From: an uncultured Demequina sp.
GTDB taxonomy: Bacteria; Actinomycetota; Actinomycetes; Actinomycetales; Demequinaceae
Reading direction: 5' to 3'
DNA: 31,249 nt
NCBI GenBank assembly: GCA_937925595.1
Contig: CALALQ010000358.1
Span: 1 to 31,249, forward strand
The notes below the pieces were generated by a model, which saw only the letters and a list, made by a program, of their open reading frames with translations, searched no databases and had not been told where the DNA came from. A program made the translations under genes and the position numbers. Positions within the stretch are counted from its first letter, which is position 1. Each line of letters opens with the position of its first letter. Shown here piece after piece: positions 1-31,249 of the stretch.

Positions 1-2
1 CT

Positions 3-974
3 TTGAGCGGGATGGCGGTGCCGACCCATCCGGTCGTGGCCGCGGTGGTCACCGCGATGAACCACGGGCCCGAGTGGGTGCTGTGGATCTCCACCGCCGT
101 CGCGTCGGTGAGCGGTCCCGTGGGTTCGCTGACTCGCGCGCGCTGGACCCACGTGCTGCGCACGGACCAGGAGATTCAGCAGGCGTTCGCGCTTGAGGGC
201 GCCCTCGACGAGGTGCTGTTCATCGGCGGTCCCGCGCTCGCGACGATCCTCGCCACGATTGTCTGGGCGCCGCTCGGCATCATCGTGTGCACCGTCGCGT
301 GCGTCGTGGGCATGACGTTCCTGCTGGCGCAGACCTCGACCCAGCCGCCCAAGCGCGCGGACACCGGCGGTGCAGGGCTGGGCCTCAACGTGCCGCCTGC
401 GGTCATCGCGGTCGCCGCGATCGCTCTGGGTCTTGGCCTCATGTTCGGCGCCTTCGACATCTCCGCTGTGGCATTCGCGGACGAGCACGGACTCAAGTCG
501 GTCTCCGGCATCATCCTCGCGGTGCTGTCCGTCGGCTCGCTGCTTGGCGGCCTGTGGTACGGCTCGCGTCACTGGAAGCAGCCGCTGTGGAAGCGCACGG
601 TGGTCTTCGCCGGCCTGCTCGCGGTGGGCTTCACGGCGATCGGGTTTGTGCCTAACCTGCTGATCTTCTGCATCCTCGGCTTCTTCGCCGGGGCGGCGGT
701 TGCACCCACCATGACCAACACGGACACCGTGGTGCAGCGCACCGTCCTCAGGGACCAGATCACCGAGGGCATGGCGTGGTTGCGCATCGGCATCGGCATC
801 GGCGTCGCGGGTGGCGCATGGGTCGCGGGCAAGCTGATCGAGGAGTACGGCGCGCGTCAGGGTCTGCACTTCGCGGGCGTCGCCGCGATCTTCACCTTCC
901 TGACCGCGCTCGCATGCATTCCGCTGCTCAAGCGCGGCACCGAGCGCGAGCCGGTTGAGGCGCTCGCGGCGTAA
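3..974 (+). CDS. MFS transporter, C-terminal part (5' end outside window)
   Basis: This is the C-terminal three quarters of a major facilitator superfamily permease of the inner membrane. The frame is open to the left edge, so the apparent start at position 3 is not a real start. The first visible segment ends in a Pro-Val-Gly-Ser-Leu-Thr-Arg-Ala-Arg-Trp stretch typical of the loop after an early helix in actinobacterial MFS proteins, so roughly the first 80-100 residues are missing. About eight hydrophobic helices follow, with a polar Gln-Pro-Pro-Lys-Arg loop near residue 115 that fits the central cytoplasmic loop between the two six-helix halves. It ends 3 nt before the convergent mannonate dehydratase-like gene. 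Substrate cannot be read from the sequence; this subfamily is mostly annotated as drug or sugar efflux. Confidence 0.85.
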   Translation: MSGMAVPTHPVVAAVVTAMNHGPEWVLWISTAVASVSGPVGSLTRARWTHVLRTDQEIQQAFALEGALDEVLFIGGPALATILATIVWAPLGIIVCTVACVVGMTFLLAQTSTQPPKRADTGGAGLGLNVPPAVIAVAAIALGLGLMFGAFDISAVAFADEHGLKSVSGIILAVLSVGSLLGGLWYGSRHWKQPLWKRTVVFAGLLAVGFTAIGFVPNLLIFCILGFFAGAAVAPTMTNTDTVVQRTVLRDQITEGMAWLRIGIGIGVAGGAWVAGKLIEEYGARQGLHFAGVAAIFTFLTALACIPLLKRGTEREPVEALAA

Positions 975-977
975 GCC

Positions 978-2222
978 TCACCAGTCGTGGACGGTGCCGT
1001 CCGTCAGTCGGTTCACCGGCAGGTAGGCGGGCTCGTACGGGTGCTTCTTGGCGGCCTCGACATCGAGCTGCACGCCAAGTCCCACCTGGTCGCTGGGGTG
1101 CAGCAGGCCGTCCTCGAACTTGAGCCCCGCCTGGAACACCTCGAGGGTGACCTCCGAGTGCGTCATGTACTCCTGGATGCCAAAGTTGTGCAGCGCGAGG
1201 TCCAGGTGCAGGTGCGCGGCCTGTCCCACAGGCGAGATGTCCGTGGGCCCATGGAAGCCGGTCTTCACACCGTAGATCGAGGCGAAGTCCGCGATCTTCT
1301 TGAGGTGCGTGATGCCGCCCGCATGGGTGACGGCGGCCCGCACGTAGTCGATGAGGCGCTCGGTGATGAGCGTCTGGAAGTCGTAGACCGAGTTGAAGAC
1401 CTCGCCGATAGCGAGCGGCGTGGTGGTCTGCGAGCGCACGTAGCGCAGCGCGTCCTGGTCCTCTGCCGGGGTGCAGTCTTCGAGCCAGAACAGGTCGAAG
1501 GGCTCGAGGCTCTTGCCCAGCTGCGCCGCCTCGCGCGGCGTGAGGCGGTGGTGGGCGTCGTGAAGCAGGGGCAGCTCCGGCCCGAACTCGTTGCGCACCG
1601 CTTCGAAGACAGTGGGGATGTGGCGCAGGTACGCGCGCGTGTCCCACTCCTCCTCGACGGGCAGCGCACGGCCCGACGCTGTGCGCCGGGCGGGCTCGTA
1701 GTCGTACCTTTCGCCGTCGCCGCCTTCTGAGGTGGCGACGCCGTAGACCGAGCCGTGACCCGGGAGTCCCGACTGCACGCGGATGGCCTTGAAGCCCTGC
1801 TCCTGGTGGGCGCGGATCGAGTCGAAGAGCTCTTCGGTATCCCTGCCTGAAGCGTGGCCGTAGGCGAGCGCTCCCTTGCGGGACTGACCTCCAAGCAGCT
1901 GGTAGAGAGGCAGTTCCGCATAGCGCGCTTTGATGTCCCACAGGGCCATGTCCACGGCTGCGATGGCCGCCATAGTCACCGGGCCGCGGCGCCAATAGGC
2001 GCCGCGATACAGGTACTGCCACGTGTCCTCGATGTTCATGGAGTCCCTGCCGATGAGCAGCGGGATCACGTGGTCCGCGAGGTACACGGCGACGGCGAGC
2101 TCGCGGCCGTTGAGCGTCGCGTCTCCCAGCCCCACAACACCGTCGTCCGTCGTGATGCGGAGGGTCACAAAGTTGCGTCCAGGCGAGGTGACGACCACCT
2201 CTGCAGCGGCAATTGCGGTCAT
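978..2222 (-). CDS. manD: D-mannonate dehydratase-like enolase superfamily protein (ManD/RspA)
   Basis: A 414-residue enolase-superfamily acid-sugar dehydratase; ManD converts D-mannonate to 2-keto-3-deoxygluconate in hexuronate breakdown. The N-terminal capping domain (about 1-120) is followed by a TIM barrel. The metal ligands can be placed at Asp222 (in HDAHHRL), Glu248 (in LEDCTPAED) and Glu274 (in GEVFNS). His224 follows the first ligand by two residues and His324 lies in GFHGPTD, as in ManD. Arg148 and Tyr160 sit where ManD carries its catalytic Arg/Tyr pair. Length matches the family (about 400-415). The ATG at 2222 has no good Shine-Dalgarno but a -10-like hexamer seven bases upstream. 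No uronate gene lies beside it, and the family includes low-efficiency mannonate/gluconate dehydratases, so in vivo substrate is uncertain. Confidence 0.85.
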
Positions 2223-2229
2223 GGTCGTA

Positions 2230-2257
2230 AAGATAACCGGATGGTAAGTAACGCCAA
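2230..2257 (-). promoter_or_regulatory. Promoter of the mannonate dehydratase-like gene (probably leaderless)
   Basis: On the minus strand TTGGCG (2257-2252), a 16-nt spacer and TATCTT (2235-2230) are followed by only 7 nt before the ATG at 2222. This places the likely transcription start at or next to the start codon. Confidence 0.5.
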
Positions 2258-2360
2258 AGCCAGAGCACCGCGGATGTGCGCAAGACCACTTCGCAAGAAC
2301 GGGACCAAGGTCCCTCAGAAGTGCCTCGTGATCGCCGTAGCGTCATTCCTGGACACACAC

Positions 2361-2430
2361 CCCGGCAATGACGCCGGGTCCCACAAAGATCGTGGCTCAG
2401 GCGGCCATCCGGGGACTTGACCGCCTGAGC
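2361..2430. other. Two perfect inverted repeats in the manD-APH gap
   Basis: CCCGGC/GCCGGG (2361-2366 and 2373-2378) and GCTCAGGCGG/CCGCCTGAGC (2395-2404 and 2421-2430, 17-nt loop... 16 bases between arms) lie between two divergent genes. Neither is followed by a T-run on either strand, so they do not look like classic terminators. They could be operators or cruciform sites. The rest of 2223-2497 shows only the two promoters. Confidence 0.4.
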
Positions 2431-2485
2431 TGCCCCTTGTTCGGCGTCGGTGCCTCTATCCCTCCCCCAGGGGCGCCGGCGCCGA

Positions 2486-2491
2486 TACTTT
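2486..2491 (+). promoter_or_regulatory. -10 element TACTTT, leaderless geometry
   Basis: TACTTT is followed by 6 nt (tgtccc) and then the ATG at 2498. There is no Shine-Dalgarno. This supports 2498 as the start rather than in-frame codons further upstream. Confidence 0.5.
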
Positions 2492-2497
2492 TGTCCC

Positions 2498-3298
2498 ATG
2501 GAATCCTCGAGCACCGCGCCCGCGGAGACCGCCCTCGCCGGCGGCAACATGGGCGGCGCCGTGCGCGTCGGAGACACCGTGCGCAAACCCCGCGGGCCTC
2601 ACAGCGACACCATCCAACAGCTTGCCGCGCACGTGCGCGCGCAGGGCGTGACGTGGATTCCCGAACCGCTCGGCGTCGATGAGCTCGGCCGCGATGTGTG
2701 GCGCTTCATCCCCGGTGAGGTGTCCCACGAGGACCCTCACGACGACTACCCCGACGCCGTCATCACCGACGTCGCTCGTCGCCTGCGCGAATGGCACGAC
2801 GCCACCACGACCTTCCCGCGCGGCGCTCACGACACGTGGTGGTGGCCCGGCAAGGTGCCGGACGAGGTCATCTGCCACGTCGACTTCGCGCCCTACAACC
2901 ACGTCTTCCGCGATGGGCACTTCGTTGGCGCCATCGACTTCGACATCTGCTACCCCGGACCTCGCCTGTGGGACCTGTCGTACACCGCGTACCGGTACGT
3001 CCCGCTCTCGCCGCTTCCCAGTGAGCCCGACGCTGCGGCTGCTCTGCGTGAGCGTCGCCTTGCGCGTCTCGATCCGTTCTTGGCTGCCTACTCAGGCGAG
3101 GACAACGACCTCCGCTACCCAGCGTCGGCCCTGCTTGGCTATGTGGTCGAACGACTCATCGCGATGGTCGAGTGGTGCGAGCAGCAGGACGATGCCGACC
3201 GCCAGCGCGACGCGATCATGTACCGCGAACACGCCGACTTCATCGCCCGCGGGGGCTACGGCGATGCGACCCCCGTGACCGTGGCAAACCTCGGCTGA
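2498..3298 (+). CDS. APH-family phosphotransferase
   Basis: A 266-residue protein of the aminoglycoside phosphotransferase/choline kinase fold. The catalytic loop is intact: His127-Val-Asp129 followed by Asn134 (HVDFAPYN). The Mg-binding segment is AIDFD with Asp147, followed by PGPRLWDLSY as in APH(3')-like enzymes. A short N-lobe contains GGAVRVGDTVRKP, a plausible glycine-rich strand plus ATP-binding lysine. The family phosphorylates small hydroxyl compounds (antibiotics, homoserine, sugars); nothing nearby reveals the substrate and resistance should not be assumed. Start chosen at ATG 2498 because a -10 hexamer sits just upstream; an in-frame start at 2450 would add an Arg-rich stretch unlike the family. 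The ATP-grasp gene follows after 21 nt with its own promoter. Confidence 0.8.
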   Translation: MESSSTAPAETALAGGNMGGAVRVGDTVRKPRGPHSDTIQQLAAHVRAQGVTWIPEPLGVDELGRDVWRFIPGEVSHEDPHDDYPDAVITDVARRLREWHDATTTFPRGAHDTWWWPGKVPDEVICHVDFAPYNHVFRDGHFVGAIDFDICYPGPRLWDLSYTAYRYVPLSPLPSEPDAAAALRERRLARLDPFLAAYSGEDNDLRYPASALLGYVVERLIAMVEWCEQQDDADRQRDAIMYREHADFIARGGYGDATPVTVANLG

Positions 3299-3307
3299 CG
3301 GCGCGAC

Positions 3308-3313
3308 TATGGT
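3308..3313 (+). promoter_or_regulatory. -10 element TATGGT, leaderless geometry
   Basis: TATGGT is followed by gggcgc (6 nt) and the ATG at 3320. It lies in the 21-nt gap after the APH gene. Confidence 0.5.
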
Positions 3314-3319
3314 GGGCGC

Positions 3320-4159
3320 ATGTCCGCCCGCATTGCCATCGTCACCACCCGCGAACTCGACGTCATTGACGCCGACGAAGAACTCCTCCTTCCCCTGCTG
3401 CCCGAGGCAGAGCTCGTGAGCTGGGACAACCCCGACGTGGACTGGTCGGCCTACGACGTCGCGATCCTGCGTTCCACGTGGAACTACACCGAGCACCTCG
3501 ACGAGTTCCTCGCGTGGGCCACTCGCGTTTCGCAGGCCACTCGCCTCATGAACCCCGTCGAGATCATCGAGTGGAACACGGACAAGCGTTACCTCGCGGA
3601 CCTCGCCGCTCGCGGCATCCCTGTGGTCCCCACCCAGTTCTTCGCCCCAGGTGAGCAGGTCCCGGCCGACGCTGTGGCGGGCCACGTCGTCGTCAAGCCT
3701 TCCGTTGGGGCCGGGTCAAAGGGCGCGGCCCTGTTCCGTGACGACGTCGCCGGCGCGCTCGCGCACGCCGCGAGCCTCCACGACGAGGGCCGCACGGTCA
3801 TGGTGCAGCCGTATCTCGAGAAGGTCGATGAGGGCGGGGAGACCGCTCTCGTGTTCATCGGCGGCGAGTTCTCCCACGCCGCGCGCAAGGCCGCGATTCT
3901 GTCGCGCAACATGTCGTGGTCCACAGGGCTGTACGCGGACGAGAAGGTGGTGCCTGCTGAGGCCACCAAGGCAGAGCTCGAGCTCGCGGCTCGCATCCTC
4001 GCAGACCTTCCCGACCTCGCGTACGCGCGCGTCGACCTGCTCCCCACGGACAGCGGGCCCGTCGTGCTCGAACTTGAGCTCACCGAACCCAGCCTGTTCC
4101 TCGCACTCGGCGAGGGAGCCCCAGCCCGCGCGGCCGCTGCGTTCCGCGCCCTCCTGTAG
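3320..4159 (+). CDS. ATP-grasp ligase-like protein
   Basis: A 279-residue cytoplasmic protein with the ATP-grasp fold (glutathione synthetase/RimK-like), an ATP-dependent carboxylate-amine ligase or related enzyme. Visible elements: an N-terminal Rossmann-like pre-ATP domain (1-80); NTDK (86-89) at the central-domain start; VVVKPSVGAGSKG (123-135) with the ATP-binding Lys126 and a flexible Gly-rich loop; VQPYLEKVDEGGE (162-174); and the metal-binding ARVDLLP...LELELTEPSL segment with Asp239, Glu251 and Glu253. It resembles the family that includes the D-cycloserine-forming ligase DcsG, and most members have no known substrate. No cycloserine genes are nearby. A copy of the octamer AGCGTCGG lies two bases after the stop codon. 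Confidence 0.75.
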   Translation: MSARIAIVTTRELDVIDADEELLLPLLPEAELVSWDNPDVDWSAYDVAILRSTWNYTEHLDEFLAWATRVSQATRLMNPVEIIEWNTDKRYLADLAARGIPVVPTQFFAPGEQVPADAVAGHVVVKPSVGAGSKGAALFRDDVAGALAHAASLHDEGRTVMVQPYLEKVDEGGETALVFIGGEFSHAARKAAILSRNMSWSTGLYADEKVVPAEATKAELELAARILADLPDLAYARVDLLPTDSGPVVLELELTEPSLFLALGEGAPARAAAAFRALL

Positions 4160-4202
4160 CCAGCGTCGGGCAGTGAGGTTGCCCGCCGGCGTGGCGGGCC
4201 GC

Positions 4203-4208
4203 TAGTGT
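4203..4208 (+). promoter_or_regulatory. -10 element (TAGTGT) for the TerC riboswitch transcript
   Basis: TAGTGT sits about 8 nt before the first riboswitch helix strand. This fits a transcript starting near 4214 with a leader of about 115 nt ahead of the TerC start. Confidence 0.45.
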
Positions 4209-4212
4209 CGTC

Positions 4213-4330
4213 GCCGAGGGGAGTACTTCCCAAGTTCTGGATCGGTCAATACGAGGCGACCGCCTCCCGGCCAGGCGCCCGCCAAGCAGGCGGGTGAAGG
4301 AGACCTCAGACTGTGTCTGAGGAGACCCCT
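4213..4330 (+). promoter_or_regulatory. yybP-ykoY manganese riboswitch with SD-sequestering hairpin
   Basis: The leader carries the hallmarks of the yybP-ykoY (Mn2+-sensing) aptamer. There is a GGGGAGTA box (4218-4225), a GTCAATACG segment (4245-4253), a closing hairpin CCCGCC/GGCGGG (4278-4283 with 4289-4294), and the 3' GAGACC box (4300-4305). The P1 helix is GAGG (4216-4219) with CCTC (4304-4307). The same CCTC starts a perfect 8-bp hairpin, CCTCAGAC/GTCTGAGG (4304-4311 with 4315-4322, TGT loop), which buries the Shine-Dalgarno GAGGAG (4319-4324) of the GTG at 4331. P1 and the SD hairpin are mutually exclusive, so ligand binding should expose the SD and switch translation on. The assignment is from motif memory, without a covariance-model search. 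Confidence 0.8.
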
Positions 4331-5296
4331 GTGACTGAACTGCACTCCATTGCCACGCCGCAGCTGTGGGCGATGACCATCGTCGCCGTCCTGCTGCTGC
4401 TCGTCTTCGACTTCGTGGTGACCCGCAAGCCGCATGAGGTAACGATGAAGGAGGCGGTGGGCTGGAGCATCTTCTACATCGCGCTGCCGCTCATTTTTGG
4501 CGTGTGGGTGTGGATGGATCACGGCTCGGACACGGGCATCAAGTACTACACGGGCTATCTCGTTGAGAAGAGCCTCTCGGTAGACAACCTCTTTGTCTTC
4601 ATCGTGATCCTCGCCTCGTTCGCCGTGCCGCGGCAGCTGCAGCAGCGGGTGTTGCTCGTCGGCGTGGCCGGCGCGCTGGTGCTGCGCGGCCTGTTCATCT
4701 GGCTGGGCGCGGCGCTCATCGCGAAGTTCGCCGCAACCTTCCTGGTCTTCGGCATCATCCTGCTGGTCACCGCCATCAAGGTGTACCGGGATGCGCGCAG
4801 CGATGACGATGCCCATGTAGACGTGGACCAACTCGCTGTGGTGCGAATCCTGCGCCGGTTCTGGCCCGTGACGGGCGAGTACCACGGCACCAAGACCACG
4901 TGGAGGGTCAACGGCCGCCGAGCACTCACGCCGCTGGGCCTGGTCATGGCCACAATCATCGGCACCGACCTCGTGTTCGCGATCGATTCCGTTCCGGCGG
5001 TCTACGGCATCACCTCCGACCCGTACCTGGTGTTCGTCACCAACGCCTTCGCGCTGCTGGGACTGCGGGCGTTGTACTTCGTGCTCGAGGGCGCCCTGTC
5101 CAAGCTCATCTACCTGGGCTATGGACTCGCGATCATCCTGTTCTTCATCGGCGTCAAGCTCGTGCTGCACTGGGCGCACGGCGTATGGCCCGGTGTTCCC
5201 ACCATCCCGACGCTGCTCAGCCTTGGCTTCATCGTCGCCACCCTTGCGGTCACCACTGTGGTGAGCCTGCGTACGTCGCGCGCGATGAGCACGTAG
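4331..5296 (+). CDS. TerC-family membrane protein, probable manganese exporter
   Basis: A 321-residue integral membrane protein of the TerC family (Alx/YkoY/MeeF-like), with about nine hydrophobic segments. The two diagnostic acidic membrane motifs are present: SVDNLFVFIVI, and GTDLVFAIDSVPAVYGIT followed by DPYLVFVTNAFALLGLRALYF. Several family members export Mn2+, and the riboswitch-like leader upstream points the same way, so Mn2+ detoxification or metal loading of exported proteins is the best reading; tellurite resistance is unlikely. I choose GTG 4331, which has GAGGAG 6 nt upstream and sits just after the switching hairpin. A GTG at 4313 would add six residues, but it lies inside the hairpin loop and its only purine-rich upstream sequence is part of the aptamer. 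Confidence 0.85.
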   Translation: MTELHSIATPQLWAMTIVAVLLLLVFDFVVTRKPHEVTMKEAVGWSIFYIALPLIFGVWVWMDHGSDTGIKYYTGYLVEKSLSVDNLFVFIVILASFAVPRQLQQRVLLVGVAGALVLRGLFIWLGAALIAKFAATFLVFGIILLVTAIKVYRDARSDDDAHVDVDQLAVVRILRRFWPVTGEYHGTKTTWRVNGRRALTPLGLVMATIIGTDLVFAIDSVPAVYGITSDPYLVFVTNAFALLGLRALYFVLEGALSKLIYLGYGLAIILFFIGVKLVLHWAHGVWPGVPTIPTLLSLGFIVATLAVTTVVSLRTSRAMST

Positions 5297-5335
5297 TTTG
5301 CTACCGTGCCGATACACAATGGAGAGGGATAGCGA

Positions 5336-5815
5336 GTGATCAGCATCTCGTTCGAGATCATCGACGAGCCCCCGCGGCTCATCTCGACGGAACGCATGCC
5401 CTATCCCATCGACAAGGTGTGGCTCGCGGAGACCGACGCTTGGTATGTCCAGCAGTGGTGGGCACCCACCGACTACATCAATGATGCGGTCGAGATCGCG
5501 ATGGAAGAGGGCGGGTACTGGCGCGTCATCCAGCGTGACCCCGAGGGCCACCAGTTCTCGTTCTACGGCCGAGTCGACAAGGTCATTCCGCGTGAGCTGT
5601 TCCGCATGACCCTCACATCTGAGATCTTCCCCGAAGACCAGATCCTCGTCACCCAGCAGTTCGTCGCATCCGGCCCCGGCACGATCGTCGCGACCACGTG
5701 GGAGTTCCCCAACGCGGCGGCGCTCAACAGATACGTCGCGCTAGGCGGCCCGGAGCGACAGAAGGGCGCCTCCGCGCGACTCGACGCCCTGCTGTCGCAG
5801 ATGCTCCTCAAGTAG
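5336..5815 (+). CDS. SRPBCC (AHSA1-like) domain protein
   Basis: A 159-residue single-domain protein of the START/SRPBCC fold, a helix-grip cavity that binds hydrophobic ligands. The pattern fits the AHSA1/YndB group: an early strand ending in MPYPIDKVWLAETDA, then a Trp-Trp-Ala-Pro motif (VQQWWAPTDY), a GGYWRV strand, a FYGRVDKVIPRELFRMT strand pair, and a long C-terminal helix with GASARLDALLSQML. Translation starts at GTG 5336 behind a purine-rich GGAGAGGGA stretch. It follows TerC by 39 nt and may be read through from it. Ligand and role are unknown. Confidence 0.75.
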   Translation: MISISFEIIDEPPRLISTERMPYPIDKVWLAETDAWYVQQWWAPTDYINDAVEIAMEEGGYWRVIQRDPEGHQFSFYGRVDKVIPRELFRMTLTSEIFPEDQILVTQQFVASGPGTIVATTWEFPNAAALNRYVALGGPERQKGASARLDALLSQMLLK

Positions 5816-5859
5816 CACTCGCCGCGTGACGCAGATCACACCCGTTCGCCGCGCGGGCT

Positions 5860-5879
5860 GAAAGCGCTTTCCCTACACT
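5860..5879 (+). promoter_or_regulatory. LacI-type palindromic operator next to a -10 element
   Basis: GAAAGCGCTTTC (5860-5871) is a perfect 12-bp palindrome with the central CG typical of LacI-family operators. TACACT (5874-5879), a good -10 hexamer, follows two bases later, so a bound repressor would cover the promoter. No LacI regulator is encoded in this window. Confidence 0.5.
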
Positions 5880-5888
5880 GGAATCCTT

Positions 5889-5981
5889 CCGCTGAAACCC
5901 AGCGGCTTTCGTGTGCCCAACAAACAAATGTCTGGGCACTGACACGCCCAAAGGCGCCCCCACAAAGGGCCCAGACAAGGA
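5889..5981 (+). promoter_or_regulatory. Structured leader with two mutually exclusive hairpins
   Basis: A first hairpin pairs CCGCTG with CAGCGG (5889-5905). GTGCCCA (5913-5919) then pairs perfectly with TGGGCAC (5933-5939). The overlapping segment TGTCTGGGC (5929-5937) is also an exact 9-bp complement of GCCCAGACA (5969-5977), which abuts the AAGGA Shine-Dalgarno (5977-5981) of the 60-residue ORF. The middle strand can therefore choose between an upstream partner and a partner next to the ribosome site, the architecture of a translational switch. I do not recognise a known riboswitch class. Confidence 0.5.
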
Positions 5982-5987
5982 CGCAGT

Positions 5988-6170
5988 ATGAGTGTGCGCC
6001 GCGCGCATGACGTCGACGCAGAGTATGCCTTCCGGGCCGCCCACCAGGTGGACACCCCGGAGAACTACCAGGACTGGCGCGACTACGCCTTCTCCCACGC
6101 TCCCGAGCTGATGGACGACCTCGACGATCTCGACATCGTCACGCCCCTCGCTGGAGTGCCAACCGTCTAG
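5988..6170 (+). CDS. Small acidic hypothetical protein (60 aa)
   Basis: A short protein without signal peptide or membrane segment. It is rich in Asp, Ala and Tyr, with an acidic stretch (LMDDLDDLDIV) near the C-terminus. I do not recognise it. Coding is supported by strong C/G preference at third positions through the whole frame, an AAGGA Shine-Dalgarno 6 nt before the ATG, a dedicated promoter with a LacI-type operator, and a conspicuously structured leader. It ends 10 nt before the MalY/PatB-type aminotransferase, whose own -10 hexamer overlaps this stop codon, so the two may be co-transcribed. A leader-peptide role is possible but 60 residues is long for that. Confidence 0.6.
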   Translation: MSVRRAHDVDAEYAFRAAHQVDTPENYQDWRDYAFSHAPELMDDLDDLDIVTPLAGVPTV

Positions 6171-6173
6171 GCT
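6168..6173 (+). promoter_or_regulatory. -10 element TAGGCT, leaderless geometry
   Basis: TAGGCT overlaps the stop codon of the 60-residue ORF and lies 7 nt before the ATG at 6181. Confidence 0.45.
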
Positions 6174-6180
6174 CTGCCCC

Positions 6181-7308
6181 ATGGCAGTAGACCCCTTCGA
6201 CCTCACTGAAGAGCAGCTCCGAGCACGCGGCAGCGCCAAGTGGCGCCACTATCCCACGGACGTGCTGCCGCTGTGGGTCGCCGAGATGGACGTTCGCCTC
6301 GCCGCCCCCATCGCCGACGCTCTTTCCAGGCTCGTCGCCGACGGTGACGCCGGCTACCCGGGAGATGCCCCTTACCGCGACGCCTTCGCGAACTTCGCTA
6401 AGGACTCGTGGGGCTGGGACCCGACTGTCACGCGCACCCGAGCCGCAGCGTCGGTCATTGTTGGGTATACCGACGCCCTGGTGGAGACCGTGGGGCCAGG
6501 CGGCACGGTCGTAGTCACGTCTCCCGTGTACCCGCCGTTCTACGGCTACTTGCGCCAGGCCGGGATCATCGTCACCGAGGCGCGGCTCAACGCGAACCTG
6601 CGCCTGGACTTCGAGGCCATTGAGGCCCAGTTCGCGGCCGCTCCCGGGGGTGTGGGCCTGCTGCTGTGCAATCCGCACAACCCTGGCGGCACGGTCCACA
6701 CTCGTGAAGAGCTCGAGACTCTCGCGCGGCTGGCAGCGAAGTACGACGCCCAAGTGGTGTCCGATGAGATCCACGCGCCGCTCATCTATGCGGAGAGCAC
6801 CTACACTCCCTACCTGTCCGTGGACCCGCGCGGCATCGCGGTGCATGCGGCGTCAAAGGGCTGGAGCCTCGCGGCCATTCCCGCCGCGCTGATGACCTGG
6901 GGCCCCGACGCTGGCGAGGCACTGGCTCGCTACGACTCCGGCAAGCACCATGGACCCACCTACTGGGGCACCGTCGCGCAGACGGTCGCGTACAACGAGT
7001 GCAGGGGCTGGCTCGCGGACGCCATTGTCGCGCTCGACCGCAATCGTCGCCTGCTGGGCGACCTGCTTGCGGAGAAGCTGCCTGCGGCTCGCTATCACCT
7101 GCCGGCGTCGACCTACCTCACGTGGGTCGACTGCCGCGAGCTCGGCCTTGGCGATGACCCTGCAGCGGTCTTCCTCAAGCGCGGCCGGGTTGCCTTCAAC
7201 TCCGGACCCACCTTTGGCGCCGGCGGCGAAGGTCACGTGCGGATCAACATCGCGACCTCGCCCGCGATCCTTGAAGAAGCGGTCTCGAGAATGGCGGCCT
7301 CGCTCTAG
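6181..7308 (+). CDS. MalY/PatB-family PLP-dependent aminotransferase or C-S lyase
   Basis: A 375-residue fold-type I pyridoxal-phosphate enzyme. The opening (KWRHYPTDVLPLWVAEMD) is the MalY/PatB signature, a group dominated by cystathionine beta-lyases that release homocysteine. Cofactor residues can be placed: Asn167 in CNPHNPGG, Asp195 in VSDEIHAP, and the Schiff-base Lys226 in AASKGWSLA. A C-terminal GHVRINIATS supplies the carboxylate-binding Arg. A lyase would link it to the methionine genes metE and metF further along, but that is inference; some relatives are true aminotransferases. It starts at ATG 6181 without a Shine-Dalgarno. Its stop overlaps the end of the convergent methyltransferase by 4 nt. 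Confidence 0.85.
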   Translation: MAVDPFDLTEEQLRARGSAKWRHYPTDVLPLWVAEMDVRLAAPIADALSRLVADGDAGYPGDAPYRDAFANFAKDSWGWDPTVTRTRAAASVIVGYTDALVETVGPGGTVVVTSPVYPPFYGYLRQAGIIVTEARLNANLRLDFEAIEAQFAAAPGGVGLLLCNPHNPGGTVHTREELETLARLAAKYDAQVVSDEIHAPLIYAESTYTPYLSVDPRGIAVHAASKGWSLAAIPAALMTWGPDAGEALARYDSGKHHGPTYWGTVAQTVAYNECRGWLADAIVALDRNRRLLGDLLAEKLPAARYHLPASTYLTWVDCRELGLGDDPAAVFLKRGRVAFNSGPTFGAGGEGHVRINIATSPAILEEAVSRMAASL

Positions 7309-7907
7309 GGCTTCACCCACGTGAGGGTGTAGCGCCACAGCAGGCGTCGCCGGAACTCGCTTCCGGGTAGGGTGCTGGACGCGGCCTCGCGCACTTGACG
7401 GTAGGTGACCGGCGGGGGCCACACGGTGGGGCTGGGCTGCTCCCAGGTTGTGTGGGTGAGGCGCACCGCCTGGTTGACCACGGCGGCGGCAAACTCGCGA
7501 AGGGCGTCCTTGGGCAGCTCCGACGCTGCGCAGCCGACCACCAGGAGCGTTCCCCCCGGCGCGAGGAGAGACCGCAAGCGCTCAAGCGCCTCCTCGAGCG
7601 GCAGATGGTGCAGCACCGCGAGGACCGTGATGACGTCGTAGTTGCCTGGGAGGTCAGCGGCCATCGCGTCGGCGTTGAGGTAGGTGATGCCTGTCGTGTC
7701 CTGTTGCCTCGCGAGCTCGAGACTTGGCTCGTCGAGGTCGATCGCGGTCACCGTCAGCCCGCGCGCTGCGAGCGCCCTCGCGGCGAAGCCCTCTCCGCAG
7801 CCCACATCGAGCGCGGCGCTTGCGGTCTCGGGGATGAGCGGCAGCAGTTCGCGGAAGTAGTCGATCGTATGGTTCCGGCGCTGCGCGTCCGTCACGTGCT
7901 CAGCCAA
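7305..7907 (-). CDS. Class I SAM-dependent methyltransferase
   Basis: A 200-residue protein with the Rossmann methyltransferase core. Motif I is ALDVGCGEGFAARAL, motif II ends in TAIDLDEPSLELAR with the ribose-binding Asp, NADAMAADL precedes motif IV (YDVITVLAVLHHLPLEE), and LLAPGGTLLVVG is the post-motif strand. The C-terminal part is rich in Trp and Pro and probably shapes the substrate pocket; it resembles small-molecule methyltransferases of the UbiE/COQ5 type, but the substrate is unknown. It starts at TTG 7907, supported by an excellent GAGGAGGAC Shine-Dalgarno (7921-7913 on the minus strand). Confidence 0.8.
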   Translation of the reverse strand: MAEHVTDAQRRNHTIDYFRELLPLIPETASAALDVGCGEGFAARALAARGLTVTAIDLDEPSLELARQQDTTGITYLNADAMAADLPGNYDVITVLAVLHHLPLEEALERLRSLLAPGGTLLVVGCAASELPKDALREFAAAVVNQAVRLTHTTWEQPSPTVWPPPVTYRQVREAASSTLPGSEFRRRLLWRYTLTWVKP

Positions 7908-7978
7908 CCGGTGTCCTCCTCAAGGCATTCGCACAGATCGTAGGGCGAGCAACCATTCCCACACCCTAGCCACGCCGC

Positions 7979-7984
7979 AATAAT
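7979..7984 (+). promoter_or_regulatory. -10-like element AATAAT, leaderless geometry
   Basis: AATAAT is followed by gggccc (6 nt) and the ATG at 7991. Confidence 0.4.
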
Positions 7985-7990
7985 GGGCCC

Positions 7991-8551
7991 ATGCCTGAGC
8001 CGCGCGTCCTGATCCTTCACGGGTTCCAACACCACAGGGCCAAGGAGCATTGGCTGTGGTGGCTTGCGGAGGAGCTTCGCCAGCGCAGGATTCCCGTCCA
8101 GTACCCGCAGCTGCCCAGCCCGGACCGCCCGTCGCTCGACGAGTGGATCGCCGTAGCCCGCGCAGAGCTAGAAATGCTCGGCGGTGAGGAGCACGATCGC
8201 GTGGTGATTACGCACTCGCTTGGCGGCGTGCTCTGGTCGCACCTGGTACACCGCGGGTACACGAGCGGCGAGCGCGTGCTCATGGTCGCGCCGCCTTCGC
8301 GCGACCGACTCGACGGCGTGATCGCTCCCTTCGCAGGAGCGCTCGGTCCCGACTACCTCGAGACCACCGGCGTGACACTTGTTGCGCGCGAGCGCGACCG
8401 CTACCGCAACACGCCGCTCAACTGGATCGACGGTGGCCGCGCCAAGGACGTGCATGTCATCCCTGGTGAGGGACACATCAACCCCGACGACGGCCACGGG
8501 CCATTCCCGGAGGCACTCGAGTGGGTGCTCACGGGCGAGTGGCCGTCGTGA
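7991..8551 (+). CDS. RBBP9/YdeN-family alpha/beta hydrolase
   Basis: A 186-residue cytoplasmic serine hydrolase. It starts with the strand and oxyanion segment VLILHGFQHHRAKEHWLWWL. Ser76 is the nucleophile in THSLGG. The C-terminal GEGHINPDDGHG carries the catalytic His and matches the Gly-His-Ile-Asn motif of the RBBP9/YdeN family. Length equals the family norm. These enzymes cleave small esters or amides; the substrate is unknown. No Shine-Dalgarno is present and the start is set by the close -10-like hexamer. Confidence 0.8.
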   Translation: MPEPRVLILHGFQHHRAKEHWLWWLAEELRQRRIPVQYPQLPSPDRPSLDEWIAVARAELEMLGGEEHDRVVITHSLGGVLWSHLVHRGYTSGERVLMVAPPSRDRLDGVIAPFAGALGPDYLETTGVTLVARERDRYRNTPLNWIDGGRAKDVHVIPGEGHINPDDGHGPFPEALEWVLTGEWPS

Positions 8552-8576
8552 CCAGCAGCGCATCCCCGCGACGCAT

Positions 8577-8679
8577 CCCTCCTCCACACAAAGCGGGTTT
8601 CAGACCGACCGGTCGGAACTGAAGCACCTGGTAGACATCGTGAGCGCTCGGGGTGCTGACGAAAATGTGTGGAGGAGGG
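8577..8679. repeat. 14-bp perfect inverted repeat enclosing a palindrome
   Basis: CCCTCCTCCACACA (8577-8590) and TGTGTGGAGGAGGG (8666-8679) are exact inverse copies 75 nt apart. Similarity continues outward as CGCGACG on the left and CGTCGCG on the right after a short offset. Inside lies CCGACCGGTCGG (about 8605-8616), a perfect 12-bp palindrome itself flanked by TTCAG and CTGAA. The segment could fold into one long hairpin or cruciform. It has no T-run, so it is not a typical terminator; a small non-autonomous element or a TetR-type operator region are alternatives. Confidence 0.6.
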
Positions 8680-8730
8680 CCGTCGCGCGGGCGCGATGCC
8701 GGAGGAGGGCCGACGCTCGGGCGCGATGCC
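8671..8730. repeat. Tandem duplication of a 30-bp unit
   Basis: Two adjacent 30-bp units (8671-8700 and 8701-8730) each begin GGAGGAGGGCCG and end GGGCGCGATGCC; they differ at two positions. The second contains the octamer CCGACGCT. The first overlaps the right arm of the inverted repeat. Confidence 0.75.
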
Positions 8731-8767
8731 GGGGCGGGCGCGAGTGGGTGGCCCGCGGCCCTGCGGG

Positions 8768-9604
8768 TCAGTGACCCACTGACTGCAGGAACGGCTCGAG
8801 TTCGAGCCAGTTCTCCTCATCCGTACGGTCCTCACGCCAGATGGCGAGGTACTGCTCCTTGACCTCGTCGCTCAGCGCATTCCACGACTCCATGACCTGC
8901 TCGGCATTCGCGTGCCAGTAGCCCACAATGCGCTGCTGGGTGATGGGCAGTCCCACCTCCTTGCGCAGCAGCAGGCGAGCGGACCGCGACACCTTGGACT
9001 CGCAGGCAATCCACACATACGGGTTCGCGTGGGGGGTGATGACGCCCTCTGCCCACAGTCCTCGCACGATGTCGCACACCGCAGACGGCCCGATGCCGTT
9101 GCCGGCCACGCGGTACTGCACGATGACATCGGCGGCAGACGGCAACTCCCGCGCCTCCTCAAGTGAGGGCAGCTCGACGACCACGTGGAAAACCTCGCCA
9201 GCCCCAGCGTCGGCCAGAATGCGGGCAATTCCAGGCAGGGCGGTGAGGTCACCGATGAGCACCCGAGTCCTGGAGCCCTCCGGCACCTTGTAGTACGCCA
9301 TGGCGTCGGAGATGACGACGGTGTCGCCGATCTTCGCCTCGCGACCCCACGTGGCGCCAGGGCCGTGGCCGTGCAGGAACACCTCGAGCTCGAGGCCGCC
9401 CGGCACCAGGCCGCTCACGGTGTAGTGGCGCTCCGAGTGGCCGTCGACGTCGAGCGTCTGCGCGCCAAGGTCCACGTGGATGAACTCATCGCCAACGCCC
9501 GTGCTGCGCCACTCGCTGCCCTCATCAAGAGCAAGCGTGAGCCTCACCATCAGCGGCGTGACCTGCTGCCGAGCGGTGACGGTTGCGGGGTAGATCGGTT
9601 CCAT
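8768..9604 (-). CDS. Siderophore-interacting protein (FAD-dependent ferric-siderophore reductase)
   Basis: A 278-residue SIP/ViuB-family protein, which releases iron in the cytoplasm by reducing imported ferric siderophores. The FAD-binding barrel carries RHYTVSG (family RxYTxR/S) and HGHGPGATWG, which contacts the flavin. The NAD(P)H-binding half starts with RVLIGDLTALPGIARIL, the family GDETALPAIARIL motif. The C-terminal KEVGLPITQQRIVGYWHANA is also typical. It is the last gene of the iron operon, 69 nt after the binding-protein gene. The gap holds a GGCGAGG/CCTCGCC hairpin (minus strand) that could set its expression apart, plus one CCGACGCT octamer. Confidence 0.88.
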   Translation of the reverse strand: MEPIYPATVTARQQVTPLMVRLTLALDEGSEWRSTGVGDEFIHVDLGAQTLDVDGHSERHYTVSGLVPGGLELEVFLHGHGPGATWGREAKIGDTVVISDAMAYYKVPEGSRTRVLIGDLTALPGIARILADAGAGEVFHVVVELPSLEEARELPSAADVIVQYRVAGNGIGPSAVCDIVRGLWAEGVITPHANPYVWIACESKVSRSARLLLRKEVGLPITQQRIVGYWHANAEQVMESWNALSDEVKEQYLAIWREDRTDEENWLELEPFLQSVGH

Positions 9605-9673
9605 GACTGCTTTCTTCAGTATGCGGCCCGACGCTGGGGCGAGGCCAGTGCGCGACCTCGCCCCCGGCGCGGG

Positions 9674-10738
9674 TCAGGACGCGGGGGTGATGCCGGACGG
9701 CAGGGTGCTGGGGTCGCCGTCGAAAGCGGCCTCGAGCTGCGGCACCAGCACGTCGAGCGCGTACGCGATGGACAGCGGGCTCGCGAACGAGAATGCTCCC
9801 TCGAAGACGCCATCCGTGGACCAGATCTGGCCGCCCACCTTGGTGGCCTGCATCGACTCGTACAGCGGCAGCCCCTCGACGGTCTCCTGCGTGCCGGGCT
9901 CGGTGGCGCCTAGCCAGATGTTGGCGTCGGCGTCGAGCTCATCGAGGTTCTCAGGGCTCACCGTAATGTAGAAGTCCACGGCAGGGTCGCCAAGGCGGTC
10001 GATCTTGGTGATGTCCGGGCCCAGCTGACCGATCAGCGCGGGGCGCGGGTCGATCGAGAAGTACGCGCCGGGCTGGCCCTGGTAGAAGAAGTTCACGGAT
10101 GCGGAGTAGTTGGCCCAGTCGGGGTGCGCCTCCTTGATGGCCGCGATCTTGTCCTCGACCTCGGCGATGATCTTCTCGCCCTCCTCGACCTTGCCCACCG
10201 CCTTGGCAATCGAGCGGGTCTCCTCGGCGAACGGCATGCCGTAGTCGGCGTAGTCGCCGCTCTGCGCGAGCGTGGGGGCGATCTGGCTCAGCAGGTCGTA
10301 CTGCTCCTGGGTGATGCCGGACCACGTGGCGATGATGAGGTCAGGGCTCAGCGCGGCAATGGCCTCCATGTCGAGGTCGCCGTTGCTCAGCACAGTGGGC
10401 TCGGCGCCAACGGCCTTGCGGGCGTCGTCCGCCCACGGCCAGGTCGCGTACTCGTAGCCGCCGTACCACTCGCGCACCGCGATGGGGGCCACGCCGAGCG
10501 CGTAGAGCCAGTCCTGCTCGTGGAAGCCCACCGTGACGATGCGCTCGGGCTGCGCGGGGATCGTCGTGGTCCCGAACTTCTGCTCGATGCTGACGGGGAA
10601 GGCGGCACCGCTGTCGCCGCCAGCCGTGGGGCTGGACGCACCCGTCGGCTCTTCCGACGACGAGCAGGCCGCGAGCGCAAGGGCCGCAACTACCGCGAGG
10701 GCAGCGGCAACGCCGCGCTTGGTCCTCGTGTGCTTCAT
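9674..10738 (-). CDS. Ferric-siderophore ABC transporter substrate-binding lipoprotein
   Basis: A 354-residue periplasmic-binding-type lipoprotein of the FepB/FhuD class. It has an Arg/Lys-rich start, a hydrophobic segment and a lipobox ending LALAAC, followed by a Ser/Glu-rich linker. Two lobes are visible, the first with RIVTVGFHEQDWLYALGVAP and DLIIATWSGITQEQYDLL, the second with ENLDELDADANIWLG, joined by a long helix (VGKVEEGEKIIAEVEDKIAAIKE region). It delivers ferric siderophore to the permease pair upstream. Its ATG overlaps the stop of the ATPase gene by 4 nt, so it is translationally coupled. Its place near the 3' end of the operon is unusual, since binding proteins usually come first. 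Confidence 0.9.
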   Translation of the reverse strand: MKHTRTKRGVAAALAVVAALALAACSSSEEPTGASSPTAGGDSGAAFPVSIEQKFGTTTIPAQPERIVTVGFHEQDWLYALGVAPIAVREWYGGYEYATWPWADDARKAVGAEPTVLSNGDLDMEAIAALSPDLIIATWSGITQEQYDLLSQIAPTLAQSGDYADYGMPFAEETRSIAKAVGKVEEGEKIIAEVEDKIAAIKEAHPDWANYSASVNFFYQGQPGAYFSIDPRPALIGQLGPDITKIDRLGDPAVDFYITVSPENLDELDADANIWLGATEPGTQETVEGLPLYESMQATKVGGQIWSTDGVFEGAFSFASPLSIAYALDVLVPQLEAAFDGDPSTLPSGITPAS

Positions 10739-11589
10739 AGTGTGTTCTCCTTCATGCCCGACGCTCGGGCTGGGACGGCGGAACGCCCGGGTGGGGCTCC
10801 GGTTGGGACGATGAGCGGCGTGCCGGTCACCGGGTCGGGGACAACTGTCACCGGCAGGCCGAAGGCCGCCGATACCCTCTCCGCGGTGAGCACGTCGTTG
10901 GGCTCTCCACGCGCCAGGATCAACCCGGCGCTCATGAGGACAAGGTGGTCCGCGTAGCGGGCCGCCTGGGCAAGGTCATGAAGCACCACCACGATGGTGC
11001 GGCCCTCGGCTGCGAGACCGTGGACCAGGTCGAGCACCTCGTACTGGTGCGCGATGTCGAGGAACGTCGTGGGCTCGTCGAGGAGGAGCAGCTCGGTGCG
11101 CTGCGCGAGCGCAAGCGCGATCCAGGCGCGCTGACGCTGACCGCCGGAGAGCGCGTCGACGGGGCGCTCGGCGAGGCCGGTGAGACCGGTCGCCTTGAGC
11201 GCCTCGTTCACCGCGATCGTGTCTTCCTCAGACCAGGGACGCAGCGCCTTGAGATGCGGAGTGCGTCCACGGCCCACGAGGTCGCGCACAGTGATGCCGC
11301 CAGGAGCGACAGGCGACTGCGGCAGGATGCCGAGCTCGCGAGCGACGTCCTTCGTGGAGCGCTCGTGGATGTCGTGTCCGTCGAGGAGCACCGTTCCGGA
11401 CTTGGGCGCATGCAGCCTTGCGAGTGCACGCAGCAGCGTGGACTTGCCGCAGCCGTTGGGGCCGACGATCGCGGTGATCGCGCCCGGCGGGATCTCCAAG
11501 GACACCTCATGGACGACGCGGGCGTCGCCGTATGCGAGGGTCACTCCCTGGGCGCTGAGCCGGGATTCGGTGCGCGGTGTATCGGTCAA
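10735..11589 (-). CDS. Ferric-siderophore ABC transporter ATPase
   Basis: A 284-residue ATP-binding subunit of the FepC/FecE class. Visible: Walker A GPNGCGKST, Q-loop in LGILPQSPVAPGGITV, signature LSGGQRQR, Walker B ELLLLDEPTTFLD and the switch His in VVLHDLAQA. AHQYEVLDLV after Walker B is typical of iron-siderophore ATPases. The start is TTG 11589, overlapping the stop of the upstream permease as TTGA, with a GAAGGA Shine-Dalgarno nine bases before it; the open frame extends far upstream but that part lies over the permease in another frame and is not protein-like. Its stop overlaps the ATG of the binding protein. Confidence 0.9.
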   Translation of the reverse strand: MTDTPRTESRLSAQGVTLAYGDARVVHEVSLEIPPGAITAIVGPNGCGKSTLLRALARLHAPKSGTVLLDGHDIHERSTKDVARELGILPQSPVAPGGITVRDLVGRGRTPHLKALRPWSEEDTIAVNEALKATGLTGLAERPVDALSGGQRQRAWIALALAQRTELLLLDEPTTFLDIAHQYEVLDLVHGLAAEGRTIVVVLHDLAQAARYADHLVLMSAGLILARGEPNDVLTAERVSAAFGLPVTVVPDPVTGTPLIVPTGAPPGRSAVPARASGMKENTL

Positions 11590-12641
11590 CGGAACGCGTC
11601 CTTCGAACGAATGATGAGGTAGATGAGGTACGGGCCGCCGATGAGCGAGGTGTACAGGCCAACCGGCAGCTGCACCGAGTCGATCAGCTCCCGCGCGGCA
11701 AGATCCGAGGCGACCGTGAGGATCACGCCGATGAGCGCGGCGGAGACCACGGTGATGCCTGGACTCCTCGTGATGCGCCGTGCGATCGCGGGGGCGACCA
11801 ACGCGATGAAGGCGATCGGTCCCACGAGCGCCGCGGCAAGACCCGCTGCAACCGCCGCCGCCGCGAGCGCGACAAACCGCAGCTGACCGGGTCGCAGACC
11901 CAATCCCGCTGCGAGCTCGTCGCCCATCTCCACCACGCGCAAGCGTCGGACCATGAAGATCGCAAGGGGCACGATGACCGCGCACGAGGCCGCACCCATC
12001 GCGACGTGCTCCCACGTGCGGGCGTTCGTGGAGCCCACGATCCATGCGTATGCCTGGGGCACCACGTCCTGAGGGATCTTGGTGAGCGTCAATGTGATGA
12101 CGGAGGTGGCGACAAAGTTCACGCCAATGCCGGCGATGATCATGCGGAACGGCTCGAGTCGTCCTTGCGAGCCGAGCACGATGACGAGAGTGGCCGCCGC
12201 GAGCGCGCCGATCACCGCGAACGGCGCGAGCGCGATCGACGATGTGGTGCGAGCGACGTAGATGCACAGCACCGCACCCGCAGCGGCACCGGCGCTCACA
12301 CCCAGCAGATCCGGGGAGGCAAGGGGGTTGCGCGCGATCGACTGCATGAGCGCTCCCGAGGTCGCGAGCAGCGCACCCACGAGCGCCGCCGTGTAGATGC
12401 GCGGGGCGCGCAGCTGGCCAACGATGAAGTCGGCCCCGGTTCCCGTGTCGATGCCGATGGCCGCGCGCAGGGTGTCGAACAGCGACACGGCCACGGTGCC
12501 GGTGGCGAGGGACACGATGACTAGGACGAGCGCGAGCGCCGCGATCACGAGCGTCACCGCCGTGCCATAGCCCAGCCGACGCCGTGGCTGGGTGAGCTTG
12601 GCGCCTGGGGTGGGCGGAGCGTCGGGCAGGAGGGTGGTCAC
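11586..12641 (-). CDS. Ferric-siderophore ABC transporter permease (second)
   Basis: A 351-residue integral membrane permease of the FecCD/BtuC family. It has about nine or ten helices and the family landmarks: GALMQSIARNPLASPDLLGVSAGAA after the second helix, VGPIAFIALVAPAIARRI in the coupling region that docks the ATPase, and a C-terminal LPVGLYTSLIGGPYLIYLI. It is paired with the permease immediately upstream, presumably as a heterodimer. It is coupled by 4-nt overlaps at both ends (ATGA with the upstream permease, TTGA with the ATPase). Confidence 0.9.
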   Translation of the reverse strand: MTTLLPDAPPTPGAKLTQPRRRLGYGTAVTLVIAALALVLVIVSLATGTVAVSLFDTLRAAIGIDTGTGADFIVGQLRAPRIYTAALVGALLATSGALMQSIARNPLASPDLLGVSAGAAAGAVLCIYVARTTSSIALAPFAVIGALAAATLVIVLGSQGRLEPFRMIIAGIGVNFVATSVITLTLTKIPQDVVPQAYAWIVGSTNARTWEHVAMGAASCAVIVPLAIFMVRRLRVVEMGDELAAGLGLRPGQLRFVALAAAAVAAGLAAALVGPIAFIALVAPAIARRITRSPGITVVSAALIGVILTVASDLAARELIDSVQLPVGLYTSLIGGPYLIYLIIRSKDAFR

Positions 12642-13687
12642 AGCGTCACCACCGTGAGCCGGCGCGCCATGAACGCGAGAAGCGCGCCGCCGAGGAGCGC
12701 CGTGGTGACGCCGACCGAGATCTCACCGGGGCGGGCGACGAGGCGTCCTGCGACGTCGCACAGCAGGATCACTGCCGCGCCAACGGGCAGCGACAGGCCG
12801 AACAGCCATGACAGCCGCGCGCCGGTGACTCCACGCACAAGGTGCGGAACCGCGAGACCAATGAAGGCGATGGGACCCGCGAGCGCAGTCGCGAGGCCCG
12901 CGAGCACCGTGACCGCGACCATGACGAGTGCGCGGGTGCGGCCAGGGCGGGTGCCAAGCGATGCGGCTGCGTCGTCGCCCAGGGCGAGCGCGCTGAGCGA
13001 TCGGGTTGCGAAGGCGGTGAGGAGCACGGCGAGCGCGCCAGCGATGGCTAGGGGAATGAACGGGGCGCTCGTGCGGGCGATGAGAGAGCCGGCGAGCCAG
13101 AACCGGAAGTTGTTCAGCGCGTCGGGATTCATGAGGAGCAGTCCCGTGGTCACAGAGCCGAGCACGGCAGTGAGCGCCGCGCCGCCGAGCGCAAGTCGCA
13201 CGGGCGAGGACATGCCAGCGCCGCGGCCGCCGATCGCGAAGGCCGCGATGCACGCGAGCGCGGCGCCAAGGAAGGCGAGCCACAGCTGGCCGCTGAAGGT
13301 GCGGATGCCGAAGAAGGTGATGCCCACGACGATCGCAAGGGAGGCGCCCGCGTTGATGCCGAGCAGTCCGGGATCCGCGAGCGGGTTGCGCGTGACGGTC
13401 TGGGTGAGGGCGCCAGCGAGCGCGAGGGCTGAGCCTGCCAGCAGGCCGATGATGGTGCGCATGACGCGGCTCTCGCGCACGATCGCCTGCTCCGCGACAG
13501 CGGGATCGAAGTGGAACAGGGCGTCCCACACGGTGCCGAGCGGAATGGAGCGGGCACCCAGGCACAGGGACAGGATGACCGCGACTGCCAGGAGTGCAAG
13601 TGATGCAACGAGCCAAGGGGTCATCGACGCGCCCGCACTTTTGCGGGGCGCGCTGAGGCGCGCTCGGTCGCGCTCAAGGATGGTCAT
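12638..13687 (-). CDS. Ferric-siderophore ABC transporter permease (first)
   Basis: A 349-residue FecCD-family permease and first gene of the iron operon. Landmarks: GALTQTVTRNPLADPGLLGINAGAS, GPIAFIGLAVPHLVR as the ATPase-docking loop, and a C-terminal GEISVGVTTALLGGALLAFMARR. The cytoplasmic N-terminus (MTILERDRARLS) is charged. The ATG at 13687 lies 18 nt from an iron box. It partners the next permease, with which it shares a 4-nt overlap. Confidence 0.9.
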   Translation of the reverse strand: MTILERDRARLSAPRKSAGASMTPWLVASLALLAVAVILSLCLGARSIPLGTVWDALFHFDPAVAEQAIVRESRVMRTIIGLLAGSALALAGALTQTVTRNPLADPGLLGINAGASLAIVVGITFFGIRTFSGQLWLAFLGAALACIAAFAIGGRGAGMSSPVRLALGGAALTAVLGSVTTGLLLMNPDALNNFRFWLAGSLIARTSAPFIPLAIAGALAVLLTAFATRSLSALALGDDAAASLGTRPGRTRALVMVAVTVLAGLATALAGPIAFIGLAVPHLVRGVTGARLSWLFGLSLPVGAAVILLCDVAGRLVARPGEISVGVTTALLGGALLAFMARRLTVVTL

Positions 13688-13705
13688 TGGGCTCCAACGC
13701 TGCGT

Positions 13706-13723
13706 GGTTAGGGAAACCTAACC
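13706..13723 (-). promoter_or_regulatory. Iron box (DtxR/IdeR-type operator)
   Basis: GGTTAGGGAAACCTAACC is an 18-bp inverted repeat, GGTTAGG/CCTAACC around a 4-nt centre. On the coding strand it aligns with the DtxR/IdeR consensus as TTAGGTT-nnn-CTAACC, 13 of 19 positions by eye. It lies between the -10 hexamer and the first iron-operon ATG, where iron-loaded repressor would block transcription. Confidence 0.8.
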
Positions 13724-13729
13724 GAAGCA

Positions 13730-13757
13730 AGTGTAGCGATAATTCGCAACATGTCAC
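13730..13757 (-). promoter_or_regulatory. Promoter of the siderophore uptake operon
   Basis: On the minus strand GTGACA (13757-13752), a 16-nt spacer, and TACACT (13735-13730). The transcription start would fall inside or at the edge of the iron box. Confidence 0.6.
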
Positions 13758-13768
13758 TTGCGTAATTA

Positions 13769-13892
13769 GTCACAGGTTCTTGGCGCGACCGTTGCCGAAC
13801 CGTGACTCTGTGGGCTTGCCCCGCCGCGCCGCGCGCGAGCAGACTAGTCAGCGCTGAGTGTGCCGCACAGCCTGGCAGGGATTGCGGCTCAG
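13769..13892. other. Non-coding gap with two interrupted hairpins
   Basis: GTCAC-GGTT-GGC (from 13769) pairs with GCC-AACC-GTGAC (to 13806) as an interrupted 12-bp stem. Further on CTGAG-CCGCA pairs with TGCGG-CTCAG (about 13854-13892). Neither is followed by a T-run. They lie between the iron promoter and the VOC terminator; a small RNA or insulator is possible but unproven. Confidence 0.3.
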
Positions 13893-13896
13893 ATGA

Positions 13897-13934
13897 AAGG
13901 CCTCGTCGGGTCAATGGCGATCCGGCGGGGCCTT
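13897..13934 (-). terminator. Intrinsic terminator of the VOC gene
   Basis: A 13-bp stem (13897-13909 with 13922-13934, two G-T pairs, 12-nt loop) lies 5 nt beyond the VOC stop codon. On the minus strand it is followed by TTTCATC; on the plus strand by CTTAATT, so it may work in both directions. Confidence 0.7.
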
Positions 13935-13939
13935 CTTAA

Positions 13940-14317
13940 TTACGCGCTCTTGAACAGCCCCACCCGGTTGCCTTCAGTGTCCTTGATGTACGCGTAGGCG
14001 CCGTAGTCGCCCGCATCCGTGGGTTCGAGCAGCACTTCTCCCCCGGCTGCTGGCACGCGATCCAAGACGGCGTGCAGCGACCCCTCAACCTCGAGGTAGA
14101 TCATGTTGCCGGTGGTGCTCGGCGCATTTCCGCCGTGGATGACGTCCGGCGCGATGAGCGCTCCGCCCGCCCCGTCGTCGGCGGCGGGGAAGATCGCGGT
14201 GTCGCCGCCGAGGTTCACGCGGGACATCGTGATGTCGAGGATGGCCTCGTAGAAGGCGACGGCCCTGTCGAGGTCCGTGGTCTGAATCTCGAACCAGGCG
14301 ATGGCGTTCTTGGGCAT
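13940..14317 (-). CDS. VOC-family (glyoxalase/bleomycin-resistance fold) protein
   Basis: A 125-residue protein made of two beta-alpha-beta-beta-beta modules. The opening IAWFEIQTTDLDRAVAFYEAILDI and the closing YGAYAYIKDTEGNRVGLFKS are characteristic of the VOC fold. The PDVIHGGNAPSTTGNMIYLEV segment is the module junction of the group often annotated as lactoylglutathione lyase-like. The real substrate is unknown. A GGGAG Shine-Dalgarno precedes the ATG. A paralogue of the same subgroup, broken by a frameshift, lies at 17603-17949. Confidence 0.8.
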   Translation of the reverse strand: MPKNAIAWFEIQTTDLDRAVAFYEAILDITMSRVNLGGDTAIFPAADDGAGGALIAPDVIHGGNAPSTTGNMIYLEVEGSLHAVLDRVPAAGGEVLLEPTDAGDYGAYAYIKDTEGNRVGLFKSA

Positions 14318-14349
14318 GAGGGACTCCCTTGCGGTAGGTCCCTCCGACG

Positions 14350-14766
14350 CTACGCCTGCTCGCGCCGCATGTCCTGCGCGATGCGCTCGACCGCGTCCTT
14401 GGCCTCGGCCAAGCCGCTGCCGTAGCGCTCGCGGTACACCTTGATCGCCCGAATCAACTGCTCCGCCTGAAGGAGTTCACGGATGTCCGCGTCAGCAGCT
14501 CCCGCCTGCACCGCTGGGCGCGGTGCCGCGGACTCCTGAGCTCCCACGGACTCTCCCCGGGCGATGGCATCGATTGCATCCTTCGCGTCCGCGAGGCTCA
14601 CGCCCGTGTGTTCGCGATAGAGCTTGATCGCCATGATCTTCTCGCCCGAGCGCGCCAGCTGGGCAATCCTGTCCTCTGGAGACGCTTGTGCTCGCGCGGC
14701 CTGCGACTGCGCGATCAGGTCCTCCGTCGACGTGGCCCTGCTTCCAAAGAGATCCCTCAGTCCCAT
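14350..14766 (-). CDS. Protein with two L7/L12 C-terminal-like domains
   Basis: A 138-residue protein with two copies of a helical unit resembling the ribosomal protein L7/L12 C-terminal domain. Copy one is IMAIKLYREHTGVSLADAKD (about residues 43-62); copy two is IRAIKVYRERYGSGLAEAKD near the C-terminus. Each follows the pattern of the L12 segment KIxVIKxVRxxTGLGLKEAKD. An Ala/Pro linker joins them. In ribosomal L12 this surface contacts translation factors; non-ribosomal proteins with it are common in Actinobacteria and mostly uncharacterised. Start at ATG 14766, chosen because a TAGGGT hexamer lies 7 nt upstream; a longer in-frame start exists but its extra residues overlap the promoter. 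Confidence 0.7.
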   Translation of the reverse strand: MGLRDLFGSRATSTEDLIAQSQAARAQASPEDRIAQLARSGEKIMAIKLYREHTGVSLADAKDAIDAIARGESVGAQESAAPRPAVQAGAADADIRELLQAEQLIRAIKVYRERYGSGLAEAKDAVERIAQDMRREQA

Positions 14767-14773
14767 GTTCGTC

Positions 14774-14779
14774 ACCCTA
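14774..14779 (-). promoter_or_regulatory. -10 element TAGGGT, leaderless geometry
   Basis: On the minus strand TAGGGT is followed by gacgaac (7 nt) and the ATG at 14766. Confidence 0.45.
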
Positions 14780-14870
14780 GACCCGGGGCACCGAGGGCGC
14801 TCGCCGACGCTGTTTCTCGCACCGCTCAGGCACGTCACAATCCTGTGCACAAGCAGGCCTAGCGTCGCGC

Positions 14871-14876
14871 TAGTGT
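14871..14876 (+). promoter_or_regulatory. -10 element TAGTGT, leaderless geometry
   Basis: TAGTGT is followed by gaagcc (6 nt) and the ATG at 14883. Confidence 0.5.
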
Positions 14877-14882
14877 GAAGCC

Positions 14883-15779
14883 ATGTCCCCAGTGGAGGCA
14901 CCTGACGGCAAGATCATCCCCACCGATGACGAAGTCGCGGAGATGGTCTTTACGCAATTTCCTGCGCTCGCCGGACGCGAGATTGGTCGGCGCTACACGA
15001 TGCATGACCACGTCACCGTGCGCATCGGAGACGACTACGGAGTGCTCCTGCCCATCGTGGACGGGCAAGACCACCTCTACGAGCGAGTCGCCGACCTCCT
15101 TGCTCCGCTGCTTCCCACGTGGACGTTCCCGTACTCCGCCCCTATCGCGGTAGGGCAGCCCGGCGGCAAGTATCCGTACCACTGGAACTTGGTGCACTGG
15201 ATCTCCGGCTCCACCGCCGCGCTGGTCCCGCTCCATGACCAGTCAGCGACCGACCTCGGCGCCGCGATCCGCCAGATTCACCAGAAGGCGCCCGACTCGG
15301 CCCCGGACAATCCCGTCACCTCGCCCACGCTTGCCTCGCTCGAAGGGGAGTGGCGACGGCTGCTTGAGGCCACCGCAGCGGCTGGTGCCCCAGAGAATCG
15401 CGAACTGAACGTCGCCACAGCCGATGCCATGTGGCAGGAGGCGATGGCGACGCCGGTCGACGCTCGCACGTGGACGCACGGCACCCTCGACCCGCGTGCA
15501 GTTCTGAGCGACCGGGGCAGCTTCGCCGGTGTACTCATCTGGCACCGGTTCGGCGCAGGAGATCCCGCAGCGGACCTTGGCTACGGATTGAATCTCGTGA
15601 CCGACGTGCAACGCGCTGGCTTCCTCAAGGCCTACGGCAAGATCTCCAACGAGGTCGCCGCGCGCGCCAAAGGCTGGCAGCTCCTTGGTGCGCTGCGGCT
15701 CATCGAGAACGGCGACCCGTTCCTTGTGCGCATCGCGTGGGAGCGGCTCATCGAGCTCGACCTGGTGCGAGAGCTCTAA
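14883..15779 (+). CDS. APH-fold pseudokinase (catalytic residues lost)
   Basis: A 298-residue protein with the overall plan of the aminoglycoside phosphotransferase family: an N-lobe strand pair (VTVRIGDDYGVLLPIV), a hinge (YHWNLVHWISG), a helical C-lobe, and the sequence GAGDPAADLGYGL that follows the metal site in true enzymes. The active site is degenerate. The catalytic HGDLHPGN-type loop reads HGTLDPRA, so the base Asp is Thr201 and the Asn is Ala206. The Mg-binding Asp of the IDW motif is replaced at Ile219 in VLIWH. The N-lobe Lys/Arg position is also hydrophobic. The frame is intact with normal codon use, so this looks like a maintained pseudokinase. Role unknown. It overlaps the convergent lipoprotein gene tail to tail by 4 nt. 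Confidence 0.75.
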   Translation: MSPVEAPDGKIIPTDDEVAEMVFTQFPALAGREIGRRYTMHDHVTVRIGDDYGVLLPIVDGQDHLYERVADLLAPLLPTWTFPYSAPIAVGQPGGKYPYHWNLVHWISGSTAALVPLHDQSATDLGAAIRQIHQKAPDSAPDNPVTSPTLASLEGEWRRLLEATAAAGAPENRELNVATADAMWQEAMATPVDARTWTHGTLDPRAVLSDRGSFAGVLIWHRFGAGDPAADLGYGLNLVTDVQRAGFLKAYGKISNEVAARAKGWQLLGALRLIENGDPFLVRIAWERLIELDLVREL

Positions 15780-16309
15780 GCCAGGTCCGGACAGACCACA
15801 TTCAGCGCGCCAGTGATGGCCGCCTGCTGCTTGATCCACACATCATTCGAGGGCCACATCTGCGCGACGGGCGCAAAATCAGCGTCCGACGCTGCCTCAC
15901 CCTTCGCGAGGATCTCACCAAAGATCTCGTTCGCCTTGCGGAAGTTCGCAAGACCCTCGTCTGGTGTGCCGTACATGACGCTTTCGACCCCCTTGAGCTG
16001 GTCAAGGTTGTCGAGCATTGCGGCGAAGGTGTCGGGGTCGTAGCCCAGCTGCGACAGGGTCCCAAGTGCGCTCACCGTGCGCGTCTGGCCAAGGAACTGG
16101 CTGAACATGACGAAGGAGACGAGCTCGTCCTGGGAGAACGCCGAGCACTCCCCGCTGCTGCCCGCCTGGCTGCCTCCACCGCTGGCGCCCTCTGCCGCCA
16201 CCGTGGGGCTTGGCTTGGGTGAGTCAGCCGGGCCGTCGTCGCTGGGGCCTCCGCAGCCGGCGAGCACGAGGACGGCGGCCGTTGCGACCGCGAGAATGCG
16301 AAGCTTCAT
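15776..16309 (-). CDS. Putative lipoprotein, unknown function
   Basis: A 177-residue protein with a lipoprotein signal peptide (MKLRILAVATAAVLVLAGC; lipidated Cys19), a Ser/Gly/Pro-rich spacer to about residue 50, and a helical domain. That domain contains paired hydrophobic helices around SFVMFSQFLGQTRTVSALGTL and DPDTFAAMLDNLDQLKGVESV. Two further Cys (one in SGECSAF, one in NVVCPDL) bracket the domain and could form a disulfide. No family recognised. Start at ATG 16309 because GGAGGAA lies just upstream; an ATG 21 nt earlier lacks a Shine-Dalgarno and would bury the signal peptide. Confidence 0.7.
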   Translation of the reverse strand: MKLRILAVATAAVLVLAGCGGPSDDGPADSPKPSPTVAAEGASGGGSQAGSSGECSAFSQDELVSFVMFSQFLGQTRTVSALGTLSQLGYDPDTFAAMLDNLDQLKGVESVMYGTPDEGLANFRKANEIFGEILAKGEAASDADFAPVAQMWPSNDVWIKQQAAITGALNVVCPDLA

Positions 16310-16368
16310 AGTTCCTCCATTCGGCGCCATCGTGGCATACGTCGCCGATTGTCACGGGCAGCGCGGGG

Positions 16369-16374
16369 CACAAT
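16369..16374 (+). promoter_or_regulatory. -10-like element CACAAT, leaderless geometry
   Basis: CACAAT is followed by ggccgc (6 nt) and the ATG at 16381. Confidence 0.4.
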
Positions 16375-16380
16375 GGCCGC

Positions 16381-16899
16381 ATGATTCGCGACGCGAGGCC
16401 CATGGACGATGCCGCACGCATCGCACAGATCTACAACAAGGAGATCGCGACGAACACCGCGACCTTCGAGGTGGACCCTGTGGGCGAGGCGGCCATGGCC
16501 AATCGCATAGCGGCCGTGCAGGCTGCGGGACTTCCCTTCATCGTGGCGACCGATGTGCTTGGCGTCATCGGGTACGCCTACGCCTCGCCGTTTCATGAGC
16601 GGGCGGCGTATGCGCACACGCTGACCTGCTCGGTGTACCTCGACGCGGCCTCGCGGGGCCGGGGTCTGGGCAAGGCTCTCTATGAAGAGCTGATCCGGCG
16701 CGTCTCCACGCTCGCGGACTCTCCGCACGCCCCCGTGCACTCGCTCGTGGCACTCATCGCGCTGCCCAACGATGCCTCGGTGGCACTTCATGAGTCCGTG
16801 GGCTTCACACGCGCCGGCGTGATTGCCGAGGCGGGCTACAAGTTCGACCGCTGGATCGACATGGGGTACTGGCAGCTGCGTCTTCCGCGCACGGTGTGA
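16381..16899 (+). CDS. GNAT acetyltransferase, phosphinothricin acetyltransferase-like
   Basis: A 172-residue N-acetyltransferase. The start (MIRDARPMDDAARIAQIYN) and the TATFEVDP segment match the Pat/Bar-like group, many of which acetylate methionine sulfoximine or phosphinothricin-like amino acids. The acetyl-CoA pyrophosphate loop is SRGRGLGKALYEEL, preceded by the strand CSVYLDAA. The C-terminal PNDASVALHESVGFTRAGV and the following GYKFDRWIDMGYWQL are the usual family end. The substrate cannot be fixed from sequence; amino-acid analogue detoxification is the family default. Confidence 0.82.
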   Translation: MIRDARPMDDAARIAQIYNKEIATNTATFEVDPVGEAAMANRIAAVQAAGLPFIVATDVLGVIGYAYASPFHERAAYAHTLTCSVYLDAASRGRGLGKALYEELIRRVSTLADSPHAPVHSLVALIALPNDASVALHESVGFTRAGVIAEAGYKFDRWIDMGYWQLRLPRTV

Positions 16900-17062
16900 A
16901 GGCATGTGCGCAGAATCTGCGGTTGTAGCCTGTGAGATTTTCGTCCGCCCTATTGCGCACCGCGCCGTCGAGGAAAACAATGAGCGGGTCACGGCCACGG
17001 GTCACAAGCCCCATTTCTCCGTGATGCCGGCTTCGCCGGGCAATTGAATAGAAGGCAGAACC

Positions 17063-17479
17063 ATGAACAGCCCCACCGAAAGGCGGGGATCCGAGGACGG
17101 CTTCTCCCTCGTAGAGGTGCTCGTCGTCATCATCATCATTGGAATCCTCGCCGCAGTTGCTGTGCCGCTGTATCTCGATCAGCAGACAAAGGCACACGAT
17201 GCGGCGGCAAAGTCTGACCTGACCAATCTCGCGACTTTCGTGATTGCGGCAGCGGCGGAGACTGGTGCAGTCCCCACCGTGACCGTCTCGGGAAACGCGT
17301 ATCTGGTCAACGGAAAGGAAGTGGTGGCAGCCACGGAAGGTGTGGTGTTCGGAGGAATCTCCGGAACCTCTGCCGAAACCTGGTGCTTCGACCTCACGCA
17401 TCCAGGAGGGTCTTTCACTGCAAGCCCCGGACTGATGTTCACCTCCGATGCAGGCTATGCCGTCGGACAATGTCCATAG
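17063..17479 (+). CDS. Type IV prepilin-like protein (orphan pilin)
   Basis: A 138-residue protein with a class III signal peptide: a 13-residue charged leader ending in Gly, then FSLVEVLVVIIIIGILAAVA. Cleavage is expected between Gly13 and Phe14, leaving N-methylated Phe and Glu at mature position 5 (Glu18), needed for assembly. The globular part is small and ends with two Cys (108 and 137), the disulfide-bounded D-region of type IV pilins. AGAAGG lies a few bases before the ATG. No prepilin peptidase, PilB/PilT or other pilin is adjacent, so any assembly machinery must lie elsewhere. A strong terminator follows at once, so it is monocistronic. The 163 nt upstream show a GCCGGC/GCCGG hairpin but no convincing promoter. 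Confidence 0.85.
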   Translation: MNSPTERRGSEDGFSLVEVLVVIIIIGILAAVAVPLYLDQQTKAHDAAAKSDLTNLATFVIAAAAETGAVPTVTVSGNAYLVNGKEVVAATEGVVFGGISGTSAETWCFDLTHPGGSFTASPGLMFTSDAGYAVGQCP

Positions 17480-17492
17480 CACTGAAATCAGC

Positions 17493-17527
17493 AGCGGGTC
17501 CGGCCTCAATGGCCGGGCCCGCTTTTT
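17493..17527 (+). terminator. Intrinsic terminator after the pilin gene
   Basis: A 13-bp stem (17493-17505 with 17511-17523, one G-T pair) with a 5-nt loop runs directly into TTTTT (17523-17527). Confidence 0.9.
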
Positions 17528-17537
17528 CATGCGCCGG

Positions 17538-17583
17538 CCCGACGCTCGCGGCGCCAATGTCGGAGCGGTTGCGCAGCGTCGGG
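17538..17583. repeat. Inverted pair of CCGACGCT octamers
   Basis: CCCGACGCT (17538-17546) and AGCGTCGGG (17575-17583) are exact inverse copies 28 nt apart in the gap between the pilin terminator and the frameshifted VOC gene. Each contains the octamer that recurs through the window. Confidence 0.6.
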
Positions 17584-17602
17584 GTTGAGAAAGGGAGGCA
17601 CG

Positions 17603-17949
17603 ATGCTGGTGTGGTTCGAGATCCCGGCCCGGGACTTGGCGAGGGCGACGGCGTTCTACGAGGCGGTGTTCGACATCACGACCACCCCAGAGGACATTGG
17701 AGACGGGCAGCCCAAGTCCCTCCTTCCAGGGACGGGGGCGATCGCCCAGGGCGCACCATGGACTCCCTCGCAGCAGGGCATCGTCGTCTACTTCGACGCG
17801 GGAGATGATCTGCAGGGGTGCTCGATCGCGTCGTGGCGAATGGCGGGACCGTCGTGGAACCCAAGCAGCCTGTCGCGGCGACGCAGGGATATTGGGCGCG
17901 TTTCCGTGATACGGAGGGCACTCTCATTGGGGTGCTGTCGCCACACTGA
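17603..17949 (+). pseudogene. VOC-family protein, frameshifted
   Basis: The N-terminal module (MLVWFEIPARDLARATAFYE...) is in one frame up to a run of four G at 17815-17818. The remainder of the fold (VLDRVVANGGTVVEPKQ through to FRDTEGTLIGVLSPH) continues in another frame to the stop at 17947-17949. One extra G in that run would give a continuous protein of about 115 residues that aligns along its length with the VOC protein at 13940-14317. Either a recent one-base deletion or a sequencing error in a G-run explains this. Unrepaired, the first frame runs on into an unrelated Arg-rich tail. GGGAGG precedes the ATG at 17603. Confidence 0.75.
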
Positions 17950-17972
17950 GGCGTCGCTTCCCCGAGCGCGCC

Positions 17973-18920
17973 ATGTCTGCCACGCTATGGCGCATGCAAC
18001 GACGCCTTCTGATCGGGGGGATTGCCGCGACGCTCGCGCTCGCCGCCTGCACCCCAGCACCTGACGTGGTGACGTCGTCGCCCGCTGTGACAGCGTCGGG
18101 CACAGCGACGGAACCCATCGCTCCGCTCGAGCCGGGCGTCTACGCGATCGAATGCGGCGCCGACGAGCACTCGCCTACGAGCGTGCGCGTGCTGGGACCG
18201 GACCACTACCGCGTGGGCGGCTGGAATCACGTCAACGGCGTCGGCTCTTTCGAGAATGTGGCGCTCGAGTCGCGCGATTACGCGATCTCGGCGAAGAACT
18301 ACCTGGAAGATCCCTCGTGCGATGGGGCCAAGACCCTGCAGGTGGTGCTCGCCAAGAAGACCTACGACTGGGACAAGCAGCACGCCAACGGCCTCGAGTC
18401 GCAGTTCCCCGGTGAGGAGTTGACCTTTGGGCAGGTCGAGTCGATTGTGCTGGAGCTGCGCATCGACATGAGCCGTTCGGTGCTGCCGCAGGCCGCGGAC
18501 TACGAGGAGCGCTATGGCGACCTGCTGACGCCCGAGCAGCTCGCTGAACTCGACGGCGGCAAGGTGAACCTCGAGTTGACGCTGTTCGGCTCCGGCGCCA
18601 CGGCAGACCAGCCGTTCATGAACGCGGGAACCATCATCGAGGTGGACCCTGGTCAGTTCGGGGACGGGTGGATCCGCGTGAAGGTCCCACGCGAGGAACT
18701 CACGTTCTACACGGAGAAGAATTACGAACGCACACCGGTGGGCGAGGACGAGCACCAGGATCTGCTCGTCAAGGGGCTGCGCATCAATCCGGAGACCTCG
18801 AGCGGCAACGAGGTGCGCGTCTACGTGGGCGACGCATTCGACCCGCAAGGCAAGCCGGAGCTGTTCAAGGAGATGGCGCTGAGCTTCTACGTGATCGAGG
18901 TCGAGCGCTCCGCCTCCTAG
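17973..18920 (+). CDS. Putative lipoprotein, unknown function
   Basis: A 315-residue exported protein with a lipoprotein signal peptide: an Arg-rich start, a hydrophobic stretch and the lipobox LALAAC, then a Thr/Ser/Ala-rich spacer. The body looks beta-rich, starting with GVYAIECGADEHSPTSVRVLGPDHYRVGGW; the remaining visible segments (EELTFGQVESIVLELRIDMSR; GTIIEVDPGQFGDGWIRV; LRINPETSSGNEVRVYVGDAF) do not match a family I recognise. Two Cys (in AIECGAD and DPSCDGA) could pair. The start is uncertain: ATG 17973 gives the longest protein, while ATG 17994 (MQRRLLIGG...) gives a more ordinary signal peptide and 308 residues. Confidence 0.7.
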   Translation: MSATLWRMQRRLLIGGIAATLALAACTPAPDVVTSSPAVTASGTATEPIAPLEPGVYAIECGADEHSPTSVRVLGPDHYRVGGWNHVNGVGSFENVALESRDYAISAKNYLEDPSCDGAKTLQVVLAKKTYDWDKQHANGLESQFPGEELTFGQVESIVLELRIDMSRSVLPQAADYEERYGDLLTPEQLAELDGGKVNLELTLFGSGATADQPFMNAGTIIEVDPGQFGDGWIRVKVPREELTFYTEKNYERTPVGEDEHQDLLVKGLRINPETSSGNEVRVYVGDAFDPQGKPELFKEMALSFYVIEVERSAS

Positions 18921-18966
18921 CGCGCCCACTGCGCCCGCCCCGTAGCGCGCACCCGCCGCCTGCGCC

Positions 18967-19141
18967 CTGCATGTCGATTACGCCCGGATTCGGCTCTCTC
19001 ATGCGCGCTGCGTGTCGATTACGGTCGTGCTCCGCGGTGACACCTGCCGTGCGCGGGTGGAGGCGGGCCCAGCGCCGCCATAGCCACGATCGACACGCAG
19101 GGCGCTTGACCCTTCCGAATCACGGCGAGATCGACACGCAG
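18967..19141. repeat. Nested inverted repeats built on CTGCGTGTCGAT
   Basis: Four copies of a CTGC(G/A)TGTCGAT core lie in the gap after the lipoprotein gene. Two are direct (from 18967 and 19008) and two inverted (ending at 19100 and 19141). The outer pair, 18967-18993 and 19115-19141, are 27-bp inverted copies with about five mismatches; the inner pair shares the 12-bp core. The arrangement can fold into a long nested hairpin. There is no ORF inside. It resembles a small non-autonomous repeat element. The rest of 18921-19209 holds only the metE terminator. Confidence 0.65.
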
Positions 19142-19162
19142 CGTGCAGCGGGGGGAAAGACA

Positions 19163-19194
19163 GCGGCCCGGTACCCCTTCGGGAACCGGGCCGC
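19163..19194 (-). terminator. Intrinsic terminator of metE
   Basis: A stem starting GCGGCCCGGT (minus strand), with one mismatch and a GAAG loop, lies 15 nt past the metE stop and is followed by TGTCTTTCC. The stem is about 14 bp. Confidence 0.75.
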
Positions 19195-19209
19195 GCCTCT
19201 CACACAGCT

Positions 19210-21534
19210 TTACGCGCCGCGAACCGCCTGAGTCGCAGCGATGAGGTTCTCGAGCGTCGCCTTCGTCTCGGGGTACGCACGGGTCTTGAGACCGCAGTCG
19301 GGGTTGACCCACAGCTGCTTACCGGGAATCGACTCCTTCGCGAGCTGCAGCAGCTCCGTGATCTCCTGCGTCGAGGGAACGCGCGGCGAGTGGATGTCCC
19401 ACACGCCCGGTCCGATCTGGCGCTCGTAGCCGTGGTTGCGGATCGCGGGGAGCACCTCCATGCGCGAGCGGGCCGCCTCGATCGAGGTGACGTCCGCGCC
19501 AAGGCCGTCGATCGCATCGATGATCTCGCCGAACTCCGAGTAGCACAGGTGCGTGTGGATCTGAGTGTCGTCCGCGGCGCCGGAGGTCGCAAGCAGGAAC
19601 GAGTTCACCGACCACTCGAGGTAGGCGGGCTGGTCCTTCTTCTTGAGCGGCAGCAGCTCGCGCAGGGCGGGCTCGTCCACCTGAATGATGCCGATACCAG
19701 CGGCTTCGAGGTCAGCGATCTCGTCTCGGAGCGCGAGCGCCACCTGGTTGGCAGTCACGCCAAGCGGCTGGTCGTCGCGAACAAAAGACCACGCGAGGAT
19801 CGTCACGGGACCGGTGAGCATGCCCTTGACCGGCTTGTCGGACAGCGACTGGGCGTACTGCGCCCAGCGCACGGTCATGGGCTCAGGACGGGCGACGTCA
19901 CCCCACAGGATCGAGGGGCGAGTGCAGCGCGAGCCGTACGACTGCACCCAGCCGTTGACGGTCACGTCGAAGCCGTCGAGCAGCTCCGCGAAGTACTGCA
20001 CCATGTCGTTGCGCTCCGCCTCGCCGTGCACCAGCACGTCGAGACCCAACTCCTCCTGGAGCTTGATGACGGAAGCGATCTCCGCCTTCATGGCCTCTTC
20101 ATACGCGGCGTCGTCGATCTCGCCCTTGGCCCACGCGGCGCGGGCCTTGCGGATCTCGGGAGTCTGCGGGAACGAGCCGATGGTCGTGGTCGCGAGCTCG
20201 GGCAGGTTGAAGCGAGCATCCTGCGCGGCGGCACGCACCGAGTAGGGCGCACGCTGCAGATCAGCGGGGGTCACGGCCTCGAGAGCCTCGCGGACGTCCG
20301 CACGGTTGGTGCCAGGGTGAGCCTTGCGAGAGGCGAGCGCTGCGCGCGCCTGAGCAAGAGCGTCGGCCACAGCCTCCGCGTTCCCGCCCGACGCTGCGGC
20401 GAGGGTCGAGATCTCCGTCACCTTCTCGTCGGCGAAGGCGAGCCAGGACAGCAGCTCCTCGCCCAGGTGCTCCTCGCCCTTGAGGGTGTGGGGCACGTGG
20501 AACAGCGAGGTGGAGGTGCCGATCGAGACGACGGCGCCGAGCGCGGCGACGGCCTCAGCCTTCGCAAGCGCGGCGTCGAGGTCCGTGCGCCAGATGTTGT
20601 GGCCGTCAACGACGCCAGCGACGATCTGCGTGCCATCGGCGATCTCCGAGGGCACCGAGCCGCGGACCAGGTCGATCGCGACCGCGTCGACGCCGGCGCC
20701 GGTGAGCACGGGCAGTGCGTCGTCGAGCGAGTTGTACGGCGCCGCGACAAGCAGCTTGGGGCGGTTCGTCAGCGCGACGAAGCCCTCGTAGACCTTTGCC
20801 GCGTTGGCGAGCACGTCGGAGCGGTCGGCGTCGATGTCGGCGACCAGGATCGGCTCATCGATCTGCACCCACTGGACCCCGGCGTCGGCGAACTTGGCAA
20901 GCAGTTCGGAGTAGACGGCGACGAGGTCATCGAGGCGCTCAATGGGGTGGAAGCCCGTGGGGGCGTCGTCCGAGGGCTTGGCGAGGTACAGGAAGGTGAG
21001 GGGGCCGGTGATGACCGGGCGGGTCACGAAGCCGGCAGCCTTGGCCTCCTCGAACTCGTCGACCCAGCGGGTCGAGGACAGGGAGAAGACGGTCTCGGGA
21101 CCGATCTCGGGGACCAGGTAGTGGTAGTTCGAGTCGAACCACTTGGTCATCTCGAGCGGGGCCTTGGCACCCTCGCCACGCGCGATAGTCGAGTAACCGG
21201 CGAGGTCCACCGAGCCGTCGGCCTTGCGCAGCGACGAGAAGCGCGTGGGCACCGCGCCGAAGGTGACCGCGGCGTCGAGCACGTGGTCGTAGAAGGAGAA
21301 GTTGCTGGGGATCGACGAGTCGTCGCGGCGCAGGCCAAGCTCTGCGAGTCGCTCGCGGTTCTCTGCGCGCAGCGCGGCGGCAGCTGCCTCGAGCGCGGCC
21401 TCGTCAGTTGCGCCCTTCCAGAAGGACTCCAGCGCCTTCTTCAGTTCGCGCATTCGACCGATCCGGGGGTATCCGAGGATGGTGCCGCCAGGGAAGGCGG
21501 GCGCAGGAACAGAGGCGTTGTTGAACTCAGACAT
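19210..21534 (-). CDS. metE: Cobalamin-independent methionine synthase (MetE)
   Basis: A 774-residue 5-methyltetrahydropteroyltriglutamate-homocysteine methyltransferase, the last step of methionine synthesis, using Zn and triglutamyl-methyl-THF. Two barrels are visible: an N-terminal one starting GTILGYPRIGRMRELKKALE and a C-terminal one starting TTIGSFPQTPEIRKAR. The Zn ligands are His662 and Cys664 (in HTHLCYSEF), Glu686 and Cys747 (in NPDCGLKTR). Their spacing (+2, +22, +83 from Cys664) equals that of the E. coli enzyme. The ATG at 21534 has GAGGA upstream. The leader of about 80 nt shows no cobalamin or SAM riboswitch motif. MetF, which makes its methyl donor, lies 1.7 kb upstream on the same strand, separated by an accessory gene pair and an OsmC gene. 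Confidence 0.97.
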   Translation of the reverse strand: MSEFNNASVPAPAFPGGTILGYPRIGRMRELKKALESFWKGATDEAALEAAAAALRAENRERLAELGLRRDDSSIPSNFSFYDHVLDAAVTFGAVPTRFSSLRKADGSVDLAGYSTIARGEGAKAPLEMTKWFDSNYHYLVPEIGPETVFSLSSTRWVDEFEEAKAAGFVTRPVITGPLTFLYLAKPSDDAPTGFHPIERLDDLVAVYSELLAKFADAGVQWVQIDEPILVADIDADRSDVLANAAKVYEGFVALTNRPKLLVAAPYNSLDDALPVLTGAGVDAVAIDLVRGSVPSEIADGTQIVAGVVDGHNIWRTDLDAALAKAEAVAALGAVVSIGTSTSLFHVPHTLKGEEHLGEELLSWLAFADEKVTEISTLAAASGGNAEAVADALAQARAALASRKAHPGTNRADVREALEAVTPADLQRAPYSVRAAAQDARFNLPELATTTIGSFPQTPEIRKARAAWAKGEIDDAAYEEAMKAEIASVIKLQEELGLDVLVHGEAERNDMVQYFAELLDGFDVTVNGWVQSYGSRCTRPSILWGDVARPEPMTVRWAQYAQSLSDKPVKGMLTGPVTILAWSFVRDDQPLGVTANQVALALRDEIADLEAAGIGIIQVDEPALRELLPLKKKDQPAYLEWSVNSFLLATSGAADDTQIHTHLCYSEFGEIIDAIDGLGADVTSIEAARSRMEVLPAIRNHGYERQIGPGVWDIHSPRVPSTQEITELLQLAKESIPGKQLWVNPDCGLKTRAYPETKATLENLIAATQAVRGA

Positions 21535-21616
21535 GATTCCTCGTGGAGGTTGTTGCGCGGCGGGCTCGCCATTGCGCTTGATCGACGCCGTCAGTGGCGC
21601 CGCAGGTGTGGTCGCG

Positions 21617-21646
21617 ATTCTAGCCCGTGCGTGCTGGCGAGGCCAA
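21617..21646 (-). promoter_or_regulatory. Promoter of metE
   Basis: On the minus strand TTGGCC (21646-21641), an 18-nt spacer and TAGAAT (21622-21617), a near-consensus -10. It predicts a 5' leader of about 75-80 nt. Confidence 0.6.
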
Positions 21647-21672
21647 GGGCCAAAGGCTGTCGAGGATGCGAG

Positions 21673-22305
21673 CTAGGGAAGAATCCCCATGAACGTCGAC
21701 CCCTCATAGCAGGGGGCTCGCGACATACCTGACTCAGTCACCTGTTCCTCTGACACGGCGTAGAGCAACTCGGTGGCTGTGGCGCCGGGGTCCACCGTGA
21801 CGCCACGATCAGCAAGACAGTTGACGATGAACTCTCGCTGGTCCTCAAAGGTCGCGAGATACGCGTCAATCGCTACCGGCTGCCCCAAGTAGAACGAATC
21901 CACGAAAGCGAAGTGCTTGGCGTCGCACTCTACTGAGAGTTGTGATGCCTGGTCTTGCGTGAGGCCGGGCGGGTCTCGGTACCGCATGGACGGGTGAGGA
22001 AGACCGGGATAGATGTCCTCGGGCTCATCCACGACAACTGTGAACCCCGCTTCCTCCAGGCACTCGACACCCGCCACGAACTGAACGCTCAGGTCATCAA
22101 ATGACAGCGTGCCCTTCTGCAGCGCGCGCTCAAGGAGCGCCACCTGCTCTGGACTGGCGCCGCCCTGCCGAGCTTCGGCGACGAGTGAAGACAAATCTGG
22201 TCTGGGCACGGACGGCGCCTCGTGATTCCGGTTGTCCGCGGTGCATGCGCTGGTCGCCATTGAAAGGAACATGGCTACCAGCGCCGCACGGTACAGAATC
22301 GTCAC
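21673..22305 (-). CDS. Putative lipoprotein coupled to a small secreted protein
   Basis: A 210-residue protein with a signal peptide and a lipobox-like ATSAC (Cys21). The mature part begins with a helix (LSSLVAEARQGGASPEQVALLERALQKGTLSFDDL) and then carries four Cys, in VECLEEAG, SVECDAKH, VNCLADRG and APCYEG, a set that could form two disulfides. The pattern (gap between ADGAS-like helix, Cys-rich body) recalls uncharacterised lipoproteins I associate with actinobacterial adaptor/ABC exporter loci; that is memory, not a search. GTG 22305 shares its first base with the last base of the upstream gene's TAG stop, so the two are translationally coupled. It ends 30 nt short of the metE promoter region. 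Confidence 0.65.
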   Translation of the reverse strand: MTILYRAALVAMFLSMATSACTADNRNHEAPSVPRPDLSSLVAEARQGGASPEQVALLERALQKGTLSFDDLSVQFVAGVECLEEAGFTVVVDEPEDIYPGLPHPSMRYRDPPGLTQDQASQLSVECDAKHFAFVDSFYLGQPVAIDAYLATFEDQREFIVNCLADRGVTVDPGATATELLYAVSEEQVTESGMSRAPCYEGSTFMGILP

Positions 22306-22658
22306 TACACCGCCAGGTACGAGACGGTGATAAGGCCGCGAATGCCGTGGTCCGAGCCGACGAGCCCCGACCCGTTTGGAGCGTACTTCGTGAAGCTCGA
22401 CACCCCCGGCAGCGAGTGCGACCAAGCAGTCCAGTAGGGCGGGCCGCCTCCATTCGCCTGCAAGTACAGTCGCACTGAGAGTGTGCCGCAGGATCCAGAG
22501 ACCTTTGAGGTTTTGCCCCACCCAGAGGCGTTGGTCTTGCTGGCCGAACAGATGTTGTCGCCAAATGTCCCGGAGCCTGCCGCGGCAGGCGTCAGGCCCG
22601 CACAGACCAGGATCAGTCCAACCACAACTCCCAAGGCTCCTAAGCGCCGATTGGTCAT
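22305..22658 (-). CDS. Small secreted two-cysteine protein
   Basis: A 117-residue protein with a Sec signal peptide (Arg-Arg, hydrophobic core, cleavage after TPAAA at about residue 27). The mature protein of about 90 residues is rich in Gly, Ser and aromatic residues, with two Cys (37 and 57) likely to form a disulfide. It has no charged blocks or membrane segment. It has a strong AAGGAGGA Shine-Dalgarno. It is not a clear match to the lactococcin 972 family, though size, export and partner gene recall that class of bacteriocin. Compared with the secreted protein at 25921-26325 it shares general architecture (short Gly/Ser/Thr start, GTLS(V/I) strand, two Cys, beta-type C-terminus), a weak similarity. 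Function unknown. Confidence 0.65.
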   Translation of the reverse strand: MTNRRLGALGVVVGLILVCAGLTPAAAGSGTFGDNICSASKTNASGWGKTSKVSGSCGTLSVRLYLQANGGGPPYWTAWSHSLPGVSSFTKYAPNGSGLVGSDHGIRGLITVSYLAV

Positions 22659-22810
22659 GACGAGTCCTCCTTGACTCGATGTGGATCAACCTCGCGGCCG
22701 ATGGCGCCGATGGCTACGCTACGCGTGTCTGCCCAGCGGCAAAAGCCCCCACTTATGGGGTCACTACGGCGGAGTTCTTTGGTGGAGATGCAGCGTGGGA
22801 CCATGGATTC

Positions 22811-23230
22811 ATGGAAGAGGTCTCACCACGGTCCATCTCGCTCACTCGCGAATCCCGCGGCGTATACGTCGCGCGCAATGCAGCAGGGGCGGAACTGAGG
22901 TTTGGGCACGAGTCAGGCGGCTTCGGGTCCGTCGAGCTGCTCCTTGCAGCCATCGCGGGTTGCTCCGGCACCGACCTCGACGAGATGACATCCCGCCGCG
23001 CCGAGCCGCTCGTGTTTGAGGCGAACGTAACTGCCGACAAGGTCACTGGCGACGGCGGGAACATCCTTCGCAACATCGTTGTCGAGTTTCGCGTGGAGTT
23101 CCCGGAGGGTGAGGACGGCGACAAGGCCCGCGCTCGGGTTGAGCCTGCCCTGCGCGCGGCTCACGAGCGCACGTGCACGGTGTCCCGCACGATCGAGAAC
23201 GGCGCAAAGGTCACGCTGAAGACTGCGTAA
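22811..23230 (+). CDS. OsmC-family protein
   Basis: A 139-residue OsmC/Ohr-fold protein, a group that reduces organic hydroperoxides through two Cys. Cys51 (in LLLAAIAGCSGTDLD) and Cys122 (in HERTCTVSRT) are the expected pair, and TSRRAEPLVFEANVTAD plus a C-terminal GAKVTLKTA fit the YhfA-like subgroup. An Arg in place of the usual lipoamide-facing residues cannot be judged by eye. Start at ATG 22811 matches the family length and has GACCAT 6 nt upstream (leaderless geometry). The open frame reaches back to 22679 with unrelated residues. The 22659-22810 gap otherwise holds a CCCC/GGGG hairpin next to a T-run reading on the minus strand. Confidence 0.78.
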   Translation: MEEVSPRSISLTRESRGVYVARNAAGAELRFGHESGGFGSVELLLAAIAGCSGTDLDEMTSRRAEPLVFEANVTADKVTGDGGNILRNIVVEFRVEFPEGEDGDKARARVEPALRAAHERTCTVSRTIENGAKVTLKTA

Positions 23231-23244
23231 CCGCAGCGTCGGCC

Positions 23245-24132
23245 CTACCTCGGCAGGGACTTCACAAGCTCCAGCGCCGCCTCGTGGCGGTTGAAGGTGA
23301 TGATGTGGATGCCGGGGGCGCCCGCGTCGATCAGGCTGCGCGACAGTTCTGCGGCGTGAGCAACGCCCAGCGCCCTCGCCTCGTCGTCGCTTTCTGCCGC
23401 CTCAAGCGACGCGAACAACTCGTCCGGGGTGGGGACGCCCGTGAGTTCCTGTGCTCGCGCGGCACGGCGGGCAGAGACGAGCGGCATGACCTCCGGAACG
23501 ATGGGCACGTCGATCCCCTGTGCCTTCGCGTCCTTGACAAGGCTCGTGTAGTGATCCACCTCGTAGAACACCTGCGTGATCGCGAAGTCCGCGCCGGCCC
23601 GCTGCTTGGCCTGCAGCACGTCGAGGCCCTGTTGACGCCAACGCTCCATCGCGTGCTGGGCGGGGAAGGCGGTGACGCCAATGCAGACCTCGACGCCATG
23701 TGCCGCGGCGACTTCGCGCAGCAACTCGACAAGCTGGTACGCGTAGAGCAGTCCCTCGGGATGGGGTCTCCAGTCCGTCTGGCCCTTGGGCGGGTCTCCG
23801 CGCAGCGCGAGGAAGTCGCGAACACCATCGGCGAGGTAGGCCTCGATAACGGAGACCAGTTCGTCGCGCGACTGGTCCACGCACGTGAGGTGCGCGAGCG
23901 GCGGCAGGGTGTGAGCGAGCGCGAGTTCGTGGACCACGGCGCGCGAGGTGGTGCGCGTGGTGCCGGAGGCGCCGTAAGTGATCGACATGAAGTCCGGCTT
24001 GGTCGCGGCCAGCAGGCCCATCGTCAGCAGCAACTGGTCCTCGGCGTCCGGCGTGCGGGGCGGGAACAGCTCATAGGACAGCGTGGGGCGACCACCAGCA
24101 AGGGCGGCGTCGAGCAGGCTGCGGATGGTCAT
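23245..24132 (-). CDS. metF: 5,10-methylenetetrahydrofolate reductase (MetF)
   Basis: A 295-residue FAD-dependent TIM barrel that makes 5-methyl-THF, the methyl donor for MetE. Family motifs: LSYELFPPRTPDAED at the start with the catalytic Glu, SITYGASGTTR, LAHLTCVDQSRDEL, FLALRGDPP, and FAITQVFYEVDHY, with VPIVPEVMPL further on. Starting at ATG 24132 gives the normal family length; an in-frame extension to 24255 would add a non-homologous stretch. TATTCT lies 9 nt before the ATG (24147-24142), suggesting a leaderless message. It converges on the OsmC gene with 14 nt between stops, which contain one AGCGTCGG octamer. Confidence 0.93.
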   Translation of the reverse strand: MTIRSLLDAALAGGRPTLSYELFPPRTPDAEDQLLLTMGLLAATKPDFMSITYGASGTTRTTSRAVVHELALAHTLPPLAHLTCVDQSRDELVSVIEAYLADGVRDFLALRGDPPKGQTDWRPHPEGLLYAYQLVELLREVAAAHGVEVCIGVTAFPAQHAMERWRQQGLDVLQAKQRAGADFAITQVFYEVDHYTSLVKDAKAQGIDVPIVPEVMPLVSARRAARAQELTGVPTPDELFASLEAAESDDEARALGVAHAAELSRSLIDAGAPGIHIITFNRHEAALELVKSLPR

Positions 24133-24141
24133 GGCGTGGCA

Positions 24142-24147
24142 AGAATA
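24142..24147 (-). promoter_or_regulatory. -10 element TATTCT of metF
   Basis: On the minus strand TATTCT is followed by 9 nt and the ATG at 24132. No Shine-Dalgarno is present. Confidence 0.4.
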
Positions 24148-24238
24148 CGCGTCCACAGCGCCGACGCCACCCCCAGTTATCCCCAACCTCGCCTTCTTAC
24201 TGGGTCCAGCGTCGGACCGTGACGGCAGACTGGGCGAC

Positions 24239-24808
24239 ATGATCACCGAGACCAACGACCTGCTCCGCTGCTTTGGCGCGGGCGACCCTCTGTACGAGGA
24301 GTATCACGACAACGAGTGGGGCGTGCCCGTGCATGGGGACTCCGCGATCTACGAGCGCATCGTGCTTGAGGGCGCTCAGTCCGGGCTGTCGTGGATCACG
24401 ATTCTGCGCAAGCGAGAGGGGTATCGCGCCGCGTTCGCAAACTTCGACCCAGCAGTGGTGGCGGAGTTCGGCGACGACGACGTTGACCGGCTGCTCGCCG
24501 ATCCCGGCATCGTGCGCAACCGCATGAAGATCAACTCAGCGATCACCAACGCTCGAGCGCTCGTGGCAATGCAGGAGGCGGGCGAGAGCCTCGACGACCT
24601 GTTCTGGTCCTTCGCGCCTCCCGCGCGCAAGAAGCCGCCGGCGGGGTGGGGGGACGTGCCGGCTCAGACTCCCGAGTCCGCAGCCCTCGCCAAGGCCCTC
24701 AAGAAGCGGGGCTTCGTCTTCGTGGGCCCCACCACGATGTACGCATCGATGCAGGCATGCGGCCTGGTCAACGACCACATCAAGGGCTGCGTGGCGCTGA
24801 AGAAGTAG
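24239..24808 (+). CDS. tag: DNA-3-methyladenine glycosylase I
   Basis: A 189-residue base-excision repair enzyme that removes 3-methyladenine from alkylated DNA. The Tag signature is clear: LLRCFGAGDPLYEEYHDNEWGVP with the Zn-binding Cys and His, ERIVLEGAQSGLSWITILRKRE with the active-site Glu and Trp, RNRMKINSAITNA, and a C-terminal VNDHIKGC giving the second His/Cys pair. Length equals the family norm. Start at ATG 24239, with CAGACT 7 nt upstream and no Shine-Dalgarno. It ends where the convergent Nudix gene ends (adjacent stops). Confidence 0.93.
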   Translation: MITETNDLLRCFGAGDPLYEEYHDNEWGVPVHGDSAIYERIVLEGAQSGLSWITILRKREGYRAAFANFDPAVVAEFGDDDVDRLLADPGIVRNRMKINSAITNARALVAMQEAGESLDDLFWSFAPPARKKPPAGWGDVPAQTPESAALAKALKKRGFVFVGPTTMYASMQACGLVNDHIKGCVALKK

Positions 24809-25318
24809 TCAGCAGTACGCCTTGCGGTGACGCTCTACCGCGTCCTCGATGAGCGCCTCGACAATGCGCTTGTCCGCGGGCAGCCACGCGACATCGCGCC
24901 ACGCACCCGGCTCAAGCCAGCGCACCTCGTCGTGGTCCTCAAGCGCTCGCGGCTCGGGGATCACGCCGTCGACGCCCGGTGCAACCGTGGCCCACCAGAT
25001 GCGCAGCACCAGGCGCTCCCCCTCGACGTCACCGGGGCGGAGCATCCACACGGGGGTGTCGCAGCCAAAGTCGTCGCCCTCGTCGGGACCGGGGATCTCC
25101 TCGCCCAGGTCGACCTCGATGCCGATCTCCTCGCGCAGCTCTCGCCTCAACGCACGTTCAGGAGTCTCGCCGCGCTCGACCTTGCCGCCGGGAAACTCCC
25201 ACAGACCCGCGAGGGCCGGCGGACCGGTGCGCCTCGCCGCGAGCAGCACTCGCGGCGCGTCAAGAGAGTCCGTGATGGCCGCCGCCACCACAAGGCGCGT
25301 GCCGGAAGCGCCGCCCAT
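24809..25318 (-). CDS. Nudix hydrolase (MutT-like)
   Basis: A 169-residue Nudix protein. The box GX5EX7REUXEEXGU is complete in GGKVERGETPERALRRELREEIGI. Upstream LLAARRTGPPALAGLWEFPGGK is the usual lead-in of MutT/8-oxo-dGTP-type enzymes, and WLEPGAWRDVAWLPADKRIVEAL is a typical end. Nucleotide sanitisation is the likely role, but other diphosphate substrates are possible. It starts 4 nt after the gcvH stop, with GGAGTAGAGG serving both as the end of gcvH and as Shine-Dalgarno, so it is co-transcribed with gcvH. Confidence 0.88.
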   Translation of the reverse strand: MGGASGTRLVVAAAITDSLDAPRVLLAARRTGPPALAGLWEFPGGKVERGETPERALRRELREEIGIEVDLGEEIPGPDEGDDFGCDTPVWMLRPGDVEGERLVLRIWWATVAPGVDGVIPEPRALEDHDEVRWLEPGAWRDVAWLPADKRIVEALIEDAVERHRKAYC

Positions 25319-25321
25319 CCT

Positions 25322-25705
25322 CTACTCCGTGAGCTCCACGTAGCCAGCCGCGTCGAGCAGGCCGCTGGGCTCCTCCGTGATGGTCGCCTTGAAGATCCAG
25401 CCAGCCACAAACGGATCGGAGTTGATGTCCTCTGGCGTGTTCGCGAGCGCCTCGTTGACGGCAGTCACGGTGCCCGTGATGGGCGAGTACAGCTCGCTCA
25501 CGGCCTTAGTGGACTCGAGTTCTCCGCATACCTCGCCAGCGGTGACTGTGGCGCCCACCTCGGGGGCCTCGACATAGACGATGTCGCCAAGCGCATCCGC
25601 AGCGTGCGCCGTGATGCCCACGGTCACCTCGCCGCCAACGGCGACTTCGCCATCCACCCACTCGTGCTCGGGTGAGTACTGCAGGTCCTCGGGAACGTCA
25701 GCCAT
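25322..25705 (-). CDS. gcvH: Glycine cleavage system H protein
   Basis: A 127-residue lipoyl carrier of the glycine cleavage complex that shuttles the aminomethyl group between the P, T and L proteins. The start PEDLQYSPEHEWV, the ALGDIVYVEAPEVG strand and the lipoylation site ELESTKAVSELYSP (Lys67) are standard. The C-terminal NSDPFVAGWIFK-like sequence (here INSDPFVAGWIFKATI) completes the family pattern. ATG 25705 has GAGGAG 6 nt upstream. Its usual partner gcvT is on the same strand but 3.9 kb away, with an opposite-strand cassette between them. gcvP is not in the window. With gcvT cut off by the insertion, gcvH would need a promoter inside the 160 nt upstream, and none is obvious. Confidence 0.95.
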   Translation of the reverse strand: MADVPEDLQYSPEHEWVDGEVAVGGEVTVGITAHAADALGDIVYVEAPEVGATVTAGEVCGELESTKAVSELYSPITGTVTAVNEALANTPEDINSDPFVAGWIFKATITEEPSGLLDAAGYVELTE

Positions 25706-25735
25706 GCTCAACTCCTCGCTCGCTTGGTCTCACGA

Positions 25736-25752
25736 CCGCCGGTACAACGGTA
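25736..25752. repeat. Direct repeat copy next to gcvH (attachment-site-like)
   Basis: CCGCCGGTACAACGGTA, identical to 29650-29666. It contains two CGGTAC units separated by AA. Confidence 0.8.
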
Positions 25753-25875
25753 CCAAGCCATGCGACCCTCATCACCGTCGGTCCCGTGCCCAGTACGAGC
25801 AATGCGACACCACGGCTTGTCCCGCGCCCTCATTGCCAATCATGTTCTACAGTCACTGTCGGGGGGTGACATTGA

Positions 25876-25919
25876 TGTACCTCCTGACAATGCGCTTTGC
25901 GCCAACACAAAGGAGGACA
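25876..25919 (+). promoter_or_regulatory. Hairpin sequestering the Shine-Dalgarno of the secreted-protein gene
   Basis: CCTCCT (25880-25885) is an exact complement of the Shine-Dalgarno AGGAGG (25911-25916). TGT (25876-25878) also pairs with ACA (25917-25919) past a single bulged A. Inside, GCGC/GCGC (25892-25895 with 25899-25902) forms a small hairpin. Translation of the secreted protein would therefore need this stem to open. No convincing -35/-10 pair can be fixed upstream. Confidence 0.6.
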
Positions 25920-25920
25920 A

Positions 25921-26325
25921 ATGAAGAAGACCCACATTGCCCTGGCATTTGCTGGTGCGCTGCTGGCCACCGGAATTGCCGCCAGTGCAAACGCAGCCAC
26001 CGGAACCGGAAGTTTCACGGCAACCTGCGACCCCGCAAACTACGGCTTCTCGACCAACGGTGTTGCGTATCAGCACTCCACGAAGGGAACTCTGTCGATC
26101 AAGCAGACCGACACGGATCCCGAGTTGACCTCAAGCGTCAAGGCAGTCTCGCAGAATGGCAACTCTCTGAGCGTCAAGAACGTCTCCGACGGCGAGACCG
26201 CTAGTTGGTCCAATGTGCTGTCGGGCCAGTACAAGGTTTACGCACGCAGTTCTTCGCAGGTGAACTGCAACGGGTGGTTGCCCGGTAACGGCAACTACAA
26301 GTTCGAGTACAAGATCACCTACTAA
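25921..26325 (+). CDS. Small secreted two-cysteine protein of the cassette
   Basis: A 134-residue protein with a clear Sec signal peptide (MKKTH, hydrophobic core, cleavage after ASANA at about residue 25). The mature protein of about 109 residues is rich in Ser, Asn, Thr, Gly and Tyr and has two Cys (36 and 116) near its ends, suggesting a disulfide-closed beta domain. Alternating patterns such as GTLSIKQT and YKFEYKITY support beta strands. AAGGAGG lies 4 nt before the ATG, the strongest ribosome site in the region, though hidden in a hairpin. It is first in a five-gene cassette with an ABC exporter; that context resembles secreted bacteriocins such as lactococcin 972, but no family motif is evident. 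A toxin, signal or envelope protein are all open. Confidence 0.75.
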   Translation: MKKTHIALAFAGALLATGIAASANAATGTGSFTATCDPANYGFSTNGVAYQHSTKGTLSIKQTDTDPELTSSVKAVSQNGNSLSVKNVSDGETASWSNVLSGQYKVYARSSSQVNCNGWLPGNGNYKFEYKITY

Positions 26326-26338
26326 CCTCTACCCAACC

Positions 26339-26375
26339 CGGTTGCGCGGACTGTCGCGTGCGGTCCGCGCAACCG
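26339..26375 (+). terminator. Strong hairpin after the secreted-protein gene (possible attenuator)
   Basis: A perfect 13-bp stem, CGGTTGCGCGGAC (26339-26351) with its complement (26363-26375), 11-nt loop, 13 nt after the stop codon. No T-run follows, so it may act as an mRNA 3'-end stabiliser or partial terminator, making more message for the secreted protein than for the downstream genes. Confidence 0.5.
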
Positions 26376-26394
26376 TCTGAGGAGCGAACACTTG

Positions 26395-26904
26395 ATGCAG
26401 CACCGCAGGAGATATCGGTACCAGTGGGTTCTAGCGGCTTCGGTCGTGGCGACCATGTCAGCATGTAGTTCTGGGCCAGACGCAACGTGGACGACGGACT
26501 CGCCCGGCCTGGAGGGTTTACCCCACGAGGTGGTGGCGGAGCGACTTGCCGACCCCGAGTTCCGCGAGAACCTAGACCTAACTTCGCCCGACGACCAACT
26601 CGTCATGATCCAACTTCAGGTGGCCTCGACGGTATTTTGTAGAGATCTCTTTGCGAGCTACGAGAAGTGGTTGGGAACCGGCGCGGCTCCAAAAACTCCT
26701 ATATTCCTGCGGCCGGGCAAACCAGCGTCGGGTTTTGATGAGTTCGCGACCAAGTGGACGGAAACCTTCGGGGCCGCGGTCGAGTCCGGTGATCCGGAGG
26801 TTCTGCGGTCGACGCTCACAGCCTCTGGCGGTTGCGACGCCGTAGTCGTTAACCCCAGTGCCTCGAAGCGAACGATCGGCGAGTGGCTTGGAGCCCAGGA
26901 ATGA
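26395..26904 (+). CDS. Cassette lipoprotein, unknown function
   Basis: A 169-residue protein with an Arg-rich start, hydrophobic stretch and lipobox MSAC (Cys24). The mature part contains helices around LPHEVVAERLADPEFRENLDL and DDQLVMIQLQVASTVFCRDLFASYEKWL. Two Cys (in STVFCRDL and SGGCDAV) may pair. No family recognised. A GAGGAG site 10 nt upstream serves ATG 26395; a TTG just before it is less likely. It includes a TTA leucine codon (26518-26520), rare in high-GC actinobacteria. Its stop overlaps the next ATG by 4 nt (ATGA), placing it firmly in the exporter operon. In this position an immunity protein or an export partner for the secreted protein is plausible. Confidence 0.7.
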   Translation: MQHRRRYRYQWVLAASVVATMSACSSGPDATWTTDSPGLEGLPHEVVAERLADPEFRENLDLTSPDDQLVMIQLQVASTVFCRDLFASYEKWLGTGAAPKTPIFLRPGKPASGFDEFATKWTETFGAAVESGDPEVLRSTLTASGGCDAVVVNPSASKRTIGEWLGAQE

Positions 26905-27803
26905 GGTCACACGCTCCTCTAACCCTGGCGGCGGTCGCGGTCGCCTTCACCCTGGTGCTAGTCGGTTGCACAGCCGAAGAGCGGCCTCCCACGGCGGGAA
27001 TTGCGGGCGCCACGCACTCTTCAAGCCCAGCTTCGAACGGAACCACCACGGACTTGGACGCAACCATTCAGCAACGAGACTTTGCGATCAAGTATGTGCT
27101 TGACGGGATCACGCAGGCGGGCGAGGAAGTCCCCGTGCCCACGCCCCGCGGGCTCTTGTGGGAATCGAGACTTCCCGAGGGCGCGGTCGAGGAGGGTGAC
27201 CAGTTGGGCACGCTCGCTGTCGACGACTCGTACGTAGACGATGTCACGGCGCAGGCGCCACAGCGCATCGCCGAGTCCGACATTGCGATAATCGAGTCTC
27301 TAGCCGGACCGCGCTACGCGCAAATTCCTGGCAAGTTGTCGTGGCGCGACTCGGGACCGGTCATCAGCGCGACTGGTCTTGACGTCGTCGTAGACCTCAC
27401 GCCCCTGCAAGTACTGCGCCTCCAACAAGCCATATTGGCAGGAAGCGCAACCGTGGAGACAATCGTTGGCTCGCGCGACGTACCTTGCGGTGCGATGTGG
27501 ATAGCTCTCGACCGCGAGGAGGCCGAGACCGCCGGGACACTTCATTGCCGGTTACCCAGGACGGTCGAGTCAGCTCCAGGCCTGAGGGCCTCCCTGACCG
27601 TATCGACCCCGACTATTGCGAACGCGATCGTGGTGCCGAACTCGATGCTGGGCGTGGATCAAGGCGGGTACGTGATCACTGTCATCACATCCGACGGCTC
27701 CAAGACAATACCGGTGACGGTAGGCATCTCGGACGGTGTGGTCCGTGTGGTAACTACTCCCGTGCCCACGGGCTCCACTTTGGTCCCGCCTGATGTGCCA
27801 TGA
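26901..27803 (+). CDS. Lipoprotein adaptor of an ABC exporter (MacA/HlyD-like)
   Basis: A 300-residue protein with a lipoprotein signal peptide (lipobox LVGC, Cys23). The sequence has the beta-barrel features of membrane-fusion adaptors: an ELxxGDQLGTLAVDD-like lipoyl half-motif (here PEGAVEEGDQLGTLAVDD), the conserved segment ANAIVVPNSMLGVDQGGYVITVI, and a C-terminal TIPVTVGISDGVVRVVTTPVPTGSTLV that matches the last barrel strand of MacA/YknX-type proteins. A coiled-coil hairpin is not evident and no peptidoglycan-binding repeat is seen, so it is short for the family. Two internal Cys (VPCGAM, LHCRLP) could pair. It is linked by 4-nt overlaps to the lipoprotein before and the ATPase after. 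It probably bridges the permease and the wall side of the membrane. Confidence 0.75.
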   Translation: MRSHAPLTLAAVAVAFTLVLVGCTAEERPPTAGIAGATHSSSPASNGTTTDLDATIQQRDFAIKYVLDGITQAGEEVPVPTPRGLLWESRLPEGAVEEGDQLGTLAVDDSYVDDVTAQAPQRIAESDIAIIESLAGPRYAQIPGKLSWRDSGPVISATGLDVVVDLTPLQVLRLQQAILAGSATVETIVGSRDVPCGAMWIALDREEAETAGTLHCRLPRTVESAPGLRASLTVSTPTIANAIVVPNSMLGVDQGGYVITVITSDGSKTIPVTVGISDGVVRVVTTPVPTGSTLVPPDVP

Positions 27804-28510
27804 CCACGCCAGTCGTAGAACTCCGTGAAGTTGCTCTCACGTTCAACCATGGTGGCAGGACGGTTCACGCGCTTTCCGGAGTCACTGTCGGCTTCGCTTC
27901 TGGCACCTCCGCGGCGATCGTCGGGCGCTCAGGCTCGGGCAAATCCTCCCTCGTCGCCGTTGCCGGCCTCATGCGTGCTCCTAGTCACGGGACGGTCATT
28001 ATCGATGGCACGCCCGTGACGGGTCACGAACGCGCACGAACTGCCGTTCGTGCCCGCACAGTGGCGATGATCTTCCAGTCGTTCCACCTCGACCCTCGCC
28101 TCACCGCCCAAGAAAACTGCATGCTCCCGTGGTTCCTGGGGGTCGCCAAGCATACGCGATCAAAGGCGGCACGACGTGCTGACAACCTCCTGGAACGGGT
28201 GGGAATCGCACAGTTGGCGCGTAGGCCCATCCACGCCATGTCTGGTGGAGAGCGACAGCGAGTCGCTATCGCTCGAGCACTATTCTCAGAGCCGCGGCTG
28301 CTGATTGCGGACGAACCGACGGGGAACCTCGATGAGGACACGGCGGCGAATATCCGGGCGCTGCTCTTTTCCCTTCCTACCGATACCGGCGCGTCGGTCG
28401 TCGTAGTTACGCATGACATGGAGGTAGCGCGCGGTGCGGATCGGATACTGCGCCTTGAGCGTGGGAAACTCGTCGGCCGCGATCAACTTCAGACGGCGGT
28501 CCTGCCGTGA
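27800..28510 (+). CDS. ABC exporter ATPase (MacB/LolD type)
   Basis: A 236-residue ATP-binding subunit. Walker A is GRSGSGKS (42-49), the Q-loop Gln93 lies in MIFQSFHL, the signature is MSGGERQR (147-154), Walker B ends in LLIADEPTGNLDEDT (Asp171, Glu172), and His205 is the switch residue in VVVTHDMEVA. ADEPTGNLD is the hallmark of the MacB/LolD/FtsE class, which drives extrusion or mechanical signalling outside the membrane rather than classic import. ATGA overlap with the adaptor and GTGA overlap with the permease make one translational unit. Confidence 0.92.
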   Translation: MTTPVVELREVALTFNHGGRTVHALSGVTVGFASGTSAAIVGRSGSGKSSLVAVAGLMRAPSHGTVIIDGTPVTGHERARTAVRARTVAMIFQSFHLDPRLTAQENCMLPWFLGVAKHTRSKAARRADNLLERVGIAQLARRPIHAMSGGERQRVAIARALFSEPRLLIADEPTGNLDEDTAANIRALLFSLPTDTGASVVVVTHDMEVARGADRILRLERGKLVGRDQLQTAVLP

Positions 28511-29640
28511 GGGTGCTTCTCTTAACGTGGAATACGACTAGGCGCGCGCCCCTGAAGACGATTACCCTGATCCTGCTCTTTGCGATTGCTATCGTCGTGT
28601 TCGCTCTTATTTCGGAACTCAGCAGAGTGTCCAAACAAGGACTCGACGAGGGAATCGCTCGCGATAGCGGTGAACTGGGAACATACGAGGTCGCATTCGG
28701 CAATGAGCTCAACGGCGACGCGGCGTTGCGGGACCGGGTCGAGAAGCGTGTCGCAATGGCCGTTGGCGGAGAACTTGTCGCTAGTTGGATTGACCTTCCG
28801 AGCAAGAGGTCCGAGTGCCCTCCGTACGACAAGGTTGGCGATACAAAACTTCGAGTGATGTGGTCTGCATCTGGCGAACCTGTGCCACTTCCCTTCGGTG
28901 AAACGGCCGGACTGGAGACCCGCTGGTGTCTTGACGGGCTGGAGATACCCCAATCCGGCTTCTATCTGGCCGACGAGTCTCGCCGCGCGACACTCGGCGA
29001 GCGACTGTATCTGCGCCCCGACTACGCAGATCTGGTGCGGCTCAGCGATGTGTCGCCGGTCACCCACGGATTCACGCTGCACGTGGGTAGAGGTGACGCA
29101 TCTCCCCAGATCCTCGGCGAGGCCAAGTACCTTCTAGCGGAACAGGCCATGCGACTGGGCGTCGAGCCTGAGACACTCGTCTCGGTCTGGCGCGTCGATC
29201 AAGATGCGGACTCCGTCCGGGCGGCGGCGGAAGGAATATCTACGACATACGAGGTGATGCGCTGGGCGGTCTTGGGTCTCGCGGGCGCGGCAATTGTCGC
29301 TATGCAGACGACAACAGCTTCTCACCGCGCGTGGTTCTATGGTCTTGCGCGCGCGATGGGCACACGCAGTCGATCGGTCGTGACGTTGATAGCGACGGAG
29401 AGCGTAAGCATTATCGCGGGCGGCGCGCTCCTCGCACTAGCACTCCTTGCATTGGGCCAGGGGCTCGTGTACGACTTTGCCAAGTCGTCGTTTGGCGTCG
29501 AGGCTCACGTCATCAACCTGTCACTTTTCAGCGCACTGGTTGTGGGTCTCGCGATCGCAATGGCGCTCGCGATCGCCGTCCCCGTGGTCACAATCTTGCG
29601 GCGAGATCCTCTCTCGGTTCTCGAAGCTCCGCGCGGCTAA
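28507..29640 (+). CDS. ABC exporter permease (MacB/FtsX family)
   Basis: A 377-residue membrane protein with the four-helix MacB/FtsX plan: helix 1 (about residues 17-37, ITLILLFAIAIVVFALIS), a large extracytoplasmic domain (about 38-250), then three helices (about 255-275, 290-320 and 340-368). It ends with RRDPLSVLEAPRG, the usual FtsX-like C-terminus. The outer domain carries two Cys (in RSECPPYD and TRWCLDG), likely a disulfide. Codon 6 is TTA (28522-28524). Start is GTG, overlapping the ATPase stop. Likely role is moving a substrate, perhaps the cassette's secreted protein, off the outer face of the membrane, or protection against it. It ends 3 nt before the convergent gcvT stop codon. 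Confidence 0.88.
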   Translation: MRVLLLTWNTTRRAPLKTITLILLFAIAIVVFALISELSRVSKQGLDEGIARDSGELGTYEVAFGNELNGDAALRDRVEKRVAMAVGGELVASWIDLPSKRSECPPYDKVGDTKLRVMWSASGEPVPLPFGETAGLETRWCLDGLEIPQSGFYLADESRRATLGERLYLRPDYADLVRLSDVSPVTHGFTLHVGRGDASPQILGEAKYLLAEQAMRLGVEPETLVSVWRVDQDADSVRAAAEGISTTYEVMRWAVLGLAGAAIVAMQTTTASHRAWFYGLARAMGTRSRSVVTLIATESVSIIAGGALLALALLALGQGLVYDFAKSSFGVEAHVINLSLFSALVVGLAIAMALAIAVPVVTILRRDPLSVLEAPRG

Positions 29641-29643
29641 CAC

Positions 29644-30762
29644 TCAGGGCCGCCGGTACAACGGTAACGCCGCAACAGTCATCGGTTCACCCCTGCCGCG
29701 CACATCGATCAGCACCTCCGTGCCGGGCGTGGCCCACTCGGGAGCGACATAGGCCATACCAATCGGCCTGCCAAGAGTGGGGCTCGGCGCACCGGACGTC
29801 ACCGTGCCAATCACTTCGCCCGACGCTGTGGTCACCGAGTACCCGGCACGGGGGCTGCGCTTGCCATCGCCGAGCAGCCCAACGAGCTGCTGCGTGGGAG
29901 CAGCGTCGCGAGCGGTCTCGAGCGCACCGCGGCCCACGAAGTCGCCGCGCGGATTCGCGTCGGTGCCGAATGCCACCACGCGCCCAAGGCCAGCGGCGAA
30001 GGGGTTGGTCTGTCGCGACAACTCCTGGCCATAGAGCGGCATCCCGGCCTCGAGCCGCAGCGTGTCTCGAGAGGACAGTCCGCACGGCAACAGCCGATCC
30101 CCGCCGGTGGCGAGCGCCAATCGCCACACTTCGCGAGCGTCGGCAGCGGAAACGAACAGCTCAAAGCCGTCCTCTCCGGTGTAGCCGGTGCGGGCGACGA
30201 AGGCGTGGACGTCGCCGTGGAGCACAACGTTGGTGGCCGCGTAGTACGGCAGCGGGCCGATGTTGTCCGCATCGCGAGAGATCATCTCCGTCACGATCTC
30301 GACGGAGCGCGGCCCCTGGATCGCGATCAGCGCAATCTCGTTGGACTGGTCCTCGATGGAGACATTGAGGCCAAGCGAGCGCGCCATGAGCTCCTCGACA
30401 ACCACATCGCGGTTGCCCGCGTTCGCGACAATCACAAAGTGGTCCCAGTCGCGGCGATACACCACGAGGTCGTCGATGATGCCGCCATCGGGGGCGCACA
30501 TCATCGTGTACTTGGCACGGCCGAGGCCCACCGCGCCCATGCGTCCTACCAGGGCGTACTCGAGGAACTTCACAGCGTCGTCGCCGCGCACGGAGATCTC
30601 GCCCATGTGGGACAGGTCGAAGATGCCGGCGCTCGAGCGCACCGCGTTGTGCTCGGCGATGTCGCTCGTGTACCTCACTGGCATCTCCCAGCCAGCGAAC
30701 TCGACAAGAGTTGCGCCAAGGGCGACGTGTTCATCGTGGAGCACTGAGCGTGTGGCTGTCAC
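29644..30762 (-). CDS. gcvT: Glycine cleavage system T protein (aminomethyltransferase)
   Basis: A 372-residue THF-dependent aminomethyltransferase that releases ammonia and forms 5,10-methylene-THF, which MetF can reduce. Motifs: LVEFAGWEMPVRY, GIFDLSHMGEI, GAVGLGRAKYTMMCAPDGGIIDD, YTGEDGFELFV, LRLEAGMPLYGQEL and a C-terminal GVGLPIGMAYV-like segment (here LGRPIGMAYV). The last residues ALPLYRRP are encoded by the 17-bp direct repeat that recurs beside gcvH, so the present 3' end was probably rebuilt by the cassette insertion without losing function. Start at GTG 30762 with TAGGTT 6 nt upstream (leaderless), which rules out a glycine riboswitch in front. Confidence 0.95.
   Translation of the reverse strand: MTATRSVLHDEHVALGATLVEFAGWEMPVRYTSDIAEHNAVRSSAGIFDLSHMGEISVRGDDAVKFLEYALVGRMGAVGLGRAKYTMMCAPDGGIIDDLVVYRRDWDHFVIVANAGNRDVVVEELMARSLGLNVSIEDQSNEIALIAIQGPRSVEIVTEMISRDADNIGPLPYYAATNVVLHGDVHAFVARTGYTGEDGFELFVSAADAREVWRLALATGGDRLLPCGLSSRDTLRLEAGMPLYGQELSRQTNPFAAGLGRVVAFGTDANPRGDFVGRGALETARDAAPTQQLVGLLGDGKRSPRAGYSVTTASGEVIGTVTSGAPSPTLGRPIGMAYVAPEWATPGTEVLIDVRGRGEPMTVAALPLYRRP
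29650..29666. repeat. Direct repeat copy in the 3' end of gcvT (attachment-site-like)
   Basis: CCGCCGGTACAACGGTA, identical to 25736-25752. On the gcvT strand it encodes Leu-Tyr-Arg-Arg just before the stop. Confidence 0.8.
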
Positions 30763-30768
30763 AGCACA

Positions 30769-30774
30769 AACCTA
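30769..30774 (-). promoter_or_regulatory. -10 element TAGGTT of gcvT, leaderless geometry
   Basis: On the minus strand TAGGTT is followed by tgtgct (6 nt) and the GTG at 30762. Confidence 0.5.
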
Positions 30775-30798
30775 CGCGAATGCCCCCCGGCCAACGAA

Positions 30799-31249
30799 TC
30801 AGCTGCCTTTGACCAGGGCGATGATGCCGATGATCGCTGCGGTCATGACGGCAGCGGTGATGCCGAACACGAGCGCCGTGGTGATGAGTCGGCGGTGGCG
30901 AGCGGCCTCGCGACGGCGACGCATCTCTCGCGGGGCGGGCGCTCCCACCTCCTCCGGCACAGGCGTGGCGACAGGCGGCGCGGCAGCCGCAGGTGGCAGC
31001 GGGATCTCTCGCGGCTCGTACTCCTCTGGTGGCGCCCCAAAGCTCCCTCGCTGGGCGGCGGCGCCTCCCACGGCTCCGGGCGGCAGCGGCGAGCGCTCCC
31101 GACGCTGCGGCCGGGTGGGCGCTTCCGGCCCGCCCCGGCGCGACAGCACCGTCGCGTCGTCCTGCGGCGACCCGTCGTCGAGCCGGGGAAGGCGCGACCG
31201 CGAGTCGAGCACGGTGCGCAAAGCGGCGGCTTTCTCCTCGAGCCCGGCG
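30799..31249 (-). CDS. Hypothetical C-terminally anchored membrane protein (5' end outside window)
   Basis: The C-terminal 149 or so residues of a protein whose frame is open to the right edge. The visible part has a long Pro/Arg/Gly-rich disordered region (RRGGPEAPTRPQRRERSPLP and similar), then a basic stretch (REMRRRREAARHRRL) and one transmembrane helix (ITTALVFGITAAVMTAAIIGIIALV) followed by Lys-Gly-Ser. A tail-anchored or single-pass envelope protein with a cytoplasmic proline-rich domain is the plain reading. No family recognised. A codon that could act as TTG start at 31221 is more likely an internal Leu, since coding-like sequence (Glu-Glu-Lys-Ala-Ala-Ala) continues upstream. Confidence 0.55.
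   Translation of the reverse strand, partial: AGLEEKAAALRTVLDSRSRLPRLDDGSPQDDATVLSRRGGPEAPTRPQRRERSPLPPGAVGGAAAQRGSFGAPPEEYEPREIPLPPAAAAPPVATPVPEEVGAPAPREMRRRREAARHRRLITTALVFGITAAVMTAAIIGIIALVKGS

Follow-up and report, generated by a model that had tools for sequence, protein, structure and literature searches.

The att repeats of tyrosine recombinases range from 8 to 60 bp, and with serine integrases the shared stretch is only a few bases long, being 2 bp in one described case (PMC5704250). In Vibrio cholerae, Aux3 is integrated by its integrase between gcvT and thrS (PMC7721734). The locus analyzed here lies in a 31,249-nucleotide stretch of DNA from an uncultured Demequina sp. (the window), in which a block of five genes stands between gcvT and gcvH. 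The block resembles the CIMEs described in PMC5704250 in being flanked by att-like direct repeats, one of which completes the host gene, and in being free of integration and transfer genes. It differs from that description in showing no ICE or IME remnant and in consisting of only one operon. The likeness to Aux3 lies in an integrated element adjoining gcvT with att repeats, in the interbacterial weapon aboard and in recombination functions that have decayed in pandemic strains; as described in PMC7721734, Aux3 differs in being intergenic, in keeping a truncated integrase gene, in its other gene content and in belonging to another phylum. The proposal in the earlier note that gcvT would be a new insertion niche was weakened because Aux3 already integrates beside gcvT, between it and thrS, though intergenically (PMC7721734). 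No insertion into the coding end of gcvT was found in the literature searched. The anatomy of the block is that of a CIME or decayed island, and the novel parts are the overlap of its core with a candidate promoter and a second landing in a gcv cluster. Classification as a DDE transposon was rejected, the block containing neither a transposase gene nor terminal inverted repeats.

The five genes of the block, all intact and on the plus strand, separate gcvT and gcvH, both on the minus strand, by 3.9 kb. This same-strand pair parted by opposite-strand genes had been reported before and was confirmed from open reading frames and profile matches. The features of the locus, in window coordinates, are as follows.

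25322-25705, minus strand: gcvH, by profile match.
25736-25752, plus strand: direct repeat on the gcvH side (attR-like), an exact copy; the joined flanks match relatives.
25747-25752, minus strand: TACCGT hexamer kept in the gcvH-side repeat, inferred candidate -10 of gcvH.
25753-29649, no strand: inserted DNA lying between the two repeats; the net gain is 3914 bp.
25921-26325, plus strand: small secreted protein (SSP), 134 residues, signal peptide by eye, predicted all-beta sandwich.
26392-26904, plus strand: lipoprotein-like protein, 170 residues, second gene of the operon; open reading frame, matched in 4 of the 5 operons examined in other families.
26901-27803, plus strand: membrane-fusion-like lipoprotein; the RND_mfp model is matched weakly (E 0.002, below cut-off).
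27800-28510, plus strand: ABC transporter ATPase of the LolD/MacB/Lcn972-exporter type, by Pfam and NCBIfam matches.
28507-29640, plus strand: FtsX-domain ABC permease, 377 residues, by domain match.
29644-30762, minus strand: gcvT, by profile match; the occupied form ends in RRP, its last codons derived from the insert.
29650-29666, plus strand: direct repeat on the gcvT side (attL-like), an exact copy and the coding 3' end of gcvT.
29661-29666, minus strand: TACCGT (TANNNT) hexamer with which the gcvT-side repeat opens, made up of the rare Leu codon TTA366 and the bases after it.

The block had a GC content of 61.3%, the minimum among windows of 3.9 kb, and the remainder of the window 67.0%; GC3 was 0.67-0.75 in the cassette genes and 0.78-0.92 in the others measured, a second small pair excepted. 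The block genes are a foreign, GC-poor insertion at the gcvT end.

The repeat CCGCCGGTACAACGGTA is present as exact direct copies at 25736-25752 and 29650-29666, as the earlier note had claimed in describing 17-bp repeats around the block, one being the coding 3' end of gcvT. Of all 17-mers in the 31-kb window, it alone occurs twice on the same strand, and none is also present as its reverse complement. A scan allowing up to 3 mismatches returned only the two known places, and none of 100 dinucleotide shuffles gave two repeat places. When the 600-nt flanks were letter-shuffled (30 shuffles) the longest match had a mean of 9.7 and a maximum of 11. Beyond the core, identity between the copies resumes at TGAG, 5 of the 7 next bases agreeing, to give 22/24 identity over 24 bp. 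By a modest margin, this resumption would be easier to reconcile with an attP mimicking the gene end than with simple duplication of the target.

Exact direct repeats abutting the block directly, with the recombinase missing inside, would also be expected from transposition with a 17-bp target-site duplication, the transposase being supplied in trans. No terminal inverted repeats were found at the block ends, however; the longest inverted word between the two 40-nt ends was 4 nt, and only 5 of 20 terminal positions agreed when the ends were compared in inverted orientation. A target duplication of 17 bp is also long for common DDE transposases, the identity past 17 bp is a modest further argument, and six other copies of the operon have no duplications. 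A transposase target-site duplication is therefore quite improbable.

Relatives were examined in 47 Demequinaceae genomes, in 46 of which gcvT was found. gcvH followed gcvT on the same strand in all 46, with a gap of 9-129 nt measured between aligned ends, so the block, absent from every one of them, is a derived insertion. The contiguous empty site that the earlier note had suggested looking for in relatives was thus present throughout; the other cargo it had also suggested was not, and no second occupant of the site was found in these 46 genomes. The nearest genome (G038; GcvT 79% and GcvH 80% identical) has the gene order of the window without the block: DUF-gcvT-gcvH-nudix-methyladenine glycosylase-metF-osmC-metE. 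When the window flanks were joined at one repeat copy and aligned with G038 there was no gap at the core, and a 9-nt gap was placed further on, in an intergenic stretch. Collapsing the repeats gave a gcvT frame ending ALPLYRRS, followed by TGA, 24 nt and the ATG of gcvH with GAGGAG intact, reproducing the restoration described previously. An insertion can therefore split a conserved gene pair without breaking either gene, and the locus is a clean example of a minimal cassette integrated at the 3' end of a protein-coding gene.

Read in the sense of gcvT, the copy on the gcvT side continues into CCC TGA and so gives the end RRP before the stop. On the gcvH side the copy continues into TCG TGA, which gives the end RRS with the stop 24 nt before gcvH, and is followed by the leftover 3' end of the ancestral gcvT and by the leader of gcvH. 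Among independent GcvT proteins the closest, P0020 (88% identical), ends in RRS, and an RRP end was found in 0 of the 21 relatives next in rank (P0020-P0040), in a protein database clustered at 90% that hides variants inside the window's own cluster. The gcvH-side copy was therefore assigned as the old gene end and the insert as the source of the new one. A few distant members of Demequinaceae also have proline where the new tail has it. The insertion at the gcvT 3' end of a formerly adjacent pair, with duplication of that end, is upheld by the 46 adjacent pairs and by the change of tail from RRS to RRP.

The arrangement is likely to be that of a decayed, CIME-like element placed by site-specific recombination, with a tyrosine recombinase the most probable agent because of the 17-bp core, the position at a gene 3' end, the preserved frame and the lack of terminal inverted repeats. 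A small integrative element would have been inserted conservatively by recombination between the 17-bp core of its attP and the identical gcvT 3' end (attB). The frame and stop of gcvT would have been retained because the element's side of the core carried CCC-TGA, which would convert RRS to RRP, and the old gcvT tail would have stayed with gcvH together with the gcvH leader. One copy of the duplicated core would then finish gcvT while the other keeps TACCGT before gcvH. The element would have lost, or never carried, its recombinase, leaving a CIME-like cassette that holds one intact operon; both the recombinase class and its loss from the element are inferred.

None of the five block genes matched a recombinase family in Pfam, in agreement with the earlier description of a block without recombinase, and no relaxase or transposase was found among them. 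Outside the block, the scanned neighbours and 20 further window open reading frames also gave no match to a recombinase family in Pfam; shorter or unlikely frames were checked by eye alone. Neither the 17-mer nor a degenerate version of the site was found in any viral contig, and the Demequinaceae genomes and viral contigs searched yielded no excised circle and no recombinase associated with this core. Allowing up to 2 mismatches, the core was matched 10 times in the 47 genomes, gcvT itself accounting for 5 of these, against 49 for the backward control, so that nothing pointed to further elements using this core.

Occurrences of the operon are few and scattered. The permease was detected at E ≤ 1e-20 in 6/396 genomes of the order (G040 included), in 2/394 of the class, both already among the order's six, and in 1/18 and 2/200 of the families of G178 and G367 respectively, again the same genomes, the order, class and family draws overlapping. 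Within Demequinaceae it was detected at E ≤ 1e-3 in 5/47 genomes, only that of G040 being more than a weak partial match. The SSP was found in 4/392 genomes of the order, all with the operon, and in 1/47 of Demequinaceae; no SSP-like protein was found in the operons of G178 and G367. In G040 the same five-gene operon lies between gcvP and gcvT (L147, 1716-5398), genes that are separated by ∼50 nt in its close relatives G034 and G035. Two landings of so rare an operon in a gcv cluster are striking. Flanking repeats beyond chance were found at none of the six other operon copies examined, G040 included, and the operon as such is therefore not the mobile unit.

The presence of the same operon in the gcv cluster of G040 could point to illegitimate or homology-assisted recombination, in which the incoming DNA already had a gcvT 3' end beside the operon. 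The G040 operon, though, abuts the start of gcvT and not its end, and is in the other orientation; the homology at the window junctions is only 17-24 bp, and no donor was found with the operon at a gcvT 3' end. Such an origin is unlikely. A functional tie to glycine cleavage, by which the operon was recruited twice to the gcv locus, would account for both Demequinaceae copies (window and G040) being in that cluster although the operon is rare. Against this, five copies outside the family had no gcvT match in the 16-20 kb fetched and were placed between tRNA genes or near genes named by eye as bkd-like, glmU-like and others. The window reached no Rfam gathering score for a glycine riboswitch, no such riboswitch was found at E ≤ 1 in L147 or L115, and the window operon is transcribed against gcvT. 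This explanation is very unlikely.

The core that site-specific recombination would have used starts exactly on the TACCGT hexamer. The surrounding codons GCG-CTA-CCG-TTC-TAC (gcvT codons 365-369, window 29656-29670) are conserved at the DNA level in Demequinaceae, and in 45/46 genomes a rare codon, CTA or TTA, encodes the Leu five codons ahead of the last conserved Arg, forming TANNNT (TACCNT) together with the bases after it. As the genomes are related and the events not independent, other Leu codons in the same gcvT genes served as the control, and 0/1523 formed the pattern. The one genome without it, G041, is also that in which gcvT and gcvH lie closest together (9 nt). CTG predominates at this codon in other Actinomycetota (31/51 rows). 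TACCGT is under strong DNA-level constraint in Demequinaceae. On sequence grounds it is probably the -10 of an internal gcvH promoter, forming the first six bases of the repeat and retained in both copies. No -35 was identified for this candidate promoter, the consensus scan reporting nothing there. The conserved TACCGT in the last gcvT codons predicts an internal gcvH promoter across Demequinaceae. Upstream of gcvT, TANNNT was present 5-8 nt before a start-like codon in 41/46 genomes against 23/2300 random stretches of the same length; in the window, TAGGTT (30769-30774), six bases before the GTG start of gcvT, has the shape of a leaderless-type promoter.

There is a small but appreciable chance that the block represents a recombinase-free class of element in Actinomycetota. 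The core of such elements would be a conserved promoter element, here the -10 of the internal gcvH promoter in the gcvT 3' end, and its duplication would leave intact the target gene as well as the promoter of the gene that follows. Movement would be in trans, by a host or phage recombinase, and the landing in G040 would be a further expression of this preference for promoter junctions in the gcv cluster.

The order of the cargo operon is secreted protein, lipoprotein, fusion-like protein, ATPase and permease. Its earlier description as an exporter operon was right as to the exporter genes and incomplete, the first gene encoding a secreted beta-sandwich protein. The SSP matched nothing in Pfam at E ≤ 0.1 or in NCBIfam at E ≤ 0.01, in libraries that presumably include an Lcn972 model. 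Its structure, predicted from an alignment of eight sequences, is an eight-strand sandwich with a mean pLDDT of 78.5, residues 51-110 being mostly above 90; fold comparison gave many tied matches. The ATPase matched the LolD (181 bits) and L_ocin_972_ABC (151 bits) models and fell below the NCBIfam cut-offs in the best 25 of 192 matches. Permease relatives numbered 10 proteins at E ≤ 1e-3 among 7999 candidates scored. With its fusion-like lipoprotein, ATPase and FtsX permease the set resembles exporters of the MacAB/LolCDE and lactococcin-972 types, and differs from them in a secreted protein without family match and a permease with few relatives. Assignment as a lactococcin 972 bacteriocin cluster was rejected, the ATPase scoring 151.3 bits against the TIGR03608 cut-off of 254.85, and no gene for an Lcn972-family bacteriocin being found, the SSP having no match in Pfam or NCBIfam. 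In a PADLOC search of seven proteins there was no specific match to anti-phage defence; only the ATPase gave hits, to five models, which were read as its generic ATPase domain. The SSP is probably the exported product of the exporter, and the gene set suggests that the operon may export a secreted, perhaps antagonistic protein, making it an uncharacterised, perhaps competitive system.

Further observations were made at other loci. In G178 (L154, 9500-15298) the operon is flanked by tRNA-Glu and tRNA-Asp; further on, between tRNA-Phe and tRNA-Lys, there is a gene for a tyrosine integrase, and a 20-nt stretch of the tRNA-Asp recurs at 90% in the tRNA-Lys. In G367 (L155, 1275-10952) two exporter-like gene sets lie near each other; one of them has a small secreted protein of another kind (by eye) and, nearby, a transposase-like HTH gene. 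The window itself contains a second GC3-poor pair (21673-22658), a small secreted protein and a putative lipoprotein between metE and osmC, at which no flanking repeat of 9 bp or more was found. In G038 metE and osmC are ∼0.14 kb apart, without this pair.
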